A stretch of 13,020 nt of DNA, taken from the NCBI GenBank assembly GCA_024650095.1, contig JANKMV010000027.1, positions 1 to 13,020 of the forward strand, in the 5' to 3' direction. The position numbers and the translations under genes are program-made. Below, piece by piece: positions 1-13,020 of this stretch (positions are counted from its first letter, which is position 1; each line of letters opens with the position of its first letter). The notes under the pieces are model-generated. The model ran no database searches. It saw only the letters and a list, made by a program, of their open reading frames with translations, and was not told where the DNA came from. This stretch comes from Bacillota bacterium (lineage in GTDB: Bacteria; Bacillota; Dethiobacteria; Dethiobacterales; Dethiobacteraceae).

Positions 1-78
1 ATATATACTAACTCCTGCTACCAGCAGGAGATACTTTAACATTCAAGGAGAAATTCGTCTATACCAAGGATCCTTCAT
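1..78 (-). pseudogene. Possible 5' end of a membrane-protein gene interrupted by TGA, or an 11-codon leader coupled to it
   Basis: A strong ribosome binding site (AAGGAGGTG, 93-85, minus strand) sits 6 nt before an ATG at 78. The frame reads MKDPWYRRISP and then meets TGA at 45-43. Directly after the stop, in the same frame, ATG at 42 begins MLKYLLLVAGVSIY, a hydrophobic stretch that runs off the window edge. Charged residues followed by an apolar segment resemble the start of an inner-membrane protein. Possible readings: a Trp or other codon mutated to TGA (pseudogene), an 11-codon leader whose stop is adjacent to the next ATG (termination-reinitiation), or chance. Selenocysteine is unlikely because there is no redox motif around the TGA. 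The 8-bp inverted repeat at 12-30 falls inside this frame and may be only codon structure. The product family cannot be identified from this fragment. Confidence 0.35.
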
Positions 79-84
79 TTAACG

Positions 85-93
85 CACCTCCTT
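85..93 (-). promoter_or_regulatory. Strong Shine-Dalgarno of the edge ORF
   Basis: AAGGAGGTG on the minus strand, 6 nt before the ATG at 78. It is an almost full anti-16S match and the main reason to believe that a translated gene starts here despite the stop at codon 12. Confidence 0.5.
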
Positions 94-110
94 TTTGTGA
101 CTTTAATTCA

Positions 111-157
111 ACGGTTCCAAGTGACCAATGGCAAGATTCCGGTGCCCGCCGTTGACC
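111..157 (+). pseudogene. katG fragment ([11 protein letters not shown] segment), plus strand
   Basis: On the plus strand, codons from 114 read V-P-S-D-Q-W-Q-D. After one extra base at 138 they read P-V-P-A-V-D. The intact KatG encoded at 11818-9623 has [17 protein letters not shown]. At DNA level 131-157 matches the reverse complement of about 10507-10533 with one inserted base. It is therefore a frameshifted relic of a catalase-peroxidase gene, in the opposite orientation to the intact katG and to the relic segment abutting it at 160-231. Confidence 0.6.
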
Positions 158-159
158 CC

Positions 160-231
160 GCACGAGCGAAGGCATCCGCAAATTCCTCTGGATGCTCATA
201 AAAACGCTCGTCGATCGGCGCAAAGATGGGA
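160..231 (-). pseudogene. katG fragment ([14 protein letters not shown] segment), minus strand
   Basis: These 72 bases align without gaps to 10614-10685 inside the intact katG, with about 65 of 72 identical by hand count. They encode the segment around RFYEHP and EFADAFARA. In KatG this segment lies about 20 residues before the WQDPVPAVD segment, yet here the two are head to head, so a local inversion and a deletion of roughly 60 bp have occurred. There is no start and no open frame beyond the segment, so this is a relic. Confidence 0.7.
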
Positions 232-241
232 AGAGTGAAAA

Positions 242-267
242 ACCACGGGAGCTTCAACTCCTGTGGT
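242..267 (+). terminator. Rho-independent terminator, plus-strand orientation
   Basis: ACCACGGGAG (242-251) pairs with CTCCTGTGGT (258-267) through one G-U wobble when read on the plus strand, followed by a T-rich tract (AGTTTATTTTCTTTCTTT). On the minus strand the same position would be an A-C mismatch. No intact plus-strand gene precedes it, but the plus-strand katG relic at 111-157 does. Its arm sequence matches that of the katG terminator at 9509-9548, so it may be the terminator of a decayed katG copy. Confidence 0.55.
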
Positions 268-419
268 AGTTTATTTTCTTTCTTTAATAATTAAAGGAGT
301 ATGGACTGCATCTATAAATATAACCATACGCGTCTGCCAGTTCCACCACTTCTACAGTTATTGCTCTTTGTTTTAATAGATATCATTTAGATTGCAAGTG
401 GTATTTTCTATCATAAAGA

Positions 420-454
420 TACTGCCTGGCAGTATCGAATACGGCCAGGCAGTA
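420..454 (-). terminator. Terminator hairpin after the flavoprotein gene
   Basis: TACTGCCTGGC (420-430) pairs perfectly with GCCAGGCAGTA (444-454), an 11-bp GC-rich stem with a 13-nt loop. It lies 10 bp beyond the stop codon of the flavoprotein gene ending at 464. The following tract on the minus strand (ATCTTTATG) is only moderately T-rich, so termination may be partial. Confidence 0.65.
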
Positions 455-463
455 GTTTTACAG

Positions 464-2086
464 TTACTTTTTCAAAGCTGCACTTTCTCCGGCGATACGG
501 CCGAATACCATAATATCAGCTTGTGCATTACCCCCAAGGCGATTACCGGCATGGATTCCGCCAGTTACTTCACCGGCTGCATAAAGACCGGGAATAGCTT
601 CACCATCTACATTGATTACACGAGTAGTGGTATCAATTTGTAGTCCACCCATGGTGTGGTGAACTGATGGGGAGCGTGGTGTTGCATAGAAAGGTGCTAC
701 TTCAACTTTGTAGCTACCAAAGTTTGGCTTGTTAAAGTCAGGATCCTTCTGATTATCCACATATGAATTGTATTTTTCAATTTCTGCTAAAAAGGCTTCT
801 ACATCAATACCGAGTTCTTCCGCCAACTCTTCCAGAGTATCGGCCTTGACTACATCACCATTTGTCAACATTTGCTCAATATCGCGTTCGCCGACAATCT
901 GCTGATCCGTAATGATAAAGAACAGCCCTTCTTCTTGCTCCAGCGCAGCCGAAGCTAGAACATCTCTTTCTGCATACTCATTAACAAATCGCTTTCCATC
1001 TTTGTTAACAAATACTTGTGTTTCTGCACTGCCCCATACACCGGAGAACAGACTACCTGTTACAGGGTGTGAACTGGGCATCAGCTGTAAAAAGCCCATG
1101 CCAACTAAGTTAGCACCAATATCTTTGCCCATAATGATACCGTCACCGGTAATGTTCGGTGAATTAGTTGAAGGCATTTCTAGTGGCATCTCTTTCCAGT
1201 AGGTGTTATACTCAGCACGCATTTCTGGGTTTTCCCCATAGCCGCCTGTTGCAACCACAACGCCGCTATTTGCGTTTATGATTATTTCTGTTCCATCGGC
1301 TTTTTCAGCTTTTGCACCGACGACTCTACCATCTTCAACAATTAATTCAATACCACGGGTCTCAAGCATAATCTCGACACCTAAACCCTTGGCAGCGGGT
1401 TCTAATACTTCAATATAACTGGAGCCTCTGCCAACGCTATTAGTCCTCGGCCAAAGAGCTCCTAATACAGTACTTACATTTTCCCTAACTTCGATGCCAT
1501 GACCTTCCAACCATTTGAGAGCATCAAGCGCATTTCCACACATTACACGTACAAGTTCTAGATCCCCAGTAATTGAGTTACCTTCTAAATCTGTCCTTTG
1601 TCCACCAAGGTAAGTGTGTATCATGTGTAGCTCTACACTGTCAAACAATACATCGGTATCACCAGTTTCCAAATACTCGGTGATTTGTGATTTTAGTTCA
1701 ACCAGAGTGGGTTGAAAATCACCAAAATCACTTTCTTTGGCTTCCAGTATGGCTTCTAGATCGGCCATCAAAGCATCATTCATTTCCGCTTTCTGCTGGC
1801 TATCAGGATTTACAGAGTTAAATGCGCCTCCGGCAATCACTGTATTTCCACCTAAAAACGCAGCCTTCTCTATCAAAATCACATCGGCTCCGTTTTCTGC
1901 TGCAGAAGTGGCAGCAGCTAAACCTGCACCACCGCCGCCAATAACTAGTACATCTGTGGTTAAAGCTTCACCGCCAGGTTCCTCGTTATTGTTATTATTA
2001 TTGTTGTTACTACCGCAGGCTGTAGCAAATACCATAACTACTGCCAAAACCAAACATAATAACCATTTATTTGTTGATTTTCTCAT
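464..2086 (-). CDS. Fumarate-reductase-like FAD lipoprotein (flavocytochrome c family flavoprotein)
   Basis: 540 aa. Start choice: the ATG at 2086 has AAGGAGG (2099-2093) 6 nt upstream. The longer frame from 2107 would place this site inside the gene. Residues 1-24 form a lipoprotein signal ending ATAC (lipid-modified Cys24), then an Asn-rich linker, so the protein should be anchored outside the membrane. A Rossmann FAD motif (VIGGGGAGLAAA) lies at about 48-59. Residues matching the fumarate reductase active site are present: His340 in SSHP, Arg366 and Arg374 in GKRFVNE-YAERD (Arg374 is the equivalent of the Arg proton donor), His476/477 in HHTMGG, and Arg516 in NRLGGNA. It has no heme-binding CXXCH motifs and no fused FMN domain; the FMN domain is the separate gene just upstream. 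It probably reduces fumarate or a related enoate. The substrate is not determinable from sequence. It is the last gene of the operon starting at 3026. Confidence 0.85.
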   Translation of the reverse strand: MRKSTNKWLLCLVLAVVMVFATACGSNNNNNNNNEEPGGEALTTDVLVIGGGGAGLAAATSAAENGADVILIEKAAFLGGNTVIAGGAFNSVNPDSQQKAEMNDALMADLEAILEAKESDFGDFQPTLVELKSQITEYLETGDTDVLFDSVELHMIHTYLGGQRTDLEGNSITGDLELVRVMCGNALDALKWLEGHGIEVRENVSTVLGALWPRTNSVGRGSSYIEVLEPAAKGLGVEIMLETRGIELIVEDGRVVGAKAEKADGTEIIINANSGVVVATGGYGENPEMRAEYNTYWKEMPLEMPSTNSPNITGDGIIMGKDIGANLVGMGFLQLMPSSHPVTGSLFSGVWGSAETQVFVNKDGKRFVNEYAERDVLASAALEQEEGLFFIITDQQIVGERDIEQMLTNGDVVKADTLEELAEELGIDVEAFLAEIEKYNSYVDNQKDPDFNKPNFGSYKVEVAPFYATPRSPSVHHTMGGLQIDTTTRVINVDGEAIPGLYAAGEVTGGIHAGNRLGGNAQADIMVFGRIAGESAALKK

Positions 2087-2179
2087 TGTGTTCCTCCTTG
2101 TTTTCATTGTGTATTACGAAAACATTCCCCTCTACCTTATTTCACTTTTACTAAACTACAGCAGCTTGCAGCGAATTAT

Positions 2180-2545
2180 TTATGCTTCTGCGTCGACACC
2201 AGCCTGCTGGATGCAATCACCTACTGCTTCTATGATGGCATCTGACGTAATGGTTGCACCGGAAATAATATCTACTTCTAGTGTCTGACCTTCAATAATC
2301 CTAGCTGGTATACGTTCAATTGCTGGGTCTGACAAACCGGCTGATTCAACATGCTCTAGTATTTTGATTTCGCTTATTTCGGTTTCCGAAAAAGTTACTT
2401 CAACAGTCATAGGTCCATTGTGGCCAGAGCTTTCTGCCGTGTAAGTTCCTGCCTGGTATAAAGCTTCCGCCTTATCAGAGCAAGCTGAAAGTGACAGTGC
2501 CAACACTATTAATACTAAAAAAAACAGTTTCTTGAGCATGTACAT
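2180..2545 (-). CDS. FMN-binding domain lipoprotein (covalent flavinylation site)
   Basis: 121 aa. The ATG at 2545 is preferred because an AAGG of the upstream AAGGGGGG lies 8 nt before it. ATG at 2560 would contain that site, and 2539 is also possible. A signal peptide ends LSLSAC (Cys22), so this is a lipoprotein. The remainder is a small FMN_bind domain (the family of RnfG/NqrC C-terminal domains). The motif D-I-I-S-G-A-T-I-T-S near residues 92-101 carries the Thr (about 98) to which ApbE transfers FMN as a phosphoester in this family. No apbE gene is in the window. It lies 93 bp upstream of the FAD lipoprotein and 103 bp downstream of the NusG-II gene, so it probably relays electrons to the FAD protein outside the membrane. 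In some relatives the FMN and FAD domains are one polypeptide; here they are split. Confidence 0.85.
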   Translation of the reverse strand: MYMLKKLFFLVLIVLALSLSACSDKAEALYQAGTYTAESSGHNGPMTVEVTFSETEISEIKILEHVESAGLSDPAIERIPARIIEGQTLEVDIISGATITSDAIIEAVGDCIQQAGVDAEA

Positions 2546-2648
2546 TGATCCCCCCTTCATATATGTTTTTTAAGTCTGGGAAAATTATAACAAGCTGCTG
2601 CTATATATAAAGACAAGAAACATTGAATCTTATCTTTACATTTAATAC

Positions 2649-3026
2649 TTAATTGTCAGTTTCTCTATCATGCTCGTTACCTTCAATCACCATATGGACA
2701 CGATTTGGCAGGCAAACGATCATATCCCCAACTCTTTGTTTAAATCCAAAATGAATACACAACTGATCCGGGCAATCAGCATCAATCATCTCTATACCCT
2801 CATCATGAATTCGCAAAATATTTTTACCAAAATCAGTTTCAATTTCAATTATCTCTTCATTTTTAGTTAAAGCAAATTCTTGGTAATATTTACCATCGAC
2901 ATAAATACCTGCCCTCAACTGGTCAGCCTGCTCCTGAGCTCTTTGTTGCTGCTGATAATTATAACCAAATAGAGCCGCTCCAATCAGTACGATAACTACA
3001 ACTATTAGCAAGTCCAATCTTTTCAT
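2649..3026 (-). CDS. Membrane-anchored NusG domain II protein
   Basis: 125 aa. AAAGGAGA lies 9 nt before the ATG. One N-terminal membrane helix (about residues 5-24, LLIVVVIVLIGAALFGYNY) and a short Q-rich linker are followed by a NusG domain II fold. Its hallmark DADCPDQLCIHFG (about 83-95) and IVCLPNRV are both visible, including the C-x4-C pair and a third Cys. Stand-alone NusG-II proteins of this type recur next to FMN-binding and flavin-transfer genes in Firmicutes. Their precise biochemical role is not established to my knowledge. Here it is the first gene of the operon, with two sigma-A-like promoters upstream. It should be exposed on the outer face of the membrane; a redox or assembly role is inference. 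Confidence 0.8.
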   Translation of the reverse strand: MKRLDLLIVVVIVLIGAALFGYNYQQQQRAQEQADQLRAGIYVDGKYYQEFALTKNEEIIEIETDFGKNILRIHDEGIEMIDADCPDQLCIHFGFKQRVGDMIVCLPNRVHMVIEGNEHDRETDN

Positions 3027-3068
3027 CTTCTAAATCTCCTTTTGCATGAGAAAAAATGAACTAACTAA

Positions 3069-3097
3069 ATTGTACAATATGGATAGTTCATTGTCAA
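3069..3097 (-). promoter_or_regulatory. Proximal sigma-A promoter of the NusG-II/FMN/FAD operon
   Basis: On the minus strand: perfect -35 TTGACA (3097-3092), 17-nt spacer, -10 TACAAT (3074-3069). The -10 lies in the 10-bp palindrome ATTGTACAAT, a possible operator half-overlapping the promoter. Transcription would start near 3062, about 36 nt before the start codon of the NusG-II gene. Confidence 0.75.
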
Positions 3098-3185
3098 TGT
3101 GCTGCTATTTCATAATCGACACACACTGATCCGCATATGACAATGCCCATTAAGAGTAAAGGGGAAACCATTACTGCCACACTTA

Positions 3186-3280
3186 AATAGGCAATAATGC
3201 TGCTTCTCTGTACTATTTTCTTTAACGCACTATGCAAACGAAAGTAGTGGCGAGCACCGGGCAACTACCTTTTGCCTATT
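3186..3280 (-). ncRNA. Possible structured 5' leader element
   Basis: In the leader of the distal promoter transcript, AATAGGCAA (3280-3272) pairs perfectly with TTGCCTATT (3194-3186). This 9-bp closing helix encloses 77 nt, which contain a second helix GTAGT/ACTAC around the GC-rich stretch TTGCCCGGTGCTCGCC. The arrangement resembles a riboswitch or attenuator aptamer, but I do not recognise a known class. FMN, c-di-GMP-I and cobalamin consensus cores were compared from memory and do not fit. The proximal promoter lies downstream, so only the distal transcript carries this element. Confidence 0.35.
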
Positions 3281-3351
3281 CTCTCAACATAATTAAATTG
3301 CCAGACACAATACAACCGTACCGTAGTATTATAATTGCTCACTTCGGTTTA

Positions 3352-3381
3352 ATTGTACAATAGCTGATGCACCCTTGTCAA
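3352..3381 (-). promoter_or_regulatory. Distal sigma-A promoter of the same operon
   Basis: On the minus strand: perfect -35 TTGACA (3381-3376), 18-nt spacer, -10 TACAAT (3357-3352), again inside ATTGTACAAT. Bases around the -35 (ACATTGACAA) are also the same as in the proximal promoter 283 bp away. The two look duplicated or under the same regulator. Transcription would start near 3345 and run through the foldable leader. Confidence 0.7.
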
Positions 3382-3413
3382 TGTTAAATGTTTCACAAGA
3401 ATATTGCAATAAC

Positions 3414-3560
3414 TCACACTAATCCTTCTTCTGTCCTTTTGCTAACTTTATCCTCATACATTTTTTTGTCCGCTTCCCTCATGACATACTTAAGCGTATC
3501 GTATCCTTTTTGGCAACCGCATAGCCTACAGATATGCCCATACAAATACAAGAAGTTCAT
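3414..3560 (-). pseudogene. Frameshifted relic of a GGDEF-domain C-terminus
   Basis: One minus-strand frame reads MGISVGYAVAKKDT (about 3542-3501) and then soon stops. A neighbouring frame continues LKYVMREADKKMYEDKVSKR and ends with TGA at 3414. Joined, these match the last 50 residues of GGDEF domains (GISVGY, then ADxxMYxxK), as in the intact copy at 7074-5578 (LGISVGYSVG, KKADNRMYQNK). The GGDEF signature itself is missing, so this is a non-functional remnant. The downstream frame alone is open from an ATG at 3560 (48 aa). Its overlap (ATGA) with a 32-codon frame at 3655-3557 that I cannot identify may be coincidental. Confidence 0.6.
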
Positions 3561-3676
3561 TTTTTTACCTTCTTAATTTTGCTTGCTCCTTTGTTAAACA
3601 TGGTCTTGCATATGGGTTCACCTAACCAATTTATGCCTACTGTATTTGCAAGCACTCATTTTTTTACAAATACGCA

Positions 3677-3717
3677 TAAAATCCCGTGTGCATCGGTAGA
3701 CGCAGCACGGGATTTTA
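3677..3717 (-). terminator. Terminator of the second flavoprotein gene
   Basis: TAAAATCCCGTG (3677-3688) and CACGGGATTTTA (3706-3717) form a perfect 12-bp stem with a 17-nt loop. The A/T ends give a T-run on either strand. It starts 36 bp after the stop codon of the gene ending at 3753, so it should end that transcript and insulate the distal promoter at 3352-3381. Confidence 0.8.
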
Positions 3718-3752
3718 ATGTTAAATTACAATTGTTGTCTTGCAAGCAATGG

Positions 3753-5207
3753 CTATTGCAAAGAAGCTGCAGCTGCAGCCGCTTCTGCTCCAGTAACACG
3801 GCCTAAAGTGAATGACATGGTAATGGATGTACCACTGGCGGGATAGATAGTTTTGTAAAGCTGACCGTTAGCAACTTCACCCACAGCATAGAGACCTTGG
3901 ATAGCTTCTCCTGCAGTGTTGAGCACTTCACCTGCCAAATTAATACGGGGACCACCAAAGGTACCCAAAGTAGCAGGTGATACACTTAATGCGTAGACTT
4001 CACCGTCTTCTAGTGGTGCTATCGCAGCGTTACCAAAGTCTTCGTCATTTCCAGCCGCTGCCAATTCATTGAACCGATCTACCGTTGCCATGAAGGCATC
4101 AACCGGTACACCAATGGCTTCTGCCAAATCTTCAAAGCTGTCTGCTTTAGAGACATAACCTGTGTCCAAAGAATCTTCTAGAGTTCCAACTACCGGTGAA
4201 TTCTTGTCAAAGATAGAATAAAAATCGTCACCACCGGTTTCGACCATTTTTTCATACATAATAGCATAGTGGTTGGCTTCATTCATGAACCGGTTTCCGT
4301 CCTCATCCACATAAAGGCTAGGCATAAATACCAGCCCACCAAGGGGCCTGGAGTAAGGATAATCAGCGGCAACGCCACGGAAGCCAATAACTCCGTTTTT
4401 AGCCACTACATCCGCTCCTGCTTCTACAGCCATGCGCAGACCGTCACCTACGTTGCCAGGAGATACATAACTAATATGGCCCGCGGCAACGGGTGCATAC
4501 TCTTCAAGCATTTCTACACTCTTGTCAAAGCCACCGGTAGCCAATACAACGGACCCAGCAGTTATGGTAAACAGTTCCCCATTTTCCCCTTCGGCTTCCG
4601 CACCGGTCACCCGTCCATCCTCATCAATAATGAGGCTGGTGGCAGCGGTGTTTAACATAATCTCCACTCCTTTTTCACTAGCTACGTCACCAGTGGGACC
4701 AATAAGACCAAGGCCTCCGTTCGCTGCAGATACATGACCTCTCAGTGCAGGACTAATGCCCTGAGCCGATAGATTTTCTGAAAACTCAACACCTAAGCCT
4801 TCTAACCAGGCAATGGTCTCACCTGAATTTTCGGCGATATAGTTAATCAAGTCTTCATCAACATCGCCCTCAGCCATTTCTATCCAATAGGCGGCTAGGT
4901 CTTGCCAATTTTCTTCTACGCCGGCACGTTCCTGTACAGGTGATTCCGCGGCATACATAATACCACCGGATATAACCGTACTACCACCCAGTGCAGGTAG
5001 CTTCTCTAGCAAAATCACAGAAGCTCCAGCTTCTACCGCTTCAATGGCTGCTGCCAAACCGGCAGCCCCGCCGCCGATAACCAGCACATCCGTGGTTAAT
5101 GCTTCGCTATCATCATTATTATTAGGATCATTTGTACCTCCACAGCCTGCCAATGCAACAACCAATAATACAACCATCATCAAAATAAACATCTTTCTTA
5201 TACCCAT
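3753..5207 (-). CDS. FAD-dependent lipoprotein oxidoreductase, fumarate-reductase superfamily with divergent active site
   Basis: 484 aa. AGGGG lies about 7 nt before the ATG. The signal peptide ends VALAGC (Cys22), followed by an Asn/Asp linker, so it is an extracytoplasmic lipoprotein. A FAD Rossmann motif (DVLVIGGGAAGLAAA) lies at about 40-54, a DGR motif near 197-199 and VLATGGF near 221-227. The segment ALTTDVLVIGGG is shared exactly with the flavoprotein at 2086-464, so the two are paralogues. The catalytic set differs: the Arg equivalent to Arg374 of the paralogue is Tyr314 (NRFMNEANHYA), HHTMGG is replaced by TLGTFGG (about 413-419) and NRLGGNA by YPASGTS (about 455-461). It is probably not a fumarate reductase. 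It may oxidise or reduce another substrate in the manner of the ketosteroid-dehydrogenase branch. It is monocistronic; a TATAAT at 5290-5285 is a weak promoter candidate with no clear -35. Confidence 0.8.
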   Translation of the reverse strand: MGIRKMFILMMVVLLVVALAGCGGTNDPNNNDDSEALTTDVLVIGGGAAGLAAAIEAVEAGASVILLEKLPALGGSTVISGGIMYAAESPVQERAGVEENWQDLAAYWIEMAEGDVDEDLINYIAENSGETIAWLEGLGVEFSENLSAQGISPALRGHVSAANGGLGLIGPTGDVASEKGVEIMLNTAATSLIIDEDGRVTGAEAEGENGELFTITAGSVVLATGGFDKSVEMLEEYAPVAAGHISYVSPGNVGDGLRMAVEAGADVVAKNGVIGFRGVAADYPYSRPLGGLVFMPSLYVDEDGNRFMNEANHYAIMYEKMVETGGDDFYSIFDKNSPVVGTLEDSLDTGYVSKADSFEDLAEAIGVPVDAFMATVDRFNELAAAGNDEDFGNAAIAPLEDGEVYALSVSPATLGTFGGPRINLAGEVLNTAGEAIQGLYAVGEVANGQLYKTIYPASGTSITMSFTLGRVTGAEAAAAAASLQ

Positions 5208-5417
5208 TCAAGTCCCCTCTTTTTTCTCTCATAGTAAACCTACACGAAAATACTTTATTTAAGTGTGCATGAATAGCATTACTTATTATAAAAACAGGAA
5301 TCAGGAGGGATTTGTTGAAACAACACACTAATAGTACGAACTTGTACATCATATACGTCCAAACGTAGGCCCCCTGTACTTCTCTGCGGCTTCAGCGCAT
5401 TTTACTTGCAGTATGAC

Positions 5418-5450
5418 AAAAACCACGAGTGTAAAACTCCCGTGGTTTCC
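5418..5450 (-). terminator. Terminator after the corrinoid/GGDEF operon
   Basis: On the minus strand AAACCACG pairs with CGTGGTTT across a loop that contains a further short GAG/CTC pairing with a bulge, followed by TTTTGTC. It lies about 128 bp after the GGDEF stop codon, beyond the katG relic at 5557-5508. The 5' arm carries CCACGGGAG, as in the katG terminator. No gene is visible from here to 5207. Confidence 0.6.
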
Positions 5451-5507
5451 TTCAGTTGAAATTGTATGAAGCATGACTAAAGTTACGTCATATAATCAGG
5501 CAAGGTT

Positions 5508-5557
5508 GAAACGGTCTGCGTTCATTACCCTATTCCATGCCACTATAAAATGTAAAA
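5508..5557 (-). pseudogene. Relic of the katG 3' end
   Basis: These 50 bases match 9635-9684, the extreme 3' coding end of katG, at 47 of 50 positions by hand count. The frame reads F-I-V-A-W-N-R-V-M-N-A-D-R-F-N, against [15 protein letters not shown] in the intact protein. It begins 20 bp after the GGDEF stop codon, in the same orientation as katG, and has no upstream katG sequence. It is too close to the intact gene to be chance and too short to code for a product. Confidence 0.75.
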
Positions 5558-5577
5558 ATTCAAGCAGTCTCCACAAC

Positions 5578-7074
5578 TTACCGTTGACTTTGCTTCTTTT
5601 TTGCTTTATTTTGATACATCCGATTGTCAGCTTTCTTGATGAGCTCTTCAAGACTTGTATCAGATTCGCCAACAGAATATCCAACAGATATGCCCAACTG
5701 TAACTTGCTATTGATATTGTTGTTAACAATGGCATTGCAGATTCGTCCCTTAAATTCTTCCGCCTGATACTTATCACATTTTTGTATTATAATTACAAAC
5801 TCATCGCCCCCTATCCGTGCAATAAAGTCTGCATTTCTTGTAGATGCCTTAAGTAAACTAGCGGCCAATGTAATTAGCTTATCACCTTCTGCATGACCTA
5901 AACTATCATTGATTACCTTTAACCCGTCTAAATCACAAAGAAAAGCAGTAACGGGATATTCGACTACAGCTTCAGTAAGAAATTTGTTATAGTAAGTACG
6001 GTTATAGAGGCCCGTCATTGTATCGTGATGACTGTTATATTCTGCTTCATTTCTTGATTGAATAAGCAATTCATATTTCTTTACATTTGAGAGAACAAGA
6101 GCACTAACGTTTACTAGAGCAATAGATAAATTCAAGTAGTCATCGAAGTGTTGTGGGAACAAAAAATCGCCGACTTTCAAAATACCGAACAACTCGTCAT
6201 TATACTTAATTTTTATATAAAAACCATTTTTGCATGAATTTAACCAATAATGCATATCGTCATTTAGTACGCCCACCTGAAACTCATGGTCTTGAGCGTT
6301 TTTGATTTTGTCTTTTTCAATATAATCGCATGTTTGAGCACCAAAGAGAAAAAGAAACACTTCTTTAATCTTGCCAATAACTTCTCTTTGATTATCAGAA
6401 TTTGATATTTGCTCCATTACTTTTAAAACTGCAGCATACTCCGCAAGTTGACGGCGTAGATCATTCATTTCTGCTTTACTTTCAGTCTTTATACAATGCA
6501 GTCTCCATTCAAGGACAATACTGCGCAAATAGACGGACACCATCTCCAAATCAATTTGTATTACTCTGTAAGGGATATTGAGATAGTTGGATAAATCCTG
6601 TAATTTATGCTGGGCTTTATTATCAATACCAGCATCTAAAAACACAAGTTCTTTGGCAAACTCCCCATAGAAATTGCGAGCAATATCCTGTTCAAAACCA
6701 GCCTCACGTAAGCGAGATTGCCAGTCAGACAGCCAACCGGAACTGATTAAATAGCCACCATTTTCTATTATATAGTCACTAAATTGCCTGTGTATTAAAT
6801 GTGAAAAACAAGAAACTGACCGATGCAATTTGTAACCCTCTGGCAGAAGGTGTTTATATTGCATAACATCACAAGATGAACTGCACACAAGTGCAACTTG
6901 ATTTTGGTGGTATTCCGCTTGCTGGAATAATTGCTGCACACTAACTTTATTTCCCTTTGATTCGCACAAGCTAGGAAATGCACGAACAATAACATCTTCA
7001 TATTGTTCGTGTTCTGCGGCCTTGCAAAATTCAGAACAATAATTTTCGCAAACTAAAAGAATCAGTTTTTTCAT
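5578..7074 (-). CDS. DUF1638-like / GAF-like / GGDEF protein, probable diguanylate cyclase
   Basis: 498 aa. The ATG at 7074 overlaps the stop of the preceding methyltransferase gene (ATGA), so translation is coupled. Residues about 1-190 resemble DUF1638: a Cys-containing strand (ALVCSSSCDV, 61-70), SCFSHLI (88-94), then GGYLISSGWLSDW (106-118), which matches the YYLTPGW-type motif I recall for that family. A helical linker leads to a GAF-like region (about 215-335). The GGDEF domain follows: DTMTGLYNR (351-359), DLDGLKVIND (381-390), intact GGDEF at 422-426, and an RxxD I-site (RNAD, 413-416) exactly five residues before it, the usual product-inhibition site. It should therefore make c-di-GMP and be feedback-controlled. 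There is no membrane segment, so it is cytoplasmic. The fusion and operon suggest that the N-terminal domain senses the methyl-corrinoid system. The DUF1638 assignment is by motif memory and less certain than GGDEF. Confidence 0.85.
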   Translation of the reverse strand: MKKLILLVCENYCSEFCKAAEHEQYEDVIVRAFPSLCESKGNKVSVQQLFQQAEYHQNQVALVCSSSCDVMQYKHLLPEGYKLHRSVSCFSHLIHRQFSDYIIENGGYLISSGWLSDWQSRLREAGFEQDIARNFYGEFAKELVFLDAGIDNKAQHKLQDLSNYLNIPYRVIQIDLEMVSVYLRSIVLEWRLHCIKTESKAEMNDLRRQLAEYAAVLKVMEQISNSDNQREVIGKIKEVFLFLFGAQTCDYIEKDKIKNAQDHEFQVGVLNDDMHYWLNSCKNGFYIKIKYNDELFGILKVGDFLFPQHFDDYLNLSIALVNVSALVLSNVKKYELLIQSRNEAEYNSHHDTMTGLYNRTYYNKFLTEAVVEYPVTAFLCDLDGLKVINDSLGHAEGDKLITLAASLLKASTRNADFIARIGGDEFVIIIQKCDKYQAEEFKGRICNAIVNNNINSKLQLGISVGYSVGESDTSLEELIKKADNRMYQNKAKKKQSQR

Positions 7075-8126
7075 TTTTTATCAACCCAGTTTAATGGGTA
7101 GCTACCCCACTTCCTCACAGCCTCACCAATGGCAAGCAGAACATCTTCAGAGACTTGCCATGGAATTTCCCCATGATTATCTGATAATATTAGTCCACCA
7201 CCAACTCCTGTAGCGGCGATAATCTCTTTCACTTGTTTTTCTGCTATTTGACAATCCCAATTTACCATGTCCATGGCGTTCATGTTTCCAAGTAGGCAAA
7301 TTTTATTTTGACTAGCTTTTTTAATATGTTCTAAACTATCTAACCCACTGAACCCTAGAACCGCACTGCCCATGGCAACAATGTCCTCTAGGACGGGTAG
7401 CGTCCTACCCGAGGCCAAATGCATAGCTGTTGGCCCGTTAATGCGTGCTAACGTCCTTTGATCAACAGAATAGCCGGTCGCAAAATACGTATTTCTTTCA
7501 ATTATTGTAGGGGAAGCTAAAGGATTAAAGTAACAGATTGCCGTTGCTCCTGCTTTGATCTGTGCATTTGCCCAAGCGACACAAAATTCCTCATTTATTT
7601 TCATTAACTTTGTAAAAGAGTCTTTATTGAAATACAACATCTCGATGTATTTTTCAAAGCCTAACTGCATAACTGGCAGTGAAAATGGTGACATAACAAC
7701 ACCAATTATAGGTACACTATCCTTCACTTCTTGCTTCAGTCTACTTGTTACTTCTAATACTCGCCGCAAGGACAGTGACTCATCAATTACAGGAATACTC
7801 ATATTAGTAATTTGTTGATACGATTGTAACATAGGTTCTCCAGAATTAGGAGGACCATCATCAACAAAGACAACCTCGGCTCCCCAAGCCTCCACCTCTA
7901 GCGCTGCATAAAAAAAAGTATAAAGACAATCATTGTTGTATTTTTTTTGCATCGCTAGCTGAGCGTGCACGACATTATCAACTGAAGAAAAGTAATCTTT
8001 CACGGTAAGCTTAAGTTCTTTCGCCCCATAAAGCGAAAGAAGTAAAAATAATGGAACCCGGTCAGGCTCTTGGTGACCTAGAGCAGTTAAAACACGTGTT
8101 AATGAATTCATAGTATCTTTACTCAT
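7071..8126 (-). CDS. URO-D/MtaA-family corrinoid methyltransferase
   Basis: 351 aa. The start at ATG 8126 (MSKDTMNSLTRVLTALGHQ) lies 4 nt after the corrinoid gene stop, with GGTGG upstream. Earlier in-frame starts would overlap that gene by up to 56 bp. The opening ALGHQEPDRVPLF, the later GVVMSPFSLP and the C-terminal GGGLIL block are typical of the uroporphyrinogen decarboxylase-like fold used by MtaA, MtbA and CmuA, which move methyl groups between a corrinoid protein and a thiol or folate. Those enzymes bind zinc by H-x-C plus a distal Cys. Here the positions read His236-Leu-Ala238 and, in the C-terminal block, SDNHGEIPW (Asn317/His318), so both Cys are missing and the distal ligand may be His. 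The methyl donor and acceptor are unknown. Neighbours on both sides are translationally coupled or nearly so. Confidence 0.8.
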   Translation of the reverse strand: MSKDTMNSLTRVLTALGHQEPDRVPLFLLLSLYGAKELKLTVKDYFSSVDNVVHAQLAMQKKYNNDCLYTFFYAALEVEAWGAEVVFVDDGPPNSGEPMLQSYQQITNMSIPVIDESLSLRRVLEVTSRLKQEVKDSVPIIGVVMSPFSLPVMQLGFEKYIEMLYFNKDSFTKLMKINEEFCVAWANAQIKAGATAICYFNPLASPTIIERNTYFATGYSVDQRTLARINGPTAMHLASGRTLPVLEDIVAMGSAVLGFSGLDSLEHIKKASQNKICLLGNMNAMDMVNWDCQIAEKQVKEIIAATGVGGGLILSDNHGEIPWQVSEDVLLAIGEAVRKWGSYPLNWVDKK

Positions 8127-8130
8127 CAAA

Positions 8131-8766
8131 TCACACCACCTGACTGATTGTCTCAATAATATGGGAGGCATTTTTACCGTCTGCATCGGCTCCGACTTTT
8201 CTCCATAGACTGGAATCTAGCCTAAAGGGAGCCCCTCCAACAATGATGCGAATTTTAGATTCTCTTTTTTCCAGTTCATCCTTAATATCTTTAACCTTCA
8301 TCGCAGACGTAAGCATTAAAGTTGAAATTAATAGAACATCAATCTCGTTTTCTATGGCAAGCTTCACGATTTCATCTGCATGTAAGCCGGCTCCAAAATC
8401 TATGAGGTGAAAACCATTGGCCCTAACAATTGAAGAAACTATCTTCTTTCCTAAACTATGATGATCCTGTAGTACCACGATTGCTAATCTAGGTTTTGCT
8501 TTTCTCTTAATCTGTAGTTTTGGCAAATAACTATCCGTGATTTCTTCCGCAATGACCCCACTCATATAAACCTGAGACAAGGAGACTGTTCCGTCTTCCC
8601 ATCCGTTTCCAATTTTCTCTAATGCCTGACCGATGATCCTTTCAATAGCTGCAAAGCTTTTAGCGACCGCAAAATACGATTCTATAATTCTTGATGCCTC
8701 GACTCTATTTACGGATAGTAATGCATTCGTAAAATCGTCTGATAGTTTTTCATCAATATAATCCAC
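8131..8766 (-). CDS. Corrinoid (B12-binding) methyltransferase protein, MtaC/MtbC-like
   Basis: 211 aa from GTG 8766, preferred because GAGGTG (8778-8773) lies 6 nt upstream. An ATG at 8802 gives 223 aa but has no recognisable ribosome binding site. The N-terminal about 80 residues form the helical cap (B12-binding 2) with repeated hydrophobic helices and GWEDGTVSLSQVY. The Rossmann B12 domain follows, with the D-x-H-x2-G motif as QDHHSLGKKIV; His103 would be the lower axial cobalt ligand. Later strands IDVLLISTLML and IIVGGAPF fit the fold. Such proteins shuttle a methyl group as methyl-Co(III). It is the first gene of the operon with the URO-D methyltransferase and the GGDEF protein. No MttB/MtaB-type substrate methyltransferase is present in the window, so the methyl source cannot be named. 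Confidence 0.85.
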   Translation of the reverse strand: MDYIDEKLSDDFTNALLSVNRVEASRIIESYFAVAKSFAAIERIIGQALEKIGNGWEDGTVSLSQVYMSGVIAEEITDSYLPKLQIKRKAKPRLAIVVLQDHHSLGKKIVSSIVRANGFHLIDFGAGLHADEIVKLAIENEIDVLLISTLMLTSAMKVKDIKDELEKRESKIRIIVGGAPFRLDSSLWRKVGADADGKNASHIIETISQVV

Positions 8767-9508
8767 CCTATTCACCTCTTTCGCTAGTACAACTTCTTTC
8801 ATTCGACATATTAATATAAATAATTGCTAGCGTGACGGACGCCTGAAAAATATCACCATAAACATACCTTCGGTAGCCTGGCTGTTTTTACATATACAAT
8901 GCTGCAGACCCTTTAGGTTTGCGTTCTAATCTTTCGATTGTTTTGCCTTTTCCAGTATAACAATAACTTATCATAGCGCTTGAAAAATAACAACAAAATA
9001 TTACAATATTCGCGCTTATTTGGCAATAACGTTTACATTGATTATAAGCTGCATTATCGGTAGCATCCACACACCCCTTCAACTAAAATGTTCCACCCGC
9101 AAAGCGGCGCTACTAAGACAAGTACAACGTATATCCTTGTTGCTGGCGCAGGTAGCGGAGAACAGGCTACTAGCGACATAATATTTTACCTTTACACCGT
9201 GGCAGTAAGCGATTAGTAATAAAATCTCTAACACAGAATAGCTGATCCAGTTCAGGTGCCAAAAAGGCTGTGCTGACAAAGAGGACGCATATGTTTTAGC
9301 TGAGATCTTAATATTCACCCTACGCGCACGGTGTGTACCGGAAGGGGGGTCATTAGTGCTCTAGCCGATGCGGGGCGACGATCGCTTCCGTGGCAAGCAT
9401 CCGTTTGAGGATAAAGACTTTGTGAAGATGAACAGATTCTTCTCGGCGAAAAGGTAAAATCAATCTAGTACAGCCTTCTTCCTATATACGAAAGATTACG
9501 CTGTTTAC
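8767..9508 (-). other. Intergenic region without a recognisable gene
   Basis: About 740 bp between the corrinoid operon and the katG terminator. Two open stretches on the minus strand (9318-9079 and 9082-8888) have poor starts, unusual Cys-rich composition and no family resemblance; the end of the second (GKGKTIERLERKPKGSAALYM) looks somewhat protein-like but was not identified. No convincing -35/-10 pair for the corrinoid operon was found. An AT-rich TATATT near 8807-8812 is a weak -10 candidate. Confidence 0.4.
9368..9457 (+). other. Short GC-rich plus-strand open frame, possibly a gene relic
   Basis: ATG at 9368 to TAA at 9457, 29 aa, reading MRGDDRFRGKHPFEDKDF and ending RFFSAKR. GGAAGGGGGG lies 19 nt upstream, too far for a normal ribosome binding site. 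It is richer in GC than the surroundings and its amino acid composition looks coding-like, as at the C-terminus of a decayed gene. I do not recognise the family. Confidence 0.25.
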
Positions 9509-9548
9509 AAAGAACCCACAGGAGTTAAAAAACTCCCGTGGGTTCTTT
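9509..9548 (-). terminator. katG terminator
   Basis: AAAGAACCCACAGGAGTT (9509-9526) and AACTCCCGTGGGTTCTTT (9531-9548) form an 18-bp stem with a 4-nt loop. One position is a G-U wobble when read on the minus strand but an A-C mismatch on the plus strand, so it is built for katG-sense transcription. It lies 74 bp after the katG stop codon. Confidence 0.85.
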
Positions 9549-9622
9549 ATTTGTATGGAGCCGGTCGGAGGTTTTGAATACCCAACATGCTGATTACAAT
9601 TCCTGATTGAGAGCTCTTTTCC

Positions 9623-11988
<2,366 letters not shown>

Positions 11989-12017
11989 TTGACATTATCC
12001 AGTATTTTCCCTATGAC
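11989..12017 (+). promoter_or_regulatory. Orphan plus-strand sigma-A-like promoter
   Basis: TTGACA (11989-11994), 17-nt spacer, TATGAC (12012-12017), matching 6/6 and 4/6 of consensus. No plus-strand gene follows. Transcription from about 12024 would run straight into the bidirectional hairpin at 12069-12113 and its T-run (GCGTTTTTTT), giving an RNA of about 100 nt. Confidence 0.4.
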
Positions 12018-12068
12018 CAATTCTCAATTGTAACCTATGCTTTGTCTTTTATACAGCTGAAGCTATGT

Positions 12069-12113
12069 AAATAACCACGGGCCAGTTTAGTTTGAACTGG
12101 CCCGTGGTTATTT
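12069..12113. terminator. Bidirectional terminator, perfect 19-bp stem
   Basis: AAATAACCACGGGCCAGTT (12069-12087) and its exact reverse complement (12095-12113) are separated by 7 nt. It lies 34 bp after the selenoprotein gene stop codon. The plus-strand side has a TTTTTTT tract soon after, while the minus-strand side relies on the U-rich arm end. It should end selenoprotein transcripts and any plus-strand transcript from the promoter at 11989-12017. Confidence 0.85.
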
Positions 12114-12147
12114 GCGTTTTTTTATGCATGCTATCGCTAGGGAGAAA

Positions 12148-13020
12148 TCAATCTTCCGTATGTTGTACCAAGGTTCTTTGAGGGATTAATGACCGAAGAC
12201 CTGTCAATCGCAGTGCTTCATCTTTGCTGTTGATACATACGTCTCTTACTCCACGCAGTAGTGTACCAGCGATAGTGTCATCCCAAAACCATTTATCAAG
12301 TACCTGACTAGTCAAATCAGCGGCACCCGGTTGTGCCGTGATAGCCTCGTAATAATAAGCCTTCAAATCCTCAGCTGCATACCTGAGTTCTTGAACTAAA
12401 GAGACATCCTCGCGGGGATTCTGAGGAATAATACCACTAAGGAAAGAGCACAAAAAATCTGCGATTATCTCCGGTGTGAGTTTGCTGATGCCGACGATGG
12501 AACGTCCCCGCGCTTTTACTGCCTGTTCATACCAGGGTCGCATCGAAGTCATTTCTACTTTGAAGTTGGAACAAAGGTCTTCAGCCTTTGTTTGGTTAAC
12601 CTGCTCCTTTTGCGGAACATATGGGCAGGCTAGCATCATCGGTTCATTTGTAGATATTTCTGGGGCATCCTCTAGGAAATCCATAAGCACTGGACCGTTG
12701 GTAGCTTCAAGAAGATTAAGTGCTGCCATCAGAACACGCTTCTGAAAAGCCGGATTATTCGGTACTCCAAATGGTCGCCCAAGTTCAAACGGTACCCAGA
12801 GTGCCCGTGGAGGTTTGATAATTTCTGTATGTGGCCGAATCAAGCTGATTTGTGTTGTTGCAATACCTTCTTCTTCAAAAAAATGTGCCAGCCCGCCCAC
12901 GGCGCGCGTGCAAAATGGTCAGACCGGTACCAACAATACGGTATCGACGTTGTCTTTTTTTAATAATCCTGCCAGGTAACGAGCCGATTGTTCCCATTTT
13001 ATTGGATCGATGGCACCCAT
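12148..13020 (-). CDS. GrdB/PrdB-family reductase selenoprotein (5' partial, UGA read as selenocysteine)
   Basis: 290 residues are visible when the in-frame TGA at 12921-12919 is read through. The frame enters at the window edge on an ATG (13020), which may be internal. Before the TGA it reads DNVDTVLLVPV, after it PFCTRAVGGLAHFFEEEGI, giving VPV-U-PFC-TR. This places Sec34 in a U-x-x-C redox motif as in selenoprotein B of glycine, betaine and sarcosine reductase (S/T-x-U-x-x-C-T-R). Downstream PPRALWVPFELGRPFGVP and the Q-x3-L helix match the family's conserved second half. Such proteins reductively cleave an amine or amino acid substrate; this branch lacks an assigned substrate that I know of. 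Starting translation at GTG 12900 would discard the active site and has no ribosome binding site. A small GC-rich hairpin (CGCC-GTG-GGCG) begins 14 nt after the TGA and could be the SECIS. A terminator follows the gene. Confidence 0.75.
12919..12921 (-). other. In-frame UGA, probable selenocysteine codon
   Basis: TGA flanked on both sides by conserved, uninterrupted protein sequence of the same family. It is followed by P-F-C, so it occupies the redox position of a U-x-x-C motif. The frame has no other stop from 13020 to 12150. Confidence 0.75.

Follow-up and report, generated by a model that had tools for sequence, protein, structure and literature searches.

What would a diguanylate cyclase sense when its gene lies in one operon with a corrinoid protein and a corrinoid methyltransferase? 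The question is raised by the window, the whole stretch of DNA analyzed here, which is one entire contig of 13,020 bases from a draft assembly that totals 2.66 Mb over 556 contigs. Its features are collected in Table 1.

Table 1. Features of the operon and its immediate surroundings, in window coordinates
Feature	Position	Strand	Remarks
c-di-GMP-I (GEMM) riboswitch aptamer, operon leader	8869..8957	-	Rfam RF01051
Corrinoid (B12-binding) protein	8131..8766	-	alternative start 8802; Pfam B12-binding 71.1 bits, B12-binding_2 30.2 bits
URO-D family corrinoid methyltransferase, distinct subfamily	7071..8126	-	Pfam URO-D above cut-off
Sensor protein DUF1638-GAF-GGDEF, 498 aa	5578..7074	-	
DUF1638-like N-terminal domain, about residues 1-180	6535..7074	-	Pfam DUF1638; near-invariant C9, C37, C68, C89
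GAF domain, about residues 207-345	6040..6456	-	
GGDEF diguanylate cyclase domain, residues 348-495	5590..6033	-	Pfam PF00990 121.1 bits (cut-off 23.8)
RxxD inhibitory site (413-416) and GGDEF active-site motif (422-426)	5797..5838	-	
katG 3′ end remnant directly after sensor gene	5508..5557	-	direct repeat of 9635-9684

Architecture of the Operon

Three minus-strand genes encode, in order, the corrinoid protein, the URO-D methyltransferase and the sensor. The tight packing described in the original prediction is borne out at the locus, where a 4-nt gap is followed by a 4-nt overlap. The katG remnant and its repeat are identical at 47 of 50 bases, and the two copies flank a 4-kb segment that holds both the riboswitch and the cassette.

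The N-terminus of the sensor had been likened to DUF1638. Taken singly, the window protein scores 23.1 bits against Pfam DUF1638 (PF07796), or 24.3 bits for the module alone, and stays below the cut-off of 27. The profile comparison thus failed for the window sequence and succeeded for the aligned full sensor modules, all 60 of which match DUF1638 at E <= 0.01; the sensor of locus L104, at 33.9 bits, exceeds the cut-off. Eight relative proteins comprise four above the cut-off (44.8, 41.6, 30.9 and 27.9 bits), one below it (14.3 bits) and three with no DUF1638 match, one of which (P0014) lacks the DUF1638-GAF front half. The likeness to DUF1638 is therefore upheld by the relatives. No convincing solved relative of the DUF1638-GAF module was found by sequence (best E 0.25), and structural matches to this part fall to the GAF domain, for which they confirm a GAF fold. 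At the other end of the protein, the fused GGDEF domain retains its GG(D/E)EF active site and RxxD inhibitory site, as had been predicted, and its motifs suggest an active cyclase.

The window corrinoid protein aligns with the cobalamin motif DxHxxG..SxL..GG and has the character of an MtxC-type carrier. Wx9EH is the signature of CarH; it occurs in none of 80 corrinoid proteins (best 80 of 255 methyltransferase loci; in three split-gene loci, best piece only), and CarH-type light sensing was rejected on its absence from all 80.

Its partner methyltransferase falls short of the four NCBIfam MtaA/MtbA-type cut-offs, with 104.9 bits against 244, 90.4 against 235.4, 84.3 against 400 and 50.1 against 600. 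The MtaA/MtbA zinc site consists of HxC and a distal cysteine. The cassette enzyme has HLASG at the place of the methanogen HICG, and among 33 methyltransferase sequences cysteine is found in more than half at positions 67, 182, 198 and 272 only. With both the cut-offs and the zinc cysteines missed, a zinc-type CoM methyltransferase (MtaA/MtbA) was ruled out. Uroporphyrinogen decarboxylase HemE was also rejected, at 59.4 bits against an NCBIfam cut-off of 302.95.

Conservation of the Three-Gene Cassette

Linkage was surveyed in named species genomes with a query built from an alignment of seven cassette methyltransferases. This returned 255 relatives, and the counts cover the best 80, leaving 175 weaker ones outside. 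Because the query was built from cassettes and the best 80 of 255 were counted, the linkage holds for the closest subfamily. Within it, a corrinoid gene adjoins the methyltransferase in 80 of 80 loci at a gap of -10 to 137 nt (in two frames at L050, L077 and L118), and a sensor module lies directly downstream in 75, starting -19 to 467 nt from the methyltransferase. Four of the five other contigs stop within 171 nt of the methyltransferase; the fifth locus, L058, has room downstream and no sensor.

DUF1638 opens 58 of the 75 sensor modules. Of these, 55 reach the end of the GAF domain, two are broken (L057, L095) and one is ended by its contig (L101). The other 17 contain the GAF part only, one being shortened by a contig end (L051). 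The proposed tie between DUF1638 and corrinoid methyltransferases thus stands for the 58 and fails as a constant rule, as 17 loci keep a GAF-like module alone. Since DUF1638 is missing at these 17 loci, a contact between DUF1638 and the corrinoid protein could not be general.

The sensor side was surveyed with two partly shared sets, one of 59 relatives and one of 398 genomes of the phylum. Twelve genomes carry a full or frameshift-split module; a URO-D gene adjoins it in all 12, and a corrinoid gene is beside it in all 11 that have room. Three of these 12 lie on contigs that also entered the named survey (L048, L072 and L117), and a thirteenth match (G028) is ended by its contig. Shared-word protein searches reached 14 and 17 relatives. 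From both sides, then, sensor homologues adjoin corrinoid methyltransferase genes, as the original prediction had anticipated, and the linkage counts rule out chance clustering of the three genes. Among 20 whole bearer genomes, a full sensor module is single in 16 and double in one. The other three have GAF-only matches, two of them in one genome, and a solo DUF1638 gene lies elsewhere in two of the three GAF-only genomes searched.

The three-gene package is kept together across very different bacteria. The phyla, as read from organism names, include Bacillota, Desulfobacterota, Pseudomonadota, SAR324, Chloroflexota, Nitrospirota, Bacteroidota, Armatimonadetes and Aminicenantes.

Outputs, Co-Variation and Flanking Genes

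Output parts were collected from 72 of the 75 module loci and the window (73 in all; three were too short and were dropped). They comprise HATPase (38), HisKA (35), GGDEF (19) and receiver (16) domains. A short C-terminal PICxxCKKIR stretch was found by motif in 11 of 72, all of them GAF-only. The predicted c-di-GMP output gains weight in the window from a riboswitch ahead of the operon, but across the cassettes it is one of several outputs, with 19 GGDEF against 38 HATPase domains.

The input side is far more uniform. Over 53 complete loci, mean pairwise identity is 61% for the methyltransferase, 48% for the corrinoid protein and 30% for the sensor module. The distance matrices of the three genes correlate over the same loci (r 0.64, 0.67 and 0.77; 0 of 2000 permutations as high, by a statistic that ignores species kinship), and the highest value, 0.77, belongs to the corrinoid-sensor pair. 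Because the outputs are swapped while the methyltransferase is conserved, the methyltransferase-corrinoid pair appears to be a dedicated input module that accepts different outputs.

The flanks of the 80 loci were grouped from frames picked greedily by length into single-linkage clusters. One large cluster, with 136 member proteins from 53 loci, is of response-regulator type as judged from its example; every other family is limited to 6 or fewer of the 80 loci. The sensor as regulator of an adjoining catabolic operon was rejected, there being no recurrent metabolic neighbor above that number. Outputs, identities and flanks favor an input unit whose outputs are interchangeable over an operon devoted to metabolism.

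A c-di-GMP Riboswitch in the Operon Leader

The leader aptamer scores 49.9 bits against a gathering score of 35, spans the full model (1-87) and has an E value of 1.9e-7 over the window. It lies on the same strand as the operon, 66 nt ahead of the ATG at 8802. A c-di-GMP-I riboswitch upstream of a cyclase operon suggests that the product of the cyclase probably feeds back on the operon. A scan between aptamer and gene returned no terminator-like hairpin, and the leader fold does not exceed shuffled sequences in stability (z 0.99). We infer a working riboswitch, and any sign given to the feedback would likewise be presumptive.

The genome holds four c-di-GMP-I aptamers, including the operon's own. 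The other three precede flagellar rod genes, camelysin-like proteins, and a frame that encodes a signal-peptide-like stretch and matches nothing in Pfam. Two PilZ matches and ten GGDEF matches are also present. In 29 other cassette loci (scanned as 10, 10 and 9), RF01051 did not exceed its gathering score; 27 of these hold a leader, the sequences of L013 and L125 beginning inside the cassette. As the aptamer was not found in other cassette leaders, it looks like a local addition to the window operon, and a general role of the riboswitch in the cassette was rejected (0 of 27 other leaders).

Proposed Mechanism and Alternatives

On balance, the locus is best read as a sensory cassette of three genes. 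Its input would be formed jointly by the URO-D methyltransferase and the corrinoid protein, the enzyme loading the methyl group of a donor onto the protein-bound corrinoid or failing to do so. The front half of the sensor, DUF1638-GAF, would touch the corrinoid protein, read its resulting methylation or redox state and then switch the output domain, here the diguanylate cyclase. The sensor of the window would thereby probably turn a methyl-group or redox signal into c-di-GMP. A feedback loop is probably completed by the riboswitch that heads the operon, and c-di-GMP probably also acts on the flagellar and camelysin-like genes via the other riboswitch copies. Contact among the three proteins and corrinoid state as the signal are both parts of this proposal, in which the variable sensed may be the methyl donor, the methylation or redox state of the corrinoid, or cobamide supply. 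The observation behind the original prediction is confirmed, and its interpretation is supported. Counting against the proposal are the 17 loci without DUF1638, L058 with its missing sensor, the failure to find the aptamer in other cassette leaders, and the lack of a second methyltransferase or a corrinoid reactivase within the cassette.

The strongest competitor, which we nevertheless consider unlikely, is a redox or oxygen sensor. Here, the signal would be the electron state of the corrinoid together with a metal or iron-sulfur site at the DUF1638 cysteines, methyl transfer serving to keep the corrinoid poised. The cysteines are indeed well kept. Among 60 fused DUF1638 modules, Cys9 is present in 59, Cys37 in 57, Cys68 in 55 and Cys89 in 58. 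Among 27 solo DUF1638 matches, the corresponding counts are 26, 0, 27 and 27, so that Cys9, Cys68 and Cys89 are common to both groups. None of six solo DUF1638 loci in Bacillota has a cassette URO-D nearby, and all five solo loci scanned, some from closely related genomes, lie no more than about 0.7 kb from a CRP/FNR-type regulator. Since the solo genes lie away from the cassette URO-D and near such regulators, the DUF1638 family may act more broadly in regulation or redox processes. Together with the 17 GAF-only loci, this placement of the solo genes weighs most heavily against the mechanism proposed above. Bearers include, by name, Beggiatoa-like, magnetotactic and sulfate-reducing bacteria, which can be read as pointing to life in gradients or sediments, and an accessible passage of PMC12478193 names a DUF1638 protein together with RamA for corrinoid reactivation. 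However, the metal site is putative, and DUF1638 is dispensed with at the 17 GAF-only loci.

It is more doubtful still that the pair is an ordinary catabolic system that feeds a methyl donor into metabolism, with the sensor regulating that metabolism. Genome-wide there are 11 matches to URO-D and 13 to B12-binding, some perhaps fragments, as well as three corrinoid reactivase pieces outside the cassette; from these counts the organism is probably a methyl user. The L104 cassette lies near pyrrolysine insertion elements of methylamine methyltransferase genes, and the dichloromethane mec cluster likewise includes a histidine kinase along with URO-D and corrinoid proteins, as described in part of PMC9768040. 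The flanks of the cassettes argue against such a system, as does a gene order that is constant across bacteria of differing lifestyles (judged from their names). The URO-D of the cassette is also remote from the others of the genome, scoring 639 bits on the cassette profile against at most 36. Six of these ten others fall short of E 1e-3, and a tree of the cassette URO-Ds with the four that pass joins them via very long branches. With four of ten passing and branches of this length, the score gap was used alone and the tree set aside.

A sensor of cobamide supply, in which the signal is whether the corrinoid protein is occupied and not whether it is methylated, is very unlikely. The corrinoid motif is whole in 78 of 80 relatives (best 80 of 255 methyltransferase loci) and there is about one cassette module per genome, as such a sensor would have it, but the accompanying methyltransferase, conserved as it is, would be left unexplained. 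A light sensor of the CarH/photocobilin kind is hardly credible: cobalamin-binding domains joined to diguanylate cyclases are putative or demonstrated photoreceptors (PMC11796333, in the portion available), but the CarH signature is absent and the methyltransferase would have no role.

If the sensory-cassette reading is right, methyl-group or corrinoid status would be sensed directly, through a receptor of its own, in many phyla whose members include, by name, sulfate reducers, magnetotactic bacteria, Chloroflexi and methane oxidizers. One-carbon metabolism would be tied to decisions on motility and surface life via c-di-GMP, and part of the unexplained DUF1638 family would gain a testable role. 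More tentatively, and with somewhat less than even confidence, the cassette may represent a new class of signal input in many bacterial phyla. In this class, a non-metabolic corrinoid methyltransferase pair would serve as sensory subunit, its methyl-corrinoid state being read by a (DUF1638-)GAF receptor with an output chosen by the host, joined in the window by the c-di-GMP riboswitch loop.

Comparison with Known Systems

No description of this cassette was found in the open-access literature searched, as far as its accessible text extends. Several systems share elements with it. In Phaeobacter inhibens, the DUF1638 gene PGA1_c13340 adjoins a B12-binding gene of a split methionine synthase set, and its mutants are rescued by methionine, like those of the B12-dependent methionine synthase of that species, a finding that favors the cassette reading. 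The available part of that report (PMC5764234) describes PGA1_c13340 as a DUF1638 protein and proposes no function; unlike the cassette sensor, it is described there without an output domain or signaling role.

Among methyltransferase-associated kinases, MsmS and RdmS of Methanosarcina are multi-PAS/GAF sensors that regulate methyl-sulfide genes (PMC6944256, in part). By description, they differ from the cassette sensor in being archaeal and in sensing heme or thiol, and RdmS later proved to lack autokinase activity (PMC11784639, in part). The mec cluster, with its MecA kinase, resembles the cassette in that a histidine kinase is encoded next to URO-D and corrinoid proteins, but in the accessible text its kinase has a PocR domain and the cluster, which is catabolic, adds a second methyltransferase and a transporter (PMC9768040). 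The CdmB/CdmC chloromethane system and the O-demethylases resemble the cassette in combining a zinc-free methyltransferase of URO-D fold with a separate corrinoid protein, yet they are metabolic and, in the part of the source available, are described without a fused sensor (PMC13222342). Finally, CarH and the photocobilins also use a corrinoid as sensory cofactor, at times joined to a diguanylate cyclase; their signal is light, no methyltransferase partner is described in the excerpted source, and the cassette lacks the CarH motif (PMC11796333).

Context of the riboswitch-cassette segment

The 4-kb segment of the window that comprises the c-di-GMP-I riboswitch and the cassette of corrinoid protein, URO-D family methyltransferase and sensor genes is flanked on both sides by katG ends, and comparison within the window places one of these copies directly after the sensor gene. 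From its sequence, the arrangement resembles an insertion or duplication at katG. Elsewhere in the window, a separate FMN-binding lipoprotein-like gene adjoins one of the two flavocytochrome-c-type FAD proteins. For a 250-residue frame, searches of Pfam and NCBIfam at E 0.1 and of PHROGs at 0.01 gave no hit.

Features of the window, of other contigs (C111, C210) of its genome (G000) and of cassette locus L104
Feature	Location	Strand	Remarks
katG 3′-end copies	window 5508-5557 and 9635-9684	(-)	47/50 bases identical
Two flavocytochrome-c-type FAD proteins	window 464-2560 and 3753-5207	(-)	Pfam/NCBIfam
250-residue frame	window 12148-12900	(-)	
c-di-GMP-I riboswitch	G000:C111 5110-5197 (L196)		upstream of flagellar basal-body rod genes
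c-di-GMP-I riboswitch	G000:C210 4096-4172 (L197)		upstream of two camelysin-like proteins
mtbB and mttB pyrrolysine insertion elements	L104 2638-2737 and 3986-4085		

Other cassettes and solo DUF1638 genes

In a Syntrophomonadaceae genome, the cassette of L104 lies some 3-5 kb downstream of pyrrolysine insertion elements, both of which are carried by methylamine methyltransferase genes (mtbB, mttB). The sensors of 11 cassettes (L059, L062, L068, L073, L075, L085, L088, L090, L106, L112, L123) consist of a GAF domain followed by a short Cys-rich C-terminal stretch (PICxxCKKIR) of about 80 residues, and a motif search recognized no output domain in these sensors. Outside cassettes, solo DUF1638 genes of Bacillota were scanned at five of six fetched loci (L134, L135, L136, L137, L138), and all five carry a CRP/FNR-type regulator within ~0.7 kb.
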